A stretch of DNA of 64,000 nt from NCBI GenBank assembly GCA_945862025.1, contig CAMAWU010000003.1:1-64000 (forward strand), written 5' to 3'. This DNA comes from Ferrithrix thermotolerans DSM 19514 (lineage in GTDB: Bacteria > Actinomycetota > Acidimicrobiia > Acidimicrobiales > Ilumatobacteraceae). The position numbers were made by a program, and so were the translations under genes. Of the stretch, positions 1-64,000 are shown piece by piece. The stretch's first letter is position 1. Each line of letters opens with the position of its first letter. The notes under the pieces were generated by a model. It searched no databases and was not told the DNA's origin. It worked only from the letters and a program-made list of their open reading frames with translations.

Positions 1-431
1 ACTTCAGATGGTGGCACTTTTTTTAATCCAATACTCGTCTTGCCTGATTTTTCGTAGAGCGCAACAAGTTGTTTGGTCAGCGATGCATCACCCATAATTT
101 CGTCGGGCAACATCACCACAAATGGCTCGTTGCCAACGGCGTCTCTCGCGCAACTGACTGCATGACCAAGACCTAGCGGTGAGTCTTGATAAACAACGCT
201 GACGGCAACTTTTTCTGTGCTTGCCGATGACGCGTAGTTTTCGATTGACGGCTTGGCCCGACTGGTGACGATTATTACTCGTTCAATTCCGGCTGCAGTC
301 GCCTCGTCAATTACAAATTGAATCGCTGGAGTGTCATATATAGGTAGCAATTCTTTTGGGGTTGCCCTAGTCGCTGGAAGAAACCTTGTCCCCATGCCTG
401 CCGCAGGAATCACCGCAGTGCGTACAGCCAC
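1..431 (-). CDS. galU: UTP-glucose-1-phosphate uridylyltransferase, partial (C-terminus beyond window start)
   Basis: Minus-strand translation reads VAVRTAVIPAAGMGTRFLPATRATPKELLPIYDTPAIQFVIDEATAAGIERVIIVTSR..., the GalU nucleotidyltransferase N-terminus; GTG start inferred at 431. Confidence 0.87.
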   Translation of the reverse strand, partial: MAVRTAVIPAAGMGTRFLPATRATPKELLPIYDTPAIQFVIDEATAAGIERVIIVTSRAKPSIENYASSASTEKVAVSVVYQDSPLGLGHAVSCARDAVGNEPFVVMLPDEIMGDASLTKQLVALYEKSGKTSIGLKKVPPSE

Positions 432-457
432 ACAGTCATCATAGAATCAAAAGCCCT

Positions 458-871
458 ATGCCAACTTATGTTTACAAATTCATTGACAGTGGCGAAACCA
501 TCGAGGTTCACCAAGCGTTCACCGATGATGCCCTAACTGAGGCTCCACATCCTTCTGACGGCAAGATGCGTCGCATCAAAAAAGTCTTTACACCGGTTGG
601 AATCACATTCAAGGGTGGTGGGTTCTATAAAAATGACAGTGCCTCAGGTTCTAAATCGGGTGCTGGTTCAGGTTCAGGTTCAGGTACTAGCACTGCGACT
701 GATTCTGGAACTGCGACTGATTCAACTAGTTCATCTAGTTCATCTAGTTCAACTAGTGAAAAAACGACTAGTACGAGTGAGACAAAAACTGAAACAAAAA
801 CTGAAACGAAAAGCGATTCAAAGTCACAGACAAAAAGTGAACCGAAAACAACTCCTGCCAAAAGCGAATAG
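458..871 (+). CDS. FmdB-family small protein without cysteines, with Ser/Thr/Lys low-complexity tail
   Basis: MPTYVYKFIDSGETIEVHQAF...GITFKGGGFYKNDS matches the FmdB-family pattern; internal ATG at 458 preferred over the 386 start. Confidence 0.75.
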   Translation: MPTYVYKFIDSGETIEVHQAFTDDALTEAPHPSDGKMRRIKKVFTPVGITFKGGGFYKNDSASGSKSGAGSGSGSGTSTATDSGTATDSTSSSSSSSSTSEKTTSTSETKTETKTETKSDSKSQTKSEPKTTPAKSE

Positions 872-893
872 TTAGCACACATGGCGATTAGCC

Positions 894-1304
894 ATGCAAA
901 TAAAACTTGTTGAACAGTGGTACGCCTTGTGCCGAGATAATGCGCGCCAGCGTCTTGTGATCATTTCACTTTCGGTTTTAAGTGCACTGTTCTACTTAGT
1001 GACAGCACTGTCTTTCTCGACAAGCCCGAATACGACATCGGGCCATGAATCTCGTTACGAGATTCCAGCTGGCTTTCGTGCAGTTGCAATGCAAAGTATT
1101 GGCCCACTCCCAGAAATAATTGTTGGCGATTTTGTCGATGTGATCATTGATGCTGCGGTTGCGCTCGACCGAGTGTTGGTGATTGATGTTTCTATGCAAT
1201 CAGGTCATCAAGCCACCATTGTGCTGGCAGTGCCACTGGCTGATGCGCCAAAAATTGCCAACGCCGCTGCTCTCGGCGTCGTCGCCCTAGTTCTAGTTGG
1301 CTAG
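894..1304 (+). CDS. SAF-domain-like membrane-anchored protein
   Basis: N-terminal TM segment, then 'IPAGFRAVAMQSI...VGDFVDVIID', like SAF/CpaB-type domains. Confidence 0.55.
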   Translation: MQIKLVEQWYALCRDNARQRLVIISLSVLSALFYLVTALSFSTSPNTTSGHESRYEIPAGFRAVAMQSIGPLPEIIVGDFVDVIIDAAVALDRVLVIDVSMQSGHQATIVLAVPLADAPKIANAAALGVVALVLVG

Positions 1305-2147
1305 TTAGCGGAAGCCTGTAGCAACTGCGAGCAAAACCCCAGCGCCAATCAAGCAACGATAAACAACGTACGGCGCAAAAGTTTTTGTCTGCACAAGTCG
1401 AATCATCGACCACATTGCAATCCAGCCAGAGATTCCAGCGACAACAATTCCAACGATCATCGGCACGAGCAAACCATCAGGTATTCCGTCGCTAACAAGT
1501 TTTGCAAGTTTGAAAATAACTGCCCCAGAAATAATTGGCACACTCATCAAAAATGACAACCGTGCTGCGGCCTCGCGAGAATAACCAGAAAGTCGAGCAG
1601 CCGTAATCGTGATCCCACTGCGCGAGGTTCCCGGGTTGAGCGCGAGAACTTGTGCAGCACCAATTACGAGTGCGTCGCGAATTGTCAGCGAGTCAACCGA
1701 TTGCAAATGATTCTTTGAAGTTGCTCGGCGATCAGCCCAAATTAAGAGAACACCAAAGACAATCAAACTCACGCTGATCAGTGCAGGACTGCCAAGTTTT
1801 TCGGTGATCTTGTCTTCGAACGCCGCACCGACGATGCCGGCAGGCACAGCAGACAAAACCAACAGCCATGCTCGTTGACCAGCAGATGTTGGTTGCTGTC
1901 GACGGCTGAAAATTAACTGCGAGCCTTGAGTAATGTAAACGATCAAATCTTTGCGCAGATAAATCAAAACAGCAACAAGTGTGCCGAGGTGCAGGGCTGT
2001 GTCGAAAGCCTTGGCTGTTGCCACTGTGTCGAAATCATTCCAGCCAAACAACCACGGCACAATCACTAAGTGACCGCTAGACGAAATCGGCAGAAATTCT
2101 GTTAGTCCTTGCACAATACCCAACACGATTGCGTGCAGGATTGACAT
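1305..2147 (-). CDS. uppP: Undecaprenyl-diphosphatase
   Basis: MSILHAIVLGIVQGLTEFLPISSSGHLVIV and LNPGTSRSGITI motifs. Confidence 0.95.
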   Translation of the reverse strand: MSILHAIVLGIVQGLTEFLPISSSGHLVIVPWLFGWNDFDTVATAKAFDTALHLGTLVAVLIYLRKDLIVYITQGSQLIFSRRQQPTSAGQRAWLLVLSAVPAGIVGAAFEDKITEKLGSPALISVSLIVFGVLLIWADRRATSKNHLQSVDSLTIRDALVIGAAQVLALNPGTSRSGITITAARLSGYSREAAARLSFLMSVPIISGAVIFKLAKLVSDGIPDGLLVPMIVGIVVAGISGWIAMWSMIRLVQTKTFAPYVVYRCLIGAGVLLAVATGFR

Positions 2148-2150
2148 TAA

Positions 2151-3503
2151 TTAAGCGCCACTCATCATCACATCGCTTATAACTAGTGAAAGTCCAACCG
2201 CTCGCATTGGCAGCCAATCGATGTCATTGCCTAGATCAACAATGTTCAACAACATTTTTTGCAAAGTTGATGCAATCGTAAATTCACGAATCGGTGCACC
2301 AAGTGTGCCGTTGGTGATGACGATGCCAGATGCGCCAGTCGAGAAGTCTCCGGAAATCGTGTTAACGCCGCTGTGCATTCCCGAAACATCTTGAATCAGC
2401 ACACCATCGTCAATGCCACTAATTAACTCGGCCTGAGTTTTGGTTCCGGGTTGCACTTGCATCGCTAAACAACTAACTCCAGGCGAACCAGCGAAACCTC
2501 CACGACTTGCGTTACCCGTGCTTTTGGTATTCATCCGCCGAGCACTGTAACTTGAGTGCACAAATTTTTTAAGCACGCCATTTTCAATCAACACATTTCG
2601 TCGTGCTGCTAAACCTTCACCGTCAATATCTGTTGCGGTATACGCCAGCGGGTTTGTTGGATCATCAACAAGAGTGAACCTTGCATCTGCGACTTGTTGA
2701 TTAAGACGGTCAGCAAACAAGCTTCGGCCCTTCGCCAAACTTTCGCCGTTTAATACGCTGGACAAAATACTTACGAACTGCGAAGTTACATATGGGTCAA
2801 GCACTATTGTCACAAGTTTGCTGGCCGGCTTTGTCGCCCCCAACAAACGCGTTGCGCGATCTGCTGCTTCGCGGGCTGCTTTATTTAGATCAAACTCTTT
2901 CGGTGAATCGCCAACCGAGAACCCGAATCCTGTCAGAGATTCATCACCGTCATCTGCCAAAGTCGACACCGAGACATAACAAGAATTGCCACGACCACTT
3001 TCGCGAATACCAGTTGTAGTGGCAACAGCCGTTTCGCCCCAGCCATCCTCGTAGTTTGCCTCTTCGGCACGCACGCGTACATCAGCAGCCAGCGTTAATT
3101 TTTCTAACTCTTTCGTAATCGAAATCTTTTTATCAGTCGGATAATTTGCAAGTTCTTCATCCCAAAACTTCTGTGGAATTTGCGCAACACCATCTGGCTC
3201 GGCAAGACCAGCCCATTCGTCAACTGTGCCGAACTGAACATTGTCCCGTGCTTCAGCAAGTACTTCTGTAATCGCGTCGGCATCAAGCGTGCCCGCATAG
3301 GCAAAGCCAGTTCGCCCATCTTTAATTACTCGAATACCAATGCCCTCACTTTGCGCAGAAACAAAATGCTCAACTTCGCCTTCATAGACGCGCACCGAAG
3401 TTTCGCCGCCACGAGAAATATATGCTTCAACTTGTTCACCCGATTTTGCTTTGCCAACTATTGAGTCGGCGAGTTTTTGTAATTCTTGAACTCCATCACT
3501 CAT
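2151..3503 (-). CDS. TldD/PmbA family protein, TldE/PmbA-like subunit
   Basis: Family-typical sequence (GIGIRVIKDGRTGFAYAG, SPGVSCLAMQVQPG); adjacent to TldD. Confidence 0.85.
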   Translation of the reverse strand: MSDGVQELQKLADSIVGKAKSGEQVEAYISRGGETSVRVYEGEVEHFVSAQSEGIGIRVIKDGRTGFAYAGTLDADAITEVLAEARDNVQFGTVDEWAGLAEPDGVAQIPQKFWDEELANYPTDKKISITKELEKLTLAADVRVRAEEANYEDGWGETAVATTTGIRESGRGNSCYVSVSTLADDGDESLTGFGFSVGDSPKEFDLNKAAREAADRATRLLGATKPASKLVTIVLDPYVTSQFVSILSSVLNGESLAKGRSLFADRLNQQVADARFTLVDDPTNPLAYTATDIDGEGLAARRNVLIENGVLKKFVHSSYSARRMNTKSTGNASRGGFAGSPGVSCLAMQVQPGTKTQAELISGIDDGVLIQDVSGMHSGVNTISGDFSTGASGIVITNGTLGAPIREFTIASTLQKMLLNIVDLGNDIDWLPMRAVGLSLVISDVMMSGA

Positions 3504-4924
3504 GCTGCCGTGCCACCGATAGTCAGCGAACGCACACGAAGTGTTGGTTGACCATCACCGACTGGCACACCTTGACCGTCTTTGCCGCACATGCCAGGAT
3601 TACCCATCGCGAAATCATTGCCGAGCAAGTCAATATCTTTCAAAACCTCTGGACCATTACCGATCAGGTTGCTTTCACGAAGTGGTTCAGTAATTTCACC
3701 ATTCTCGATTAAGTAAGCCTCAGTCATACCGAACACAAAGTCGCCACTTGCGGTATCAACTTGTCCCCCGCCAAGTTTGGCGATGTACACACCGTGCTTA
3801 GTGTCGCGCACAATGTCATCTGGATCTTCTTTGCCATTGATCACGAATGTGTTCGTCATTCGCACCATCGGCAAGTGCTGATAACTCTGGCGACGCCCAT
3901 TGCCGCTTTGTACACGACCTTCTTTTCGCGCCCGCAAATAATCCCACATGTAATCTGTGAGAATGCCGTCTTGAATCAAAGTGTTGCGTTGCGATGGATG
4001 ACCCTCGTCGTCGATACCAATAGCGCCCCACTCGGCAGTCATCGTGCCGTCATCAATCAGCGTGACTAATGGTGATGCAACGAGTTCACCCATTTTGCCG
4101 CGGTACACGCTTGCACTTTTTCCGACTAGGTCGGCTTCGAGTCCGTGGCCGCATGCTTCATGAAACAACACACCGCCACTGCCGCGCTTAATTACAACTG
4201 GCATCGCCCCAGATGGTGCTGGTCTCGCGCTGAGTTTTGTCACTGCTTGTTTGGCGGCACGAATTGCTAATTCTTCAACATCGTTTTCGTCAAACAATTC
4301 AAAACCAATTGTGTGGCCAAGTGAGTCGTAGCCAGTTTGCATTCCTCCATCGCCAGTTGCGACAACGCTTACTCGTAGAAGCGTGCGCACTTGATCATCG
4401 GCGCTCAACACGCCATTGCTATTGGCAACTAAAATTCTTCGAAGCGAATCGCCGTAGCCGGCAGACACTTGCACGATTGCCGAATTCACTGAGCGTGCTG
4501 CGGCATCGGCTCGTTTTAGCAATTCAACTTTGCGAGATTTTTCAACGCCGTCTGGTGAAATTTTTATATTGTTCACCGGATGTCGCAGAGTTGCACCAAG
4601 TTGAACTTTGTTGACCCCACCACCACCTTGTTTTGCCGCCATTGCGGCAGCCTCACTGGCAGCAAGCAAGCCGCGCTCGGACAAATCCGAAGTGTGCGCA
4701 AAACCAGTCGTCTCGCCAGACACGACTCGAATACCTGCACCGCGATCGCGACCAGAAGTAACTTGCTCAACTTTGCCGTCATCTAACCCAGCCGAAGTGG
4801 ATCTTTTATCCTCTATATATATCTCTGCGAACTCGGCTCCAGTACTGCGCCCCTTAGCCAGCACTCGTTCTAAAACATCTGTTGCAACTAGCGGTTCTGT
4901 GGTTTGGGATTTCGTCATGCCCAC
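3500..4924 (-). CDS. tldD: Metalloprotease TldD
   Basis: HEACGHGLEAD zinc-binding motif (HExxxH). Confidence 0.9.
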   Translation of the reverse strand: MGMTKSQTTEPLVATDVLERVLAKGRSTGAEFAEIYIEDKRSTSAGLDDGKVEQVTSGRDRGAGIRVVSGETTGFAHTSDLSERGLLAASEAAAMAAKQGGGGVNKVQLGATLRHPVNNIKISPDGVEKSRKVELLKRADAAARSVNSAIVQVSAGYGDSLRRILVANSNGVLSADDQVRTLLRVSVVATGDGGMQTGYDSLGHTIGFELFDENDVEELAIRAAKQAVTKLSARPAPSGAMPVVIKRGSGGVLFHEACGHGLEADLVGKSASVYRGKMGELVASPLVTLIDDGTMTAEWGAIGIDDEGHPSQRNTLIQDGILTDYMWDYLRARKEGRVQSGNGRRQSYQHLPMVRMTNTFVINGKEDPDDIVRDTKHGVYIAKLGGGQVDTASGDFVFGMTEAYLIENGEITEPLRESNLIGNGPEVLKDIDLLGNDFAMGNPGMCGKDGQGVPVGDGQPTLRVRSLTIGGTAA

Positions 4925-4968
4925 AGCCTAGAGGTGATGACATATCTGAGTCTTGTCGCTCGTAAAGT

Positions 4969-5886
4969 TTGAATGTGGATAATTTGACGACTGACGAACT
5001 ACAACAGCGCAGTCGTCGCCCTACCCTGCCAGCCGATTTCGAACATCGCATGGTGTGGTGGAAGGAAGCACTAATTATCAGTGCCTTCTATTCGGTTTAT
5101 ACATTGATCCGAAATCAATTTGGGTCATCCCTAGTTAAGGGCGTCTCAATTCCTGAGCACGCATTCACAAATGCAGTTCGAGTGATTCGTTTTGAGCGAT
5201 GGCTCGGATTATTTCACGAAGAAACAATTCAAGAGTGGTTCTTGCCACATGTTTGGTTTATCAAAACAATGAATGTCTATTATGGCACAGCCCATTTTTT
5301 TGTCACACTGGCTGTGTTCGTCGCACTCTACAAACTTCGCCCGTCTGTTTTCGGCCAGTGGCGAAACACGCTTGCTGTGATGACCACGCTGGCAATTATC
5401 GGCTTCTCATTGTTTCCATTGATGCCACCAAGATTGCTTGACGCACCATGCCCAGATGCTGGATTTGGCGCGCAATGCATAGTCAATGAATTGCGCACTC
5501 GTAATGGTGCAGAAAATTTTGGATTCAGCGACACAATCAAAGAATTCGGCGGGCCTTGGGCTTTTGATAGTGGGGCAGCAAGCAAAATCACAAATCAATA
5601 CGCTGCAATGCCTTCGCTGCATATCGGTTGGTCAATGTGGTGTGCATTCGGGTTGTGGCCGATCGCCAGAAAGTTTTGGATGCGCGCCGCACTATTTATT
5701 TATCCGAGTGTGACGATGCTGTGCATCATCGTCACAGGCAATCATTTTTGGATTGACGGAGTTGGTGGGTTGCTCGCTTACTCTGTGGCATATTTCATCG
5801 GGACTGAACTCCATTATCTAAACCGTCGTCGTCTTGTATCCCAAATTTCAAAGGCTTCTCAGACTCAAAAGCAAACTCTGGACTAG
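4969..5886 (+). CDS. PAP2-superfamily membrane phosphatase / inositolphosphotransferase-like
   Basis: Multi-TM protein with 'YAAMPSLHIGWSMWC' and 'TGNHFWIDGVGG' (SLH...H..D motifs); TTG start in the track. Confidence 0.75.
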   Translation: MNVDNLTTDELQQRSRRPTLPADFEHRMVWWKEALIISAFYSVYTLIRNQFGSSLVKGVSIPEHAFTNAVRVIRFERWLGLFHEETIQEWFLPHVWFIKTMNVYYGTAHFFVTLAVFVALYKLRPSVFGQWRNTLAVMTTLAIIGFSLFPLMPPRLLDAPCPDAGFGAQCIVNELRTRNGAENFGFSDTIKEFGGPWAFDSGAASKITNQYAAMPSLHIGWSMWCAFGLWPIARKFWMRAALFIYPSVTMLCIIVTGNHFWIDGVGGLLAYSVAYFIGTELHYLNRRRLVSQISKASQTQKQTLD

Positions 5887-5899
5887 CGTAAAGAGCCCT

Positions 5900-7879
5900 A
5901 TGGCGCTATCAGACATTCGCCAACCAAGCGACCTTGCGAACTTATCGTTCGGACAACTTGCAGAGCTGGCAAGCGAGATTCGTGAATTCATTGTCGAAGC
6001 AGTTGCTAAAAACAGCGGTCATCTTGGTTCTAATTTAGGGGCAGTTGAATTAACTTTGGCTTTGCACCGAGTTTTTGAATCACCACGAGATGCAATTTTG
6101 TGGGACACAGGACATCAGGCCTATGTTCATAAAATTGTTACTGGTCGTCGCGGTGGATTCAGTAATTTGCGACAAGCAGGCGGTATTTCTGGATACCCGA
6201 GCCGCGAAGAAAGTGTGCATGACTTCATCGAAAATAGTCACGCTTCAACAGTGCTTAGTTACGCCTATGGACTTTCGGTTGCGCGAGACGCAGGTCAAAC
6301 TCCCGACAGACAACACATCGTTGCCGTGATCGGCGATGGCTCGTTAACTGGCGGCATGGCATACGAAGCACTCAACAACCTTGGTCACGCAAAGCGTCGC
6401 GTAATAATCGTGCTCAATGACAACGGTCGTTCGTATGCCCCGACTATTTCTAATTTAATTAGTCCTCTTGAGTCATCTGCCGCACCGAGCGCAATAGATC
6501 CGAAGAGTTCTCGACTTCGCCCACAGGACAGACTGACGAGACGGCTTTCGCGCGCACTTACTTTCATCCGTTTGAATCCTGTTTATGTTCGTCGTCAACG
6601 CAAACTCGAAAAGTTTTTGTATCGATTGCCAGTCGTCGGACCACAGGCCGAACGCGGGCTTGAAGCGTTCAAAGCCGGTATCCGTGAATTTTTGCAACCA
6701 ACAGCATTTTTTGAAGCTCTCGGAGTTCGATATATCGGCCCAATTAACGGACACAACCAAGAAGAACTAGAGCAAGCATTCGCAGCGGCAAAACTAAATG
6801 TTGAAGAGGGCCCACTTGTAATTCATGTGATCACACAAAAAGGCCGCGGCTATGCACCGGCAGAAGACGACGACGAAAAAAACTTGCATGATGCACCAAT
6901 TTTTGATCCGATCACGGGCCCACCAAAATCTCTGCCGACTGGATACACCCAAGCGTTCGCAGACACGATCATCAAAATTGCTGAACAAGATTCTCGAGTT
7001 GTCGCGATCACTGCGGCGATGCCAGGGCCAACAGGATTACTCCCGTTTCAATCACACTTTCCCGATCGATTTATTGATGTGGGAATCGCCGAACAACATG
7101 CTGTGACTGCAGCAGCCGGCATGGCGATGGGTGGTTTACGACCAGTCGTTGCTTTGTATTCAACATTTTTGAATCGTGCATGGGATCAAATCGTTTACGA
7201 TGTTGCGCTGCACCGACTGCCCGTCGTGTTTTGCCTAGATCGCGCAGGAATAACTGGTGATGATGGCCCAAGCCATAATGGTATTTTTGATATGGCGTTG
7301 CTTTCTAAAGTACCGGGCATGCGACTACTTGCACCTTCGAGCGCACAAGACTTATCAAAAATGCTTGAAGACGCAATCGCGCTTGCAGAAACGGGTCCAG
7401 TTGCGATTCGATATCCAAAAGGAATTGCCCGCGTTGTCGGCGAACACGAAGTTGGCTCTGGGTTGAGTGCTCGAAAATTGCGTTCATCGGCAGTGCCGAA
7501 TGTTTGTGTGCTGGCAGTCGGCAAGATGGTCAGCGCCGCTGAAAAAGCGGCTGAGTTGCTTTCTGAGCGTGGAATTGAAATCACTTTGTGGGATGTTCGA
7601 AGTTGTGTGCCAGCAGATGAAATGATGATCTCGGATGCATCAAAACACTGCGTCGTTGTGACTATTGAAGACGGAATCCGCGATGGCGGAATCGGAATGA
7701 TGCTGGCCGATGCGGTAACAAATATTCAGGGCTCGGTGAATCCACGAATTGAAGTTTTGGGATTGCCAACAAAATTTCTGATGCAGGCCAAGCCAGCTGT
7801 GATTTTGAAGCAACTCGGACTAGATGCTGATTCACTTGTCGAAACAATCGCCAAACTGGCAACAGTAAAACCAAAATAG
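5900..7879 (+). CDS. dxs: 1-deoxy-D-xylulose-5-phosphate synthase
   Basis: GHLGSNLGAVELTLALH, GDGSLTGGMAYEALNN, YSTFLNRAWDQIVYDVALHRLPVVFCLDRAG; internal ATG at 5900. Confidence 0.96.
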   Translation: MALSDIRQPSDLANLSFGQLAELASEIREFIVEAVAKNSGHLGSNLGAVELTLALHRVFESPRDAILWDTGHQAYVHKIVTGRRGGFSNLRQAGGISGYPSREESVHDFIENSHASTVLSYAYGLSVARDAGQTPDRQHIVAVIGDGSLTGGMAYEALNNLGHAKRRVIIVLNDNGRSYAPTISNLISPLESSAAPSAIDPKSSRLRPQDRLTRRLSRALTFIRLNPVYVRRQRKLEKFLYRLPVVGPQAERGLEAFKAGIREFLQPTAFFEALGVRYIGPINGHNQEELEQAFAAAKLNVEEGPLVIHVITQKGRGYAPAEDDDEKNLHDAPIFDPITGPPKSLPTGYTQAFADTIIKIAEQDSRVVAITAAMPGPTGLLPFQSHFPDRFIDVGIAEQHAVTAAAGMAMGGLRPVVALYSTFLNRAWDQIVYDVALHRLPVVFCLDRAGITGDDGPSHNGIFDMALLSKVPGMRLLAPSSAQDLSKMLEDAIALAETGPVAIRYPKGIARVVGEHEVGSGLSARKLRSSAVPNVCVLAVGKMVSAAEKAAELLSERGIEITLWDVRSCVPADEMMISDASKHCVVVTIEDGIRDGGIGMMLADAVTNIQGSVNPRIEVLGLPTKFLMQAKPAVILKQLGLDADSLVETIAKLATVKPK

Positions 7880-7894
7880 TTTGGTGCGACGCTA

Positions 7895-8677
7895 GTGAAT
7901 ATCGCATCGCTAGAAAACGAACTTCAACTTGCCTTGAAAGTTGCCGATGCGGCAGCAGCAGTCAGCCTTGCCGGGTTCAACGCTCGCTCATTTACTGTTG
8001 AGCGCAAAGCCGACAAAAGTGAAGTGACCGAAATTGATCGCGCAACTGAAACTGCGATTACAAAAATTTTGCGAGCCGAGAGACCAGAGCACAGCGTCTA
8101 CGGCGAAGAGCACGGCATCGTTGGGCCGAGTGACGCAAAATATCAATGGGTGATCGACCCGATTGACGGCACAAGCAATTTTGTGCGCGGGGTTGGGGTG
8201 TGGGCATCTTTGATTGCTCTTGTCAAAAATAATGTTCCGATACTTGGTGTCGTCTGCGCACCCGTATTGCAGATGCGATGGTGGGCTGTTACTGGTGGTG
8301 GCGCATTCTTTAATGGACAGCCAATTCGCGTTAGCAAAGTTGACACGATGCGTGAAGCAAGTTTGAGCATCACTTCGGGTAAAGGCTGGGACAAACTTGG
8401 AGCGAATTCGTCGCTTGCGAAATTGCAAAGCGATGTTTCTCGAGTCCGCGGCTACGGCGATTTCTGGCAACACATGTTGGTCGCGCAAGGTTCAGTTGAT
8501 ATTGCGATTGACAATATTGGCTTAGCGCCATACGACATTGCTGCCCTCGTACCTATTGTTCAGGAAGCCGGCGGAAAATGCAGCGACCGCTTTGGCGCAC
8601 AAGACTGGCGCGCCAACTCGTTGATTACAACTAACGGTCTGTTGCACGACGCAACTCTCGCGTATTTACCAAAATAG
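7895..8677 (+). CDS. hisN: Inositol monophosphatase family protein, probable histidinol-phosphatase
   Basis: GEEHG and WVIDPIDGTSNFVRG motifs; GTG start. Confidence 0.8.
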   Translation: MNIASLENELQLALKVADAAAAVSLAGFNARSFTVERKADKSEVTEIDRATETAITKILRAERPEHSVYGEEHGIVGPSDAKYQWVIDPIDGTSNFVRGVGVWASLIALVKNNVPILGVVCAPVLQMRWWAVTGGGAFFNGQPIRVSKVDTMREASLSITSGKGWDKLGANSSLAKLQSDVSRVRGYGDFWQHMLVAQGSVDIAIDNIGLAPYDIAALVPIVQEAGGKCSDRFGAQDWRANSLITTNGLLHDATLAYLPK

Positions 8678-8707
8678 TTTTATCGCAACTCGCAACTCGC
8701 AGAATTT

Positions 8708-9394
8708 CTAGCGAACGATAAACCAAATAATTGCAGCAATACCTGCAACAACGCCGATTACTGGTGGTAATAATCGTTTGAGAATCGGCATCGCTAGTGA
8801 CATGCCCGCCGAACCCAACAGATCTAATGGTGCATTTTCGACTGGTGTGATTATGCGCCGAGTCTTTGTCTCGTCGCTTGCAGGCGTAACACTCTGCTCG
8901 TTTGTAGCGCTTGAGATTTTCGCAGGCGCTGAAATTTGATTCGCATCTTGCGCCAAAACCGTTGTCTCAAGATTGACAACAAACTGTTTGAGCAACTTGT
9001 CGCTCACATCGGCTAGCGCACCGCGACCAAATTGTGCGATCTTGCCTGTGATTGTTAAATCTGTACTGACGGTGCAGCGTGTTATGCCTGAGTCAACAAC
9101 TTCAAGTTGCGCGGTGATAATTGCTGAAGCATTGCCTTTGCCAGTTGAATCACGACCTTCGCCTTTCAAAACGGCGCGATGTGCCGCATCATTGCGTTCT
9201 TGAAAGATTGCTTGGCCACCAAACTTCGCAACGATCGGACCAACCTTCACGGTTACATGGCCTTTATATATATCGCCTTCGATGCTGGTCAAAGTTGCAC
9301 CTGGCAAGCATGGTGCGATTCGCGCCAAATCTGTCAAGATCACCCATGCAACGTCAATCGGCGCCTTTACTTCAAACGAATTGTTGATTTCCAT
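8708..9394 (-). CDS. SRPBCC / CoxG-like protein with C-terminal TM helix
   Basis: MEINNSFEVKAPIDVAWVILTDLARIAPCLPGATL is typical of CoxG-type SRPBCC proteins. Confidence 0.82.
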   Translation of the reverse strand: MEINNSFEVKAPIDVAWVILTDLARIAPCLPGATLTSIEGDIYKGHVTVKVGPIVAKFGGQAIFQERNDAAHRAVLKGEGRDSTGKGNASAIITAQLEVVDSGITRCTVSTDLTITGKIAQFGRGALADVSDKLLKQFVVNLETTVLAQDANQISAPAKISSATNEQSVTPASDETKTRRIITPVENAPLDLLGSAGMSLAMPILKRLLPPVIGVVAGIAAIIWFIVR

Positions 9395-9442
9395 TGCACT
9401 AATCCTCCGCAGTGATCATACTTACGCACCTAGGCTTGGCAC

Positions 9443-11164
9443 ATGGCGACAACAGTTATTCGCGATGCATCACTTGTTGATGGCACTGGCTCACCGCAAC
9501 GACCAGCAGACATTGTGATCAACGACGGTCGGATTGTTGAAATCACTCCCGCACTTAAGGCATCAACTAGTCACGCATCGCGTGTGATCAATGCCGACAC
9601 AATGCTCGTCGCGCCGGGTTGGGTAGATGTTCATACTCACTATGACGCGCAAGCAACTTGGGACCCGTGGTTAACTCCAAGCAGTTGGCACGGAGTAACT
9701 ACAGCAGTGATGGGAAACTGTGGTGTTGGGTTTGCGCCCGCGCTTCCCGAACGACACGAATGGTTAATTGAATTAATGGAAGGTGTCGAAGATATTCCGG
9801 GCGCTGCGATGACAGAAGGCATCAAGTGGGAGTGGGAATCTTTTCCTGAGTATTTAGACGCGCTCGACCGACGCAAGCGCGTGATTGATTTAGGCGCACA
9901 AATTGGTCACGGTGCGTTGCGTGCGTTCGTGATGGGTGATCGCGGTGCGAATAATGAAGATGCAACACTTGACGACATCAGCAAAATGGCTGATCTCACA
10001 GAGCAGGCGTTGCGAGCAGGTGCGCTTGGTTTTTCTACTTCGCGAACTTCGCTGCACAAAAGTAAAAACGGCGAATTCGTGCCGGGCACGAGTGCGCAAC
10101 CAGATGAGTTGTACGGCATCGCCGAAGGTATTCGTCGTGCTGGTCACGGAATATTTCAAATGGCCGCCGAACATTGGCGCGTACCAGGTGATGAGTGGGG
10201 CTGGATGCGCGAACTCACGCGTCGCACGGGTGTGAAGATGAGCATTAATTTAAATCAACCTGCAGATGACTCCGAACTCTGGCGAGAAACGCTTACTCTC
10301 ATCGAAGAATCTGCGCGCCTTGGTGAAAAAATTGAAGCACAAGTTGCTGGTCGCAGTATCGGATTAATAATGTTTTTGCAAGGCACCGTGCATCCGCTAA
10401 TGATGCACCAGGCATACATTGAGGTCGCAAGTTTGCCGATCGCTCAGCGTGCTGCTGCGCTCGCCGACCCTGCGCGACGTGCTCGACTGTTACAAGAACA
10501 ACCAGCTCATCGTTTCTTCAAACAATTTGTCGGCGAAAATTTTCACACAATGTTTCCGATTACGTCTGCAGCAATTGATTACGAACCAACACGCGAACAA
10601 TCGGTAGCGGGAATCGCTGCAAGTACCGGCAAATTACCTTTTGAAGTCATTGTTGATCACTTGATTTCTAGTGGCGGCACAGGAATGATCTACCGTCCGT
10701 TTTTGAATTATGCATACGGTGATTTGTCAATGACATACAAATTATTGCAACACCCGAATACACGCAATGGGTTGAGTGACGCTGGTGCGCACTGCGGAGT
10801 GATTTGCGACGGTGGCATGCCAACATTTATGTTGACTCACTGGGTGCGTGATCGTGAGCGTGGGCCGAGGCTTGAACTTGAACAAATGATCAAACGACAA
10901 ACTCGTGACACTGCCGAACTGCACGGACTTTGTGATCGTGGCGCAATTTTGCCGGGCTTACGTGCCGATATCAACGTAATTGATTTTGATTCTCTTGGGT
11001 TTGATAATCCTAAAGTTGTATTTGATTTGCCGGCTAAAGGTCGACGCCTTGTGCAAACTGCGCATGGTTATGTTGCGACACTTGTCAACGGTGTGCAAAC
11101 TGTTGACCGTGATGAGTTCACTGGCGAACTGCCGGGCAAACTCGTGCGTGGCCCACAATCCTAA
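9443..11164 (+). CDS. N-acyl-D-amino-acid deacylase-like amidohydrolase
   Basis: GWVDVHTHYDAQATWDPWL metal site, WHGVTTAVMGNCGVGFAP, GLSDAGAHCGVICDGGM. Confidence 0.85.
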   Translation: MATTVIRDASLVDGTGSPQRPADIVINDGRIVEITPALKASTSHASRVINADTMLVAPGWVDVHTHYDAQATWDPWLTPSSWHGVTTAVMGNCGVGFAPALPERHEWLIELMEGVEDIPGAAMTEGIKWEWESFPEYLDALDRRKRVIDLGAQIGHGALRAFVMGDRGANNEDATLDDISKMADLTEQALRAGALGFSTSRTSLHKSKNGEFVPGTSAQPDELYGIAEGIRRAGHGIFQMAAEHWRVPGDEWGWMRELTRRTGVKMSINLNQPADDSELWRETLTLIEESARLGEKIEAQVAGRSIGLIMFLQGTVHPLMMHQAYIEVASLPIAQRAAALADPARRARLLQEQPAHRFFKQFVGENFHTMFPITSAAIDYEPTREQSVAGIAASTGKLPFEVIVDHLISSGGTGMIYRPFLNYAYGDLSMTYKLLQHPNTRNGLSDAGAHCGVICDGGMPTFMLTHWVRDRERGPRLELEQMIKRQTRDTAELHGLCDRGAILPGLRADINVIDFDSLGFDNPKVVFDLPAKGRRLVQTAHGYVATLVNGVQTVDRDEFTGELPGKLVRGPQS

Positions 11165-12377
11165 AAACAGCAGAATTTATTTGCGACATACTTTTAAATT
11201 TCTTATAGTTATTTTTTGTCTTGGTTGCTTAGCTGGATGCAGTTCAACTTCGACTAGTTCTGTGCTCGTTGATTCGGGTCCAGCAAAACTTGTAACTACA
11301 GCGCCTATTTCAAGTGCGACAACAGTTACGACTGCCTCGCCAAATAAACTTTCATTTACGCTTGCCGTTAGTGGTGATATTTTGCCGCACAGCCGATTAT
11401 GGCAAGGTGCAAAACGCAATGCGATCGCCAACGGCACTGTAAACAAAGACGGCTACGACTTTCGACCAATGTTCGCACTCGTCAAGCCGATTATTTCAAG
11501 TGTCGATCTGGCAATTTGCCATCTTGAAACACCCATTGCTCCGCCAGATGAAGAATTATCTACTTTTCCATTTTTTGGTGTGCCTAGTGAAATTACCGAC
11601 GCACTTGCCTACGCCGGATACGACCGTTGCAGCACTGCAAGCAATCACGCAATGGATCGCGGCACACGTGGCATTGACACAACCTTGAATGCTCTTGACC
11701 GAGTCAGAATTTCTCATGCAGGAATGGCTCGCACTCCACAAGAAATCAATCCAAAGTTAATTTTTGTAAATGGCATCTCGATTGCACATATGTCTTACAC
11801 ATTTAGTTACAACGGCTTGCCTGCCGCTAACGGTGAAACTTGGCGCTCAGCGATAATTGACACAGAGCGTATTCTGCGCGATGTGCGTCAAGCCCGCAAA
11901 CTCGGCGCTCAAGTCGTATTGCTAAGTATGCACTGGGGAAACGAGCGCGAGTCGGCGCCGAGTTCATTTCAACAACAAATCGCAGACGAGATTACAAAGT
12001 CTGGTGAAGTCAATCTGATAATTGGAAGTCATGCCCATGTGTTGCAGCCAATCAAATTAGTTAACGGCACATGGGTGATTTACGGCCTTGGAAATTTTTT
12101 ATCTGACATGCCTACAACTCCGAAAGATCCGCCATGGCCTGCCAGCACTCAAGATGGAGCAATTGTTACTGCAACTATTATTGTCGCCGCGGATGGAAAA
12201 GTTTTTGTGGCGCCGCCAGTTGTCACACCAACTTGGGTTGATCGAGTTTCGGGTTGGCAGATTCGTTCGGTAGTTAGTGATTTGAAATCTAAAGACATCG
12301 ACAGCTCTACTCGTGCCGAACTTCAAGCCTCACTCAAACGAACCACTTCAGTACTCGGTGAATATATAAAGAACTAG
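11148..12377 (+). CDS. CapA-family (PgsA) lipoprotein
   Basis: Lipobox LAGCSS; VSGDILPHSRLWQ, ATTI-like core, IGSHAHVLQPI, VIYGLGNFLSD typical of CapA. Start uncertain (GTG 11148 preferred to the track start). Confidence 0.85.
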   Translation: MAHNPKNSRIYLRHTFKFLIVIFCLGCLAGCSSTSTSSVLVDSGPAKLVTTAPISSATTVTTASPNKLSFTLAVSGDILPHSRLWQGAKRNAIANGTVNKDGYDFRPMFALVKPIISSVDLAICHLETPIAPPDEELSTFPFFGVPSEITDALAYAGYDRCSTASNHAMDRGTRGIDTTLNALDRVRISHAGMARTPQEINPKLIFVNGISIAHMSYTFSYNGLPAANGETWRSAIIDTERILRDVRQARKLGAQVVLLSMHWGNERESAPSSFQQQIADEITKSGEVNLIIGSHAHVLQPIKLVNGTWVIYGLGNFLSDMPTTPKDPPWPASTQDGAIVTATIIVAADGKVFVAPPVVTPTWVDRVSGWQIRSVVSDLKSKDIDSSTRAELQASLKRTTSVLGEYIKN

Positions 12378-12396
12378 CGCTAGATATGATTGGCTC

Positions 12397-13527
12397 GTGC
12401 CAAATATTGTCGATAAATACAATCAAGCCGAGCGTGCGGGTCGGGCAACGGTTTCGAACAGGGCAATTGAATCGTTCAGCCTTGAACTGTGGAACACACT
12501 GGGATATCCATTCAAAGTTGACAGTGAATCTGAACTATGGCGCTATCACGATGTGATGCAAGAAGGCCGCTATAACGAGAACTTACGCCTAATAGGTAGT
12601 TACTCTGATCATGATTTTGACTTGGTGACCAGCACTGCAAAACAGATTCTGAGTTTTTCAGAGCGTGAACTACCAATTCGAAACAGTGGCAAGCACGCGC
12701 TTACGCGGTCACTCCACCAATATCAACTGTTAATGAAGCATCGCCCGCACGATGGTCCGTTACGGGTCCTTGAAATCGGCCCAGGCAGTGGATATCTCGG
12801 TTTGCTGCTCGCAAACGATGGTCATCAATACTTTGCAATGGATGCCGCACAAGCGTTCTATTTGTATCAGAAGAAACTTTGGTCAGATATCTACGGCGCA
12901 GACTATTTTGACTACTCAGAATCTTCGTCACGCACAGACAATGCAAAAGTAACGCACATTCCTTGGTGGAGGTTCGCGAATCTTTCAATTCCAATACCTG
13001 ATGTTGACATCGTGACTATCAATCATGCGCTCACCGAGATGCACCCACAAGCAGTCAAAACAATCTTCGCCCGCCTCTACTCAGCCTGGGGCGACAACGA
13101 CAAAAAACTAGTGCTCGCCGAGAGCCTTGGCTACGACTACTTCAAGCGCAAAGATGCGATGCTCGCAGATATTCGTGCTAAGAGTTTTACTGTCAATTGC
13201 ATCACAAATAGAGTGACGATCTTTAGACCTAATAGTGGAGCTGCCACAGCACAATTAGTAGAATTAGGAAGAAGACCAACTTTCGGCGTGCGAATTAAAA
13301 GTCGGCTCAGAAAACGAATAATAAATTTAGTTGTGCGGTCTCTAAGACACCCATTCGGGCAACAACTTGCAAAACTAATTAAGCGCGGACCGATCCATCA
13401 CGATAAATTAACTGCAGCGATTGACGCACAGACACAACCTCTGCACGACTTCTTTGAGAATCTAGTCGCCGACGAACGAACCCCAGATGAGATATTCGAA
13501 AAGCCAAGAATTGGAGATATTAAATGA
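12397..13527 (+). CDS. Putative sugar O-methyltransferase
   Basis: SAM motif LRVLEIGPGSGYLGLLLA; first gene of the glycan cluster. Confidence 0.65.
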   Translation: MPNIVDKYNQAERAGRATVSNRAIESFSLELWNTLGYPFKVDSESELWRYHDVMQEGRYNENLRLIGSYSDHDFDLVTSTAKQILSFSERELPIRNSGKHALTRSLHQYQLLMKHRPHDGPLRVLEIGPGSGYLGLLLANDGHQYFAMDAAQAFYLYQKKLWSDIYGADYFDYSESSSRTDNAKVTHIPWWRFANLSIPIPDVDIVTINHALTEMHPQAVKTIFARLYSAWGDNDKKLVLAESLGYDYFKRKDAMLADIRAKSFTVNCITNRVTIFRPNSGAATAQLVELGRRPTFGVRIKSRLRKRIINLVVRSLRHPFGQQLAKLIKRGPIHHDKLTAAIDAQTQPLHDFFENLVADERTPDEIFEKPRIGDIK

Positions 13528-14711
13528 AGACAGCATTAATTATCGGTGGCGGGTTTTCTGGTTGCGCGGCAGCCCACCAACTTGAAATGCTCAGCGGATG
13601 GGATGTGACCCTCGTCGAGTCGGCACCGTTTCTCGGCGCTGGCGTGCGCACACAATGGTTCGGTGGCCACCCGTACACGTTTGGGCCAAGACACTTTCTT
13701 ACCCCATATGAAGAAACTTTCACATATCTGAATGCAATTGTTCCGATTCGTCGTTGCCCAGAACACGAATTTCTAACTTATGTTGAACGCGACAATGCCT
13801 TCTACGCGTTTCCGATCAACATGACAGACGTTCGCACGATGCCTGATTACTCTGAGATTCAAGCCGAAATGGATGAGAAGAAACGCGAAGAGTTCCGTGG
13901 CGCAAAAGAAGCAAAAAATATTGAGGACTATTGGATCGGCTCAGTTGGTCAACGACTCTACGACAAATTCATTGACGAGTACAGCAAAAAAATGTGGCTG
14001 ATAGATGACAACAAAAAAATTGATACATTCGGGTGGTCACCAAAAGGAGTCGCATTAAAAGACGGGCCGCGAGCCGCATGGGATTCTGCGATCTCTGGTT
14101 ATCCGTATGCGCCAGATGGCTATGACTATTACTTTGGCTTCGCAACTCAGGCAGCACGAGTACTACTTTCAACAACAATCACAAACTTTGATATTCCTAA
14201 TAAAAATGTGACATTTAATGGCGAGAAAAAATCTTACGACATCATCGTCAACACAATTGCGCCTGACACAATCTTTGACGAATGTTATGGAGCATTACCG
14301 TTTCTTGGTCGAGAGTTTCACAAGATTGTCTTTCCAACCGAAACAGTTTTGCCAGAAAATGTTTACTTTCTTTACTATGCCAACGATGAAAAATTTACAC
14401 GACTAGTTGAATACAAGAAATTCACTCACCATGTATCGCCGACAACTTTGATTGGCATGGAGATTCCGACATTTGGCAATGGCAAGCACTACCCGATGCC
14501 GTACCAGAGTGAACAAATTCGTGCCGAACGCTATTTCGCGGATATGCCTGATGGCGTCTTCTCAATTGGTCGTGCGGGTTCGTATCTTTACGGCATCGAT
14601 ATTGACGACTGCATTCGTCAAACAATGTTGATGGCCGAAACTCTTCGTGCTGGCGGTCAAGATCATCCAGTACCTGGCGAAAACTACCGCTTCCCAGAAC
14701 TTCAGAGATAA
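13524..14711 (+). CDS. UDP-galactopyranose mutase-like flavoprotein
   Basis: MKTALIIGGGFSGCAAAHQL FAD motif; GHPYTFGPRHFLT and Glf-like architecture. Confidence 0.75.
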   Translation: MKTALIIGGGFSGCAAAHQLEMLSGWDVTLVESAPFLGAGVRTQWFGGHPYTFGPRHFLTPYEETFTYLNAIVPIRRCPEHEFLTYVERDNAFYAFPINMTDVRTMPDYSEIQAEMDEKKREEFRGAKEAKNIEDYWIGSVGQRLYDKFIDEYSKKMWLIDDNKKIDTFGWSPKGVALKDGPRAAWDSAISGYPYAPDGYDYYFGFATQAARVLLSTTITNFDIPNKNVTFNGEKKSYDIIVNTIAPDTIFDECYGALPFLGREFHKIVFPTETVLPENVYFLYYANDEKFTRLVEYKKFTHHVSPTTLIGMEIPTFGNGKHYPMPYQSEQIRAERYFADMPDGVFSIGRAGSYLYGIDIDDCIRQTMLMAETLRAGGQDHPVPGENYRFPELQR

Positions 14712-14716
14712 CCAAG

Positions 14717-15475
14717 ATGACTGATAAAAATTTTAAAGAACCATATTTCATTCCGGCGAATAGTTCAGAGTTTTTAGCCAATGGCGAGACTTGGATTGAA
14801 AATAATCAAAGGTTTCGACAATCAGAACGCTTTAGATTTTTTCGCTGTGCGATGGACTATATCGTTGAAAATTATCTACCGGGGTCATATTTTGAATTTG
14901 GTGTACACCGAGCGCGAACCTTCACAATGGTTATGGGACTCGATGACTTCTATGCCTCAAATATGGGGGAAACGGCAGGTGGTCTAACTCCTAAACCTGG
15001 TGGTGGCTTCATGGACAAGTATTTTGCTTTTGACTCATTTGAAGGTTGGCCACAAATCTCGGATGTGACTTCGCACCCTCACTACTCCCCTGGTGGAGCG
15101 AAAACAGACTCCGATGAATTTATTGAACTCTTGACCGCATATGGGCAATCCACAGAAAGAGTCGAACTTATAGAAGGTTTCTACGATAGATCTTTAACTG
15201 AAAGTCTTGCGAACAAATACGTTCAAGAAAAAGTAAAAGCATCGCTTATAACTGTTGACTGCAATCTCTACGAATCATATAAATCAGTGTTTGCATGGGT
15301 AGACCAATTCATGCAACCTGGAACCGTGCTCTACTTAGACGACTACAACACTTTTCGAGCTCAGCCCAACCAGGGACCGAAACGCGCATGGAACGAATAC
15401 AAAGAAATATCAGATTGGAAATTTGAGCCGTTTCTCCCAGTCGGACATTGGGGGTTTTCATTTATTGTTTGTTAG
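14717..15475 (+). CDS. TylF/MycF-like macrocin O-methyltransferase family protein
   Basis: YFEFGVHRARTF, YFAFDSFEGWP, ITVDCNLYESYKSVFAWV, PGTVLYLDDYNT. Confidence 0.82.
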   Translation: MTDKNFKEPYFIPANSSEFLANGETWIENNQRFRQSERFRFFRCAMDYIVENYLPGSYFEFGVHRARTFTMVMGLDDFYASNMGETAGGLTPKPGGGFMDKYFAFDSFEGWPQISDVTSHPHYSPGGAKTDSDEFIELLTAYGQSTERVELIEGFYDRSLTESLANKYVQEKVKASLITVDCNLYESYKSVFAWVDQFMQPGTVLYLDDYNTFRAQPNQGPKRAWNEYKEISDWKFEPFLPVGHWGFSFIVC

Positions 15476-15530
15476 GCGTACCAAGTAAGCCTTTTAAACG
15501 TAAGTCTCTCGAAAGATAGACTTACGACAA

Positions 15531-16352
15531 ATGGGTGAGCATTCAAACTCCGAATTTTTTACAGCCGAAGAACGAGCCCTCAGCGCAGAGTTTCTCAGCA
15601 ATGGATTTATCGTTAGCGATGCCGAATCACCAAAAATTCTCGAGAGTATTAGCGACAATATTTCCCAAATAACAAAAAATTGGCTTAGCAACAACAATCT
15701 AGGAAACAAAACTTTCGATCTCGCCAACTCACATGAATTCGTCCCGAATGACCAACTCAATGATCTCCGACTGACAATTTTCGCCGAGATCAACAAACAT
15801 GCTGACATTCGCCAAAGATACTTTTCTTTGGCTCGAAATACCTTGTCATCTTTGGTTGGCAACGAACTGGCAATGCAGAATAAAGTTAATGTCTCTATCC
15901 AACAACCGAATGATGAAAGTTCGGTACTCCCGATGCATTCCGACATCTGGACAGGCGATTCCCCTTTTCAAGTCGTGTTGTGGGTGCCACTCACCGATGC
16001 ATCAAAATCAAACTCAATGTTTTTCCTCCCGCCTAATAAAAGTCGCGAGGCCCGACAGAGAGTTGCCGCAGGAGAATTTAACTCAATGGATCAGATTGAG
16101 ATTGAATACAAATCACAACTGATCACCATGGATGTTTCATACGGTAAAGTTTTAATCTTTGATTCAAGTTGCTTACATGGAAACGTCCTTAACTTAACCA
16201 AAACTGCTCGCTGGTCAATGAATTGCCGGTTCACCGGACTACTTACTCCGTTTACAAACCCTGAGCGCCGACTCGGTACCTATTATCTTCCAATTACGAC
16301 TCGTGCAGCCACGAAAATGGGGCTTTCGCTTCTTGGATCGCAAGAAGGCTGA
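15531..16352 (+). CDS. 2OG-Fe(II) oxygenase, resembling the sporadic carbohydrate cluster type
   Basis: MHSDIWTGDSPFQVVLWVPLTDA (HxD) and LHGNVLNLTKTARWSMNCRF (distal His, Arg); next to the LIC12192-like gene. Confidence 0.72.
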   Translation: MGEHSNSEFFTAEERALSAEFLSNGFIVSDAESPKILESISDNISQITKNWLSNNNLGNKTFDLANSHEFVPNDQLNDLRLTIFAEINKHADIRQRYFSLARNTLSSLVGNELAMQNKVNVSIQQPNDESSVLPMHSDIWTGDSPFQVVLWVPLTDASKSNSMFFLPPNKSREARQRVAAGEFNSMDQIEIEYKSQLITMDVSYGKVLIFDSSCLHGNVLNLTKTARWSMNCRFTGLLTPFTNPERRLGTYYLPITTRAATKMGLSLLGSQEG

Positions 16353-16356
16353 AATT

Positions 16357-16800
16357 ATGACCCGTAGTGATACTCGCGAACAAAAGGGCACAAAGGCTTA
16401 TACGACTCCGAGGTCTTTCGGTGGTTTTCAAATTCCAATTACTTTACAGAGCACAACACTACGCAATTACTGCGAAAAAAAAGATCTGGTGTTTCACCTA
16501 CATGTGGTTGAAAATCAGATCCCAAATACTTACCTGGTACTTGAATCATTAGTTGAGAAGGCCAACCACTACGACGGAATAGTGATGTGCAGCGTTTCAA
16601 TGTTGCCAGGTGATCCAAAAGTTCGGCAGATGATTACTCGCCGAGTTCTTGAGCAAGGTTGTTCATTACACTTTACTTTTGAACAGTTAGTGGTTTCTTC
16701 ATTAAACCAACTTGCAGAACTTGAAGAACTGGTTGCTTTGATTCAACTTTCACCGCACCATACTGCTGGAAACTCGCACTCTTTAACTCACTTGTTGTAA
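16357..16800 (+). CDS. LIC12192-like sporadic carbohydrate cluster protein
   Basis: About 147 aa, LVFHLHVVENQIPNTYLVLESLVEK...DGIVMCSVSMLPGD...ILEQGCSLHF-like pattern; family call from memory. Confidence 0.6.
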   Translation: MTRSDTREQKGTKAYTTPRSFGGFQIPITLQSTTLRNYCEKKDLVFHLHVVENQIPNTYLVLESLVEKANHYDGIVMCSVSMLPGDPKVRQMITRRVLEQGCSLHFTFEQLVVSSLNQLAELEELVALIQLSPHHTAGNSHSLTHLL

Positions 16801-16811
16801 GTTATAAGTAC

Positions 16812-17711
16812 ATGAGTCGGATTCTCGTAACTGGTATCAACTCTCCACTTGGCCAAGCCGTCGGGCGAAAACTTCAAGCCGAAGGACACATCGTTGTCGG
16901 CACAGTTCGCTCGTCAAAACTCAATTCGCAAGGTTTGCCTGCAAACGAACTGATCGCCCTCGACCTCGAAAATGCTGTTTCATTTATGAACATCGCAGGT
17001 GAAATAAAGTCGATCGTTCACGTCGCTGCGGCAAGTGTTGGAAGTGCTGAACACCTAATGTCTATAACAGGTTTTGGAACTCTGCATCTTGTAGAAAGAG
17101 CCAAAACTCTTAAGGTCAAGCGCATAATCCATATTTCAGGGATGGACGCTTACGGAAAAATATCTGTGCCGACCGTGACCGAATTTACTCAACCAACGCA
17201 CCAAAATGCTTACGGCACTGCTAAGTGGGCTGCCGAATCGTACATTGCAGACGCCTCAACGTTTATTGAAGGGATCAGTATTCGCTCACCCGCGATTGCA
17301 GGGCGAAACCATACAAGACATTTTCTTGCGCGGACTCTTGAGAAAATGTTGAACCAAAATGCGACCATTGTCGTTTCGAATCCTAATTTTAACTTTAACA
17401 ACCTTGTCCATGAGACCGTTCTAGCCGACTTTATTTTCGCGCTTTTGGAGTTACGAAATCTCCCAGAGTTACAAGCAGTTACGGTTGGATCGCTAGACGC
17501 TATCAGTTTTGAGAAAATAATAGAGTTTCTAGCAACAATAAGTGACTACAAGGGTGAAATAAATTGGGGACAAAGCACTGCTCAACCTTTCAATATAGAT
17601 TTTTCGACAACAATGAATTTTGGCTTTCAACCAATCACTTTGTTGCAAACACTCAATTTATGGACAAAGGATTTACGCCTCAAAGAAATCGAAAATTTTA
17701 TTCTTAATTGA
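16812..17711 (+). CDS. NAD-dependent epimerase/dehydratase (SDR)
   Basis: Rossmann start MSRILVTGINSPLGQAVGRKL; IHISGMDAYGK. Confidence 0.8.
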   Translation: MSRILVTGINSPLGQAVGRKLQAEGHIVVGTVRSSKLNSQGLPANELIALDLENAVSFMNIAGEIKSIVHVAAASVGSAEHLMSITGFGTLHLVERAKTLKVKRIIHISGMDAYGKISVPTVTEFTQPTHQNAYGTAKWAAESYIADASTFIEGISIRSPAIAGRNHTRHFLARTLEKMLNQNATIVVSNPNFNFNNLVHETVLADFIFALLELRNLPELQAVTVGSLDAISFEKIIEFLATISDYKGEINWGQSTAQPFNIDFSTTMNFGFQPITLLQTLNLWTKDLRLKEIENFILN

Positions 17712-18250
17712 TGACAAATCAGTGAATGAGACTCTTCTAAGTTTGTGAAAATTCCGTGACGTAACTGGATTAAACAAAATACTTGACGACAGAAATATTG
17801 GTGGACTTTAGGTCAAGATGTGGCAGTATCCTACGCGTATCCCTATTTACGTTAAGCCAATATTTAGAAGTAATAGTATGAGATATTTTTAATTTACAGC
17901 CAGCTCGAAAAAGAACTGTACAAGACAATGTGTTGCTCCCCAAGACTCGCGCGCTCTATATCAGGCTCGGGGGATTCCCATGTCGGCTGCAAAATATTTG
18001 TTTTTTATAAACTTTATTCAGATAATGAGTGGAGTACTGGCTCCAGTACAACAATCTGAATTTTCGTCGCCACAGAGATATCGTTCAAATTCTGATGGCT
18101 TAGATTTGATGGGAGACTTCCCAAATAAATGAAACACTACTATTGGAGAAGTTAGGAGATTAGGCGCCTCAAATTGCAAAAAAGATAACTAGAGGTTGCT
18201 CTCAAAATTTATTTTAAGTTGAATTTTTAAGGATCCTTATCTTGAAGTGT

Positions 18251-19489
18251 TTATTTTGTCCTCAAATGTCCCAAAATTTTTTCTAGAGACAAGACAATTT
18301 CGTTGATTTCACGCTCTCCAAAATTTTCGTTCAAAAAAAGATTGAAACTTCTTGCCTTCATTGACTCAGCGTTTGAACTTTTAATGACTTTTAAATTAAG
18401 TTTTTTGGTGATTTCCCAATCCGCCACTATATTTTGAAAACTAGGTAACAACGAAACTCCTTCAGCCTGCATCATCTCTGCAATTTCTAATTTTCGTGTC
18501 TTGAACTCATCTCCAACTAAAAGTGGGATAAAGAAAGGAGACTGTCCGCGCGAATGGCGCATCAATTCAAAATAAGGCTTGAATTTTTGTAATGCGACTT
18601 CAAGCGAAAACAAAAACTCCCGGCGTCTTCGTATTGTGTCGTCAAGCCGAGAAAGAGATGCGCTACCGATTGCACATGAAAACTCATCGGTATTAAAATT
18701 CAAAGCCGAAACTGTCGCATGACCAGGGTCACCAGAGCGATAATCTTTGCTCCATTTTGGTCGACCACGGTCCGACTCTTCGATAACTGCGTTACTTATT
18801 TGTTCGTTGTTCGTGTAGACAACCCCACCAGAGCCGCCCGTATGGAGACTCTTTCGATACATAGTTGAATAAGCCGAGACATCACCGAACATTCCGACAA
18901 GAGAGCCTTGACACATTGTTAACTTGCAGTCACACTGTTTAGGACAGACTCTCGCAAAAGGTGCCTGGCTGCAGTCTTCAATTAACTTCAGATTTTTCAA
19001 TTTTGCATTCACGCTTATTGTGGCTATATCTAAAGGCTCTCCCGCCATATGAACGGCGAATACGGCTGAAGTCTGCTGAGTAATTCCTGCCTCAATCTCT
19101 TCCCAATTTGTGTTGTAATTATTTGGCATTGTGTCAACAATTACTGGTGTCAGACCAGCTTCAATGATTGCAAATATTGAACCTGAGTCAGTGACACCAG
19201 GAACAATTACTTCACTGCCCACTGGAAGCCTAAGAGCTCGAACTGCGACGAAACAGGACACGGAACCCGAACTTACGGCTCTTGCAAACCCTCCTCCCAT
19301 TTTTTCTGCAAAGGAAGTCTCAAAATTTCTCTGAAAAAAGCCCTCATAGGGTGGATCTTGCTGAGCCTGCTCATAATGCGCAAGGACATCGAGCACTGCT
19401 TGTCGCTCTGCCTTTCCCATCGCAGCACGAAATGGTGCTGGTTTGTCTCGAACCATTGGCCCGCCCAACTTCGCTAAATTATCTCGCAT
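18251..19489 (-). CDS. DegT/DnrJ/EryC1/StrS-family aminotransferase with cysteine-rich insertion
   Basis: SSGSVSCFVAVRAL, IEDCSQAP, AYSTMYRKSLHTGGSGGVVYT (PLP Lys). Confidence 0.85.
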   Translation of the reverse strand: MRDNLAKLGGPMVRDKPAPFRAAMGKAERQAVLDVLAHYEQAQQDPPYEGFFQRNFETSFAEKMGGGFARAVSSGSVSCFVAVRALRLPVGSEVIVPGVTDSGSIFAIIEAGLTPVIVDTMPNNYNTNWEEIEAGITQQTSAVFAVHMAGEPLDIATISVNAKLKNLKLIEDCSQAPFARVCPKQCDCKLTMCQGSLVGMFGDVSAYSTMYRKSLHTGGSGGVVYTNNEQISNAVIEESDRGRPKWSKDYRSGDPGHATVSALNFNTDEFSCAIGSASLSRLDDTIRRRREFLFSLEVALQKFKPYFELMRHSRGQSPFFIPLLVGDEFKTRKLEIAEMMQAEGVSLLPSFQNIVADWEITKKLNLKVIKSSNAESMKARSFNLFLNENFGEREINEIVLSLEKILGHLRTK

Positions 19490-19576
19490 GCCAAAATTAT
19501 AGTCTAAATATTATTGTTGTCTTAATAAAGAAAAATTTATTTAAGTACCACTATTTCAAAAACCTACTGTAGGTTA

Positions 19577-20455
19577 TTGCCAATGAGTCGGGTTCTCGTA
19601 ACTGGTATCAACTCCCCACTTGGCCAAGCCGTCGGGCGCAAACTTCAAGCGGAAGGCCACATCGTTGTCGGCACAGTTCGCTCACCAAAACTCAACACAC
19701 AGTATTTGCCCGTAAACGAACTCATCGCGCTAGACCTTGACAACGATAAATCCTTTTTCAACATCACGGGTGGTTTTGATACCTTCGTGCATGTTGCGTC
19801 TGCTAATGAAGGGAGCGCCGAAGCATTATTGAAGATCACTGGCCTAGGCGTGCTACATCTTATTGATCGAGCAAAGCACTTAAATATTCGGCGTCTAATT
19901 CATATTTCATCGATGTCGATACATGGTCGAATTTCGAGTGAGGTGGTTGATGAGAGTACTAGGGTCACACATTCAGTACCTGTTGGAGCCGCAAAATGGG
20001 CAGCAGAGTGTTTTATTGCGAATGAAAGAGCATCTCTTGAAGCAGTAAGTGTGAGAAGTCCAGCAATTGCTGGTCCCTATGCGAACAGGCATTTCCTTGC
20101 GAAAATCTATTTGAATATGAGAAGTGGCCGAAGTGAGATTTCAGTATCAAACCCCGATCACATGTTTAACAACATCGTTCATGAAGAAGTGCTCGCTGAG
20201 TTCGTGAACACACTTTTGAAAAAAAGATCATTGCCTGAGTATCGGGCTGTACCAATCGGGTCGACTGATCCAATTTCATTGCGTGAGATTTTAGAAATTA
20301 TGGCAAAAGCAACGTCATACAAGGGTCGAATCAACTGGGTGGAACCAAAATCGCCACCATTTAGAATTGACTCAACAGGTGCTATTGAACTCGGTTACAA
20401 GCCCATAACAACTCTTGAAACTATCAACCGTTGGATGCATGACGCAAAAATTTAA
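19577..20455 (+). CDS. NAD-dependent epimerase/dehydratase, paralog of 16812..17711
   Basis: MPMSRVLVTGINSPLGQAVGRKLQAEGHIVVGTVRS; same domain as the upstream copy. Confidence 0.8.
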   Translation: MPMSRVLVTGINSPLGQAVGRKLQAEGHIVVGTVRSPKLNTQYLPVNELIALDLDNDKSFFNITGGFDTFVHVASANEGSAEALLKITGLGVLHLIDRAKHLNIRRLIHISSMSIHGRISSEVVDESTRVTHSVPVGAAKWAAECFIANERASLEAVSVRSPAIAGPYANRHFLAKIYLNMRSGRSEISVSNPDHMFNNIVHEEVLAEFVNTLLKKRSLPEYRAVPIGSTDPISLREILEIMAKATSYKGRINWVEPKSPPFRIDSTGAIELGYKPITTLETINRWMHDAKI

Positions 20456-21629
20456 CTTAGCACTTGAACCATGCATCGTTTGTGGTTCAAGTGATATTGA
20501 TCAAACGGTTTTAGGAACCGCCTTAGCAGATGCGAGTGACTTCACAAACAAGGATGAAATGCAAAGCAAATTTCGGTACGAACTTGCAACTTGCCTGATT
20601 TGTAATCATTCCTCAATTCAAACAGATAATCCATGCTGGATGCCAACTCGAAAGCACGATTTTATAAAATACGGCGAACCAACAGAACACTATTCACAAA
20701 TTTCAGAAAAACTCAAGACACTAAATCTTGAATTTAAGGATGTGTCGGTACATACATTTTCGTATAAAGATTTTCAACTAGCAAATCTTCTAGCCAGCGA
20801 TTTAAACATTCCTAGTCTTGAACTAAAAGACTTTGCAGGTTGCTCTAGGGATTGGCTGCCATCTGTTAGCGGCTCAATTAGTAAGCCACAAGCGCTTACG
20901 AGTTTCATCTCTGAAATTAGAGAGAGCAAAAAAAGCCATAAAATTGTCCTAATTACGAGATTTTTTGATCATGTACATAATCGTGATCTGCTTCAAACAA
21001 TTCTTAAATTGTCTTCGCCTTCAACGCATATTGTCTTTGACCTAAACGACTACGACAGACTTTTTGAATTAGGCACTCTTGAATTCATTTGGAATGAAAG
21101 ACGCAACTTCTTCAGTCAAAAGAATCTTGCATCGCTATTGACTAGGGCATCAGTAAAATTCACGATGTTTACTTACGAAAGCAAAGCAGTATCACCGACA
21201 CTTACGGGAGTCATATCTAGTCGCCTTCCATCCGATATGAATTCCGACGCAGCAGTCAAATCTCAGTCAACGAATCCGCATCTTGGAGAAAAACTGCTTG
21301 CATTACGCCAACACTGGAAACTTGAACTCAGGTTAGGACACAAACTTGCAATAATTGGTGCAAGCCATAAGGGAATATCCTTGGCTCAGTTTGTTTTAGA
21401 CCTTGACATCAGATTCTCATTACATGATGACAAAGAAGCCTCAAAGGGTAAGACCCCTCCGGTCATCCCACCACTTGGGTTTCATTCAGTTTCGGGTTTT
21501 GACTTTTCTGAGTACACACACTTAGCAATTACGACAACTCCAATTATCGCAGAAAAAATTATTCCGAAGTTACGAGATTCAGGCTTCACTGGACAGTTTC
21601 TGGACTTTGACTGTCGTCCTTTTAACTAA
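20439..21629 (+). CDS. C-methyltransferase-like protein lacking a clear SAM motif
   Basis: N-terminal CIVCGS...CLICNH zinc-type cysteines; C-terminal KLAIIGASHKGISLAQFVLDLDIRFSLHDD resembles the C-methyltransferase C-terminal domain. Confidence 0.5.
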   Translation: MTQKFNLALEPCIVCGSSDIDQTVLGTALADASDFTNKDEMQSKFRYELATCLICNHSSIQTDNPCWMPTRKHDFIKYGEPTEHYSQISEKLKTLNLEFKDVSVHTFSYKDFQLANLLASDLNIPSLELKDFAGCSRDWLPSVSGSISKPQALTSFISEIRESKKSHKIVLITRFFDHVHNRDLLQTILKLSSPSTHIVFDLNDYDRLFELGTLEFIWNERRNFFSQKNLASLLTRASVKFTMFTYESKAVSPTLTGVISSRLPSDMNSDAAVKSQSTNPHLGEKLLALRQHWKLELRLGHKLAIIGASHKGISLAQFVLDLDIRFSLHDDKEASKGKTPPVIPPLGFHSVSGFDFSEYTHLAITTTPIIAEKIIPKLRDSGFTGQFLDFDCRPFN

Positions 21630-22852
21630 ATAAGTTTGATTTCTGGATAAAGCTGGAGAACTTTTACTTCGCCCCCAAGAGTTTCTTTGATGCGAGTAGT
21701 AATTTTTTCTGTATGTATCCACGCGAGGCAAATAACGACACCTGGGCTCTTTTCGGCTAAGGCAGAATTTGGAAGAATCGGTACTTCAAAAGCATTCAAC
21801 CACTTGCCGCATTTTTGTGGACTATCGTCGACGACGAAATTCAAAACTGGGCCAAGTTCAAAGAAATCAATAAGAAGGTTCGCACTCCGAGCTGCACCAA
21901 ACCCTGCAATTACAGTGCCGAGATATGGTCGAATTAAATCAGCAACTTTATTTTTATCTGCCAATATTCGATTCTTAAATGATTCAATCCCTCGAGCAGA
22001 ATCTAAGCCAATCTTTCGTTCAAGTTCTATTAGTTGAGTGACAGAATCGCCAACTTGAGTTTTTGCGGTTATCAACTTTGCAAAACCAATCGCCGCACCA
22101 CCCTGGGTGTCAATTCTTTTGATCTCAATTAGATCTAATCCGCACCTGCGCAAAAACGGAATCAGGCTAAGTAGCGAATGCGCACTCACATGCTCATGAA
22201 AGACAGTCCCAATTAATCCTTTTTCAACAACATCAACTAAGTAAGAAAATTCAAACGAGAATACTGAGCCATCATGCATCAATGAAGCAACATTTGTTGC
22301 AAAACTAATCAAGTCATCGTTGTGTGCAAAAACATTATTTGCGGAAATCACATCAACTTTTGTGAATCTTTCTTTAATTCGACGCACTGTGTCATCAGAA
22401 AAAAACTCTTCCCAGGTCTCAACGCCTTGCGATCGTGCAAACTCTGCCGGGGCATGAGCTGGATCGATACCCAGAATTTCGGCGCCTAGTCGCTCTTTTA
22501 GCGTCTGCAAAAACAGACCATCATTTGACCCGACGTCAACGCACACAGGTGACGACTCCACGGCTAACAACTTGGCAACTGATTCCGCATACATTTTAAA
22601 ATGTTCGACTAATGCCGGATTCTTGCTCGGCATATATGTGAACTCGGCATCAAACAGAATCGCTGGTGGCAAAATATCCAGCAACTGAATATGACTACAA
22701 CTTTCACATCGATAAATATCTAGTGGATAGAGTGGCATCTGTTTTTCGCCCGTGACACGGTAATGATCGGCGATCGTGGTCAATGGCAATTTAACTGCCA
22801 AAACGAGTTGAGCAGAATCGCACAATCTGCATTTTGTTCGTCGTGTCAACAT
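21626..22852 (-). CDS. SAM-dependent C-methyltransferase (TylCIII/NovU-type)
   Basis: CRLCDS...CESCSHIQ cysteines, VCVDVGSNDGLFLQTLK, FHEHVSAHS, VIAGFGAARSANLL. Confidence 0.82.
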   Translation of the reverse strand: MLTRRTKCRLCDSAQLVLAVKLPLTTIADHYRVTGEKQMPLYPLDIYRCESCSHIQLLDILPPAILFDAEFTYMPSKNPALVEHFKMYAESVAKLLAVESSPVCVDVGSNDGLFLQTLKERLGAEILGIDPAHAPAEFARSQGVETWEEFFSDDTVRRIKERFTKVDVISANNVFAHNDDLISFATNVASLMHDGSVFSFEFSYLVDVVEKGLIGTVFHEHVSAHSLLSLIPFLRRCGLDLIEIKRIDTQGGAAIGFAKLITAKTQVGDSVTQLIELERKIGLDSARGIESFKNRILADKNKVADLIRPYLGTVIAGFGAARSANLLIDFFELGPVLNFVVDDSPQKCGKWLNAFEVPILPNSALAEKSPGVVICLAWIHTEKITTRIKETLGGEVKVLQLYPEIKLI

Positions 22853-22871
22853 GTTTTTATCCTCTATCGTA

Positions 22872-23765
22872 ATGTGTGTGAAGATTCTAGTCTCTGGTGC
22901 AAGTTCTTACGTCGGTAACCATGTTGCAAGAGCACTACACCTATCTGGTCACGATGTCGTCGGAACATTTAGACGCAGCAATAGCCGCACTGAAAGTCTC
23001 TCTTTGGAATTAGGTATCGAAATGATTCAAGTTGATTTAGCAACTGAAGGCGACTTTTCCCACCTGCCCACAGACTTTGATGCCGTGGTTCATAATGCTG
23101 GTTCGTTTCCATGGGTTGATGTGGATATTGAGAATGTAGTGAACTGCAACGTTGTCGGCACCATGAATTTGACAAATTGGTTGAAAAAGCAAAATTCAGT
23201 TTCTCGAATCGTGATGTATTCGACACTTTCTGTTTATGGCAACATCGTTGACAGTATACTTACAGAGAAAACTCCGACTAATTCGCATGAAATATATGGC
23301 TCATCAAAACTTGCTTCAGAACATTTGATGACTGAGTCCACGAATTGCGATAACCAATTGATAATTAGATTCCCTATTGTGCTCGGAAATAATGCTCACC
23401 GAGCTTTTATCCCTCAGATGGTTGAAAATTTTAAAAATAATTCGTCCGTAAAGATTTTTAACCCACACAAACTTTATAATTCAATGACTACGCTAGGTGC
23501 AGTAGCCGAACTAACTAATAGTTTCTTAATATCTGAGATGAGCGGTCGCCATTTAGTTAATATCGGTGCCGAAAACCCTATGACGGTACTAAAAATTGCT
23601 GAATTCTTGAAGAACTCGCTGAACAGTAAATCAATAATTTCACATCATGAGGTTGAAACAAATTGTTATCTAATTGATAATGCGTTAGCTATTAGTCTTG
23701 GTTACCAAGCACCAACAGTGCAAGGGGCGTTGGAGTATTACGCAATCGAAAGTGGGTGGTGGTGA
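22872..23765 (+). CDS. NAD-dependent epimerase/dehydratase
   Basis: KILVSGASSYVGNHVARAL; MYSTLSVYGN; EIYGSSKLASE. Confidence 0.8.
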   Translation: MCVKILVSGASSYVGNHVARALHLSGHDVVGTFRRSNSRTESLSLELGIEMIQVDLATEGDFSHLPTDFDAVVHNAGSFPWVDVDIENVVNCNVVGTMNLTNWLKKQNSVSRIVMYSTLSVYGNIVDSILTEKTPTNSHEIYGSSKLASEHLMTESTNCDNQLIIRFPIVLGNNAHRAFIPQMVENFKNNSSVKIFNPHKLYNSMTTLGAVAELTNSFLISEMSGRHLVNIGAENPMTVLKIAEFLKNSLNSKSIISHHEVETNCYLIDNALAISLGYQAPTVQGALEYYAIESGWW

Positions 23766-24847
23766 GGGCAATTGAGGCAACTTTGCACATCAGAAACGCT
23801 CGCAACGATGAAACTGGCGCAATCCTTAGCTGGCTGGACGATCCGGCTTTGCTAGCCGCAACTAATTCCATGCGAAGTTCCGAAGTTGATCAATCTCGCT
23901 TAAGGCAAAACATTCTGTCTAAAATTGCCAGCAAGTCTTTGTGGATTATCGTCCGTGACAATTTTCGAGTTGGTGCGATTCTGTCAACACCACAAGAAGA
24001 AAACACAGTATTTGTTTTCACGAAAGGTCGTCTTGACAGGGCGCTTCTTGCTGAAAACGCAGTTGAAATGTGGCAAGATCAGTTGGCTAAATCAGCAGGA
24101 CCAAAAATAGTAGCTAGAAACAATCTTGCTCAGATGAGCCCAGACGCCTCACCAGCGAATCATGCAGGAAGAAATTATTCCGAATCAAAACTTATTACTG
24201 CTGATCTAAAGTCTGTAAAAAAGATCCAGATATTGGGTCCGAAATTACGAAATGAATCGATTCGAAAAAAATTACATGAACAGGGATTTCATGTTGAAGT
24301 TTCTCCCGAACCATATGAGAACCACCTGTCAGATGAATTTTCGCCTGACATTATTTTGTCTAGTGGTTATGACCGATTACTCCGACCTGATACTGTTGAA
24401 AGATTTCGAGATCGCATAATCAATCTCCACGCTGCATATCTTCCCTGGGCTCGTGGGATCGGCACAACCCTATTCGCAACACTCCTGCGATACCCTTATG
24501 GCGTTAGCCTTCACTATATTAATGAGAGTCTTGATACAGGTGATCTAATTGCTCGCAAAATTTTTAGCCATGCCCCAAACGATACGCTTCGCACCATTTA
24601 TACAAAACTTTTAGACTTGACTGAAGATTTATTTTTTGAGAGTTTCTCACAGATCTGCAGCAATAAATCTGAGAGAACTTCACAGGAATCATTTGGAGAA
24701 ATAAAAACTACTCGCTCACGAGCACAATTTGAAGCGCTTATGGATTTGTGCTCAGATGGCTACGATACCAAAATCTCGGATTTGGAGAAATACCGAGATT
24801 CACTCGAGGCTTCATTCGCATTTCGTAACGCTTTATTCAATGGATAA
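23756..24847 (+). CDS. Fusion: N-terminal GNAT/PseH-like region + C-terminal formyltransferase
   Basis: C-terminal NLHAAYLPWARGIGTTLFATLLRYPYGVSLHYINESLDTGDLIARK retains formyltransferase Asn/His/Asp; N-terminal IRNARNDETGAILSWLDDPAL looks GNAT-like. Confidence 0.65.
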   Translation: MVVRAIEATLHIRNARNDETGAILSWLDDPALLAATNSMRSSEVDQSRLRQNILSKIASKSLWIIVRDNFRVGAILSTPQEENTVFVFTKGRLDRALLAENAVEMWQDQLAKSAGPKIVARNNLAQMSPDASPANHAGRNYSESKLITADLKSVKKIQILGPKLRNESIRKKLHEQGFHVEVSPEPYENHLSDEFSPDIILSSGYDRLLRPDTVERFRDRIINLHAAYLPWARGIGTTLFATLLRYPYGVSLHYINESLDTGDLIARKIFSHAPNDTLRTIYTKLLDLTEDLFFESFSQICSNKSERTSQESFGEIKTTRSRAQFEALMDLCSDGYDTKISDLEKYRDSLEASFAFRNALFNG

Positions 24848-24868
24848 CATAGTTTCAATTCGGAAATT

Positions 24869-25561
24869 ATGAAAAATATTATTCACTCCACTGCAGTCGT
24901 TGCACCCGATGTTGAGTTGGGAGAAAACAATTGGATCGGACCATACTCAGTTATTGGTGGGATGGGTTGCAAAGTTTCGATCGGATCAAATAACTATTTT
25001 GGTGCATACAACTTGATAGGTTCCCCGGCTGAGATTGCTGCAGATTGCCCAGTAGAAGCGATGCTCAATTTCGAACAATGGTCGGCCACGAATCCAACTC
25101 AGGTATCTGGAGTTAAAATTGGCGACAACAACGTATTACGAGATCGAGTCAGTATTGACGCTGGTCGTTATCAAAATACAACAATCAATGACCGTTGCTA
25201 CCTTCATTCGAACTGTCTGGTAAACCACGATTGTCAACTGGGCGAAGGCGTTGTGTTGTCTCCAGGTGTTATCTCAGCAGGAACCTGTAGTTTCGGAAAG
25301 TACTCTCAAATTGGCATGAATGCAGTTCTTCATCAAGGACGCAAAGTTGGTGCATTCACAATGGTTGGTATGAACGCCACAGTTACACGCGATATACCTG
25401 ACTTTGCTTTGAGTTTTGGTAGTCCATCGAAAACTATGGGCGTAAACCGAATACGTTTGACACGGCTTGGGATTTCCAAGAATGATATTGATTTAACCAA
25501 TGATTTCTTACTCGGACGCAATCAAACTTGCCCTGAGTCAGTGTTAGATCTTTTGAAATGA
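24869..25561 (+). CDS. LpxA-like left-handed beta-helix acyltransferase
   Basis: Hexapeptide repeats; IIHSTAVVAPDVELGENNWIGPYSVIGG and LHSNCLVNHDCQLGEGVVLSPG. Confidence 0.8.
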   Translation: MKNIIHSTAVVAPDVELGENNWIGPYSVIGGMGCKVSIGSNNYFGAYNLIGSPAEIAADCPVEAMLNFEQWSATNPTQVSGVKIGDNNVLRDRVSIDAGRYQNTTINDRCYLHSNCLVNHDCQLGEGVVLSPGVISAGTCSFGKYSQIGMNAVLHQGRKVGAFTMVGMNATVTRDIPDFALSFGSPSKTMGVNRIRLTRLGISKNDIDLTNDFLLGRNQTCPESVLDLLK

Positions 25562-25577
25562 CTAAAGTTGTTTTCCT

Positions 25578-26783
25578 GTGATTACTCAAAAACTTGCATT
25601 TGATGGCGGGACACCCGTTCGTGCAACACCGATGCCAGCGCGAATTGGGTTTGGTCCTGAAGAAGAAAAAGAACTTATGGAGTGCATCGCGCACTATCGC
25701 AACCTAGATTCTGATCCTCCATATATTGGATTATGGAATCAACGTTTCTCTGAAGCGTTTGCTGAATATCAGGGTGGCGGTTTTTCACTGCCGGTTAGTT
25801 CTGGAACGGGTGCACTGTATGTTTCACTCTCATCTTTGGGGCTTCCTAAAGGATCAACGGTGCTTACTTCGCCTGTGACTTGCAGTGGAGTACTTGGAAG
25901 TATTCAAGCACTCGGGTTCGTTCCTAAAGTTGTTGACTCTGCGCCTTCAAGTTTCAATATTGACGCCGAGCAAGTTGCGGCTCGCATTTCAGACGATGTC
26001 AGTTGCCTTTTAGTTACGCATGCCGCAGGAGAACCTGTCGACGTGCCTGCAATTAAAAGCATCTTGAAAAACCGGTCAATCGTAATTCTTGAAGACTGTA
26101 GCCAAGCGACTGGTGCCTCAATTCGTGGTGAAAAAGTTGGAACATGGGGCGAAATTTCTGCATTCTCAACGATGTATCGAAAAAATCTTGCCGCTGGTGC
26201 AAGCAGCGGACTCGTTTTTACGCGGGATTTTGAGACCTATCGCACAGCTCTCAGTTATTCAGACCGAGGCAAACCCGTTTGGAGACTCGATCTAAACCTG
26301 CGCGACCCGCAATATGCGTCTTTCCCAGCATTGAACTGGAACTCAAGCGAGATGTCAAACGCAATTGGCTTAGCAAGCCTTCGCCGCCTTGACAAAACGA
26401 ATGAACTAAGGCGAGTTTTTTTGCAAAAATTGTTTGTTGCTCTTGCTGATGCCGAGACAGTTTGCTCGCCATATGCATTCCACAATGGATTTGCGCCGTT
26501 TTACTTTCCAATCTTTGTTGATCAAAAAAAAATTAAAGTCAGTGTCGAGCAATTTGCTACAGCGGTTGAGGCAGAAGGAATACCACTCGGCGCAAAATAT
26601 GGTTGCCTTGTAAACACTTGGCCTTGGATCACTGAATATCTATCTGACACTTTCGTTGCTAGAAATGCTCTTCTTGCTCGTAACTCATCTTTCAATCTTC
26701 ATCTAAATGAGAACTACGGCGAACTTGAAATAAAAAATATTGTCGAAGCATTAGCCAAAGTCTCAGCCGCGTACACGAGATAG
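25578..26783 (+). CDS. DegT/DnrJ/EryC1/StrS-family aminotransferase
   Basis: SSGTGALYVSLSSLGL, ILEDCSQATGAS, AFSTMYRKNLAAGASSGLVFT. Confidence 0.85.
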   Translation: MITQKLAFDGGTPVRATPMPARIGFGPEEEKELMECIAHYRNLDSDPPYIGLWNQRFSEAFAEYQGGGFSLPVSSGTGALYVSLSSLGLPKGSTVLTSPVTCSGVLGSIQALGFVPKVVDSAPSSFNIDAEQVAARISDDVSCLLVTHAAGEPVDVPAIKSILKNRSIVILEDCSQATGASIRGEKVGTWGEISAFSTMYRKNLAAGASSGLVFTRDFETYRTALSYSDRGKPVWRLDLNLRDPQYASFPALNWNSSEMSNAIGLASLRRLDKTNELRRVFLQKLFVALADAETVCSPYAFHNGFAPFYFPIFVDQKKIKVSVEQFATAVEAEGIPLGAKYGCLVNTWPWITEYLSDTFVARNALLARNSSFNLHLNENYGELEIKNIVEALAKVSAAYTR

Positions 26784-26845
26784 TTGATCTCCTACTGCGA
26801 CAAACAAAACTTAGCGAAGCAGACTTTACTCGTGAGCACTAGCGT

Positions 26846-28009
26846 GTGAGCGTGAGTAAGTACCGAGAGCAGTGGAGTCTTGATTCGCAAGTTGCGTATC
26901 TTAATCATGGATCATTTGGTGCAGTGCCGAAAGTTGTGACAGTAGCACAGCGCGAAATTCAAGCACTTGAAGAGAAGAATCCAAATCTTTTTTTTCGCAC
27001 GACCCTGCCTACGTTGCACGACGAGGCACGGAAATTCGTCGCCGAGTGGCTTGGCAGTTCACCTGAACTTTTTGCTTTCGTACCTAACGCATCGCAAAGT
27101 GTGATCACTGCCGCCAGTGCGCTAGTTACGAAACCTCGCTCACAAATCGTTGCGACAAGTCTCGGCTACGGTGGCGTACTCAACGGTCTCGCCGAAATTG
27201 CTCGCCGCACACAAAGCACACTGCGAATCGCCGAAATTGCGTTCACTGCCGGAGTGCAAACCGCTGACGATATTGCCGACAGCGTGTTCGCGGCACTCAC
27301 TCCTGATACGAGTGTTGTAGTGCTGGATCAAATCACTTCCGAAACGGCGTTGTTGTTGCCGCTTGAGCAAATCGTGCGCACGATTCGCCGAGTCGCCCCG
27401 CAAGCGCGCGTGGTGATTGATGGCGCTCACACTCCTGGCATGTTGTCACCCATGCTGCCCGCAGACTTTGACGTGTGGGTAGGCAACTTTCATAAATGGA
27501 TATGCGCTCCGCGCGCGTCAGCAGGCTTAGTTTGCAAGAACTCGACGATTGCGAATCAGATGACACCGCTCGCACCATCATGGGATTTCGAAGCCGGGTT
27601 TCCAAAGTCATTTTTTGCGCAGGGCACTGATGACTACTCAAGTTATTTAGTAACTCCCGATGCGATTAAGTTTCACGATTCGTTCAACACAAATGAGTGC
27701 GACACACACAATCGCACCGTCATTGATGAGGTTGCAAAAATGTTGCATAATGCGTGGGGCACCGAACCCGATGTGCCGACAGAAATGTTCTGCCCGTGGA
27801 TGCGCCTAGTGCGACTACCGATGAAAAGACAACTCACTAAGGCAGAGGCCGACGCCCTCACACTAAAAGTCAGCCAAGAATTGAACACAGAAACTGTGAT
27901 CGTCTCACCAGGCGACTCAAACTATGTTCGACTTTCTGCACACATTTACAACGAAATTGAGGACTACGAAAAACTCAAACAGATTCCGAGCCTGATGATT
28001 ATCATCTAG
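26846..28009 (+). CDS. Class V aminotransferase, isopenicillin-N-epimerase-like
   Basis: YLNHGSFGAVP, VVIDGAHTPGML, VWVGNFHKWICAPRASAGL. Confidence 0.82.
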   Translation: MSVSKYREQWSLDSQVAYLNHGSFGAVPKVVTVAQREIQALEEKNPNLFFRTTLPTLHDEARKFVAEWLGSSPELFAFVPNASQSVITAASALVTKPRSQIVATSLGYGGVLNGLAEIARRTQSTLRIAEIAFTAGVQTADDIADSVFAALTPDTSVVVLDQITSETALLLPLEQIVRTIRRVAPQARVVIDGAHTPGMLSPMLPADFDVWVGNFHKWICAPRASAGLVCKNSTIANQMTPLAPSWDFEAGFPKSFFAQGTDDYSSYLVTPDAIKFHDSFNTNECDTHNRTVIDEVAKMLHNAWGTEPDVPTEMFCPWMRLVRLPMKRQLTKAEADALTLKVSQELNTETVIVSPGDSNYVRLSAHIYNEIEDYEKLKQIPSLMIII

Positions 28010-28011
28010 AC

Positions 28012-28167
28012 ATGGCTCGTTCTGCGGTTGTTGCTGGAAATTACAAATATTCAGGCACAGACACTCATCGCAAGTTGCTTAGCGTTGGGTCACTTTGGCA
28101 GCATCACCTGCATGATGTTGAACGCGACCCATGCACCATAGGCCAAGAGTCCATACCTCTCCTCTAA
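28012..28167 (+). pseudogene. 5' remnant of a MOSC-type gene
   Basis: First 40 codons match 29579..29698 (about 110 of 120 nt by hand alignment), then unrelated codons and a stop. Confidence 0.85.
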
Positions 28168-28408
28168 ATCTTCGAAGCAGCAGATTGGCGATGAAATCGT
28201 CACAAACAGCTAGTACCTACATATTAATAAAATTCATCGCACTATTATTTTTTTACCTCAACATTCGCTAGGTATGTGTCCTCGGGATTCCCTCGCATAC
28301 TCCCTGAGTTTAGTTTGATATCCTTTAACGTTACTCAAGATTAATCAACAGGCACAAAAACTCGTAGCAGTCAATCATAAGTTCTTTCAATGCATTAGAA
28401 AATAAAAT

Positions 28409-29560
28409 ATGAACCAGAAAAAAATTGCTTACCCTCGAAAATTAGAAATTCCAGTTGACGATTATCCAAAGACTCTACCCGCCGGTGGAATTGATTATTT
28501 TAAGAAGCGGCTGGATGAAAGGCTTGAATTTTCGGCGTTTGCGGCTGCAAATTATTCAAAATTTTTATCTTGGCAAGCAGAGGACAATCCTTTTGCCTCA
28601 ATTGATTTTCTTCCAGTCAGCGGAAATATAAGCCCAATTTCAAGATGCAACTTTAAGTGCACAATGTGCGCGGTCAGTGACTTCGCAAATGGAAAACGAT
28701 GCGAAGACATGAGTTTAGATTTATTTATTCGAAGATTGGACGATCTTGCAGGTCTGGTTCAGGTGTCACTTGTTGGTTTATCTGAGTTATTTCTTTTAAC
28801 TCACACTTTGGAGCCAATGTTACGAGCGTGTAAAGAAAGAAAGATTTGGACACATATCGTCACAAATGGATCACTTCTGCACCAACATAACTGGATTGAA
28901 AGACTGGTTGAAATAGATGTAGATGAAGTAACAGTTTCTGTTGACGGCGTTACAAAAACAACTTTCGAAAGCATCCGAAATAAATCAAATTTCGAAAGAG
29001 TCATTGCTAATGCAACTGAATTAAATAAAATATTTGATGCCAGGGGGGTAACTCCTAAGCGGACAAAAATGGCGGTAGTACTCCAGTCGCTTAATTTTCA
29101 CGAACTATTTGATTTTGTGCCATTCGCAAAGCATCTTGGATTCAAATCTATTGCATTCTCAATTGAAGCTTTTGACTGGGGATCAGAAGTATGGCGTGAT
29201 AGAAACAGCCAGAATGTTCGTGGAATCACAAAAAACGACGTCGCTAAATTAGTTGAGCAAGCAAAAAGCTTGGATATCTCAATTGGTTTTGTCGATGTTG
29301 TCCAAAGATACGTGGCCGAGCCAAAGGCATCTTCTCTTTGCAGTTGGCCCTTTAGCAAGATTTTTATCTCATCAGATGACCGCGTCGTACCCTGTTGTCA
29401 TATCTCTAATCCCGATCACTTTGAAATAGGTGATGGTCTTCGTGAGACATTCTCGGCAAAAGACGCCTGGTTTAGCGATGCCTACATGGACTTTAGAAGT
29501 GCGCACGCTAATGGGAATATCCCTGATGCCTGCAGTAGTTGCTATAAATCAAAACAATAA
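28409..29560 (+). CDS. Radical SAM protein with SPASM-like C-terminus
   Basis: CNFKCTMC (Cx3Cx2C); C-terminal CSWPFSKIFISSDDRVVPCCH...CSSCY. Confidence 0.87.
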   Translation: MNQKKIAYPRKLEIPVDDYPKTLPAGGIDYFKKRLDERLEFSAFAAANYSKFLSWQAEDNPFASIDFLPVSGNISPISRCNFKCTMCAVSDFANGKRCEDMSLDLFIRRLDDLAGLVQVSLVGLSELFLLTHTLEPMLRACKERKIWTHIVTNGSLLHQHNWIERLVEIDVDEVTVSVDGVTKTTFESIRNKSNFERVIANATELNKIFDARGVTPKRTKMAVVLQSLNFHELFDFVPFAKHLGFKSIAFSIEAFDWGSEVWRDRNSQNVRGITKNDVAKLVEQAKSLDISIGFVDVVQRYVAEPKASSLCSWPFSKIFISSDDRVVPCCHISNPDHFEIGDGLRETFSAKDAWFSDAYMDFRSAHANGNIPDACSSCYKSKQ

Positions 29561-29578
29561 TTTTGAAAGTGGCACAAG

Positions 29579-30379
29579 ATGGCTCGCCCTGCGGTTGTTG
29601 CTGGAAACCACAAATATTCAGGCACAGACGCTCATCGCACACTGCTTAGCGTTGGGGCACTTTGGCAGCATCACCTGCATGATGTCGAACGCGACCCAAT
29701 AGTTGTTGCACAAGTCGGCCAACAACTTTGCGAACAACTCAGCCACCTTTTAAGTCAGCCGATACCAAAACTAGAATTAAGCAAAACTCTACAAGCACTC
29801 GGTGAAACTGCAGCTCAACACATAGATGAACTTGATCCAAATCAACTCGCGACTTGGCTTAGTAACTTGTGGCCAACATTTGCAAAACTCCACAACTCCG
29901 ATGCCCAGAACCTAGCGAAACAAAATATTGGACAGGTTGTCGGCATCCAAGTTTCAACAAACAGTGTTCCAAAAACTTCTATCACTCAAGGCACAATTAA
30001 CTACGACGGCTTAATTGGCGACCGCCAAATGGCACGCACACACCATGGTCGACCGTGGCAAGCACTTTGCATTTGGAGCGATGAAGTGATCAACATGCAC
30101 GCGACCAATGGTCACCCGATTAGTCGTGGGAGTGCTGGCGAAAATATCACCATTAGTCAACTCGACTGGTCTGCCGTGCGCCCGGGTGCGACGCTTGAAT
30201 TCGGTTCAGTTAAAACGCAAGTTACGGGATATGCGATTCCGTGCAAGAAAAATTCGCGGTGGTTCAGCGACGGAGATTATCAACGACTATCACACGAATT
30301 TGGCGCAGTGAGTCGTGTCTATTGCTTAGTCACACAGCCTGGCGAAGTAACTGTCGGCGATATTGCCAACAGCAAATAA
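29579..30379 (+). CDS. MOSC-domain protein
   Basis: TINYDGLIGDRQMARTHHGRPWQALCIWSDEVI...RGSAGENITISQLDW; typical MOSC motifs. Confidence 0.82.
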   Translation: MARPAVVAGNHKYSGTDAHRTLLSVGALWQHHLHDVERDPIVVAQVGQQLCEQLSHLLSQPIPKLELSKTLQALGETAAQHIDELDPNQLATWLSNLWPTFAKLHNSDAQNLAKQNIGQVVGIQVSTNSVPKTSITQGTINYDGLIGDRQMARTHHGRPWQALCIWSDEVINMHATNGHPISRGSAGENITISQLDWSAVRPGATLEFGSVKTQVTGYAIPCKKNSRWFSDGDYQRLSHEFGAVSRVYCLVTQPGEVTVGDIANSK

Positions 30380-30408
30380 TGGTCAGTACCAAACCTAAAA
30401 CACATCTA

Positions 30409-30451
30409 CAGCCCCAAAGATATTCGAACCCGTACCGAGACCTTGTGAAGG
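30409..30451 (-). pseudogene. 3'-half tRNA-Glu relic
   Basis: cagccccaaagatattcgaacccgtaccgagaccttgtgaagg matches tRNA-Glu 32394..32436 at about 35 of 43 positions; no 5' half and T-stem no longer pairs. Confidence 0.65.
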
Positions 30452-30569
30452 AAAAACTAACTTACTACGTAAGAGTTAATGTGACATGGGGTGCGAGTTG
30501 AATGCACTTGCGAAAATTGAGTTCCAAAGCATGTGAGATCCGTCAAAATCTAATGAATAGAGGAAGACC

Positions 30570-31850
30570 ATGAAACGCATGATTAAGGGATACGTCCTCG
30601 GAATCGTTCTGTTGTTAAATGTCCTTCCGAGCACGGTAGACGCATCAATTGGGCAGATGTGTAAAAAGCTTGGTGAAACCAAAAAATCAGTTATTAAGTC
30701 GAAGATAGTTAACTTGAAGTGCTCGTCCCAAGGCAAGAAGAAAGTCTGGAAGCAACTCACGGGCGACACGACATATGGGGCTAAAGTTCTTGAGTCTTCA
30801 GCAGCGAAATTTGTGAATATGGCTATAGCTGTGCGCTCCCAAGAAGCTCAGTGCATGCTCGTTATGAAAAACGGCAAGGTGATTGCCGAATGGCATTGGG
30901 ATAGTTACTCCGCGAACACAAATATCGAAATCGCATCGGCCACAAAAAGTTTTGCATCGACGCTGATTGGAATCGCAATTCGCAAGGGCGTCTTCGGTCT
31001 TGACGACCTAGCATCCAGATACATAACCGAGTGGATTGGCACACCAAAGCAGAACATCACAATTCGGCACCTACTAGCGATGACATCGGGACTTGAAGAT
31101 TTTAGCGTAAGCAATCCCGCAATTAATTTGACTACCCCAGGTTTAAACCTTGAATCCCTAGTTACGAACGCATCCCAATTAGCTGTCGGTGGTACATATT
31201 CAGGAGCACGTCGCTACGTGTTGCCGGGTAAAACGTGGTCTTATATCAACGTCAATACTATGTCACTGAGCATTTTGTTGAAGCGAGCGACTGGCGAAAC
31301 GGTGCAATCCTTTGCTCAACGCGAGTTGTTTCTGCCACTCGGAATGACGATTGACATGACACTGGACGCAAACAACAACCCGCCGCTGGCTGTTGGGATG
31401 CGAGCAGGTTGCGACGATGTCGGAAGGCTCGTGCAGCTATATCTGAACGCAGGCGAATGGAATGGATTACAGATATTGACTGCTTCATTCGTCAAGGACG
31501 CAGTGTCGCCTCAAGTCACGTGTGGCGAGTGCATCAACATTCCAAATACTTTTGACGTTTCATTAATGAACGGTGCCTACGGTTTGAACTGGTGGAACAA
31601 CGCAGTATCACCCTATGCGGCCGCCGCATTTGGAACTGAAAAAACGGGTCCAAAAATGCCAGACCTACCGACTGATATGTTTTACGCATATGGAAGCTGC
31701 CAGCAACTCGGCGCTGGACTACCGACCCAGCAACTAGTGGTGGTGGTTTTGCGCAAAGGATGTGATGACCCGGTTCAGGCGAATTTGTATGCGACTAATA
31801 CTGGTCCTGGTTCTACCTTCATGGATGAACTCACCAAGGCATACAAGTAA
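30570..31850 (+). CDS. Secreted serine hydrolase, class C beta-lactamase family
   Basis: Signal peptide; IASATKSFAS (SxxK), YINVNTM (YxN). Confidence 0.85.
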   Translation: MKRMIKGYVLGIVLLLNVLPSTVDASIGQMCKKLGETKKSVIKSKIVNLKCSSQGKKKVWKQLTGDTTYGAKVLESSAAKFVNMAIAVRSQEAQCMLVMKNGKVIAEWHWDSYSANTNIEIASATKSFASTLIGIAIRKGVFGLDDLASRYITEWIGTPKQNITIRHLLAMTSGLEDFSVSNPAINLTTPGLNLESLVTNASQLAVGGTYSGARRYVLPGKTWSYINVNTMSLSILLKRATGETVQSFAQRELFLPLGMTIDMTLDANNNPPLAVGMRAGCDDVGRLVQLYLNAGEWNGLQILTASFVKDAVSPQVTCGECINIPNTFDVSLMNGAYGLNWWNNAVSPYAAAAFGTEKTGPKMPDLPTDMFYAYGSCQQLGAGLPTQQLVVVVLRKGCDDPVQANLYATNTGPGSTFMDELTKAYK

Positions 31851-31872
31851 GCAACCAGTTATTTCTGTTGTC

Positions 31873-31908
31873 GTGTCTAATGCTGTGTCTATTGCTGTGT
31901 TTATTGTC
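31873..31908 (+). repeat. Imperfect 12-bp tandem repeat x3
   Basis: gtgtctaatgct / gtgtctattgct / gtgtttattgtc. Confidence 0.6.
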
Positions 31909-31961
31909 TTGTCACACAGCCTGGCGAAGTTGCCGTTGGTGACGTCGTAACTTGCACGTGA
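31897..31961 (+). pseudogene. 3' remnant of a MOSC-type gene
   Basis: Frame reads VYCLVTQPGEVAVGDVVTCT*, matching the MOSC C-terminus VYCLVTQPGEVTVGDIANSK*. Confidence 0.8.
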
Positions 31962-32390
31962 TCAACAATTCGCGGCGCTAACACCAACGGCATTTAGTTC
32001 AGCGATCAATGCATCGCGAGTCTTGATGTCAGCGACGCCCATTGTCCACTCGGCGCCACACAAAATCGGCGTGTCATCCCATGTTCGCGCGCTGCCAGTG
32101 ACGCCAAGAAGTGAAAGCGCTTCGTCGCTCGCGACTTGTTTGGCGGCTTGGCTGACGTATACATCAAACTCAATTTGCTTATCGGAGCGCTCACACCGCC
32201 ACGACTCTTTATTTTCTGAAGGAGATTTTTGCGCCAGCGACGACAATGGCTCGCAAACAACTTTCGCGATTGAGCCGGCGATGCCAGGTGCTTCAATTAA
32301 TTGAGTCGCTGCCGATTCGTCTGACGACGTGTCACTTCCACCACATGAAACGATGACCATCAACAGAGTTGCTAGTGCAAGTTTTTTCAT
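31962..32390 (-). CDS. Small putative lipoprotein
   Basis: MKKLALATLLMVIVSCGGSD lipobox-type N-terminus; ATG abuts the tRNA-Glu 3' end. Confidence 0.65.
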   Translation of the reverse strand: MKKLALATLLMVIVSCGGSDTSSDESAATQLIEAPGIAGSIAKVVCEPLSSLAQKSPSENKESWRCERSDKQIEFDVYVSQAAKQVASDEALSLLGVTGSARTWDDTPILCGAEWTMGVADIKTRDALIAELNAVGVSAANC

Positions 32391-32466
32391 TGGCAGCCCC
32401 AACGGGATTCGAACCCGTGCCGCCACCTTGAGAGGGTGGTGTCCTAGTCCACTAGACGATGGGGCC
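32391..32466 (-). tRNA. tRNA-Glu (anticodon CTC), CCA encoded
   Basis: GGCCCCATCGTCTAGTGGACTAGGACACCACCCTCTCAAGGTGGCGGCACGGGTTCGAATCCCGTTGGGGCTGCCA; full cloverleaf, stem CCACC/GGTGG. Confidence 0.95.
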
Positions 32467-32503
32467 AAGTAGATGACTAACGCTACCTGTGAATTTGCAT
32501 TCG

Positions 32504-33277
32504 CTAGTGGCTTGGTCGGGCGTAAATTAGGTCAACCCAAATTGTTCGCATAGATTTCAGATCTTTATAAATGTGCGAAATATCCCAAAGACGAAAACCT
32601 GCATCGCTCAGAATTTTGTCAAGTTCGTGTAACGGTGGGGGTTGGCCATAAATATCATCAAACTGCCATTCGGTTAACACCACTTTTGTCTGTTTCAGTA
32701 CTTCGCCAGCACCCTGCAAAACTTCAAGTTCCCATCCTTGCGTATCAGTCTTTAAAACATCGACACCGTTTTCGCGAAACCACGATGCCGACTCATACTT
32801 AGACTCAGTCAAAATGGCGTCAAGAGTTTTTATCTCTACTTCAACTTGATAGCTATCATCATCACTCAATTCAAAAATTGATGGTGCTTCTCTAAGTCCA
32901 CGATGTACCTGCACAGTTTCAGCAGATTTATTAAATTTATGAAACGAAGAATTAGTTGATTGTGCCTTACTTCCATTCAGCATCATTGAGCCGGTCTTGC
33001 TTCCCACGCCACAATTAATTAATTCAGATCTCTCTCGATACTTTTCGCCGACGACCTGGAGTTCGGTAAAAGCTTCCGGGAGCGGTTCAATTGACAAGCA
33101 GCGTGTGCTTGGCCACCAACTGAGAAATGATTCAAGGGTCTGACCAACATTTGCGCCAATATCTACAACCAATCGGGGTTCGCTGCTGACACCACTCCAC
33201 TTGAGGGCACCTTCAACGCTTCGACGCCTGTCAAAGTACATCGGATCTAAGCCGTGAATTTTTGGCTCGCTACTCAT
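32504..33277 (-). CDS. FkbM-family methyltransferase
   Basis: LVVDIGANVGQTLESFLSWWPSTRCLSIEPLPEAF; VDVLKTDTQGWELEVLQGA. Confidence 0.85.
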   Translation of the reverse strand: MSSEPKIHGLDPMYFDRRRSVEGALKWSGVSSEPRLVVDIGANVGQTLESFLSWWPSTRCLSIEPLPEAFTELQVVGEKYRERSELINCGVGSKTGSMMLNGSKAQSTNSSFHKFNKSAETVQVHRGLREAPSIFELSDDDSYQVEVEIKTLDAILTESKYESASWFRENGVDVLKTDTQGWELEVLQGAGEVLKQTKVVLTEWQFDDIYGQPPPLHELDKILSDAGFRLWDISHIYKDLKSMRTIWVDLIYARPSH

Positions 33278-33293
33278 TGTTGAAGTTTAATAG

Positions 33294-33365
33294 TTGGGGA
33301 GCAAGGAATCGAACCCTGAATAACAGAACCAGAATCTGCTGTGTTGCCAGTTACACCACTCCCCA
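33294..33365 (-). tRNA. tRNA-Gln (anticodon CTG)
   Basis: TGGGGAGTGGTGTAACTGGCAACACAGCAGATTCTGGTTCTGTTATTCAGGGTTCGATTCCTTGCTCCCCA; 7-bp acceptor stem, loop TTCTGGT. Confidence 0.92.
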
Positions 33366-33442
33366 GAGAGTGTCGTTTTAGGTTATCGCTTTTTTCTGAT
33401 GAGCAAATTTCGTGTTAGCCGATTAACCCACTAATGCGCCCA

Positions 33443-34054
33443 CTAATTAACCCACGAATCTACGCGTCGAAAACCAACAATGCGACCAACTGCGACGCCG
33501 ATCGCCTCTTGAATATTGTGCTTAAACGCCATTGATCCATGCACGACACCAGACCGAGTCGGTGAAACGAATGCAACAAGCCCGATTTCTTGAGCAATCA
33601 ATTTTGCTCGCAACTCATGAAATGGATCACTGACAATCAGAATGCGTTTCATCCCAACATTTTTGGCGATTCTTGAAACTTCAACAAGCGACTCATAAGT
33701 TGATCGACCCAAATTCTCTTGGATGATTAAGTCACGTTTGACACCAAGTGAAGTGAAAAATTTTCTTCCAGCCTGCGCTTCAGTAAAACGGTCTCCCGAT
33801 TGCTTACCACCCGTAACCACAATGTACGGTGCCATGTTAAGTCTCCATAATTTGTATGCGTGATCAAGTCGCGCCTGCAATTGTGGCGAAGGACGACCAT
33901 CGTATTGGGCAGCACCTAACACGACAATCGCGTCAACAGGTTGCTGCTGATCACTGCGACCGACATTCCAAACTTGAAACAGTGTGACCGAAAAATAGAG
34001 CCCACAACACGCCAAGATCAGACCGAAAGGTTTAACAACTCGGCGAAGTTTCAT
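33443..34054 (-). CDS. YdcF/SanA-like (DUF218) membrane protein
   Basis: DAIVVLGAAQYDGRPSPQLQARLDHAYKLW...IVVTGGKQSGDRFTEAQAG. Confidence 0.87.
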   Translation of the reverse strand: MKLRRVVKPFGLILACCGLYFSVTLFQVWNVGRSDQQQPVDAIVVLGAAQYDGRPSPQLQARLDHAYKLWRLNMAPYIVVTGGKQSGDRFTEAQAGRKFFTSLGVKRDLIIQENLGRSTYESLVEVSRIAKNVGMKRILIVSDPFHELRAKLIAQEIGLVAFVSPTRSGVVHGSMAFKHNIQEAIGVAVGRIVGFRRVDSWVN

Positions 34055-34067
34055 AACGAGATTTGTT

Positions 34068-35492
34068 TTAAGAAACTTTCTTCGCCAAAACAGCATCAAT
34101 GCGCTTGATAGTTGCATCACGGCCAAGCAACTCAATCGGTTCAAAAAGTGGTGGACCAACACTGCGACCCGTAACTGCGACTCGCAATGGTGCCTGTAGT
34201 TTGCCGAGTTTCAACGAGTTCTTTTCGCCAATTTTTTCAACTACTGCTTTCAGTGAATCAGCTTTCCATTCGCAATTTTTGAAATCCTCGCGAATTGCGA
34301 GAAGCGTCGGCGCAGCCCAATCTGCGGAAAACGCTTTGACGTACGAAGTTTCGTCAATTGCTGGCATCTCACAGAACAAGAAATCAACCATGCTCGGCAC
34401 ATCTTGCAGCAACTGCACTCGCGTCTGCACCAGGGGTGCAATTTCGGCAAAGACTTTCGCGTCATAATCTGCTTGCTTCCACGGTGCAAGCTCGCCCGTT
34501 AACCAAACTTCAGAGGCTGCAATGAACTCATCAACCGTCATCGCTCGAATGTATTCTGCATTAAACGACTGCATTTTGACGATGTCAAAAAACGCTGGCG
34601 AGTGATTTACACTGCCAAGTGCAAACTCGTCAACTATTTTTTGAAACGGCACGATCTCGGTGTCACCTGTTGGCGCCCAACCCAGTGTCATCAAATAGTT
34701 TTTCATCGCATCGGCCAAAATTCCTTCCTCGCGATATTGCTCAACTGCAACTTTGTCTCTACGCTTTGAGAGCTTCTTTCGCTGCTCATTAACAAGCACA
34801 GGCACATGGGCCCAATTTGGCGGTGTTGATCCCAGCGCATCCCAAATCATCTGTTGTTTTGGCGCATTTGGCAGGTGCTCTTCAGCGCGCACAACATGGG
34901 TGATGCCCTGATTGATGTCATCAACGACATTGGCAATCAAAAAAACTGGTGAACCATTGCTACGCAATAGAACGAAGTCTTCAATAGTTGCGTTATCAAA
35001 TTCGACTTCACCTCGGACTTGATCTTTGACAACTGTTTTGCCTTGCGGCACGCGAAACCGCAAAACATGACCAGGACCTGGCCCCAGACCACGGTCACGC
35101 GAATACCCGTCATAACCTTGGCGCTCGGATTGTTTGCCGGATTCTTTGGCGCGTTTTTGAATATCTTCAGTCGTTAAATCGCAATAGTAAGCCTTGCCTT
35201 GTGCGAAAAGCTTTTCGGCCGCTGCCACGTGCAACGCCGCGTTAGCCGACTGAAAATAGGGTCCTTCGAAATGAGAATCACTTCCGTCAATGCCGAGCCA
35301 TGCCAGCGCATCAATAATTCCTTGTGTCCACTGCGGATTATTACGCGAGTCATCGGTGTCTTCAATCCGTAAAACAAAAACACCACTCGTTTGTAGTGCG
35401 AGAATCCAGTTATATAACGCAGTGCGCGCACCTCCAACATGAAAATATCCCGTTGGTGACGGCGCAAATCGGTAGCGCGGTGTCTGTGCCAT
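34068..35492 (-). CDS. gltX: Glutamyl-tRNA synthetase
   Basis: RFAPSPTGYFHVGGARTALYNW and KKLSKRRDKV; internal ATG. Confidence 0.95.
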   Translation of the reverse strand: MAQTPRYRFAPSPTGYFHVGGARTALYNWILALQTSGVFVLRIEDTDDSRNNPQWTQGIIDALAWLGIDGSDSHFEGPYFQSANAALHVAAAEKLFAQGKAYYCDLTTEDIQKRAKESGKQSERQGYDGYSRDRGLGPGPGHVLRFRVPQGKTVVKDQVRGEVEFDNATIEDFVLLRSNGSPVFLIANVVDDINQGITHVVRAEEHLPNAPKQQMIWDALGSTPPNWAHVPVLVNEQRKKLSKRRDKVAVEQYREEGILADAMKNYLMTLGWAPTGDTEIVPFQKIVDEFALGSVNHSPAFFDIVKMQSFNAEYIRAMTVDEFIAASEVWLTGELAPWKQADYDAKVFAEIAPLVQTRVQLLQDVPSMVDFLFCEMPAIDETSYVKAFSADWAAPTLLAIREDFKNCEWKADSLKAVVEKIGEKNSLKLGKLQAPLRVAVTGRSVGPPLFEPIELLGRDATIKRIDAVLAKKVS

Positions 35493-35511
35493 CTGTCCCA
35501 AGGCTATCTCG

Positions 35512-36270
35512 GTGCGTGTTGTTGACGATGACAGAACTATCGTTGTCGCTGTGGCAAACAAAACAGCAGAACACGAGGGTCATCCAGATCACAGAGCACT
35601 TGCAGGTGGATCAGCACGCGCTGGTGTGTTTGGTTTCAGCGATGGCTTAGTTTCGAATGTCTCTTTGATAATCGGTTTTGCTGCTGGTGGAGTTGACTCA
35701 AGTGTTGTGCGCCTTGCAGGTATTGCCGCTGCTGTTGCAGGTGCCGCAAGTATGGCTGCTGGTGAATGGGTTTCGATTAGTGCACAAAATGAATTAGTTG
35801 AACGCGAAATTGCTCTTGAGCTTCGCGAACTAAAACTTCATCCGGGGGCAGAAACTTCAGAACTCGCAGCGATGTATCGCCAGCACGGAATGTCAGCTGA
35901 GCAAGCAGCATCTTCTGCAAAAGAAGTGATGCAGAACCCAGAGCGTGCCGTTATGGTTCACGCGCGCGAAGAATTCGGTCTTGACCCAAATCATTTGCCC
36001 AACCCAATTCAAATTGCAATGGTTTCATTGATTACATTTTTGGGCGGGGCGATGTTGCCAGTGTTGCCATGGATCTTTGGCAGTGGCAATACTGCAAAAT
36101 ATGCATCAGTCGCAGTTGCCGTTTTTGCGGCTGCAATCGCTGGTGGCGCGATTGGCCAGCAGGCTGAGCGGTCAAAAGTCACCAGTGCAGTGCGCCAAGT
36201 TTTGATCATGTTGCTTGCTGTTGGAGTCACCTACATAATTGGCCGACTCGTCGGAACGACCATTAACTGA
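35512..36270 (+). CDS. VIT1/CCC1-family transporter
   Basis: GVFGFSDGLVSNVSLIIGFAAGG...SMAAGEWVSISAQNELVEREIALE. Confidence 0.88.
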   Translation: MRVVDDDRTIVVAVANKTAEHEGHPDHRALAGGSARAGVFGFSDGLVSNVSLIIGFAAGGVDSSVVRLAGIAAAVAGAASMAAGEWVSISAQNELVEREIALELRELKLHPGAETSELAAMYRQHGMSAEQAASSAKEVMQNPERAVMVHAREEFGLDPNHLPNPIQIAMVSLITFLGGAMLPVLPWIFGSGNTAKYASVAVAVFAAAIAGGAIGQQAERSKVTSAVRQVLIMLLAVGVTYIIGRLVGTTIN

Positions 36271-36290
36271 AAACTGATTGAGATAATTTA

Positions 36291-36665
36291 ATGCCTACTA
36301 GTCAGCAAACAAATGTTTATGGTGATCCAATTGAGCCGTGCAACTTTGACCCCGTGACTGGTTTCTATCGCACAGGATGTTGCGAAACAAGTGGTGACGA
36401 CACCGGCGTACATACCGTATGTGCTGTGATGACTGAAGAATTTTTGGCTTATTCAAAATCGGTTGGTAACGATCTCTCAACTCCAATGCCCCAATACGGT
36501 TTTGCCGGTCTTAAACCTGGTGACCAATGGTGCCTATGTGCCCCACGATGGCAAGAAGCTTTTGAAGCCGGGAAAGCACCAAAGGTCCGCTTGCGTTCGA
36601 CGCACACATTGACTCTTGAATTTGTTTCGCTTAAAGACTTAGAAGCCCACGCCGAAACAGATTAA
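36291..36665 (+). CDS. DUF2237-family protein
   Basis: NVYGDPIEPCNFDPVTGFYRTGCCETSGDDTGVHTVCAVMT...GDQWCLCAPRW. Confidence 0.85.
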   Translation: MPTSQQTNVYGDPIEPCNFDPVTGFYRTGCCETSGDDTGVHTVCAVMTEEFLAYSKSVGNDLSTPMPQYGFAGLKPGDQWCLCAPRWQEAFEAGKAPKVRLRSTHTLTLEFVSLKDLEAHAETD

Positions 36666-36667
36666 AA

Positions 36668-37192
36668 CTACGCTCCAGTGAGTGCATGCCAACTGCCTGG
36701 CATTCCAGTTTTAATTTGTTCGTGCGACATGATCATCGTGCTTTCTGGAACAAGATCTACAAGAAGTCGAGTCTCGGAATAATGATGCGCCACGTTTCCG
36801 AGACCTACGAATAGTTCTAGTCGACGCTCAACAAGATCAGCAGGTGGATTGGCGAGCATCCAGCCCCAGATTCCGAAGGCAATATTTAGATCATGAATAA
36901 CTGGAGCGCGACCAAATTTAGAAGCACGACGCAACGCAATCGCAAGTGATCCACGAATTGCATCATCGGCCGACTCGCCGCGTTGTAAAACTATTTCTTT
37001 GCGTAAACCTTCTGCGAGTTTCAATGCGTATCCCTGATCTGGTCCTTGAAACCCAAGTCGACTTCCAGTTGGCTGGCGACCTTTGACTGCAGCGGGGCGA
37101 TCATTGTGCCACGGTGCCGGAATATGTTCTGGCGAAGAGTATGAACGAGGACGATCGGTTGGATCTACAGGTGTGAACTTTGGGGCTGCCAT
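36668..37192 (-). CDS. Hypothetical protein
   Basis: 174-aa ORF filling the space between recognisable genes; no family recognised. Confidence 0.65.
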   Translation of the reverse strand: MAAPKFTPVDPTDRPRSYSSPEHIPAPWHNDRPAAVKGRQPTGSRLGFQGPDQGYALKLAEGLRKEIVLQRGESADDAIRGSLAIALRRASKFGRAPVIHDLNIAFGIWGWMLANPPADLVERRLELFVGLGNVAHHYSETRLLVDLVPESTMIMSHEQIKTGMPGSWHALTGA

Positions 37193-37225
37193 AAGACAAA
37201 TATCCTAGATCAGTCGGCGACGAGG

Positions 37226-38830
37226 TCAAGCCTGCAAATGCAGCAGACCATAGACCAAAGATTCTTCAAGTGCACGCCACGATGCTTCAATGATGTTCGC
37301 CGATACTCCGATTGTTGTCCAAGTTCGTTCGCCATCTGTGGCGTCGATTAACACTCGCGTTACGGCGCCAGTTGCCGACCCTGAATCAAGAATTCGAACT
37401 TTATAGTCGGTGAGATGCACACGCTCTAATTGCGGATAACTAGTTCGCAATGCTTCACGCAACGCAGTATCAATTGCGTTAACCGGACCGTTGCCTTCAG
37501 ATGTAAAGACATTTCTATTTTCGCCGACCCAAACTTTTACTGTCGCCTCAGTTGTAAAAGTTCCTGATGCAGCTTCATCTGTGATCACACGCATTGACTC
37601 AACTTTGAAAAAAGATTGATCCCAACCAGTTGCTCGGCGCATTAATAATTCGAGCGAGGCATCGGCCGCTTCGAAGTGGTAACCCTCAAACTCAAGTCGC
37701 TTGAGGTCGTCAAGAACTTGATTAGTCGCAGGACCATCCATTTCAATACCCAACTCTTGCGCCTTCATTGAAATCGTCGCTCGTCCGGCCATCTCCGAAA
37801 CTAAAAAGCGTGTGCCGTTGCCGACAAGTTCTGGCGCAACATGCTCGTACGCATCTTTGGCGCGAGCAATCGCTGAGACATGCAAGCCGGCTTTGTGAGC
37901 AAACGCCGAAACACCCACATAAGGCGCTTGAGGGTTCATCGGACGATTGAGAACTTCGGCAACGTGGTTGCTCACTTGTGTGAGTCGCTCAAGATGACCC
38001 TCAGGCAAGCACTTGTAGCCAAGTTTCAATTGCAAGTTTGGAATAACCGTCGTCAAATTCGTGTTGCCAGTGCGCTCACCAAGACCATTGAGCGTGCCCT
38101 GCACATGACGAGCACCGCTTTGCACCGCAGCAAGTGAGTTAGCAACTGCACAACCTGTGTCATCGTGACAGTGAATGCCGATTATTACATCACTACCCAT
38201 GTGACGACGCACATCAGCAACAATAGTTTCAACTTCATTTGGTAATGACCCACCGTTGGTGTCACACAAAACTAAATGTGTTGCGCCGTTGATTACCGCG
38301 GCTTCAAGCACGCGCAACGAAAACTCTGCGTTGTGTTTGTAACCGTCAAAAAAATGCTCCATGTCGACAAGAACTCGACGATTATTGGCGACCAAAAACT
38401 TGACAGAGTCGCTGACCATCGCCACTCCTTCATCAAGAGTGGTTTGCAATGCTTGCTCGACGTGGTAGTCAGAACACTTTGCGACAATGCACACGGCGCT
38501 TGTCTCGGCTTCAATAAGGTTTCGCAGTGTTGTGTCATCATCTACTTTGCCAGCGGGGCGACGTGTCGAACCAAAAGCGACAAGCGTCGCGGTTTTAAGT
38601 TTTAATTCAGTTCGGGCGCGAGCAAAAAACTCAATGTCTTTGGGGTTCGCTCCAGGCCATCCGCCTTCAATGTATTGCACACCGAGATAATCAAGTTGCT
38701 CGGCGATGCGAAGTTTGTCTTGCACGCTTGCCGAGACGCCCTCAACTTGCATGCCGTCGCGCAGAGTTGTGTCAAAGACCTCAACAAGTTCAGGTGATTT
38801 TGAAATGTGTTCAGACACAGGCTGAGTCAT
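37226..38830 (-). CDS. cimA: (R)-citramalate synthase
   Basis: FDTTLRDGMQVEGVSASVQDKLRIAEQLDYLGVQYIEGGWPGANPKD; HCHDDTGCAVANS. Confidence 0.93.
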   Translation of the reverse strand: MTQPVSEHISKSPELVEVFDTTLRDGMQVEGVSASVQDKLRIAEQLDYLGVQYIEGGWPGANPKDIEFFARARTELKLKTATLVAFGSTRRPAGKVDDDTTLRNLIEAETSAVCIVAKCSDYHVEQALQTTLDEGVAMVSDSVKFLVANNRRVLVDMEHFFDGYKHNAEFSLRVLEAAVINGATHLVLCDTNGGSLPNEVETIVADVRRHMGSDVIIGIHCHDDTGCAVANSLAAVQSGARHVQGTLNGLGERTGNTNLTTVIPNLQLKLGYKCLPEGHLERLTQVSNHVAEVLNRPMNPQAPYVGVSAFAHKAGLHVSAIARAKDAYEHVAPELVGNGTRFLVSEMAGRATISMKAQELGIEMDGPATNQVLDDLKRLEFEGYHFEAADASLELLMRRATGWDQSFFKVESMRVITDEAASGTFTTEATVKVWVGENRNVFTSEGNGPVNAIDTALREALRTSYPQLERVHLTDYKVRILDSGSATGAVTRVLIDATDGERTWTTIGVSANIIEASWRALEESLVYGLLHLQA

Positions 38831-38836
38831 GCTCGA

Positions 38837-39754
38837 CTACTTTACTAACTCACACCATTGTTTATAACGGTCATCTTGACCACGAACAGCCTTGGCATAA
38901 GTCGTTGCAATCGCTTTAGTCATCGGCCCTGGGCAAGGAACTTTGCGATCGTCAACCGAACTCACAGAACCGACTTCTGCTGCGGTACCGCATACGAAAA
39001 TTTCATCGGCAATATACAAATCGCTGCGAGCAATATTGTCAACACGAATGTCATATCCAAGATCGCGAGCAATTTTGGTGACACTCGATTGAGTGATTCC
39101 CTCAAGTGCGCCAGCCGAAAGTGGCGGCGTCAAAATTATCCCGTTGCGAACACAGAAAATATTTTCACCAGTACATTCGGCAACTAATCCATTCGGAGAG
39201 AGCATGATTGCTTCGTCGTAGCCTGCCTTCAGCGCTTCAACTTTGGCCAATGAAGAGTTGACGTAGTTACCGACTGTTTTTGCTGCTGGTGGCATTGTGT
39301 TGTGATCATGACGAGTCCAAGAGGAGATCTTCATCCGCACACCTTTATCAACGGCGTCGTCGCCCAGATATGCGCCCCATGGCCAACATGCGATTGCGAC
39401 ATCAACTTTGCATGGCAAAGTGTTCAAGCCCATTTCGCCATATCCGTAGTAAGCAAGCGGTCGTACGTAACACGAAGGCAAGCCAGTTGAGCGAACGGTC
39501 TGTTTGGTTGCCTCAACGAGTTCTTCAACCGAATATGGCAGCTCCATGTCCATGATCTTGGCGCTGTTGTGCAGACGCTTGATGTGATCGGTCAGACGAA
39601 AAACTGCAGGACCATTCGCTGTTTCGTATGCACGAATGCCTTCGAATACGCCCGTGCCGTAATGAAGTGTGTGTGTCAGTACATGCACCTTGGCGTCGTC
39701 CCAATTGACGAGTGAACCATTCATCCAAATCTTTGGGGTTGTAGTAATTGGCAT
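38837..39754 (-). CDS. ilvE: Branched-chain amino acid aminotransferase
   Basis: WMNGSLVNWDDAKVHVLTHTLHYGTGVFEGIRAYET. Confidence 0.94.
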   Translation of the reverse strand: MPITTTPKIWMNGSLVNWDDAKVHVLTHTLHYGTGVFEGIRAYETANGPAVFRLTDHIKRLHNSAKIMDMELPYSVEELVEATKQTVRSTGLPSCYVRPLAYYGYGEMGLNTLPCKVDVAIACWPWGAYLGDDAVDKGVRMKISSWTRHDHNTMPPAAKTVGNYVNSSLAKVEALKAGYDEAIMLSPNGLVAECTGENIFCVRNGIILTPPLSAGALEGITQSSVTKIARDLGYDIRVDNIARSDLYIADEIFVCGTAAEVGSVSSVDDRKVPCPGPMTKAIATTYAKAVRGQDDRYKQWCELVK

Positions 39755-39853
39755 TCCGTCTCCTAATTTAATTTAAAACTTTTACTAACTCATTTAAGGT
39801 TACTGCCGAGCAATTAATTCGTCGGCTTCAATTAAATCTCTTAATTTGGCTGG

Positions 39854-40882
39854 CTAAATGCTTGCTCTCACACGTTTAACAATTTCATCGCCTACTGCCT
39901 TTGTCGTGCCTGTGACCGGCGACTCGCATGCGACTCGCAGTGCTGTCGCAGCGGTTTGCTCGCCAAGAAATTCAAGCATGTGAGCAGCCGACAAAATGGC
40001 TGCAACTGGATTAGCCACACCTTTGCCGGCAATGTCAGGAGCAGAACCATGTACCGGCTCAAACATTGAAGGACCATTGCGCGCAGGATTCAAGTTCGCA
40101 GATGACGCAACACCGATACCCCCAGATACTGCCCCACCTAAGTCTGTGAGAATATCTCCGAATAAATTATCGGTGACGATCACATCGTAGCGATGCGGAT
40201 CTTGCACGAAATAAATGCACGCTGCATCAATGTGGTTGTAACCAGTTACTACTTCTGAAAATTCTTGTGCAACCCGATCAAAAGTCCGTTGCCATAAATC
40301 ACCAGCGAATGTAAGCACGTTTGTTTTATGAACTAGCGTGACATGCTTGCGCTTGCGAGACATCGCAAGTTCGAACGCAAAGCGCACGCACCGTTCAACA
40401 CCTTTTGCGGTGTTGACACTTCCTTGTGTGGCAACTTCATGCGGGGTGCCGCGACGCAAGACTCCACCTTCGCCAACATATGGTCCTTCTGTGTTTTCAC
40501 GGATCACAATAAAGTCGTGCGACTTTGTTTGACCAGGACCGACACCAGAAAAAGGTCGAAGGTTGATGTATAGATCTAATTCAAATCTCATTTTCAGCAA
40601 TAACCCACGCTCAATAACGCCTGGTGGCACTGCAGGTGTACCGACTGCGCCAAGCAAGATTGCATCGAACCCACGCAACTCATTTAAGGTCGCGTCAGAA
40701 AGAATTTCGCCATCACGAAGATACCTCGCGCCACCTAAATCAAAATTTGTCGTTTCTAGTTTCACTCCAGACGCAGCCACAACTTTGAGGGCCTCAGAAA
40801 TTACTTCAGGGCCGATTCCATCACCGCCAATTATTGCAACACGATGATCACCAGAAATGTTGCCACTTTTTTGCAAAACCAT
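39854..40882 (-). CDS. leuB: 3-isopropylmalate dehydrogenase
   Basis: IIGGDGIGPEV, VRENTEGPYVGEGG, TDNLFGDILTDLGGAVSGGIG, EPVHGSAPDIAGKG. Confidence 0.93.
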   Translation of the reverse strand: MVLQKSGNISGDHRVAIIGGDGIGPEVISEALKVVAASGVKLETTNFDLGGARYLRDGEILSDATLNELRGFDAILLGAVGTPAVPPGVIERGLLLKMRFELDLYINLRPFSGVGPGQTKSHDFIVIRENTEGPYVGEGGVLRRGTPHEVATQGSVNTAKGVERCVRFAFELAMSRKRKHVTLVHKTNVLTFAGDLWQRTFDRVAQEFSEVVTGYNHIDAACIYFVQDPHRYDVIVTDNLFGDILTDLGGAVSGGIGVASSANLNPARNGPSMFEPVHGSAPDIAGKGVANPVAAILSAAHMLEFLGEQTAATALRVACESPVTGTTKAVGDEIVKRVRASI

Positions 40883-40973
40883 CCTTCAATAATACGGCGC
40901 AATTACTGACTGATAACTGAAAAAGATAACTGCTTATATTTTGCCAGACGTATTAGGTAGTATTTTCAAGGTA

Positions 40974-41444
40974 ATGATCCATAAAGTCTCTCGAAACCTT
41001 TACGAACGCCTTCGCGAAGAACACGCTGATCTCACCACCAGAGGCAGAATCTCGGCAGCCGAGAAAATTGCCAGAGCCCGCGAACATGGTGACCTTAAAG
41101 AAAACGGCGACTACCATGCGGCAAAAGACGAACACGGTCACATGGAAGGTCGGATTCGCCAACTTGAGTCAATTCTCGAAAATGTTGAAATCGTTGAACC
41201 ATCAACAGACGGCACCGTCGGATTCGGCACGATTGTGACCGTGCTTTACGACGGCGACGATCCATCAATGGCCGAGAGTTATCTGATTGGGCACATTGAA
41301 GAAAAGTGCGAAAACGCAGAAGTCATGAGTCCGACATCTCCACTAGGCGCCGCGTTGCTTGGTGCAAAGAAAAACGACTTGGTTACCTACGCTGCACCTA
41401 ACGGAAATTTAAAAGTAAAAATTGTCGAGACACGACAACAGTGA
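40974..41444 (+). CDS. greA: Transcription elongation factor GreA
   Basis: GDLKENGDYHAAKDEHGHMEGRIRQLE; SPLGAALLGAKKNDLV. Confidence 0.92.
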   Translation: MIHKVSRNLYERLREEHADLTTRGRISAAEKIARAREHGDLKENGDYHAAKDEHGHMEGRIRQLESILENVEIVEPSTDGTVGFGTIVTVLYDGDDPSMAESYLIGHIEEKCENAEVMSPTSPLGAALLGAKKNDLVTYAAPNGNLKVKIVETRQQ

Positions 41445-42301
41445 TGCGTGAGGCGGTAGCACCGCTTGCTGGCTTGCCACCTGGATTCGAAATTGATCTA
41501 CCTGGTCGCGGGCGGATATTCGTTCGCGAAAAATCAGGGCCAGCGGGTGCGCCAACACTTTTGCTTTTACATGGATGGACAGCAACTGCGGACTTAAATT
41601 GGTTCACATGTTTTGATGCGTTGTCTGAACATTTTCGAGTTGTAGCAATGGACATGCGCGGCCATGGACGGGGAATTCGCACAAAGTCAACTTTCAAACT
41701 TGAGGATTGTGCCGATGATGCCGCTGCAGTTGCTGATGTTCTTGGTATTTCAACATTTATTCCTGTTGGGTATTCAATGGGTGGCGCTGTTGCGCAACTT
41801 TTATGGGGTCGCCATGAACTGCGCGTACGAGGCATCGTGTTATGCAGCACTGCGAGCCACTTTGCAGAAAAGCGTGAAGAAAAACTTAGCTTCTTCGGAT
41901 TAACTGGCCTTGCTGCACTATCTCGCCTAACTACTCCGCAAGCCCGCACATGGATTACTGACCAACTTTATTTGCAACGCAAATCAGAAGGGCTCGCGGA
42001 TTGGGCCGTTCAACAAATCGCCAGCCATGATTGGCGACACATTCTTGAGGCTGGTAGTGCAATCGGAAACTTTGACTCACGAGACTGGCTACCAAGGCTT
42101 GAAGCACCTGCGGCAGTTGTGATCACAACTCAAGACAATGTTGTCGCACCAGAGCGTCAAACTGAGTTGTACCAAATAATTAATGATGTTGAAGTTTTTG
42201 AAGTTCACGGTGGGCACAATTCTGTTTTTGCGATGAAAGAATATTTCGTGCCAACGCTTGTTGAGGCTTGTCTTTCGGTTTACTATCGCTCGTCGCGCTA
42301 G
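41441..42301 (+). CDS. Alpha/beta hydrolase
   Basis: LLLHGWTATADLNW, MDMRGHGRG, VGYSMGGAVAQ. Confidence 0.87.
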   Translation: MMREAVAPLAGLPPGFEIDLPGRGRIFVREKSGPAGAPTLLLLHGWTATADLNWFTCFDALSEHFRVVAMDMRGHGRGIRTKSTFKLEDCADDAAAVADVLGISTFIPVGYSMGGAVAQLLWGRHELRVRGIVLCSTASHFAEKREEKLSFFGLTGLAALSRLTTPQARTWITDQLYLQRKSEGLADWAVQQIASHDWRHILEAGSAIGNFDSRDWLPRLEAPAAVVITTQDNVVAPERQTELYQIINDVEVFEVHGGHNSVFAMKEYFVPTLVEACLSVYYRSSR

Positions 42302-42305
42302 TTAG

Positions 42306-42851
42306 CTAGCTAACGCTTTCACGGCTGACAATTACTTTTGGGTCGTTCCAGAGATCTTTGACAGCATCGGCCAGACTGCCGCGAGCCGCACCAGCGTCTG
42401 TGACAATGTCATTTGGTGTATCGGCAAAACGCAATACAGATGCAACACCTTTATCGCAGACCGCGACAACTAATCGCACACGTCGACGCAGTGGGTGTTG
42501 ACTCGGTGGAACTTCATTATTAATCGCATCATGAATTTCTTCGTCTGATCGTGACTCATCGTCTTGTTCGTCACGATCGAGTGGGGCTGCCCAACCGCAA
42601 GTTAGAACGACTGCAACGTCAAACATTCGGGCAATGGCACTACTCGGCGCATCTAACAATTCATATACATCGCCGTGCTCAGCCAGAAAACTAATTCGCA
42701 ATGCGCCATCTTGATGTGATGCAATGCCGCTCGCATCTACGATGCTCACCCCGTAAAGCCGGGCTCGGGGCAAATTAAAGCCATCTAACGAAGAATGAAG
42801 ACTGGCTTCGACACAAGTGGCAAGGGCTATTGGTGTTGGATAATCATTCAT
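42306..42851 (-). CDS. Hypothetical protein
   Basis: 181-aa ORF convergent with the hydrolase gene; no family recognised. Confidence 0.65.
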   Translation of the reverse strand: MNDYPTPIALATCVEASLHSSLDGFNLPRARLYGVSIVDASGIASHQDGALRISFLAEHGDVYELLDAPSSAIARMFDVAVVLTCGWAAPLDRDEQDDESRSDEEIHDAINNEVPPSQHPLRRRVRLVVAVCDKGVASVLRFADTPNDIVTDAGAARGSLADAVKDLWNDPKVIVSRESVS

Positions 42852-42926
42852 ACCCGTGTTGTGTACAGATCAATCAAATTTCGGCGAAGTTAAATTTTCG
42901 CCTCGGGATGTGGCACGCTTAGTTGA

Positions 42927-44408
42927 ATGAAATTCAATGCGCGTTGGCAGTTGCAGACTAAATCGCGCCCGCTGATTTCGCTGACCCTGGCGTTTTTCCT
43001 CGTTATTGGTGTTTGGTCACAATTGACTCCATTATTTGCCGCACCAGACGAACCAGCAAGTTACATCAGAGGTGCTGCCTTAGTTAGAGGAGAATTAGTC
43101 GGCACCGACATTGCTGCTAGTCAAACAACTTCGTATTGGTCAACTTATGTTGACATTCCGCAACAATTTGGCGTCGCGCAATTAGTGCCGTGGTGCTTCG
43201 TCGGCAAACCAGACACTCCAGCGTGCTCTCAACCACTTGAGACTTTGACACCAGTCGAACAACCCAGAACTGACATGGGGCGTTACCCGCCTGTTGGATA
43301 TTTTGCCAGTGGGCTGGGCTCACTCGTCGGAGCAACTGATTTTTCTGTACGTCTTGGTCGACTAATCAATGCTGCTTTTTGTTCATTTTTAATTTCACTT
43401 GGCTGTGTAAATATTTTATCTAACCGCAGATCAATCATTGTCGTATTAGCGGCAGTTACGCCTGGTGTAATTTTTTTTAGTTCTGTGATTAGCTCGAGCG
43501 CAATTGAAATTTCGGCGTCGATTTGTTTGTGGTGCTCGATTACGACTTTACTGTCACCCACTAAAATTTCATTTTTGACATTTAATTCTGTTGCGATTTC
43601 ATCTTCTCTGTTGACACTTGCGAGGCCTATTGGCGTAGTCAATGTGGCAATCATTGTCGGCATCTCATTAATTACGCATGCAAGATTAAAAGAGTCAATC
43701 GCGCGAATTATCTCAAGTTGGCGCATTATTTTCGCAACGATAATTTCGCTGTTAGCGATGGTCGCATGGTATTCAAAGATCTACTCGTATCACCTCGGGG
43801 AGCGAGTAGTCACTGACCCGAGCAATCCGACGTTCAGAGAGATCATTGAACAATCACTTAGCGACACCTCAGCAAAAATTGGTGAGTCGATTGGCAATTT
43901 TGGTTGGCTTGACACACCAACACCAGTGTTCGTTGTGTGGTTTTTTGTTGCGCTATTTGCAGTGATTATTGCTCAGAACTGGCACCAGGTTACGAAAGCG
44001 AATCGCAATGCCGTGGTTTGCCTTGCGCTATTAATCCCATTTTTGATGATATTCATCAACCGCAACACGCAGAACTTATTGCGAACTTATGGGGTTCAAG
44101 GTCGTTACCTCACGCCACTAATTGCTGGCATACCAATCATCATTGGGGCAGTTTGGGTGCCACACAAAAAATCAGCCAGGCTTATTGTTTGCGGATGGGC
44201 TGTTGCTGTTTTTGCAACGGCAATAAATGTGATCCGTCGTTATTCGGTTGGCATCAAACCACAAAACTTTTTTGAGATGTTTAGTAACCCTGTGTGGCAA
44301 CCACCTCTCGGTGTGCTCGGGACAATGCTCGCACTTGCCGCCGCACTAACTGTTTTCGGCGGTGTTTTTTACACTATTGCGATGAGCGACTTTGAAAATA
44401 ATCGTTGA
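42927..44408 (+). CDS. DUF2142-like polytopic membrane protein
   Basis: Many TM segments; 'LTPLFAAPDEPASYIRGAALVRGELVG' near the N-terminus. Confidence 0.78.
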   Translation: MKFNARWQLQTKSRPLISLTLAFFLVIGVWSQLTPLFAAPDEPASYIRGAALVRGELVGTDIAASQTTSYWSTYVDIPQQFGVAQLVPWCFVGKPDTPACSQPLETLTPVEQPRTDMGRYPPVGYFASGLGSLVGATDFSVRLGRLINAAFCSFLISLGCVNILSNRRSIIVVLAAVTPGVIFFSSVISSSAIEISASICLWCSITTLLSPTKISFLTFNSVAISSSLLTLARPIGVVNVAIIVGISLITHARLKESIARIISSWRIIFATIISLLAMVAWYSKIYSYHLGERVVTDPSNPTFREIIEQSLSDTSAKIGESIGNFGWLDTPTPVFVVWFFVALFAVIIAQNWHQVTKANRNAVVCLALLIPFLMIFINRNTQNLLRTYGVQGRYLTPLIAGIPIIIGAVWVPHKKSARLIVCGWAVAVFATAINVIRRYSVGIKPQNFFEMFSNPVWQPPLGVLGTMLALAAALTVFGGVFYTIAMSDFENNR

Positions 44409-44438
44409 GACAGCAGATTACTCAGGCAGAATAGACAG

Positions 44439-45845
44439 GTGAACTTACAACCCAAAACCCTTGCACAAAAAGTTTGGGACCGCCACGTAGTCAGTTCTGG
44501 AAAAGATCAACCAGACCTTATTTATATTGATCTGCACTTAGTCCACGAAGTTACAAGCCCACAGGCATTTGACGGCTTGCGTCTTGCAAACCGCACGGTA
44601 CGTCGACCAGACCTCACAGTGGCGACAGAAGACCATAATGTGCCCACTGAGAATATTCACTTGCCGATTGCTGACGAAATTTCGGCCAAACAAATTGAAG
44701 TACTCCGCAAAAACGCCAAAGATTTTAAGATCACTCTCTACCCAATGGGCGACGCTCGACAAGGTATTGTGCATGTGATCGGCCCAGAGCAAGGTCGCAC
44801 GCTGCCAGGTATGACGATTGTTTGCGGCGACAGTCACACAGCGACGCACGGTGCATTTGGGGCACTCGCATTTGGTATCGGCACGAGCGAAGTTGAACAT
44901 GTTTTAGCAACTCAAACTTTGCCCCAAGAACGCCCAAAGTGGATGAGCGTTACAGTCGACGGTGTTGCGCCAAAAGGTGTCACCGCAAAGGACATCATCC
45001 TCGCTGTGATTGGCGAAATCGGAACGGGCGGTGGCATTGGCCATGTGATCGAATATCGCGGTTCGGCAATTCGCGCGCTGTCGATGGAAGGTCGAATGAC
45101 CGTTTGCAATATGTCGATTGAAGCTGGCGCACGTGCGGGGCTTGTCGCACCAGACGAAATAACTTTTGAATATTTGCGCGGTCGTGAGTTTGCGCCGAGT
45201 GGCGAACAATTTGATGCTGCGATCGCCGATTGGAAAACTTTGCGAACAGATGACGGCGCTGTGTTTGACAAGCAAGTAACAATTGACGCCAGCAAACTTT
45301 CGCCGAATGTAACTTGGGGTACGAACCCGGCCCAAGTTGTATCACTAAATGGTTTGGTGCCGACACCAAGTGACTACAGCGATGCGACCGAGCGTGACAG
45401 CGTTACACGCGCACTCGAATACATGGGGCTGAAAGCCGGCACTGCGATTCGTGACATCAAAGTTGACACTGTGTTTATCGGCTCATGTACTAATTCTCGA
45501 ATTGAAGATTTGCGTGCGGCCGCAGATGTTGTTCGCGGGCGAAAAGTAAAAGTAAAACGTGTAATGGTTGTACCAGGAAGTCACGCCGTGAAGTTGCAAG
45601 CGCAAGCCGAAGGTCTTGACAAGGTTTTCATTGATGCCGGTATTGATTGGCGTGAACCGGGTTGCTCAATGTGCTTAGCAATGAATCCGGACAAACTTGC
45701 GCCTCAAGAACGTGCGGCCAGCACATCAAATCGCAACTTCGAAGGCCGACAAGGACGCGGTGGGCGCACTCACTTGGTCTCGCCTGCAGTTGCCGCTGCT
45801 ACTGCAGTCGCTGGTCATTTTGCTGCGCCAGAAGATTTGTCATGA
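44439..45845 (+). CDS. leuC: 3-isopropylmalate dehydratase large subunit
   Basis: [57 protein letters not shown]. Confidence 0.96.
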
Positions 45846-46423
45846 AAGCCGTGCGAGTAATTTCTGGTCGCGGTGTGCCGCTCAAGCGCAGCGATGTTGA
45901 CACCGATCAAATTATTCCAGCTGAATGGTTGAAGCGCGTCGAGCGAACAGGTTTTGAAAAAGGTTTGTTCTCGACTTGGCGTGATGATCGAAATTTCGTG
46001 CTCAACGACGAGCGCTATGCAGGCGCGTCAATTTTGGTAGCGGGTAAAAGTTTTGGTGTTGGATCTTCACGCGAACATGCTGTTTGGGCGATTCAACAAG
46101 GTGGATTCAATGCGGTAATCGCCCCAAGTTTCAGTGACATCTTTCGCAATAACTGTGGCAAGAACGGTCTGATCGCCGTGGTTTTGAGTGAGGAAATAGT
46201 CAACAAACTTTGGCAGATTATCGAGAACGACTCGACGACTGAAATCACTGTTGACGTTGAGCGTCTCGTTGTTGAAGTTGCGAGCACTGGTCTTTGTGAG
46301 ACTTTCGAGATGAACGCTGACACTCAAAATCGATTTTTGAATGGGCTTGACGACATCTCAATTTCTTTGCAACACAGCGACGAAATTTCGCGTTTCGAAA
46401 CTAGCCGACCAGCTTGGTTCTAG
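45842..46423 (+). CDS. leuD: 3-isopropylmalate dehydratase small subunit
   Basis: [34 protein letters not shown] overlaps the leuC stop. Confidence 0.95.
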
Positions 46424-47754
46424 CCGCCGACAGGCGAACTCGTTAAAAACGAATTCAAATCAGCGAGTCGTTTATCGTTTGAGAAAACCTCGATTGGTGC
46501 TTGAGTTTCAAGTCGTAAACCTCGCTGAATAATTCGACAAGTTGTGTGCTGGTTGTATTCGGCAAGTGTTACCGCCCAGCCATCTTTGCCGGCTCGTGCC
46601 GTTCGGCCAGAGCGATGTAAATAAGTTTTTACTTCTAGCGGTGGCACATAATGCACAACGATCCCGACATCATCAATATCGATTCCCCGTGCTGCAACAT
46701 CTGTGGCCACAAGAATATTTAGTTGACGCTGAGCGAAGTTTCGTAGCGATCGTTCGCGTGCGCCTTGCGCCATGTCTCCATGCAACGCCGAAACATTTGC
46801 GCCGAGTGCCGCTAGATCTGCAGAAACTTTGTCACATGCGCGCTTGGTGTCACAGAAGACAACGGTTTGTCCGCCTGCGCTGGCCATTGCCGCAATGACT
46901 CGGTTTTTATCCATATGATGCACACCAAGAAATAGGTGGCGCATAGTGCCAACCGTGTCAGTCGGTGCATCAATGCTGACTTCTTTTGGAGATTTCATGT
47001 AGCGCTTGACGAGCGTCGCAACTTGTCCGTCTAAAGTTGCCGAAAATAACATTGTTTGGTGAATTTTTGTGACATGACGCAAAATCCATTCAACTTGTGG
47101 CATGAAACCTTCGTCGGCCATGCGATCTGCCTCGTCAAGCACGATCACTTCAACATCACTGAGATCTGCCTCGTTTGATTTCAACAAATCGATCAATCGA
47201 AGCGGAGTCGCAATCACGATTTCAGCGCCACGATTGAGTTGATCAACTTGCTTGTCGCGAGCCGCACCACCATAAACGGCAAGCACGCGTACGTCGCAAT
47301 GTTTGGCAATTGGCGCCAAGACATCGGTGACTTGAACAGCCAATTCGCGAGTCGGCACGAGCACGAGACCACGGGGTTTCTTGGCGGCAGCAGTTTGAGT
47401 CACGCGCTCAATCATCGGCACGCCAAACGCCAAAGTCTTGCCAGAGCCAGTTCGAGCACGACCACACAGGTCTTCGCCGCTCAGCGCCACAGGTATCGCC
47501 TCAGTTTGAATCGCAAATGGCGCCGCAAAACCTGCCGCAGCTAGACCAGCGTCAACCCGCTCACTGACCCCGAGATCGGCGAAGCCCGTCGGGGTCGTAA
47601 CTGCCTGGCGAGTATTCGAACTCGATCCGATGTTGCCACTGGCGTTCTCGGTTGATTCACCAGCGGGTCGCGGATTTTGCGGACGATTCGGAGTACGACC
47701 TGAGGAGTGGTTAGTCGGGCGAGGCGTGCCGCGACGTGATTTAGGGTCAGACAT
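46420..47754 (-). CDS. DEAD-box RNA helicase
   Basis: ARTGSGKT, PTRELA, VLDEADRM, SAT, HRSGRTARAG. Confidence 0.94.
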   Translation of the reverse strand: MSDPKSRRGTPRPTNHSSGRTPNRPQNPRPAGESTENASGNIGSSSNTRQAVTTPTGFADLGVSERVDAGLAAAGFAAPFAIQTEAIPVALSGEDLCGRARTGSGKTLAFGVPMIERVTQTAAAKKPRGLVLVPTRELAVQVTDVLAPIAKHCDVRVLAVYGGAARDKQVDQLNRGAEIVIATPLRLIDLLKSNEADLSDVEVIVLDEADRMADEGFMPQVEWILRHVTKIHQTMLFSATLDGQVATLVKRYMKSPKEVSIDAPTDTVGTMRHLFLGVHHMDKNRVIAAMASAGGQTVVFCDTKRACDKVSADLAALGANVSALHGDMAQGARERSLRNFAQRQLNILVATDVAARGIDIDDVGIVVHYVPPLEVKTYLHRSGRTARAGKDGWAVTLAEYNQHTTCRIIQRGLRLETQAPIEVFSNDKRLADLNSFLTSSPVGG

Positions 47755-47812
47755 CTGAACGCTCAGGCTACCAACACGACCATGGTGGTCTTCGCTGACT
47801 CACGAGTCAGTT

Positions 47813-48052
47813 TTGCCTGACCACTCAGACAGTAGACAATTGTTTGTGATGTGTGTAGGGTCAAAAATTGTGTTTATTGAAACTTCTTCTGAGAACCATC
47901 TGAGCAATCTTGACGAGCCGCTATTCACCGGTCGCAAGGGCATTGCATATGACTGGCAATCTTTACTCTTGCCATCCGAAATTGCATTTGATGCTTCACT
48001 TCACGCACTTCTAAACGCTGGCAAGGACGACTCCGCCACTCGATACGCGTGA
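47813..48052 (+). CDS. Hypothetical small protein
   Basis: 79-aa ORF just before and overlapping 48049; no family recognised. Confidence 0.4.
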   Translation: MPDHSDSRQLFVMCVGSKIVFIETSSENHLSNLDEPLFTGRKGIAYDWQSLLLPSEIAFDASLHALLNAGKDDSATRYA

Positions 48053-49521
48053 CCGCGCAAGTGCGCCCAAATCGGGTGCTCGTTCTCGGCTGTGGTTCTG
48101 TTGCGCAAGCGGTAATTCCGCTGATAGTTCGCGACTTAAAACTTGATCCGAAATCAATTTCAATCGTTGACTTTGTTGACAATCGACATCGTGTTGCAGA
48201 TGTTTTGGCGATGGGTGTTAGTTACGAGATCGGCCAAGTGACTCGTGAAAATCTTGACAGTTTTTTAACAGAGCGCGTTGCAACTGGCGACATTTTGTTA
48301 GACCTCGCTTGGAACATTGACTGCACGACAATTCTTGAATGGTGTCGCATGCGCGGTGTGCGATATCTCAATACATCGGTTGAATTATGGAACCCATACG
48401 ACAACATGGCGGCAACTCACCCGCTTGACCGCACTCTCTATGTACGCCATCAACAAATTCGCAAAATGATTGCGAAGTGGGGATCAAATAATGGACCGAG
48501 CGCGGTTGTCGAGCACGGTGCAAACCCTGGCTTAGTTTCTCATTTCGTCAAGCAAGCGCTGTTTGAAATCTCAAATAAAATTCTTGTTGACGGGCGCGCT
48601 GGTTCGCGTCAAAGTGCGCTTGAGTCAGCACTGGCCAGCGAGTCGTTCGATCGATTGGCGATGTTGACCGGCACGCGTGTAATTCACATCAGCGAACGCG
48701 ACACACAGATCACAGATCAACCAAAACAAGTAAACGAATTTGTCAACACTTGGTCGGTCGAAGGTTTCTACGAAGAAGGTGTCGCACCAGCCGAAATGGG
48801 TTGGGGTACTCATGAACGTTGGATGCCTGCGAACGCGCAAGTGCACGCCGACGACGGGCCGTGCAATCAGATTTGTTTGGCGCAACCTGGCATGGAAACT
48901 TGGGTTCGCTCTTGGGTGCCAAGTGGCGAAATTCTCGGAATGATCATTCGTCACGGTGAGAGTTACACGATGAGTAATCACTTAACTGTGCGCGACGATT
49001 CGGGCAAAGCGATTTATCGTCCCACTGTTCATTATTCATATTGTCCGTCGAACGAAGCAATTAATAGTGTGCTCGAACTGCGCATGCGCAACTGGCAGAT
49101 GCAACCAAAAGAGCGGATCATGAACAATGAAATTATTTCTGGTCGCGATGAACTTGGTGTGTTGTTGCTCGGTCACGACTACACCGGCTGGTGGACAGGT
49201 TCGCGATTGTCGATTGATGAAGCACGCACAATTACAACTGGGCAAAGTGCGACAACTTTGCAAGTCGCAGGGTCAGTTTTGGCTGCAATGAAGTGGATGA
49301 TTGCGAGCCCAACCCAAGGCGTGCGCGTGCCAGACGAATTGCCATGGAAGTCAGTTCTTGCTGACGCACGACCGTATCTTGGTGAAATTCATAGCGCCCC
49401 AACAGACTGGGACCCATTAAAGACCCGCAATGACTTGTTCCCTGGATACGGCAATACAAGCCGTCTTGATCTGACAGATCCTTGGCAATTTAGAAACTTT
49501 CTCACACCAACGCCTAGTTGA
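48049..49521 (+). CDS. Homospermidine synthase-like protein
   Basis: VLVLGCGSVAQAVIPLIVRDL; LDLAWNIDCTTILEWCRMRGVRYLNTSVELW; VEHGANPGLVSHFVKQAL. Confidence 0.85.
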   Translation: MTAQVRPNRVLVLGCGSVAQAVIPLIVRDLKLDPKSISIVDFVDNRHRVADVLAMGVSYEIGQVTRENLDSFLTERVATGDILLDLAWNIDCTTILEWCRMRGVRYLNTSVELWNPYDNMAATHPLDRTLYVRHQQIRKMIAKWGSNNGPSAVVEHGANPGLVSHFVKQALFEISNKILVDGRAGSRQSALESALASESFDRLAMLTGTRVIHISERDTQITDQPKQVNEFVNTWSVEGFYEEGVAPAEMGWGTHERWMPANAQVHADDGPCNQICLAQPGMETWVRSWVPSGEILGMIIRHGESYTMSNHLTVRDDSGKAIYRPTVHYSYCPSNEAINSVLELRMRNWQMQPKERIMNNEIISGRDELGVLLLGHDYTGWWTGSRLSIDEARTITTGQSATTLQVAGSVLAAMKWMIASPTQGVRVPDELPWKSVLADARPYLGEIHSAPTDWDPLKTRNDLFPGYGNTSRLDLTDPWQFRNFLTPTPS

Positions 49522-49570
49522 TTAATTAGCTAGTTGGCGTTGTCGTGATTTGCAGGCACACTGAAACATC

Positions 49571-49603
49571 ATGATTAACGGAAACGGACTACTACTTACG
49601 TAA
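49571..49603 (+). CDS. Putative leucine leader peptide MINGNGLLLT
   Basis: ATG ATT AAC GGA AAC GGA CTA CTA CTT ACG TAA, followed by a terminator and then leuA. Confidence 0.72.
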   Translation: MINGNGLLLT

Positions 49604-51391
<1,788 letters not shown>

Positions 51392-51425
51392 ATACTTTAA
51401 ACATTTCTCAACTAGTCTCACTTGA

Positions 51426-51617
51426 GTGAAGGTCACCGTAAATTTTGACAACTGTGCGTCTACTGGCGCATGCACGCAAATGTGCCCTGATGTTTTTGAA
51501 CTACGCAGCGACGGCTTTTTGTATATCTTGAACGAAAACCCGCCAGCCGAATTGCACGAATCAGTTATTGCCGCTGAAGAAATTTGCCCAACTGGGGCAA
51601 TCATGATTGAACAATAA
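51426..51617 (+). CDS. Small ferredoxin
   Basis: 63 aa, [18 protein letters not shown]...[13 protein letters not shown] start. Confidence 0.85.
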
Positions 51618-52446
51618 CTGGCGCATGGGTTTCTATTCGCGTCTGAACCAAGCTTGGTCGCAAAGCGACTCAATGCTGTGTGTTGGTCTAGACCCAGACG
51701 TAACCAGGTTCCCAGAAACTTTGCAAGGCGGGGTTCAAGAAATCGAGACTTTTTGTAAACAAATAATTGATGCGACAGGCGATTTAGTTTGTGCATTCAA
51801 ACCACAAATTGCTTACTTTGCCGCGCATGGCGCCGAGAAGCAACTTGAAAACATTTGTGCGTATATTCGTTTGCATTATCCAAATGTTGTCTTAATTCTT
51901 GATGCCAAGCGAGGAGATATCGGTGATACGGCAAAACTTTATGCACGTGAAGCCTTCGTCAGATATGACGCCGATGCCGTGACCGTCAATCCGTATTTGG
52001 GCACTGACAGCCTTGAACCATTTTTGGCAACCCCCGACAAAGGCACGATTGTTTTATGCCGCACATCAAACGCTGGGTCAAGCGAGTTTCAATCACTTAT
52101 TGTCGATGCCGAGCCGCTTTATTTGCGCGTGGCACGAACAGCAGCCGAGACCTGGCGCACGATTGGCGAATGCGCGCTCGTGGTTGGCGCAACCTATCCA
52201 GCCGAACTTGCGGTGGTGCGCGCGATTGTCGGCGAGATGCCGATTCTCGTGCCCGGTATCGGTGCCCAAGGCGGAGATATCGCTGCGGTCGTTAATGCTG
52301 GTCGCGGTACGAATAGTCGCGGGTTAATTATAAATTCATCGCGCGCAATTTTGTATGCGGATAGTTCAAAATCTTTCGCCGACTCAGCGCGCAAAGTTGC
52401 GATTGAAACTCGCGATGAGATTAATCGCGCTAACAGTGTTTACTAG
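51607..52446 (+). CDS. pyrF: Orotidine-5'-phosphate decarboxylase (type 2)
   Basis: [49 protein letters not shown] start at 51625 is also possible. Confidence 0.92.
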
Positions 52447-53600
52447 TGATGAGAGTTGATAATTTCTTCAAGAATTACTTGATAATTCGGCTTGCTGTCA
52501 GTGCGCGAAGTTAGATACTTCTGCTTGTACGACTCATATTTCTCATGATTAATGACCAGTGCTGCGCGAAGTTCCTGCCCCGAATACTCGCGGTCAATAT
52601 TGAAAATCGTCGCCCCAGTTGCTAGAGAAAAATTCAAAATAAATGAGCGCTTACGTGGATCAATACCCGACTCAATAAGATCAGACCACACCAGTAATAA
52701 AGGCTTGTTGTAACTGATCGCATAACTGATTGCTGTGCTATTCGTTGCGATTACTAATTCTCGTGACGCCACAAGCGAAGCAGTTTGACCATGAATTGTT
52801 CTTCGCTCCGCGAATAGTGGCCGATGATCACGACCCAAATGCTTTGGATGAACTGCAATATCAACTCTTACATTAAGCGAATCTTCAACCTGGGAAAAAA
52901 ACTTTGACAAATTTGGGTACCAATTTTCTGCCGAGATCTTTTCTGTTGTCCCTGTGCGAAGTTCGTCGCGCGGAAATCCTGGGAAGCCAGTATCCAGATA
53001 GACGGCGGCTTGTTCAGTCATAATTTCAGTGGAGTTCAGCCTTAAAAATTGGGAGTAGTCTGACGAATTAGCAGCAATAATTTTAGTAGTTTTTGGAAAA
53101 TCTTGTCTGGCCATACGATCAGATTCAGACCCACCACTTACAACAAGTTTGGGCAGAGCGAACCATAATATGTTTCGCCGAAAAAAATGATATAAAGTCT
53201 TTATTAGTTGATTTAGTTTTTCCGATTCGCTGATGGTAGTTGAACTTGGCACAACTGCACCGCCGACAATAAATCCGACTATTTGTGCTTTTGACTCCAT
53301 TAGCGAAATACACACTCGAAATAACGTGAGATTTGTTGGCTTAATATGTGAGAAAACAATTGCACCTTTTGAGATATTTTGAAACTCGCGACGCCATTCT
53401 TTAAGCGAAGAAAATCTGGTGACATGGGCTGACTCTGATTGATTCGCATACGCGGCTGAAAACTCTGGAGTCAGAGCGTCAATCAAATCATGAACATGCA
53501 CTTCCAGGTGCTGTGACAAAAACTCAAGTTCAAATCTTTGCCAATCAAAATCTCTAAACCGATACGGCCAAACAACAATTAACTTCTGCTTTTGACTCAC
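52443..53600 (-). CDS. Putative surface-polysaccharide biosynthesis protein
   Basis: C-terminal [14 protein letters not shown]...[30 protein letters not shown] resembles GT-B-like capsule proteins. Confidence 0.45.
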
Positions 53601-54532
53601 GCTGATGGTTTGACTTGACCCAGAGGCTTACCGAAAACTGGAACTTTCATATACGCGATAAATGCTTCAAACATTGCCAACGACTCTGGAGTATCAAGAA
53701 CTCGAACCTGTTCCCACATTTTTCCTTCGTGCCACGAACCAGCAAAGTGAAGAAAATGATTAGTAAACAAACTTGCTTCAATACAACTTTTAATAAGCTG
53801 CAAATTATCTTTGTGGTCGCTGTACAAAAACGGATATTTTGATGAAATTTCATAAACCCATAAGGCTTGAAATCTATAATCAAGCCATTCAACAAGATTT
53901 CGAGATTGAACAAAATGATTTAAAAATCTTTGTTCACCACCATTATCCTGCTCCATTATGTTTTGGTCAAAACTTCTGTAGTACTCGGCCAAAAGCAGGC
54001 CATGCTTTAAGCAGTTGTACACAAAGACACCCGAACAGGCGTCATCTGGCTGTACCTCTAAACCAGCCTCGGCGTAAAGATCGTTTAGTGAAATAAATAA
54101 ACTTGAGTCCAATGGATATTTGGCGTCGTAGAAGCGATTTCGAAGAAACGCCATCCGCCTCAAATATTGCTGATGCTCTAGTGGTAGGTTTTTTCGCTTT
54201 GAGATGAGGCCAACTTTTGTGTCATCCCTGGAGTCAAAAATATTTGGAGCAAGCGGGCTAATCAAAATGTCAGTATCTAGGCAACAGACGTTGTTTGTTT
54301 GGAAAGTGGCACTATTTAGCGCCTCGCCGATCAAGAATTTCTGCCAGTACGGATTCTTCCAGTCAGGATGATCTGTGTTGATCAGGTGATCATCAAACAA
54401 AATCAGTCCGAGGTCGTGGCGTTTGCAATACATTTCCCAAGTCGCAAAGGCATACTCCATGAAAGGTTTGAGATATGCGTCTCCAATTGCGATCGTTGCA
54501 AGAACATTGCCAGACTTTCCTGGCGGAATCAA
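53597..54532 (-). CDS. Putative glycosyltransferase-like protein
   Basis: LATIAIGDAYLKPFMEYAFATWEMYCKRHDLGLILFDD...VCCLDTDILISP (DxD-type motif). Confidence 0.5.
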   Translation of the reverse strand: MIPPGKSGNVLATIAIGDAYLKPFMEYAFATWEMYCKRHDLGLILFDDHLINTDHPDWKNPYWQKFLIGEALNSATFQTNNVCCLDTDILISPLAPNIFDSRDDTKVGLISKRKNLPLEHQQYLRRMAFLRNRFYDAKYPLDSSLFISLNDLYAEAGLEVQPDDACSGVFVYNCLKHGLLLAEYYRSFDQNIMEQDNGGEQRFLNHFVQSRNLVEWLDYRFQALWVYEISSKYPFLYSDHKDNLQLIKSCIEASLFTNHFLHFAGSWHEGKMWEQVRVLDTPESLAMFEAFIAYMKVPVFGKPLGQVKPSA

Positions 54533-54696
54533 TACTTTCAGAACTCACCTCGCCCTAGAACTTGAACGCCACCGAAGAGTGACTAAAACGAGTTTAGCGA
54601 TTGACGCGCGAATTTGAAGGTTACAAACGCGCAACTGGGGTCTGTGCAGGCAGTTGGCGATACCCTGACGACGTAAATGGCTTAGGAGGTTCAAAC

Positions 54697-55104
54697 ATGG
54701 CGCATCAGTTTTTGAGTGATGAATGGATGGTTGCGGCCCGTGAAATTCGTGCGCGATATCAAGACGACTCAATAAAAATTCCAGTTGGTGTGCGGATGAA
54801 CCAAATCATTACTGGAGTTCCATTTGGAGAAGGAACGGTAGCAACTTACACAGATACAACATCGGGCTCGCTAGACATTGATCTTGGACATCTTGAAACT
54901 GCCGACGTGACTGTGACCACCGACTATACGACAGCACGAAATATTTTTGTAGAGCAAGATCCAAATTTTACGATGCAGGCATTCATGTCTGGAAAAATAA
55001 AAGTCGAGGGTGACATGTTAAAGATGATGGCCCTGCAGGCCGCGATGCCACAAGACGAAATCGCAAAAACAATTGCTGCTGAAATCAAAACAATTACAAA
55101 ATAA
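54697..55104 (+). CDS. SCP2 sterol-binding-domain protein
   Basis: MNQIITGVPFGEGTV...FMSGKIKVEGDMLKMMALQ; GGAGG upstream of ATG 54697. Confidence 0.78.
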   Translation: MAHQFLSDEWMVAAREIRARYQDDSIKIPVGVRMNQIITGVPFGEGTVATYTDTTSGSLDIDLGHLETADVTVTTDYTTARNIFVEQDPNFTMQAFMSGKIKVEGDMLKMMALQAAMPQDEIAKTIAAEIKTITK

Positions 55105-55122
55105 GTTCTGAAAAGTGCTGCC

Positions 55123-56619
55123 CTAACTGGGTTGATGTGTTGAGCGAACAGCGCTCGCAGCAAAAATTGCGATCACACTACTAACCGCACCAGCAAGCAA
55201 TGCGTACGAGTAGCTTTTAACTACTCCGGAATTAATCGTGGCTTCATGGATCCCAATCATGATTGCGGCACCCAAAACTGCGCCCATTTGATTTAAAAGT
55301 TGTTGCATTGCACTTGCTACCCCGAGATCTTTATTGTCAACAGAATTTGCTAGAAGTGCAGTAAGCGCAGGCGACGAAATGCCCAAACCGATTCCAGAGA
55401 GCGAAAGTCCGAAAATGATTAACAGATCAGATGCGCCAACATCAATCTGCGAAAGTAGCAACATTGATGCGACCACTGCGCATGCGCCAATAATTCCTGC
55501 GTTTCTCTCACCGATTCGCAATGAAACGCGACCCGAAAACGGTGCAACGAGTGAAAACATCAGCGGACGAGCAATTATCAGCCAGCCGATATGTGATGTT
55601 GAAAAACCTAGACCAGTTTCGAGCAACTGTGGCACAATCATGAACCCACCCATGTAAGCAAAGTTCGTCAGCGCCTGACTCGTAACTGGATACGCAACAT
55701 TTCGCGTTCGAAGCCATTTCAAAGGCAACATTGGGTCACTCGCTTGTTGTTCTACGCGCGCAAATAAACCCAAAGTTGCAACGCCAACTAGTGCAACCAT
55801 AAATGTTCGCGACGACCCAAAACCCCAAGAAGGGCCACGGTTGATTGCGAGCAAAATCAAAACAGAACCAGCACCCAGTAGTAGCGCACCTTTGATATCA
55901 AACTTGACATTTTTCCTACGCTCAGTGTCACCGAGCAGCCACATTGCAACCAGACAGCCTGCCAAACATAATGGCGCTTGAATTATAAATATTGTTCGCC
56001 AACCAAAAACTGCAACGAGGGGTACGCCTGCTACTACTCCAATGACCGGTGCGCCAGCGGTAACAAAACTCCAGTAGCCAAGTGGACCGACTCTTTCGCT
56101 TGGATCAAACATTCGATTGATGTACGCCATTGCTGCTGGTCCGAGCGCCGAGCCGCCGGCCGCCGAAAGTGTTCGAAATACAATCATGGAAGTTGCATTC
56201 CAAGCGAATGCAGTACAAAGCGCAAATACTCCTGCAAAAAATAATCCATAAACAAAAACTCGCTTGTGTCCCCACAGGTCGCCGATTTTTCCAAATCCTG
56301 GACCAACCACACCGAATGCGAGCATCGGCGCCGTAATCGCCCAACTGATTATCGCTGTCGTGCTATTGAGGTCATCAGCGACGGTCTTAAGCGAGACGAC
56401 AAGCAGTGTGATCATGAAACTCACTGTGAAGACACAGCTCAGCAAGACGACCAGTGTCGCTTTACGCCTTGAAACTCCGACTCTTCGCACAATCTTTTGT
56501 CGGATTAATAACGACCATGGGATTACTGAAACTTCATCAACGCCACCTGCGTCAAGAACCGCTAAATCTTTTGTTTCGTCTCGGTTCTGAATTTGTGATT
56601 CAAACTTCTCGATTTTCAA
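55123..56619 (-). CDS. MFS transporter, DHA2 type
   Basis: 14-TM-like profile; GFGKIGDLWGHKRVFVYGLFFAGVFALCTAFA. Confidence 0.88.
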   Translation of the reverse strand: MKIEKFESQIQNRDETKDLAVLDAGGVDEVSVIPWSLLIRQKIVRRVGVSRRKATLVVLLSCVFTVSFMITLLVVSLKTVADDLNSTTAIISWAITAPMLAFGVVGPGFGKIGDLWGHKRVFVYGLFFAGVFALCTAFAWNATSMIVFRTLSAAGGSALGPAAMAYINRMFDPSERVGPLGYWSFVTAGAPVIGVVAGVPLVAVFGWRTIFIIQAPLCLAGCLVAMWLLGDTERRKNVKFDIKGALLLGAGSVLILLAINRGPSWGFGSSRTFMVALVGVATLGLFARVEQQASDPMLPLKWLRTRNVAYPVTSQALTNFAYMGGFMIVPQLLETGLGFSTSHIGWLIIARPLMFSLVAPFSGRVSLRIGERNAGIIGACAVVASMLLLSQIDVGASDLLIIFGLSLSGIGLGISSPALTALLANSVDNKDLGVASAMQQLLNQMGAVLGAAIMIGIHEATINSGVVKSYSYALLAGAVSSVIAIFAASAVRSTHQPS

Positions 56620-58556
56620 GGAAAGACCATGTCAATGAGCGAGCCGCGCGGCACCTTGTCACCATTGTTAATCGCCACGCCTTTTACAGATGCACTCTTC
56701 ATTCGATACGACTTGCGACCAGTAACTTCTCCAACAACAAAACCTGCTGCAACAAGTCGTTTTTCGGCGTCATTGAAATTAATTCCAACGATGTTTGGCA
56801 TAACAACAAAATCAGGACCGAGCGACATTGAATATCCAAGCGCTCCACCACGCGGAAGCTTCTCGTCGGCAAGTGGCAACTGCCCGCCGATCAATCCGAT
56901 CGCAACATCATTATTGAAAACATCTGGAGTCAGAGCCAAGACGAGACCAAGTTCGGCGACTTTCGCAGTTGCGTCAGCCACGCTGAGACCGATAATCATC
57001 GGAACTGTTCTTAGTGCAGGACCATTTGAGATGGTCAGACTGATAAGCGTGCCTTTGAGAACTTCATCCCCTGCAACAAGCGATGGCTGCTTGGCGACTG
57101 ACCACGAAATTACATTTCCAACTTCGACAGTCTCGCTTGAATCTTCTTTCGATTCAACAGTCAATCCTTGAGTTGCCAATTTTTCTTCGGCAGATGCTCG
57201 CGACTCACCGGTGACATCAATAAGAACACCAAGTGGCGGTCCTTCGGAAACCACGAGGACTAATACTTCGCCTTCTTTAAGGCTGACTCCTGAGGCTGGC
57301 TCAGTTCGAATTACTTGTCCAAACTCAACTTCGTTTGTTCGTTCAGCTCGAACTATTAGATCCCAGTCGAATCCCGCAATTTTATTACGAGCTTGCGCTT
57401 CGGCAACACCGCCAAGTTCTGGAACCTGATGCGAAGACTTAACTAAAGATTGAAAAGCAATCATTGAAATAATTACCAACGCAGCAGCAGCCACTGAAAT
57501 CCAAATTCGTGTGAACCTGCGGCGAATTTGAGGAGAGTCATATGTTTCTTCTTCGGCGATCGCTTGATCAACTGCCCGCTCAAAACTAGATGGAGTTTCA
57601 ATAACTTTTTGAGCGCGGGTGGGGTTTGGTCTTGTAATTAGATTTGGACGAGTAATAACATCTTCAAAACGTTTCGAAGTAATAGTGTCAATCGGTTGCG
57701 GGCGTGGCATTTTGTCAGCAACTTGCGCCAGGGCTTGACCAAACTCGAGCGCGGTGCCGCGTTCACTTGCCACTGGGCGTCCTGCTCGCTCAATCGGTGC
57801 AGCTATTGGCCCAAGACCACCGGAAACGGGCAGCAACTTATCTATTCGGTTCGCCAAAGTAATTGCAACCGATTCTGCCGCGAACGGAACTTCGCCAGTG
57901 ATTGTCTCAAGCAAAGTAATCGCCAGTGAGTAGACATCTGAATACATGTCTGGCACTGAACCTTGTCCGATTTCGGGTGCTGCGTACCGTGCTTGCTCAA
58001 TGCTCATCTTTGCTGCAACAAAACTTCGCTTGACGCCAAGCCCGGCAAGTCGAATTCTGCCGTCGTCACCAAAAATTAGGTTGGCTGGTCGCACATCGCC
58101 ATGTACGAAGCCATTTTTATGAGCGTGATGTAACGCTCGGCAAACATCAAGTCCGACAATTAATGCTTGCGATGGAGTCAACCGTCTACCCCGGTCGAGA
58201 TATTCGCGCAAAGATCCTTGAGCAAAATGCTGCGTTACGCTAAAAGCGATTTTAACCCCATCCATAACTGAGTCGCCCCAGTCGTCGATTGAGACGAGCG
58301 TCGGATGCGAAATATCGTGAAGCTGTTGCATTGACGAATCGAAGGCAGCCAAAGCTGCTTCTTCATCAATCAAGCCAGATACTTTGTCAAATAGTGAGGC
58401 GACGGTCATCAATCGCACGGCTACTTTTTTTGATTCTTCTAAGTCTTCAGCTTCAAATATTGGAGCGGTTGCCGTGCCGTCACTACGGAGTTCTTCAACC
58501 CGATATCGCCCCACAAGAACGTGACCAATGACCGAATCTAAGGTAACCACAGCCAT
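56616..58556 (-). CDS. PASTA-domain protein with degenerate Ser/Thr kinase domain (pseudokinase)
   Basis: Kinase fold retained (FVHGDVRPANLIF, YSDVYSLAITLLETITGEVPF) but catalytic motifs altered; TM, then about four PASTA repeats. Confidence 0.85.
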   Translation of the reverse strand: MAVVTLDSVIGHVLVGRYRVEELRSDGTATAPIFEAEDLEESKKVAVRLMTVASLFDKVSGLIDEEAALAAFDSSMQQLHDISHPTLVSIDDWGDSVMDGVKIAFSVTQHFAQGSLREYLDRGRRLTPSQALIVGLDVCRALHHAHKNGFVHGDVRPANLIFGDDGRIRLAGLGVKRSFVAAKMSIEQARYAAPEIGQGSVPDMYSDVYSLAITLLETITGEVPFAAESVAITLANRIDKLLPVSGGLGPIAAPIERAGRPVASERGTALEFGQALAQVADKMPRPQPIDTITSKRFEDVITRPNLITRPNPTRAQKVIETPSSFERAVDQAIAEEETYDSPQIRRRFTRIWISVAAAALVIISMIAFQSLVKSSHQVPELGGVAEAQARNKIAGFDWDLIVRAERTNEVEFGQVIRTEPASGVSLKEGEVLVLVVSEGPPLGVLIDVTGESRASAEEKLATQGLTVESKEDSSETVEVGNVISWSVAKQPSLVAGDEVLKGTLISLTISNGPALRTVPMIIGLSVADATAKVAELGLVLALTPDVFNNDVAIGLIGGQLPLADEKLPRGGALGYSMSLGPDFVVMPNIVGINFNDAEKRLVAAGFVVGEVTGRKSYRMKSASVKGVAINNGDKVPRGSLIDMVFP

Positions 58557-58618
58557 TAAAACTACTAGTGAAATTCACTTACCAATGTTTTATCGGGTTT
58601 TAAGGCGAGAATAGAGAT

Positions 58619-59137
58619 GTGACAACTAACATCCAAAATTCAAAACCAAAGAAAAGTTTTCTTCAATCTATTAACGGCCAACGACTTCTGACAAGCCTTG
58701 GCATTGCACTTGGTTTAGTGATGATTATTTTCGGCTTCCAAGCATCACGAACTGGTCGAGATGAGTCGGGCCTGCCTGACGCAATTGAACGAATGTCGCC
58801 AGCAAACGGTGACCGGGTGCTGCGTCAGTCGCAAATAATCGTCGACTTCGTTGACGGATATGAATCAGTGCTGTTCATTGATGGCGTTGAATTGCCGACT
58901 ACGCGGCTAGACGAACTCACCGCATCTGGTCAGCAAGCAACCCCAGGTGCACAAGTTGAGTTACCAGCAACAGCAGTTTTTGATCCCGGAAATTTTATCA
59001 TTAGTTTTCAGCCGCAAGCCGGCGCAGTTATTGAATCATTCACACAGGGCGAGCACGAAGGCAAAGTTAAATATTGGCGGGTTGAAGATGGTCGCAATAA
59101 ATCACGAACATATATCTGGAAATTTGATACTGACTAA
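58619..59137 (+). CDS. Hypothetical membrane-anchored protein
   Basis: 172 aa with one N-terminal TM segment; GTG start. Confidence 0.7.
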   Translation: MTTNIQNSKPKKSFLQSINGQRLLTSLGIALGLVMIIFGFQASRTGRDESGLPDAIERMSPANGDRVLRQSQIIVDFVDGYESVLFIDGVELPTTRLDELTASGQQATPGAQVELPATAVFDPGNFIISFQPQAGAVIESFTQGEHEGKVKYWRVEDGRNKSRTYIWKFDTD

Positions 59138-59169
59138 AAGTGCAACAATAACTTCAGTTGTAACTCAAA

Positions 59170-62163
<2,994 letters not shown>

Positions 62164-63231
62164 TTACTTAGTCGCTGGGTTCGAGGCGTCGGCGATTCCG
62201 CCGCCGAGGACAAATGAATTAGATGGGTCGTAACAAACGACGCTCTGTCCTGGCGCGATGCGCCGCTGCGCAACATTAAATCTCAAGACAAGCGGGTTCA
62301 GGCTTTGCACGACCGCGGGTAGCGCGGCCCCGTGAGCGCTGCATTGGACAAGCACAGTTGAATCAACTACTGGTGCGATATCTGCCCACATCACATTGTT
62401 CACTGCAAGACCCGAACGAAGTAACTGATCTTCGCTGCCGATTACAACACGGGCGTTCGGTGTGTCGACATCGACAACAAACTGTTTTGGTCCACCACCA
62501 GGCAAGCCCAAGCCTTTTCGCTGACCGATAGTTATAAGTTCAAGTGCGTCTACTGCGCCTGCTTGAACGCCATCTGATGTAACAACAGTTGCTTTACGAA
62601 ACTCAATTCGGTGTCCCAGAAAAGTTTCACGACCACCAGTGCGCGAAATGAAACAAACATCTTGGCTATCAGGTTTGGTTGCGGTGCGAAGACCAAGTTC
62701 GACTGCGCGATCACGCACTTGTGCTTTGGTTAAATGCCCGACCGGAAACATTGTGAACGCAAGTTCTGTTTGGTCAAGCATGTAGACGACATAACTTTGA
62801 TCTTTTAATTCATCGTGGCCACGAGTTAAACGAAATGTACTCTCTGCGTCTCGTGTGATCTGCGCATGGTGCCCGGTTGCGACGGCGTCAAAACCAAGAA
62901 GTCGTGCTCGCTCGCTGAGTCGATCGAACTTTAAGTGTCGGTTGCATTCAATACAAGGATTAGGTGTGATGCCGTCAACATGGGCTTGCACATACGGAGC
63001 CACAACATGCTTATCAAAATCTTCGGAAAAATTAAACACTAAGTGGTCAATGCCAAGTTGTTGAGCAACACGACGTGCATCGTCAACATCCGAAACTGAA
63101 CAACATCCAGTGTCGCTCTCGCCTCCCCATAGTCGCATCGTTACACCAACCACTTCGTGTCCTTGATCTATTAGTTCGGCGGCTGCCACCGAAGAGTCAA
63201 CCCCGCCCGACATCGCCACTAAAACTTTCAT
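62164..63231 (-). CDS. mnmA: tRNA-specific 2-thiouridylase
   Basis: KVLVAMSGGVDSSVAAAEL; NPCIECNRHLKF; DSQDVCFIS. Confidence 0.95.
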   Translation of the reverse strand: MKVLVAMSGGVDSSVAAAELIDQGHEVVGVTMRLWGGESDTGCCSVSDVDDARRVAQQLGIDHLVFNFSEDFDKHVVAPYVQAHVDGITPNPCIECNRHLKFDRLSERARLLGFDAVATGHHAQITRDAESTFRLTRGHDELKDQSYVVYMLDQTELAFTMFPVGHLTKAQVRDRAVELGLRTATKPDSQDVCFISRTGGRETFLGHRIEFRKATVVTSDGVQAGAVDALELITIGQRKGLGLPGGGPKQFVVDVDTPNARVVIGSEDQLLRSGLAVNNVMWADIAPVVDSTVLVQCSAHGAALPAVVQSLNPLVLRFNVAQRRIAPGQSVVCYDPSNSFVLGGGIADASNPATK

Positions 63232-64000
63232 CTGCCGACCTGTGCTTTTACCGCTGGCTTTTTGTGACGCAATTGGTGCACGGCTGCAATTAGCGCAGTC
63301 GAAGCACGGTCAATGTCGCTCAGTGTTGTTGTGTGACCGAGACTCATTCGCAGAGAACCCATCGAGTATTTTCGATCAACTCCCATCGCCGACAGCACAT
63401 GCGAAGGCTCCATCGCACCACTCGCACAGGCACTTGCCGCCGATGCACAGATCATTGCTTCGTCTAGTAAAAATAAAATTGCTTCGCTCTCACAACCTGC
63501 GATACAAAAATGTGCAATGCCAGGCACTCTCTTGTCGCGCGCAACGGTTTCTATGACATCATCAATTTCGCTGATAACTGCATCAACTAAGGCATCACGA
63601 AGTTGCGTTACTCGTTCGACCTCGGCATCTCGAGTTGAATCTGTTTCACGAAGTGCCGCTGCTGTTGCCATGATTCCACCAACATTGTGTGTTCCACTGC
63701 GACGATCCCGTTCTTGTCCGCCGCCAACAATCAGCGGATCTATTTCAAGACCGATTCGCTGCATTGTGACTCCCATTCCTTTTGGTCCACCAAATTTGTG
63801 AGCTGAAACTGATAGCACATCGACTAATTTTGAAATTTCGCGCAAGTCTTGCCAACATGTCGCCTGCACTGCATCGGTGTGCAACACAGCATTAGGTGCA
63901 TTTGCTCGAACCACTTTTGCAACTTGGCGCAGCGGAGAGATGCTCCCGACTTCATTGTTGACTGCCATCACTGAAACAACACTTACTCGGCCAGCGTTCT
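63228..64000 (-). CDS. Cysteine desulfurase, partial (N-terminus beyond window end)
   Basis: Open frame to the edge: NAGRVSVVSVMAVNNEVGSISPL...VSAHKFGGPKGMG...SAASACASGAMEPSHVL. Confidence 0.92.
   Translation of the reverse strand, partial: NAGRVSVVSVMAVNNEVGSISPLRQVAKVVRANAPNAVLHTDAVQATCWQDLREISKLVDVLSVSAHKFGGPKGMGVTMQRIGLEIDPLIVGGGQERDRRSGTHNVGGIMATAAALRETDSTRDAEVERVTQLRDALVDAVISEIDDVIETVARDKRVPGIAHFCIAGCESEAILFLLDEAMICASAASACASGAMEPSHVLSAMGVDRKYSMGSLRMSLGHTTTLSDIDRASTALIAAVHQLRHKKPAVKAQVGR

Follow-up and report, generated by a model that had tools for sequence, protein, structure and literature searches.

A resident MOSC gene in a lake-dwelling actinobacterium was split and interrupted by about 3.7 kb of DNA (28132-31896), and a complete MOSC gene now lies between its two remaining ends; comparison with related genomes confirms the disruption. 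The locus is a genuine recombination scar, old and in part decayed; scars of this kind are ordinary, and this one is unusually readable. Positions refer to the window, the whole 64,000-nt stretch of DNA that was analysed. The named relatives of the host are freshwater actinobacterial MAGs, one of which is labelled acIV. The features of the locus are as follows.

26846-28009, forward strand: class V aminotransferase (PLP) gene (Pfam Aminotran_5)
28012-28131, forward strand: 5′ stub of the resident MOSC gene, codons 1-40
28132-28408, no strand: spacer, present only in the window genome and the sister species G024
28409-29560, forward strand: radical SAM/SPASM gene (Pfam Radical_SAM and SPASM; about 38% G+C)
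29579-30379, forward strand: complete MOSC gene, YiiM-like (Pfam MOSC, E 1.4e-15), starting 18 nt after the radical SAM stop
29879-30569, no strand: tract in which one of the two species carries a divergent replacement allele
30409-30451, reverse strand: 43-nt relic of a tRNA-Glu(CTC) 3′ half, resembling an attachment scar
30570-31850, forward strand: serine hydrolase gene, beta-lactamase fold (Pfam Beta-lactamase, 1.3e-27)
31873-31906, no strand: tandem repeat at the right junction, 2.8 copies of a 12-nt unit (TRF)
31897-31961, forward strand: 3′ stub of the resident MOSC gene, its last 65 nt
31962-32387, reverse strand: lipoprotein gene, the right neighbour of MOSC in relatives
32391-32466, reverse strand: tRNA-Glu(CTC), the hotspot gene (ARAGORN, Rfam)

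The two ends of the old gene can both be recognized. The 5′ stub and the intact gene form a direct repeat (28012-28131 and 29579-29698, 92% identity over 120 nt) in which each copy begins with ATG, and the first-pass annotation was correct in reading codons 1-40 of a MOSC gene at 28012. It had placed the stub 3 bp after the aminotransferase stop; the adjacency holds and the distance does not, as two bases separate the stop codon (28007-28009) from the ATG, the same 2-nt spacing as in G006, G012, G003 and G042. The last 20 or so MOSC codons were likewise rightly located. The 3′ stub is 81.5% identical to the end of the G006 MOSC gene over 65 nt, repeats part of the intact copy (31897-31942 vs. 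30315-30360, 80% over 46 nt) and ends at 31961, abutting the lipoprotein stop at 31962 with 0 nt between them. An identical zero-distance junction is found in G006, and the two stops are directly adjacent in those species that have the lipoprotein; moreover, 31897-32473 aligns to G006 as one piece (86%). Since both stubs keep the junctions of the relatives, with 2 nt at the left one and none at the right, the resident MOSC gene formerly spanned 28012 to 31961. The 5′ stub is part of an ORF of 51 codons that stays open to 28164, the final 11 codons of which are unlike the intact MOSC gene. That this ORF encodes a functional small protein is unsupported: between the window and G024 the stub shows 4 synonymous and 7 nonsynonymous changes (Sd 4, Nd 7), and a signal of purifying selection is absent. 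Slippage at the join may have produced the tandem 12-nt units of the right junction.

The undisrupted order aminotransferase-MOSC-lipoprotein-tRNA-Glu, proposed as a check in the first-pass annotation, was found in G006, G003 and G042, where the four genes follow in direct succession and MOSC is intact. To the left of MOSC, the aminotransferase is a conserved neighbour within the genus, lying directly upstream in G006, G012, G003, G022 and G042. Further to the left, 15000-26837 has the character of a glycan-type island. None of the three closest genomes searched (G024, G006 and G042) gives a long match to it, and sugar epimerases, DegT aminotransferases, a formyltransferase and an acyltransferase occur in the 10 kb upstream of the locus; the aminotransferase thus borders a variable island of glycan type. 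The end of the aminotransferase gene (27626-28009) is 99.2% identical between the window and G024 vs. 94% for the downstream chromosome, which hints at a recent exchange between the two species.

G024, which is a separately assembled species, matches 27626-31138 without gaps at 92.8%, and the match includes the 5′ stub and its downstream boundary, so that the left 3 kb of the interrupting DNA is common to both species. Misassembly, a concern raised at the first pass, can be excluded for this left side by sequence comparison because G024 is colinear with the same stub and junction. The right junction is seen in the window genome alone, the G024 contig ending at 31138, before the 3′ stub; the lipoprotein region of G024 was not found on its other contigs. 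The spacer at 28132-28408 is 87% identical between the two, and the unconstrained spacer differs by 12% (30/244), indicating that the window genome and G024 belong to different species, which have the event in common through descent or exchange. The window does come from a MAG (1.73 Mb, 128 contigs, 83.85% complete) and the locus is strain-variable, as would suit an assembly chimera of two strains in a metagenome, yet the structure recurs over 3.5 kb, down to where the stub ends, in the independent MAG of a second species that differs by this much in the spacer. We therefore regard a chimera as extremely unlikely, the right junction being the one part that lacks the confirmation of a second genome.

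Between the stubs, the first-pass annotation had listed a radical SAM gene, an intact MOSC gene, a tRNA relic and a serine hydrolase, and Pfam searches together with a shuffle test bore out all four. The genes new to the slot are those for the radical SAM protein and the serine hydrolase. Among the 29 genomes of the genus searched, the radical SAM gene is confined to the window genome and G024 and is absent from the other 27; its best matches in the family are 24-28% identical, with no close relative found there. Viral contigs yielded relatives of the radical SAM protein at only 25% and none of MOSC or the hydrolase, while phages and plasmids gave the radical SAM protein distant matches of at most 26% identity among the matches listed. 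The protein also scores far under the curated cut-offs of every family that it resembles. A role as a viperin-type defence gene was rejected, as viperin models match residues 77-234 as they would a general radical SAM relative, and a SPASM domain is present. For the serine hydrolase, the best relative is a 56% homologue in G005. The intact MOSC protein is 89% identical to that of G024 and 72-75% identical to those of other species. It is weakly similar to 6-hydroxyaminopurine reductase, and assignment as the YiiM equivalog fails at 26 bits against a curated cut-off of 294; unlike YiiM, it has about 110 extra N-terminal residues. The tRNA relic is 81% identical to 32394-32436 of the tRNA-Glu gene, and its alignment score was reached in 0/1000 dinucleotide shuffles in the window genome and in G024. 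An RNA element in the spacers was considered and dropped, Rfam giving only two tRNAs and one match below the gathering score. No integrase, transposase or other mobility gene was found among the genes of the insert or the G022 cargo genes examined.

Recombination had been proposed at the first pass to have brought in foreign DNA with its own diverged MOSC gene. New DNA does lie inside the resident gene, but a distant source does not hold: over the 120-nt 5′ region the stubs and intact copies of the window and G024 form one clade, 91.7-97.5% alike, with other species at most 77.5%. "Allelic replacement," the term then used, is also loose, as the new copy did not displace the ends of the resident gene, which persist next to it. 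Between stub and intact copy, dS is 0.20 within the window and 0.035 within G024, and dS between the radical SAM orthologues of the two species is 0.124. These values and the closeness of the copies suggest that the intact gene stems from this lineage or from one very close to it and arrived at about the time when the two species split. The donor may have been that lineage or a very close one, or else the stub may be a duplicate, as the identity of stub and intact copy fits duplication within the lineage as well as it fits a close donor. Partial duplication by recombination and transformation is known (Refs. PMC3784515, PMC3240628), and transformation makes tandem duplications in pneumococcus (PMC3784515). 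One could accordingly picture a merodiploid in which unequal crossing-over duplicated the slot in tandem and the outer MOSC copies, being superfluous, subsequently decayed into stubs, the 5′ ends in G024 being as alike as recent paralogues. We consider this quite improbable, since the aminotransferase, the lipoprotein and the complete tRNA are each present only once and another source would still be needed for the radical SAM and hydrolase genes.

The interval between the aminotransferase and tRNA-Glu is itself variable. It differs among G006, G003, G042, G012, G022, G021 and the window/G024 pair, which is the variable content of a flexible island: G021 is without MOSC, G012 is without the lipoprotein, and G022 shows a 46-nt tRNA-Glu scar with an SDR gene behind it. 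Cargo borders carry repeats of the tRNA 3′ end, namely the 46-nt copy in G022 (98%), another on G022 contig C45 and the 81% relic in the window. G022 also has two tRNA-Glu(CTC) genes on separate contigs, each near a partial tRNA-Glu copy (L020 7454-9275; L120 108-1370), and the duplicate genes with their partial copies suggest that serial insertions may have occurred at tRNA-Glu. In the lipoprotein-free G012 and G022, MOSC ends about 26 nt before tRNA-Glu or the 46-nt scar; the intact MOSC gene of the window lies about 29 nt from the tRNA-Glu relic. Because this spacing is that of the lipoprotein-free haplotype, the block resembles another haplotype of this slot that was joined into the resident one.

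We therefore favor, as the probable explanation, that two haplotypes of the variable slot beside tRNA-Glu were fused by recombination at the edge of the glycan island. What the comparisons show directly is the disruption, its presence in a sister species, the closeness of the copies and the later tract exchange; the fusion in one event is inferred. The incoming block (radical SAM-MOSC-tRNA-Glu scar-serine hydrolase) would be the other haplotype of the slot from a very close relative. The recombination that joined it into the resident MOSC gene would have been non-homologous at its left boundary and probably at the right one too. The resident gene would then have lost its middle part while both ends persisted as decaying stubs, and the incoming MOSC gene would have assumed its function, all before the two species split or at about that time. 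Two points count against this reading: searches did not turn up the donor haplotype, and neither of the block boundaries, both of which were located, has clear microhomology.

Each of the new genes can also be viewed as a one-gene insert with one end of MOSC repeated directly on either side of it, as would result if a radical SAM piece had entered at the MOSC start and a hydrolase piece at the MOSC end, each creating its repeat by a long target duplication or a Campbell-type integration. The tRNA-Glu scar would belong to the right-hand insert only, and the SDR gene of G022 sits behind a similar scar. Nevertheless, two events of the same odd topology would be required, neither insert has an integrase or transposase, and a repeat starting exactly at the ATG is not favored by random target duplication; we judge this account unlikely.

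After the haplotype fusion that we propose, one of the two species received a new 3′ half of the intact gene, together with a new version of the scar, by ordinary homeologous exchange. In 29879-30569, which covers the C-terminal half of MOSC, the tRNA relic and spacer, the window and G024 differ at 129/691 positions compared to 79/2039 in the flanks (Fisher p 1e-31). Similarly, dS between them is 0.67 for MOSC nt 301-798 and 0.02-0.12 for the aminotransferase, the radical SAM gene, MOSC nt 1-300 and the hydrolase. The tract is a separate, later homeologous replacement in one of the two species from another lineage, and this partly explains why identity came out lower at the 3′ end than at the 5′ end. 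Relative to other species, too, the intact MOSC gene is a mosaic, being about 62% identical to relatives over nt 1-300 and 74-88% over nt 301-801; the step at nt 300 suggests that its N-terminal domain was exchanged or is evolving separately.

Some elements integrate at the end of a gene and restore it, as SXT does in prfC and as do tRNA-targeting islands. The locus resembles SXT/prfC-type integration in having a gene fragment on one side and a complete gene on the other. In contrast, it has no recombinase or integrase, it has two stubs rather than one, and its repeats are 120 and 65 nt, so that it does not fit SXT-like elements. That MOSC gene ends in this lineage are recurrent landing points for single-gene cassettes, which would bring a copy of the gene end along and so insert at no cost to the gene, a self-healing integration without a recombinase of its own, is very doubtful. 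For other freshwater bacteria such as Methylophilaceae, the literature describes repeated tRNA 3′ ends in additive islands and a rise in dS at the borders of replacement islands (PMC10872708). Our locus shares with those flexible islands the variable tRNA slot, the repeated pieces of tRNA 3′ end, an adjoining glycan island and raised dS near the borders. It differs in that the cassette broke and re-supplied a neighboring protein gene, the inserts are of one gene and no integrase was seen. As in homology-facilitated illegitimate recombination and transformation merodiploids (PMC3240628, PMC3784515), foreign DNA would have been trapped with the aid of homology and partial duplicates left; the window locus, unlike those, is known only as an old end product.

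The locus is thus a useful example of recombination at an island edge, a known kind of event rather than a new system. It offers a well-preserved record of gene gain by small-genome lake bacteria, in which two versions of a slot would have fused inside a gene with both scars still readable, and the event can be dated against a sister species.
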